From SAR92 clade bacterium (GTDB lineage Bacteria > Pseudomonadota > Gammaproteobacteria > Pseudomonadales > Porticoccaceae): a stretch of 11,141 nucleotides of DNA. The notes beneath the pieces are model-generated. The model saw only the letters and a list, made by a program, of their open reading frames with translations, did not search any database and was not told where the DNA came from. Shown here piece after piece: positions 1 to 11,141 of this stretch (within the stretch, counting starts at the first letter, position 1; every line of letters begins with the position of its first letter). Both the position numbers and the translations under genes were made by a program. Location of the stretch: NCBI GenBank assembly GCA_018607545.1, contig JABBBF010000180.1, forward strand, positions 1 to 11,141. Direction: 5' to 3'.

Positions 1-1
1 G

Positions 2-334
2 CTGGGCAATGATCTTTCTTATGAGGAAGTTTTTAGCCAGCAGCTCAAATACTACCTGGGCAAAAATGATGCGCTACTGCTAGTTAGCTCCAGCGGCAAT
101 TCCCCCAATGTTGTAAAAGCCTGTGAATACGCCAACAGCCAGGGCGTTCCCACTATTGCCTTTGTCGGCTTTAAGGGGGGCAAGCTTCGAGATATTGCTA
201 AACATTGTGTGTGGATACCCATAGAGAATTACGGCATGGCCGAGGACGCCCACCAGAGTCTTATGCATGTGACGACCCAGTACATTATGGCCTATTCCCA
301 TCAGCGTATGGCCGCCGAGGCACAGTGTGACTGA
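2..334 (+). CDS. gmhA: SIS-domain phosphoheptose isomerase, GmhA-like (5' end outside the window)
   Basis: The frame is open from base 2 to TGA at 332-334, giving the last 110 residues of a protein whose N-terminus lies upstream. The visible part is the C-terminal half of a SIS (sugar isomerase) domain. It has the phosphosugar-binding Ser-rich loop LVSSSGNSPNVV (residues 27-38 of the fragment), then a GVPTIAFVGFKGGKL strand-loop, and a late EDAHQSLMH helix. The first His of that helix (84) falls where the catalytic His of E. coli GmhA lies, by my remembered alignment. GmhA enzymes convert sedoheptulose 7-phosphate to D-glycero-D-manno-heptose 7-phosphate in the cytoplasm. The HddA-type kinase and the nucleotidyltransferase downstream support this role over other SIS isomerases. 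The stop overlaps the next gene's GTG start by 8 bp. Without the N-terminal half the exact subfamily is inferred. Confidence 0.82.
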   Translation: MGNDLSYEEVFSQQLKYYLGKNDALLLVSSSGNSPNVVKACEYANSQGVPTIAFVGFKGGKLRDIAKHCVWIPIENYGMAEDAHQSLMHVTTQYIMAYSHQRMAAEAQCD

Positions 335-1382
335 GCACTCTGCTATTGGGGTGGTGGTTATTGGGCGCAATGAGGGTGAGCGTTTAAAGCGCTGCCTGAG
401 TTCGATCCAGAGCCAGCACAGTGGGCCGGTGGTCTATGTGGACTCTGGTTCAACGGATGGTAGTGCCGATTACGCGAGGTCTGTTGGTGTGGATGTTGTT
501 GATCTGGATATCAGTGTTCCCTTTACCATGGCGCGGGGGAGAAATGCCGGCTTCGCCTATCTGATTCAACGTTATGCTGATTGTCAGTTTGTGCAATTTG
601 TCGATGGCGATTGTGAAGTTTCTGACGGTTGGATAGACCTCGGCTTGCAGTTTTTACAGGGTTATCCTGCCTATGGCGCAGTCTGCGGCAATCGCCGAGA
701 GCGGTTTCCCGAGGCGACAATTTATAACCAGCTTATCAATATGGAGTGGCAGGGCAGTGAAGGTGAGGTGAATGCCTGTGGTGGTGATGCTGTCTACTCT
801 GTTGCCAGCTTTAAGGCGGCGGGTTGCTTTAATGAAACCATGATCGCTGGTGAAGAGGCGGATCTCTGTTTACGTATTCGCAGGCAGGGCTTGCGCCTGA
901 TGCGACTGGATAGCCCGATGACGATTCACGATGCCAATATGCAGCATTTCTCGCAGTGGTGGAAACGCTCGGTACGCTGCGGGCACGCCTATGCTCATGG
1001 TTATGATCTGCACAGATTTGACGCTGTAGAGGGCGAAATAAGCTATAAAAAGAAACTCCTGCTAAGCAGTTTGATTTATGGGTTGTTGCTGCCGGTTCTA
1101 CTGATTTTTTGCATTCTGATGGGGATTGGCAGTTCGTTAACTACAGGACAATTTCTGTTGTTTAGCCTGGGGGTTTTGGCGCTCTATCTTCGGGTTGCAT
1201 ACAAGGCTGCAACATCGAAATCAGATAGCATTAACTCAATTGGCCAGCGTGTGCTCTATGGGGCTTTTATTTTGTTGGGCAAGCTTCCTGAGGCTCTCGG
1301 GGTGCTGCATTACTACTCCAACAGGGCACTGGGTAAGACCAGTAAAATTATTGAATACAAAATGGAAAATAAACAGGAATAG
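327..1382 (+). CDS. GT2-family glycosyltransferase with C-terminal membrane segments
   Basis: This 351-residue protein starts with GTG at 327. A GAGG at 317-320 sits six bases upstream, inside the end of the preceding gene. Residues 7-230 form a GT-A fold: the N-terminal nucleotide-binding strand VVVIGRNEGERL (9-20), VYVDSGSTDGS (37-47), the metal-binding DxD as DGD at 93-95, and an acceptor/catalytic-type GEEADLCLR (175-183). Two hydrophobic stretches follow at about 244-268 and 272-292, with a weaker one at 305-325. The enzyme is therefore probably anchored at the inner membrane and builds a lipid-linked glycan on the cytoplasmic side. The donor sugar cannot be told from sequence. Context suggests it adds a sugar, possibly the heptose made by the neighbouring enzymes, to an EPS repeat unit. 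Family assignment is firm; the specific role is inference. Confidence 0.88.
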   Translation: MTEHSAIGVVVIGRNEGERLKRCLSSIQSQHSGPVVYVDSGSTDGSADYARSVGVDVVDLDISVPFTMARGRNAGFAYLIQRYADCQFVQFVDGDCEVSDGWIDLGLQFLQGYPAYGAVCGNRRERFPEATIYNQLINMEWQGSEGEVNACGGDAVYSVASFKAAGCFNETMIAGEEADLCLRIRRQGLRLMRLDSPMTIHDANMQHFSQWWKRSVRCGHAYAHGYDLHRFDAVEGEISYKKKLLLSSLIYGLLLPVLLIFCILMGIGSSLTTGQFLLFSLGVLALYLRVAYKAATSKSDSINSIGQRVLYGAFILLGKLPEALGVLHYYSNRALGKTSKIIEYKMENKQE

Positions 1383-1400
1383 GGAAGCGCTTGTTCGCTA

Positions 1401-1405
1401 AAGGA
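1401..1405 (+). promoter_or_regulatory. Shine-Dalgarno for the GT4 glycosyltransferase
   Basis: AAGGA lies five bases before the ATG at 1411, in the 28-base gap after the GT2 gene. It supports 1411 as the start. Confidence 0.6.
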
Positions 1406-1410
1406 TTAGG

Positions 1411-2694
1411 ATGATTCACTATATAACCAGTACCGGTGTTGGCAATGCCTGGGTTGGCAATGAGTTGATGGCTCTGGCTGACAGAGGTATTGCCTTTCGC
1501 TTGCACTCCCTGCACAGGCCAGCGACAACCTTTTTTAAATCTGATCGTGTTAAGCAGATTGCTGAGCAGACAAACTATATTTATCCGCTGAGCCCCTGGC
1601 ATGTTTTTGCGAGCCTGCTGTTGGCGCCTTTTCTCTTTCCACGTTATTTTTTTCCGGCGCTGTGGAATAGTTTATTTGGACGCAAAGAGTCATTTTCTAT
1701 TCGGCTAAAATCAATTTTGCACTTCTGTGTGGCCTGCGTCTGGGCGCGATCTCTGCGCAAGCAGCAGGTTTCCCATATCCATTCTCAGTGGATTAATTCT
1801 TGTGGCACTGTGGGTATGTACGCCGCCTGGCTGTTAAATAAACCCTTTAGTTTCACCGGTCATGCGGCAGATTTGTTTCGAGAGCGCTGCGCGCTAAAAG
1901 ACAAAATTAAACGTGCAGAGTTTATTGTCTGTATCTCTTCATTTCATCGGGATTTTTATCTCTCCGAAGGTGCTGATCCAAGCCAGTTGATTATTAGTTA
2001 CTGCGGTATAGATACCAGTATGTTTTCGCCCAGTCCAGCGTCTGATTCAGGATCTGAAAGCCAGGGTAATCCCCCAATTAAATTGCTCTCTGCAGCCCGT
2101 CTGGTGGATAAAAAAGGCTTTAAATATCTTATTTCAGCTTGTAAAAGCCTGGCAGATCAGGGCGTGGATTTCAGTTGCACCATTGCTGGTGATGGCCCGC
2201 TTCTAAATGAGCTTGAATACCAAATTCAGCGGCTGCATTTAGGTGGCAGCGTGACGCTAACAGGACGCCCGATTTTGCAGGAGGATATTCCAGGCTTTAT
2301 GCGCCGTGGGGATATCTTCTGTCTGCCCTGTGTCTGGGCTAGTGACGGTGATGTCGATGGCCTGCCGCAGATGTTAATGGAAGCTATGGCCTGTGGTGTT
2401 CCTGTGGTATCGACAAAATTGGTCGGGATTCCCGATCTTGTGGTCGATGGTGAAACTGGATTGCTTGCTGAGCCCAATAGTACAGATGACCTTAGCAGCA
2501 AGCTGGGACAGTTAATCGAAGATCAGCCATTGCGCAGCAGTCTCGCTGCCAATGGTCGGCAGCGCGTTGAGCGACAATTTGATCTATCGACCTGCTTAAA
2601 TCCATTGTTTGAAAAGTTTATGCAAAACCTTGAGCGTGAAAACATTGCACAAAATAACCTTAAAAAAACCAATGCTAAAGGAATTAGCAAATGA
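1411..2694 (+). CDS. GT4-type (GT-B fold) glycosyltransferase, colanic-acid/WcaL-like
   Basis: This is a 427-residue retaining glycosyltransferase of the GT-B fold. The N-terminal acceptor domain (about 1-205) contains VSHIHSQWINSCGTVG (120-135) and FTGHAADLF (148-156), both typical of WcaL/AmsK-like enzymes. The C-terminal donor domain begins at about 223 with KLLSAARLVDKKGF (224-237). It carries TIAGDGPLL (257-265) and the nucleotide-sugar signature DGLPQMLMEAMACGVPVVST (316-335). In the usual E-x7-E motif the first acid is Asp316 and the second Glu324, a substitution I recall in relatives. Two short hydrophobic patches near 65-85 and 100-110 could allow membrane association. Neighbours suggest it adds a sugar in EPS assembly; donor and linkage are unknown. 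The stop codon overlaps the next start by 4 bp (ATGA). The tail after about 405 is polar and poorly conserved-looking. Confidence 0.87.
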   Translation: MIHYITSTGVGNAWVGNELMALADRGIAFRLHSLHRPATTFFKSDRVKQIAEQTNYIYPLSPWHVFASLLLAPFLFPRYFFPALWNSLFGRKESFSIRLKSILHFCVACVWARSLRKQQVSHIHSQWINSCGTVGMYAAWLLNKPFSFTGHAADLFRERCALKDKIKRAEFIVCISSFHRDFYLSEGADPSQLIISYCGIDTSMFSPSPASDSGSESQGNPPIKLLSAARLVDKKGFKYLISACKSLADQGVDFSCTIAGDGPLLNELEYQIQRLHLGGSVTLTGRPILQEDIPGFMRRGDIFCLPCVWASDGDVDGLPQMLMEAMACGVPVVSTKLVGIPDLVVDGETGLLAEPNSTDDLSSKLGQLIEDQPLRSSLAANGRQRVERQFDLSTCLNPLFEKFMQNLERENIAQNNLKKTNAKGISK

Positions 2695-3683
2695 TTATTT
2701 CGCAAACCCCCTACAGGGTGAGTTTTGCCGGCGGTGGCACAGATTTACCGTCGTTCTATCAAAAAGAGATGGGTGCCGTTTTGTCGGTGGGCCTGTCTCA
2801 GCATATGTATGTCACTGTCAGCCCGCGGTTTAAAGCCTCCACTCGTATCGCCTATACGAAAACCGAGATTGCCGACAGCATTGAACAGATCGAGCACACC
2901 ATTGCCCGTGAGGCCCTGCGTATGACCGATCTGGGTAAGCATCTGGAGATTACCACCATTGGCGATGTGCCATCGGGCACAGGCCTGGGATCTAGTAGTA
3001 GCCTGGCGGTGGGTTTGATCAATGCCTTAAATGCCTACAAGGGGCAGATAAGCAGTCCTCAGCAGTTGGCTGAGAAGGCCTGTGAGATAGAGATCGATAT
3101 TCTCAAAAAACCCATTGGAAAACAGGATCAGTACGCGGCTGCATTTGGCTCGCTCAACTATATGCGCTTTAACCCGGATAACAGTGTCGATGTTGAGCCT
3201 GTGCCCTATAAACCTGAAACCCTTCGCGAGTTAGAGTCGCGAACCCTGTTGCTGTATACCGCACAGCAGCGCAGCGCTGACGATATTCTGGTGAAACAGA
3301 GTGCCGGCACCCAACGCCAGGATACATTCTCGGTGCTCAGAGAGATGCGCGATCTTGCCGAAGAGATGCGCAGTGTTATCTCCGGCAGTGGCAATATCGA
3401 CGACTTTGCCGCGTTGTTACATCAGGGCTGGCTGCTTAAAAAATCCCTCGGTTTTGGTATTTCCAACCAACATATTGATGACTGGTATAGCGCAGCGCTA
3501 AAGGCCGGTGCCCAGGGTGGTAAGTTGCTCGGTGCTGGTGGTGGCGGGTTTTTAATGCTGTTGGCTCCAGCGGAAAAACATCAGGCAATTCGGGATGCGC
3601 TGGGCAATCCGCGGGAGATTCCGTTTGAGGTCGATCGCCGGGGTAGTCGAATAATTTTTATCAGTGACAGGTACAAAATTTAA
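2691..3683 (+). CDS. hddA: GHMP kinase, D-glycero-alpha-D-manno-heptose 7-phosphate kinase (HddA-like)
   Basis: This is a 330-residue cytoplasmic sugar kinase. It starts at ATG 2691 with AAGGA at 2678-2682 eight bases upstream. GHMP hallmarks are present in order: RVSFAGGGTDLPSFY (9-23), the ATP-binding motif VPSGTGLGSSSS (93-104), KQDQYAAAFG (144-153) with probable catalytic Asp146, and the C-terminal glycine motif KLLGAGGGGFLML (278-290). AGGGTDLP near the N-terminus and KQDQYA are what I recognise as the HddA / sugar-1-kinase branch, as opposed to galactokinase or mevalonate kinase. HddA phosphorylates D-glycero-D-manno-heptose 7-phosphate at O1 with alpha configuration, the branch leading to GDP-heptose. 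A GmhA-like isomerase upstream and a nucleotidyltransferase downstream support this. An L-fucose or other heptose kinase would be the main alternative. Confidence 0.87.
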   Translation: MIISQTPYRVSFAGGGTDLPSFYQKEMGAVLSVGLSQHMYVTVSPRFKASTRIAYTKTEIADSIEQIEHTIAREALRMTDLGKHLEITTIGDVPSGTGLGSSSSLAVGLINALNAYKGQISSPQQLAEKACEIEIDILKKPIGKQDQYAAAFGSLNYMRFNPDNSVDVEPVPYKPETLRELESRTLLLYTAQQRSADDILVKQSAGTQRQDTFSVLREMRDLAEEMRSVISGSGNIDDFAALLHQGWLLKKSLGFGISNQHIDDWYSAALKAGAQGGKLLGAGGGGFLMLLAPAEKHQAIRDALGNPREIPFEVDRRGSRIIFISDRYKI

Positions 3684-3737
3684 TGCAGTAAAGTATTGGC
3701 GTCATATTTTATCGCTATAAAGGATTTCAAATTCCAT

Positions 3738-3742
3738 GGAGG
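3738..3742 (+). promoter_or_regulatory. Shine-Dalgarno GGAGG that decides the start of the GalE-like gene
   Basis: GGAGG lies five bases before ATG 3748. A second in-frame ATG at 3736 overlaps this SD and has no good SD of its own, so it would only add MEEK in front of the Rossmann strand. The later start is preferred. Confidence 0.75.
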
Positions 3743-3747
3743 AAAAA

Positions 3748-4734
3748 ATGAAAATATTATTAACAGGTGGTGCTGGTTATGTGGGCAGTGCCTGCTTGCG
3801 ACTTTTGAAACAGTCTGGTCATCAGGTTATAGCCTTCGACAATCTGGTTGAAGGTCATGCTAAAGCGGTTGATGGTGCCGATCTGGTTGTCGGTGATATT
3901 CGCGATACAGTGCTGTTGGAAAAAACTCTGCGCGACAATCAGATTGATGCGGTGATGCACTTTGCTGCAGCCACCAACGTCGGTGAGTCGGTGACCAATC
4001 CCAGTTATCATTACGACAATAATATCGGCGGTACTCTGTCGCTGTTAAATGCCATGGTTGCTACTGGTGTTAAAAAAATTCTCTTTTCCAGCACCTGTGC
4101 AACCTACGGTTTAAATCCCTCCAGCCCCATGTCAGAGGATGCCGAGCAGGATCCCTGCAGTCCCTACGCGCGAACCAAGCTGGCGGTTGAATGGATGATC
4201 AGGGATTTTGCCCACACCTATGGCTTGGGCTTTACTATTCTGCGTTATTTTAATGCTGCAGGGGCTTCGAGTGATGGTCGATTTGGTGAATACCACCATC
4301 CGGAGACTCATCTGATTCCACTGGTTTTGCAGGATATCCTCGAAGGTCCAAGAGCCTTAAAAGTATTTGGCAATGACTACCCAACAGCTGATGGCACCTG
4401 CATTCGCGACTATGTGCATATTGAAGATCTGGCCAGTGCTCATCTCTTGGCGATGGAGGCAATTGCTGAAGATACTGCCGAGGTTTACAACATCGGCACA
4501 GGCAATGGTCAGTCGGTGCTGGATATTATTAAAGCCTGTGAGCTGGTATCTGGTCATCAGGTGGAATACAGCGTTGTCGAGCGCAGGCCCGGTGATGCCC
4601 CAGAGTTGGTGGCCGATCCGCGCAAGCTGAAAACCCGCCTGGGCTGGAAACCAAAGTACACAAATATCGAGGATACTGTGCGCACCGCTTGGCTATGGCA
4701 CAAAAATAAACCAGATGGCTATGAGAAGAAATAA
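3748..4734 (+). CDS. galE: UDP-glucose 4-epimerase family protein (GalE-like extended SDR)
   Basis: With the start at 3748 this is a 328-residue extended short-chain dehydrogenase/reductase, close to the usual GalE length of about 338. The start places MKILLTGGAGYVGS directly at the N-terminus, the NAD-binding TGGAGYVGS at 6-14. The active site is SSTCATYG (114-121), with Thr116 where E. coli GalE has Ser124, and YARTK (Tyr140, Lys144). LRYFNAAGA (165-173), DGTCIRDYVHIEDLA (215-229) and RRPGDAPELVAD (279-290) are GalE signatures. The position I align with the substrate-gating Tyr299 of E. coli GalE is Leu287, so a strictly UDP-Glc/Gal specificity is not assured. It probably supplies UDP-Gal, UDP-GalNAc or another 4-epimer for EPS synthesis. 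A 64-base gap separates it from the kinase upstream; the next SDR follows after 12 bases. Confidence 0.85.
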   Translation: MKILLTGGAGYVGSACLRLLKQSGHQVIAFDNLVEGHAKAVDGADLVVGDIRDTVLLEKTLRDNQIDAVMHFAAATNVGESVTNPSYHYDNNIGGTLSLLNAMVATGVKKILFSSTCATYGLNPSSPMSEDAEQDPCSPYARTKLAVEWMIRDFAHTYGLGFTILRYFNAAGASSDGRFGEYHHPETHLIPLVLQDILEGPRALKVFGNDYPTADGTCIRDYVHIEDLASAHLLAMEAIAEDTAEVYNIGTGNGQSVLDIIKACELVSGHQVEYSVVERRPGDAPELVADPRKLKTRLGWKPKYTNIEDTVRTAWLWHKNKPDGYEKK

Positions 4735-4746
4735 CAAGGATCTGAT

Positions 4747-5874
4747 ATGAAAGTATTGGTCACCGGTGGTGCCGGTTTTATTGGCTCCCACACAGTCGAT
4801 AAGCTTATTGAGCTTGGTCACGAGGTGAGAATTCTCGACTGCCTTAAAAAGCCCGTGCATCTCAAGGGGATGCCACCGTGGATTAATAAGCAGGCCGAGT
4901 TTATTCTCGGCGATGTGCGCAATAAAGAGGATCTGCAGAGTGCTATGCAGGGTGTTGACGCCATCTATCATCTGGCGGCCTATCAGGATTATCTGCCAGA
5001 TCTGTCCAATTTCTTTGCTACCAATGCGGTTAGCACTGCATTGCTTTACGAAATTATTGTTGAGCAAAAGTTAGACATTCAAAAAGTGATTGTCGCCAGT
5101 AGCCAGTTTGTTCAGGGCGAGGGGAAATACCGCTGCAGTAATTGCCAAACGAAACATACGCCGCTGATGCGCGTGGAAAAAGATCTTATTAAGCGCAGCT
5201 GGGAGCATCGCTGCCCCAACTGTGAGACGCCGCTGAGTTGGGAGTGGACCGATGAAAATCATATAGCACCGCCCAATGCCTACGCCCTGTCGAAGCACTC
5301 ACAGGAGCAGCAGGCGATAGCCTTTGGTGAGCGCTATGGCATTCCCTCTGTGGCACTTCGCTACTCCATTGTGCAGGGCGCGCGGCAGTCTTTCTACAAT
5401 GCGTATAGTGGCGCCTGTCGTATATTCTGCCTCAACTATTACTTTGCCAAGGCGCCAACGCTCTATGAGGATGGCGGTCAGTTCCGGGATTTCGTCAATA
5501 TTCACGATGTGGTGGATGCCAATGTATTGGCTCTGACCAATAGCAATATGAATGGCAATGTTTTCAACGTGGGTAGCGGCAAGGCCTATACCATCAAACA
5601 GTTCGCCGATATTGTTCGCGATGAAGTTCAGCATCACCACCTGCAGCCCTTACCTGAGGCGATTATTCCCGCTGCCTACCGCTTTGGTGATACGCGCAAT
5701 GCCTGCTCAGATATAAGCAAACTTAAAAGCATGGGCTGGAGTCCTAAGTATTCTCCCATTGACTCGGTGAGAGAATATGTCGACTGGCTTTACGCTCAGG
5801 ATAACGTTGAAGATATTTTGGAATATGCAGAACAAACGATGAAGAAACTGGATGTAGTGAGAAATTCAGCCTAA
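4747..5874 (+). CDS. Extended SDR nucleotide-sugar epimerase/dehydratase with a zinc-ribbon-like insert
   Basis: This 375-residue NAD-dependent SDR starts at ATG 4747, with AAGGA at 4736-4740. The Rossmann motif TGGAGFIGSH is at 6-15, a YHLAAYQDY strand at 74-82, and the catalytic residues are VASSQF (116-121) and YALSK (Tyr179, Lys183). Ser118/119 and Tyr179 are about 60 residues apart, against roughly 25 in ordinary SDRs. The extra segment holds RCSNC (Cys130, Cys133) and RCPNC (Cys156, Cys159), four cysteines spaced like a zinc ribbon. I recall this insert in a branch annotated as dTDP-L-rhamnose 4-epimerase-like or simply NAD-dependent epimerase. The C-terminal part shows QFRDFVNIHDVVDA (245-258) and FNVGSG, as in GalE/RmlB relatives. 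It acts in the cytoplasm on a nucleotide sugar; the substrate is unknown. The final residues after about 350 form a helical tail. Confidence 0.82.
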   Translation: MKVLVTGGAGFIGSHTVDKLIELGHEVRILDCLKKPVHLKGMPPWINKQAEFILGDVRNKEDLQSAMQGVDAIYHLAAYQDYLPDLSNFFATNAVSTALLYEIIVEQKLDIQKVIVASSQFVQGEGKYRCSNCQTKHTPLMRVEKDLIKRSWEHRCPNCETPLSWEWTDENHIAPPNAYALSKHSQEQQAIAFGERYGIPSVALRYSIVQGARQSFYNAYSGACRIFCLNYYFAKAPTLYEDGGQFRDFVNIHDVVDANVLALTNSNMNGNVFNVGSGKAYTIKQFADIVRDEVQHHHLQPLPEAIIPAAYRFGDTRNACSDISKLKSMGWSPKYSPIDSVREYVDWLYAQDNVEDILEYAEQTMKKLDVVRNSA

Positions 5875-5934
5875 CTTATATAAATAGGCATAACTATCTC
5901 CAACAGGCGCTAATAACTGACAATGGATTGTTAA
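5875..5934 (+). other. 60-base intergenic gap before the phosphatase gene
   Basis: This is an AT-rich spacer, one of only two gaps of about 60 bases in the window. It contains TATATAAATA-like sequence near 5878-5887 but no convincing -35/-10 pair and no clear hairpin-plus-T-run. A weak SD-like GGA at 5925-5927 precedes the ATG at 5935. It may hold an internal promoter, but nothing definite is visible. Confidence 0.3.
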
Positions 5935-6561
5935 ATGAATTGGTTTTTTATAAGACACGGACAGATAAATTCCAACCTGAATAAAGTTTATTCGGGCCGC
6001 AGTGATGAACCTCTGAATGCAAAGGGTCTCGAGCAGGCCCATCAAGCGGCTGAGCTGGTTAAGTCCAAGGCTATTGATCGAGTCATTTCCAGTCCGCTGG
6101 CTCGAGCCGGGCAGACGGCAAATATTATAGCCTCGGCAAATGGTCTTAAGGTGACCTTTGATCCGGCATTTAACGAGATGAAATTCGGGGCCTGGGAAGG
6201 TAAAAGTGAAAGCGCTATCCAGCAGCAATATCCACTGGAATGGCGACTGTGGAACACCTCACCCCATCAGCTGAAATTGCCCGGCAGGGAAACGCTTCAG
6301 CAGCTTCAGCAACGTGTTGTTGAACGAATGCACAATATCTCTTTAGAGAGCAGGGACAGAAATAGTAAAGACCAAACTATTTTAGTCGTTACTCATGTGG
6401 CAGTGATACGTGTTGCACTGCTTTATGCACAACAGAGACCGCTCTCGGAATACAAGTCGGTGACTGTTGATAACTGCCAGTTATTTCCGATTTCTCTGAT
6501 AGACCATAATTGGCAAAAGGAGCGTATGCAGTGCAAAGCGTTGCGCGAGGTTGCCCGGTGA
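5935..6561 (+). CDS. Histidine phosphatase (phosphoglycerate-mutase-like); candidate heptose-1,7-bisphosphate 7-phosphatase
   Basis: This 208-residue protein belongs to histidine phosphatase branch 1. The phospho-accepting motif FFIRHGQ is at 4-10 (Arg7, His8), followed by SGRSDEPLNAKG (20-31) and SSPLARAGQTA (52-62, with the phosphate-binding Arg57). The acid/base region EMKFGAWEGK is at 81-90 (Glu81), and the second catalytic His is in VVTHVAVIR (His154). All core catalytic residues are therefore present. Relatives are often annotated as alpha-ribazole phosphatase (CobC) or phosphoglycerate mutase, but no cobalamin gene is nearby. It lies between heptose-pathway genes, and its TGA overlaps the nucleotidyltransferase start by 4 bp. 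The inferred role is removal of the 7-phosphate from heptose 1,7-bisphosphate, the step normally done by the HAD enzyme GmhB. The family is certain; the substrate is inference. Confidence 0.85.
   Translation: MNWFFIRHGQINSNLNKVYSGRSDEPLNAKGLEQAHQAAELVKSKAIDRVISSPLARAGQTANIIASANGLKVTFDPAFNEMKFGAWEGKSESAIQQQYPLEWRLWNTSPHQLKLPGRETLQQLQQRVVERMHNISLESRDRNSKDQTILVVTHVAVIRVALLYAQQRPLSEYKSVTVDNCQLFPISLIDHNWQKERMQCKALREVAR
6547..6550 (+). promoter_or_regulatory. Shine-Dalgarno GAGG for the nucleotidyltransferase GTG start
   Basis: GAGG lies seven bases before GTG 6558, inside the end of the phosphatase gene. It supports GTG 6558 over the in-frame TTG at 6510, which would add 16 residues that resemble no known nucleotidyltransferase N-terminus. 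Confidence 0.6.
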
Positions 6562-7265
6562 AGGCGGTTTTATTGATTGCGGGTCTGGGAACCAGGTTGC
6601 GTCCACTGACCGATTCGATTCCCAAATGCCTGTTGCCGATCAATGGTAAGCCGCTTCTCGGTATATGGTTTGATAAACTGGTTGAAGCCGGTGTGAGCGA
6701 TGTATTAATCAATACCCATTGGCTTGCCGATCAGGTAACCGATTATGTGGAAAAACACTGTCCCCCAGAGCTCACCGTCACCATCTCCTATGAACAGCAA
6801 CTGCTCGGCAGTGCTGGCACCTTGGCGGCCAATCGGGATTTTTTTGGCACCCAGCCGTTTTTTATAATCTATGGCGATAACCTCTCGGATGTCGATCTCG
6901 CCGATCTCTATGCCAGTCATATCAAACACAGGCCAGTTTTGACCCTGGGCACTTTCGAGGCAGAGTTTCCAAAGCGCTGTGGCATTGCCGAGATAGATCA
7001 ACGGCAAATTATTCAGGGTTTTGTCGAGAAGCCGGAAGCACCACTATCCAATCGTGCGGCGGCAGGTATCTATGTTGCCGAGCCAACAATCTTTGATTAT
7101 TTCCCAGAATCAAAAAATTTATCAGTATTGGATTTGGGCTTTGATGTTATCCCCAGGTTGATTGGGAAAATGCGCAACTATTCGATTGATCAGCTGATTG
7201 ATATAGGTACATTTGAAAGCTATCAGAAGGCCAACGGAGAATCACAACAGGGCGCCCATCCTTAG
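6558..7265 (+). CDS. hddC: Sugar-1-phosphate nucleotidyltransferase, probable heptose-1-phosphate guanylyltransferase (HddC-like)
   Basis: Started at GTG 6558, this is a 235-residue NTP-transferase, the usual size for HddC/short mannose-1-phosphate guanylyltransferases without a C-terminal hexapeptide domain. The nucleotide-binding signature AGLGTRLRPLT is at 8-18, followed by PKCLLPINGKPLL (22-34, Lys23). Next come GSAGTLA (84-90), the metal-binding IIYGDNLSD (103-111), GFVEKPE (154-160) and IDIGTFESY (214-222). The GTG places the first strand at residue 1, as expected. It would join heptose 1-phosphate to a nucleotide (GDP in the classic HddC reaction) in the cytoplasm, completing the pathway begun by the isomerase and kinase. 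The family is clear. Choice of sugar and nucleotide rests on context, and a glucose- or mannose-1-phosphate enzyme is possible. Its start overlaps the phosphatase stop (GTGA). Confidence 0.8.
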   Translation: MKAVLLIAGLGTRLRPLTDSIPKCLLPINGKPLLGIWFDKLVEAGVSDVLINTHWLADQVTDYVEKHCPPELTVTISYEQQLLGSAGTLAANRDFFGTQPFFIIYGDNLSDVDLADLYASHIKHRPVLTLGTFEAEFPKRCGIAEIDQRQIIQGFVEKPEAPLSNRAAAGIYVAEPTIFDYFPESKNLSVLDLGFDVIPRLIGKMRNYSIDQLIDIGTFESYQKANGESQQGAHP

Positions 7266-7298
7266 GATAGGATTAAATTCACAAGGCACAGTTCACAT

Positions 7299-7302
7299 GG
7301 AG
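7299..7302 (+). promoter_or_regulatory. Shine-Dalgarno GGAG that decides the start of the WecG-STAS gene
   Basis: GGAG lies seven bases before ATG 7310. The alternative in-frame GTG at 7304 would leave only one base of spacing, so 7310 is preferred. Confidence 0.6.
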
Positions 7303-7309
7303 AGTGTCA

Positions 7310-8461
7310 ATGCAAAAATTGCATGCAGAGGGACGGCTTTTTACTTCCTACACCAAAAGCACCAACCGGCCCTGCTGGAGTTTGCTTGGCCTGCCATTTG
7401 ATCAGGTGGGGCCGGATGAAGCGGTTGAAATTATCGATCAGGCTATCAAGACCAAGCGTAAATGCTTTCTCTCCACACCGAATTTAAACTTTATTGTTCA
7501 GTCTAAAAGCGACGAATCATTCTATGAATCTGTGATTTACAGCGATCTGGTGGTGGCTGATGGTATGCCACTTATCTGGACAGCCAAGCTGCTGGGTATT
7601 CCTCTGCAGAGAAGAGTTGCCGGCTCCTCACTGTTTGAGACCTTACAGAACAAACGCCGAGATAAGTCAATCTCGGTATTTTTCTTTGGCGGGCAGGGCA
7701 GTGCGGCACAGCAAGCAGCGGATAACCTTAACCGCAACTCGGTGGGAATGATTGCCTGTGGCGCATTAAATCCGGGTATGGGCTCTGTTGAGAGCATGAG
7801 TGACAAAGTAATTATCGATCAGATTAATGCTGCCGAGCCGGATTTTCTGGTGGTGGCGCTGGGTGCAAAAAAGGGCCAGCAATGGATTATGAAAAACCGC
7901 GAGCAACTCAACGTCTCTGTTATCAGTCACCTTGGTGCCGTGATTAATTTTGTCGGTGACAATGTTCAGCGCGCGCCATTGCGCTGGCAGAAAATGGGGT
8001 TGGAGTGGGTCTGGCGTATTCTTCAGGAACCATTGCTTTGGAAGCGCTACCTGGTCGATGGTTTATGGTTTTTACGCCTGATGATAACCAGGGTTTTCCC
8101 TCTGGCCATCTACCAAAAAATACTTGGCAAACAAGCTTCTCAGGCCCTGTCTATAAAGATTGTCAATGATATTCCCGGTAGCAATGTCGAGCTTGTGCTG
8201 AGCGGTTCAGCAACCATAGAGCATGGCCGCCTATTGAAATCGACTTGCAGGAAAATACTCGATCAATTGGAGGCATCACCCAACATCTCTATCAATTGCA
8301 GCAAATTGGGCTATATTGATAGTTCTGCGTTGGGCACATTGATGCTTTTAAAGGCCAATATTAAGCGCAGGGGCGGTGAGTTTGGACTGTTTGGAACCTC
8401 ACCGCGAATAAACCGCTTGATGCGCTTACATGGTGTTGAAGAGTTTTTGCTGGAGCAGTAA
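7310..8461 (+). CDS. WecG/TagA/CpsF-family glycosyltransferase fused to a C-terminal STAS domain
   Basis: The protein has 383 residues, while plain WecG/TagA/CpsF enzymes have about 240-260. Residues 24-245 match that GT26 family: LSTPNLNFIV (54-63), VVADGMPLIW (81-90, with the family Asp84), SVFFFGGQGSAA (122-133), LVVALGAKKGQQW (180-192), and the C-terminal block SHLGAVINFVGDNVQRAP (206-223) leading to GLEWVWRILQEP (230-241). These enzymes add ManNAc, ManNAcA or a related sugar to a membrane lipid-linked acceptor. A hydrophobic/amphipathic linker (246-275) follows. Residues 280-383 look like a STAS domain: a beta strand NVELVLSGSATI, a helix, SINCSKLGYIDSSALGTLMLL (327-347) with the DSSALG motif of anti-anti-sigma proteins, and a final strand-helix GEFGLFGTSPRINRLMRLHG. 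Ser338/Ser339 is the candidate phosphorylation site. STAS-mediated control of the transferase is inference. Confidence 0.85.
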   Translation: MQKLHAEGRLFTSYTKSTNRPCWSLLGLPFDQVGPDEAVEIIDQAIKTKRKCFLSTPNLNFIVQSKSDESFYESVIYSDLVVADGMPLIWTAKLLGIPLQRRVAGSSLFETLQNKRRDKSISVFFFGGQGSAAQQAADNLNRNSVGMIACGALNPGMGSVESMSDKVIIDQINAAEPDFLVVALGAKKGQQWIMKNREQLNVSVISHLGAVINFVGDNVQRAPLRWQKMGLEWVWRILQEPLLWKRYLVDGLWFLRLMITRVFPLAIYQKILGKQASQALSIKIVNDIPGSNVELVLSGSATIEHGRLLKSTCRKILDQLEASPNISINCSKLGYIDSSALGTLMLLKANIKRRGGEFGLFGTSPRINRLMRLHGVEEFLLEQ

Positions 8462-10150
8462 ATGGACTTTAAGGATAAAGCGGTTGGCGCTGATAAACAG
8501 CCTGATGGGAGTGGGGATGGGACGGCAAACGGACAGGGACTGGATTTTAAGCAGCTGCTAACTAACAGAGCTTTCCAGTTGTTTTTTGTAGCTCTGGCGC
8601 TCAGCTTTTGGTTGTACTGGGATGGCTTGGCTGAGGCTGTTCTGCGCTGGGAGCTTCAGGAAGAGTATAGCCACGGTTACCTGATTCCCTTGGTATCACT
8701 GTTTATTCTCTGGGAAAAACGCTTCCAAATTGCCTGCAGCTATCAGCATTTTTCCTGGTGGGGCGTGCCGATTATTGTCGTCGCCCTGGTTATCCTGCTG
8801 GTCGGTGAAGTCAGTGCGCTCTATATGCTGATTCACTACTCATTTATTCTCTTATTATTTGGTTTGTCGCTAGCTTTTTTAGGCTCGGCAACCCGCTACA
8901 CGTGGGTTCCTATTGCGCTGCTCGGCTTTGCCGTGCCGCTGCCCTATTTTATTGAAGTTATTCTCACCTCGAAGCTGCAACTTATCTCTTCTCAGTTGGG
9001 CGTTGAGATTATCCGTCTATGTCGTATCCCGGTATTTTTAAGCGGCAATATTATTGATCTCGGCAACTACCAGTTACAGGTTGTCGAGGCATGCAGTGGT
9101 CTGCGCTATCTCTTTCCGCTAATGAGTCTGGGCTTTATCGGTGCTTACCTGTATCAGGCATCTGCCTGGAAGCGCACTGTACTGTTTTTGTCCACAGTGC
9201 CTATCACCATTTTTATGAACAGTGTGCGTATCGCTATCACCGGCCTGCTGGTCGATAACTGGGGCACTGAGATGGCCGAGGGGTTTCTCCATGACTTTGA
9301 AGGCTGGCTGATCTTTATGGCCTGCGGTGGTTTGCTGTTGCTCGAGGTGATATTGATGGAACTATTTACTAGTCGCCAAAGTCTGCGTCAGGCATTTGCT
9401 GTGCCGGTATCTGTCAGTGCCGAGCAATTTTCTAGGAATAACATTAGCGCTCTAAAATTTCCCACAGCTGTCGCTGTCTCTATACCTCTTCTACTTGTGG
9501 CGCTGGTTGCTGTTGGCAGTCTCGAGAATCGTGGAGAGGATTCTACCCTTAAGAACGCCGAACTTGTCAGCTTCCCCCTGAAGCTGGATGAGTGGGTTGG
9601 CATAGATGACAGAATTGAAGCAGATGTGGCGAGAAAGCTCGGGTTCACAGAGTACGTCATGATTAATTATCAGAACCCACAGCATCGCCCGGTTAATTTT
9701 TACGTTGCCTATTACGCCTCCCAGCGCAAAGGGCTTTCGCCCCATTCACCGAAAGTTTGTATCCCTGGGGGTGGCTGGGAAATTGCCAATTTCTCGCGCA
9801 CTAAAGTGGATCAGATGCCGGTCAACCGCGCTTTAATTCGCAAGGGCACTCAGGATCAGATTGTCTATTATTGGTTTGAGGAACGCGGTACACCAGTGGC
9901 CAACGAATATATAAAGAAATGGATGTTATTTAAGGATGCACTCTTTTTAAACCGTACCGACGGTTCTCTTATTAGAGTGACTACACCAGTGATGAGCGAT
10001 GAAACCCTAGCGGATGCAGATCTGCGCGCTCAGGCGTTTATTCGTATTAGCAGAAATAAGCTGTCGCAGCTTTTACCGGCAAGAGTTTTGTTAGAAAAAA
10101 GTGTGCCAGAGAAGAGTCTGCCTGTGAAAATTTTAGAGGGAGCACAATGA
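8462..10150 (+). CDS. Exosortase-EpsI fusion protein
   Basis: This is a 562-residue inner-membrane protein whose ATG directly abuts the preceding TAA. After a polar, Gly/Asp/Lys-rich N-terminal extension (1-27), residues 35-302 form a multi-pass exosortase with about eight hydrophobic segments. EYSHGYLIPL (68-77) is an N-terminal exosortase hallmark. The catalytic residues are present: Cys211 in VVEACSGLRY, Arg256 in MNSVRIAI and His277 in FLHDFEGW. A further transmembrane segment at about 334-352 leads to a periplasmic EpsI domain (about 360-540). This has FYVAYYASQRKG (413-424) and HSPKVCIPGGGWEI (428-441), the typical EpsI Cys/Gly motif. Exosortases are thought to cleave PEP-CTERM-type sorting tails, and EpsI accompanies them in EPS loci. 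The fused form resembles exosortase D-type proteins, but that subtype is a recollection. No substrate with a sorting tail lies in the window. Confidence 0.9.
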   Translation: MDFKDKAVGADKQPDGSGDGTANGQGLDFKQLLTNRAFQLFFVALALSFWLYWDGLAEAVLRWELQEEYSHGYLIPLVSLFILWEKRFQIACSYQHFSWWGVPIIVVALVILLVGEVSALYMLIHYSFILLLFGLSLAFLGSATRYTWVPIALLGFAVPLPYFIEVILTSKLQLISSQLGVEIIRLCRIPVFLSGNIIDLGNYQLQVVEACSGLRYLFPLMSLGFIGAYLYQASAWKRTVLFLSTVPITIFMNSVRIAITGLLVDNWGTEMAEGFLHDFEGWLIFMACGGLLLLEVILMELFTSRQSLRQAFAVPVSVSAEQFSRNNISALKFPTAVAVSIPLLLVALVAVGSLENRGEDSTLKNAELVSFPLKLDEWVGIDDRIEADVARKLGFTEYVMINYQNPQHRPVNFYVAYYASQRKGLSPHSPKVCIPGGGWEIANFSRTKVDQMPVNRALIRKGTQDQIVYYWFEERGTPVANEYIKKWMLFKDALFLNRTDGSLIRVTTPVMSDETLADADLRAQAFIRISRNKLSQLLPARVLLEKSVPEKSLPVKILEGAQ

Positions 10151-11141
10151 GCATATCAACCATGAAGGTGTTTTTAAGGTATTTAATTTTAAGTCTTTTT
10201 GTACTGTCGGTATCCGGCTGCAGTGGATCGAAAGAGGAGGCTGCCAACAAATACTTGAACAGTGGCATTGAATTTTTTCAACAGGGCGATCTATCCAAGG
10301 CCAGCGTTGAATTGCGCAATGCCCTGCAAATTGATCCCAAGTTGGCCAATGCTTACTACTATCTGGCTTTGATCTCAGAGGAAAATAAAAACTGGAAATC
10401 ACTGTATAAAAATCTCTCCAAAGTCGAGCAGCTGGATGCCAACCATGTGCAGGCAAAAATAAAATTGGCCTATTTAATGCTGTTGGCCAAACAGGCTGAT
10501 ACAGCGTTGGAAAAGGCGGATTTTATTCTCGCGCTGGATAAAGACAACGCCGAAGCATTTGCCATTAAAGCCTCAGCCTATCTGCAAAAAGAGCTCTATG
10601 ATGTGGCTATGGAATATATCAATAAGGCAATTTCACAGGACAGTGAGTCTGCTGAAATTGCCTCGATAAAGGTTTCCATCATGCACCGGCAGGGAGATAC
10701 CGATGCCGCCCTGGCGCTGCTGACAGATATTATTGATCGTGAGCAGGATAGTTTGCAGCTACTTCTTCTGCGTGCCGAAATTAACCAGGAAATTAATGAT
10801 ATTCAGGCGATGGAGGCCGACTATCGCACACTAATTAAAAATAACCCCGAGGAAAAAGGTTTCTATTTAAAGTTAGCCAGGCTATTGCATGATACTGCCA
10901 GAGTTGATGCGGCTATCGGGGTGCTTAAGGATTATCTAAAGCGAAATGCGAAAGATACCCAGGTGCGTATCGCCATTATTGAAATTCTCTCCAGGCAAGA
11001 TGCGGATGCGGGAGAAGAGCTGTTAAATCAGTATATTACCAGAGACGCTGCCAATGCCGAGTTGCGGTTTTATCGGATTGACAGATTGATGGCGTCGGGT
11101 GATCAGGCTCAGGCATTGGTTGAATTGGAGGAGATTAGCGA
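10147..11141 (+). CDS. TPR-repeat lipoprotein, PEP-CTERM/exosortase-system PrsT-like (3' end outside the window)
   Basis: The frame is open from ATG 10147 to the right edge (331 residues seen). The start overlaps the exosortase stop by 4 bp (ATGA) and has GGAG at 10139-10142. A lipoprotein signal peptide is clear: basic start MKVFLR (6-11), a hydrophobic core, and the lipobox VSGC with Cys25 as the lipidated residue. A second ATG at 10162 would give a more typical signal but has no SD. From about residue 32 onward come tandem 34-residue tetratricopeptide repeats, with A/Y/F-rich helix pairs and 'xxDPxxAxAY' turns (e.g. QIDPKLANAY, 61-70). The protein probably sits on the outer membrane or the periplasmic face. 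TPR lipoproteins beside exosortases (about 900 residues in the PrsT family) are proposed to help EPS or sorted-protein export. Location and context support that assignment; full length is unseen. Confidence 0.85.
   Translation, partial: MSISTMKVFLRYLILSLFVLSVSGCSGSKEEAANKYLNSGIEFFQQGDLSKASVELRNALQIDPKLANAYYYLALISEENKNWKSLYKNLSKVEQLDANHVQAKIKLAYLMLLAKQADTALEKADFILALDKDNAEAFAIKASAYLQKELYDVAMEYINKAISQDSESAEIASIKVSIMHRQGDTDAALALLTDIIDREQDSLQLLLLRAEINQEINDIQAMEADYRTLIKNNPEEKGFYLKLARLLHDTARVDAAIGVLKDYLKRNAKDTQVRIAIIEILSRQDADAGEELLNQYITRDAANAELRFYRIDRLMASGDQAQALVELEEIS

Follow-up and report, generated by a model that had tools for sequence, protein, structure and literature searches.

The window, the whole stretch of 11,141 nucleotides that was analysed, encodes a genuine fusion of a GT26 glycosyltransferase with a STAS domain. 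The enzyme probably helps to start a surface-sugar chain. Its closest relatives form a group that we call clade A, and a second group, clade B, carries two STAS domains behind the GT26 part. The recurrence of the fusion in many metagenomes, together with the kinase-phosphatase switch encoded beside its clade-B form, suggests that some bacteria steer the building of their sugar coat directly at the enzyme. On balance we lean towards control of the GT26 enzyme through docking of a partner on its STAS module.

The fusion protein and its pocket

The fusion gene of clade A lies on the forward strand at 7310..8461, as seen in the open reading frame, Pfam, AlphaFold2 and Foldseek results. The fusion is read in a single uninterrupted frame, as had been claimed from the letters of the DNA, with an ATG at 7310 and a TAA at 8461. 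The product has 383 residues, a length shared by many close relatives among the matches listed in the protein search. Pfam places Glyco_tran_WecG at residues 78-247 (160.1 bits against a cut-off of 27.4), STAS_2 at residues 295-376 (38.6 against 29.2) and STAS at residues 314-379 (38.1 against 22.6). The protein belongs to GT26 by PF03808, which is above its cut-off, and by its TagA fold, and to the STAS proteins by PF13466 and PF01740, both above their curated cut-offs, and by a TMt of 0.89 to RsbV. Its score against the anti-sigma factor antagonist model TIGR00377 is 41.4 bits, below the curated cut-off of 53.45.

The AlphaFold2 model, for which an alignment of 49 rows was the input, has a mean pLDDT of 88.4 and a pTM of 0.86. 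In this model residues 281-381 (8150..8452, forward strand) form the secondary-structure elements of a STAS domain, and Pfam and Foldseek agree, which bears out the domain that the sequence-only reading had proposed. Foldseek matched the STAS part to RsbV in the RsbV/RsbW complex (6m36_B, TMt 0.89), to SpoIIAA and to MlaB, and the glycosyltransferase part to TarA/TagA with a TMt of about 0.9. The model refines the earlier picture in one respect. A helix of 35 residues (241-275, 8030..8134, forward strand), long and hydrophobic by AlphaFold2 secondary structure and hydropathy, sits between the STAS domain and the GT26 core, which takes up residues 20-240 (7367..8029, forward strand) by Pfam and by alignment to the TagA chain. 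The STAS fold of the model rules out residues 281-383 as an ordinary WecG membrane tail; judging by the same model, helix 241-275 may well be the WecG-type membrane tail.

By alignment to TagA, the pocket residues Thr37, Asn39, Asp65 and Arg83 of that enzyme are T56, N58, D84 and R102 in the window protein. Among the clade-A rows in the matches listed, T56, N58 and D84 are present in 234/234 and R102 in 231/234; these residue counts cover proteins longer than 330 aa only (234 of 240). Other positions of the pocket have changed. Gly189-Gln190 stand where TagA has Gln167-Glu168, within the motif LGAKKGQQW at residues 184-192 (7859..7885, forward strand; alignment to TagA and clade-A rows), and Leu243 (codon 8036..8038, forward strand; alignment to TagA) stands at the place of TagA Arg221. 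Thus, of the three residues typical of TagA (Gln167, Glu168 and Arg221), the window protein has none. A GAxKGQxW-type pattern occurs in 240/240 clade-A rows among the matches listed if the alternatives G/S, A/G, K/R, G/A and Q/H are admitted, and in 219/240 in its strict form, and leucine at the Arg221 place in 234/234; with alternatives allowed, the pattern was found in 0/69 unfused GT26 proteins and 0/121 clade-B rows. Clade B retains the usual PKQE motif. For TagA, stabilisation of the leaving group has been proposed as the role of Arg221 (PMC6493773, in excerpt).

To judge from these alignments, clade A is a divergent GT26 subfamily and no typical TagA. The variant pocket suggests another donor, or another mode of leaving-group assistance, and the loss of Arg221 together with Gln167-Glu168 could mean that the transferase activity has been changed or even lost. 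Clade A thereby stands out as a large branch of GT26 in which the active site has changed, and annotation pipelines often give its members the name N-acetylmannosaminyltransferase (names among the matches listed).

Recurrence and descent of the fusion

A STAS domain is present in 350/360 rows listed from three protein searches, each of which counts the best 120 matches (of 2977, 637 and 1704). With the window protein as the query, and counted among the matches, a STAS family is assigned to 117 of the best 120 of 2977 matches, at identities as low as 48%, and the three rows without it are 238-314 aa long. Because of this count the likeness to STAS is no matter of chance; a chance or truncated likeness is ruled out by the profile scores, the fold and the recurrence together. 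A related Pelagibacterium plasmid protein as the query gave STAS in 113 of the best 120 (of 637), its own record being among the seven rows without STAS, and a GT26-STAS-STAS protein gave it in 120/120 of the best 120 (of 1704). The clade-A proteins are mostly about 360-440 aa long and those of clade B about 520 aa. Eight of the 120 listed rows of the last search (P0141, P0142, P0145, P0151, P0152, P0168, P0171 and P0172; 684-724 aa) carry an extra PF00293 (NUDIX) domain on GT26-STAS-STAS. The JGI product name 'WecB/TagA/CpsF family protein/anti-anti-sigma factor' on 4 of the best 120 GT26-STAS-STAS rows indicates that the fusion had already been seen by automatic annotation.

It had been held that such a coupling would be unusual. 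This is true of the literature searched and less so of nature: within the protein collection the fusion turns up again and again, though few of the sampled genomes have it. A clade-A GT26 gene was found in 4/194 sampled genomes of the order of the window relatives, the centre genome G002 counted; STAS was read in G002 (a broken gene), G384 and G510 (below cut-off), and not in G444. Among 398 genomes sampled across the phylum, clade-A GT26 at E up to 1e-40 was found in the centre genome only, and the other four matches are unfused GT26 proteins. The clade-B gene is present in 5/24 genomes of one taxonomic order (centre genome counted); as the five share an order, they are not independent events. 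A search of plasmids with the clade-B protein P0161 gave 0 records covering 80% of it. The Deinococcus plasmid match H2 was ruled out as a fusion because its second portion overlies the next gene. In one metagenome-assembled genome (L006, 9968-11151) the fusion gene is split into two overlapping frames, with GT26 and STAS apart, either through a real break or through a sequencing error.

The GT26 tree (130 rows) was built from 72 of the 360 listed proteins and 6 locus proteins, with 17 of the 23 mostly enterobacterial loci L025-L047 left out. Clade A (53 rows) has a support of 100/100 and clade B (25 rows) of 100/99. The two are non-sister in the best tree, and a tree in which they are held together is not rejected (p-AU 0.332). 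Profile comparison ties the STAS domains of clades A and B to each other with 98.6 and 97.8% probability, and the long helix stands ahead of STAS in the models of both; the clade-B prediction is a confident one (pLDDT 88.9). These comparisons are compatible with one fusion event as well as with two.

The STAS domain is under purifying selection, the constraint being somewhat weaker than on the GT26 enzyme. The dN/dS of the GT26 part is 0.075 between the window and L001 and 0.045 between the window and L002, and for STAS the same pairs gave 0.20 and 0.06. Against L004, STAS gave 0.25, and against L003, GT26 gave 0.04 with dS near-saturated; the remaining comparisons with L003, L004 and L005 were saturated.

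Neighbourhoods, the serine and the switch genes

Directly behind the fusion gene lies the gene of exosortase XrtD with a C-terminal EpsI/DUF3485 part (8462..10150, forward strand; TIGR04152, 528.5 bits against a cut-off of 400). Its ATG directly abuts the TAA of the fusion gene, and this order is repeated in relatives. A PrsT-like TPR lipoprotein gene follows at 10147..11141 on the same strand (TIGR02917, 97.7 bits, below the cut-off of 312.2) and runs off the window. Upstream, at 327..7265 on the forward strand, profile matches mark genes of polysaccharide synthesis: GT2, GT4, GHMP sugar kinase, GalE, SDR epimerase, histidine phosphatase and sugar-1-P nucleotidyltransferase. The SDR epimerase (4747-5874) has an inserted CxxC...CxxC segment at residues of about 127-167, whose matches to zinc ribbons are weak (E of 0.017 or more). 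A SIS-type protein end at 2-334, whose full-length relative in L001 matches SIS_2, an HddA-like GHMP kinase at 2691-3683 (159.8 bits against a cut-off of 600), the histidine phosphatase at 5935-6561 (alpha-ribazole phosphatase model, 156.6 against 162.9) and an HddC-like nucleotidyltransferase at 6558-7265 (80.5 against 300) together look like a GDP-heptose-type pathway. Such a pathway is expected to contain a HAD phosphatase, and the histidine phosphatase would fill that slot.

The earlier suggestion to look for the architecture beside exosortase genes was borne out. XrtD, identified in the relatives by BLAST to the gene of the window, adjoins in 9/11 clade-A loci, the window included and L099, which has no STAS score, among the nine; the XrtD piece at the contig end of L101 reaches 310.7 bits, below the cut-off. 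No XrtD was found in L088 and L100 within the stretches examined. The STAS domain passes a Pfam cut-off in L100, L004 and L005 and falls below it in L088 and L101. In L099 (7961-9028) the clade-A GT26 gene adjoining XrtD has a tail without a STAS match, so that STAS has been lost, decayed or replaced there. From these three loci it follows that a decayed tail is tolerated in some members. Ten genes around the fusion in L001 and L004, scanned with Pfam, were identified as GT2, SIS, sulfotransferase, LuxR-type response regulator, TonB receptor, ABC-type binding protein and histidine kinases; PP2C was not found among them, one gene being without any match.

It could be thought that the STAS domain has no part in regulation and is purely structural, serving to keep together the long helix, a dimer or an assembly with a neighbour protein such as XrtD or a component of the export machinery. 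The frequent pairing with XrtD would suit this, as would the retention of the fold in clade A while the phospho-site drifts (see below) and the Foldseek match to MlaB, a STAS protein that is a fixed subunit of an ABC transporter. However, L088 and L100 lack XrtD in the stretch examined, and none was found in the six clade-B loci examined (two of them shorter than 4 kb), where most rows carry the canonical serine and where, in four of the loci, switch genes stand in place of XrtD. We consider a purely structural role improbable.

A look for a kinase or phosphatase gene near the fusion had also been proposed. In the clade of the window, genes for PP2C phosphatase or RsbW-like kinase were found in 0/11 loci, the window included (stretches of 8.6-31 kb, some one-sided; the scan profiles drew on seven PP2C and six kinase sequences), and in clade B both are present in 4/6 loci. 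In L102, L166, L167 and L168 the genes for GT26-STAS-STAS, a receiver-PP2C protein and an RsbW-like kinase stand in a row. In L165 the contig stops 176 residues into a gene whose product matches the receiver-PP2C protein, and the PP2C part of that gene is therefore unseen. In L103, with decayed motifs, neither PP2C nor an RsbW-like kinase was found in the locus. The clade-B-type protein of L103 (7939-9507), whose STAS motifs have decayed, comes from a genome of the order of the window relatives, and in place of PP2C and the RsbW-like kinase its locus has a receiver-sigma54 activator together with a hybrid histidine kinase. The L166 kinase is above the cut-off for HATPase_c_2 and resembles SpoIIAB/RsbW below curated cut-offs (TIGR01925, 61.7 against 135); a PhnD-like binding protein and a hybrid histidine kinase are encoded directly upstream.

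The motif D337-S338-S339-A340-L341-G342 (8318..8335, forward strand) was found by sequence and row alignment where the sequence-only reading had put it. Its place corresponds to that of the regulatory phosphoserine of RsbV/SpoIIAA, and the alignment region fits this equivalence. Of the control by phosphorylation suggested at the outset, the serine that it would need is kept in the nearest kin and not across the clade. Ser338 is kept in 45/45 of the closest full-length rows among the matches listed, the window included, and in clade A as a whole only 99/234 rows listed have Ser, with Thr in a further 5/234. The gamma-branch has Ser in 89/115 rows listed and otherwise Gly or Ala, and the alpha-branch in 10/119, Ala being the commonest. 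On the FastTree tree used, 18 changes of state between Ser and non-Ser are required. With a residue as patchy as this, a Ser-based switch cannot be the function common to the whole of clade A. The fused STAS of L100 has Cys at the Ser place, and a free STAS protein with FIDSSALG is encoded 2.6 kb downstream of that fusion (13270-13623), in a locus with a sugar transferase. Among the clade-B rows listed (proteins shorter than 600 aa only, 112 of 120), Ser is present in 102/112 terminal and 97/112 first STAS domains. A Ser-based switch may well be the shared function of clade B, in which phospho-control is likely; the most likely STAS partner there is the product of the adjoining RsbW-like kinase gene, with the receiver-PP2C phosphatase resetting it.

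Six genomes of window relatives were searched for switch genes elsewhere. HATPase_c_2 gave 13 matches, all in open frames of 429-968 aa, with no RsbW-sized kinase among them; the one match scanned was PhoR-like. The controls of this search were positive in 12/14 genomes, B. subtilis included, and such absences are soft because most of the assemblies are drafts. A strong SpoIIE-type PP2C match was found in 4/6 genomes, and a STAS match adjoins the PP2C in each of the four (two of four scanned). The idea of assigning the PP2C to the window protein by elimination was dropped, there being a STAS match beside each PP2C. A PP2C protein and an adjacent 161-aa STAS protein are encoded in L150 at 5291-7851 (G001), with an MlaA lipoprotein gene next; L151 at 4994-6699 (G002) has the same pair with a STAS protein of 173 aa, and a PP2C with an adjoining STAS match was also placed in G003 and G004.

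A true phospho-partner-switch could nonetheless operate in the lineage of the window, with Ser338 phosphorylated by a kinase encoded elsewhere, a PP2C reversing this, and glycosyl transfer being switched as a result. The invariant serine of the closest relatives, the PP2C genes of the four genomes and the complete wiring of clade B all speak for it. Against it, each of those PP2C genes has a STAS match of its own adjoining, the kinase search gave long frames only (in mostly draft assemblies), and the eleven loci have no such gene near the fusion. We hold it to be rather unlikely, though better placed than a structural role.

Proposed control at the enzyme and its relation to known systems

The docking-based control that we favour may be outlined as follows. 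The two domains with their folds, the recurrence, the altered pocket and the gene neighbourhoods were observed, whereas the sugar chemistry, membrane binding, partner binding and direction of control are all steps that we infer. The window protein would be a GT26 glycosyltransferase that associates with the membrane and belongs to an exopolysaccharide/XrtD locus. Its probable reaction is the transfer of a second sugar onto an undecaprenyl-PP-linked sugar by way of its variant donor pocket. The C-terminal STAS would be a protein-docking regulatory module behind the enzyme's own membrane appendage. A putative partner bound there could set the share of lipid-linked sugar committed to this polymer, as HfiA does on HfsJ. 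In clade B the partner would be the neighbouring RsbW-like kinase, with the receiver-PP2C phosphatase acting as the resetting enzyme. Since the phospho-site is not generally kept in clade A, the function that its members share is more likely to be docking as such, whether or not phosphorylation takes part in it.

A wider form of this reading, to which we give an even chance, is that GT26-STAS enzymes are a direct output of partner switches, with the wiring intact in clade B and with clade A as a branch that has a remodelled active site, keeps the STAS port and, in the lineage of the window, keeps the phospho-site. A histidine kinase would signal to the receiver-PP2C phosphatase, the PP2C and the RsbW-like kinase would set the state of the enzyme-borne STAS, and this state would open or close the committed step of a lipid-linked polysaccharide without a step of transcription. 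Binding of a small ligand, a nucleotide or a lipid, by the STAS domain with allosteric tuning of the enzyme is very improbable in our estimate; in its favour, GTP binding, lesser binding of ATP and weak NTPase activity are reported for SpoIIAA (PMC8256260, in excerpt).

No description of a GT26-STAS fusion was found in the open-licence PMC literature searched, as represented by titles and the starts of abstracts, and the word STAS is absent from the exosortase papers PMC1569441 and PMC11340318. The nearest published statement found is a sentence on Anabaena All4160 in the excerpts of PMC8256260. All4160 is likewise a glycosyltransferase with a STAS domain, and heterocyst envelope polysaccharide depends on it (PMC4390870, in excerpt), but its STAS is N-terminal.

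With TagA/TarA and WecG the window protein shares the fold of its front part, the pocket residues Thr37, Asn39, Asp65 and Arg83 and a C-terminal hydrophobic stretch; it differs in that clade A has Gln167-Glu168 and Arg221 replaced and a STAS domain of about 100 residues added. The C-terminal appendage of TagA is a membrane tether and is required for activity (excerpts of PMC6493773), and GT26 enzymes are described as carrying out gate-keeping or committed steps on undecaprenyl-PP sugars (excerpts of PMC3900383 and PMC11340318). In the Caulobacter holdfast system a WecG-type enzyme, HfsJ, is controlled after translation through its C-terminus, which HfiA binds and thereby inhibits HfsJ. The parallel is one of arrangement, as the regulator is not homologous: tagged HfsJ is 33 kDa with no mention of STAS in the passages of PMC3900383 at hand, and HfiA is a separate protein of 68 residues. 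As HfiA binds the C-terminus of HfsJ and TagA needs its appendage, the STAS domain is attached where a regulator could act.

The RsbV/SpoIIAA proteins of RsbU-RsbV-RsbW switches share the STAS fold and, in the branch of the window, the D-S-S motif. In contrast to them, the STAS domain here is built into an enzyme, the clade-A stretches examined gave neither a kinase nor a phosphatase gene of the switch in its vicinity, and TIGR00377 is below cut-off. Partner switches are known mainly as steering sigma factors (PMC8256260, in excerpt). A recurring STAS-bearing enzyme, with a phosphatase and a kinase next door in clade B, offers them a concrete and testable class of target, the GT26 committed step. 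The SypA/SypE pair of Vibrio fischeri is also a polysaccharide system with a STAS protein controlled by Ser phosphorylation, which acts below transcription (excerpts of PMC4517449 and PMC10120452). SypA is a free protein of 105 residues, whereas here STAS is covalently joined to a glycosyltransferase. SypA promotes biofilm below the level of transcription, and its target is called unknown in the excerpts of PMC10120452 and PMC8256260; GT26-STAS enzymes offer a class in which such a target could be sought.
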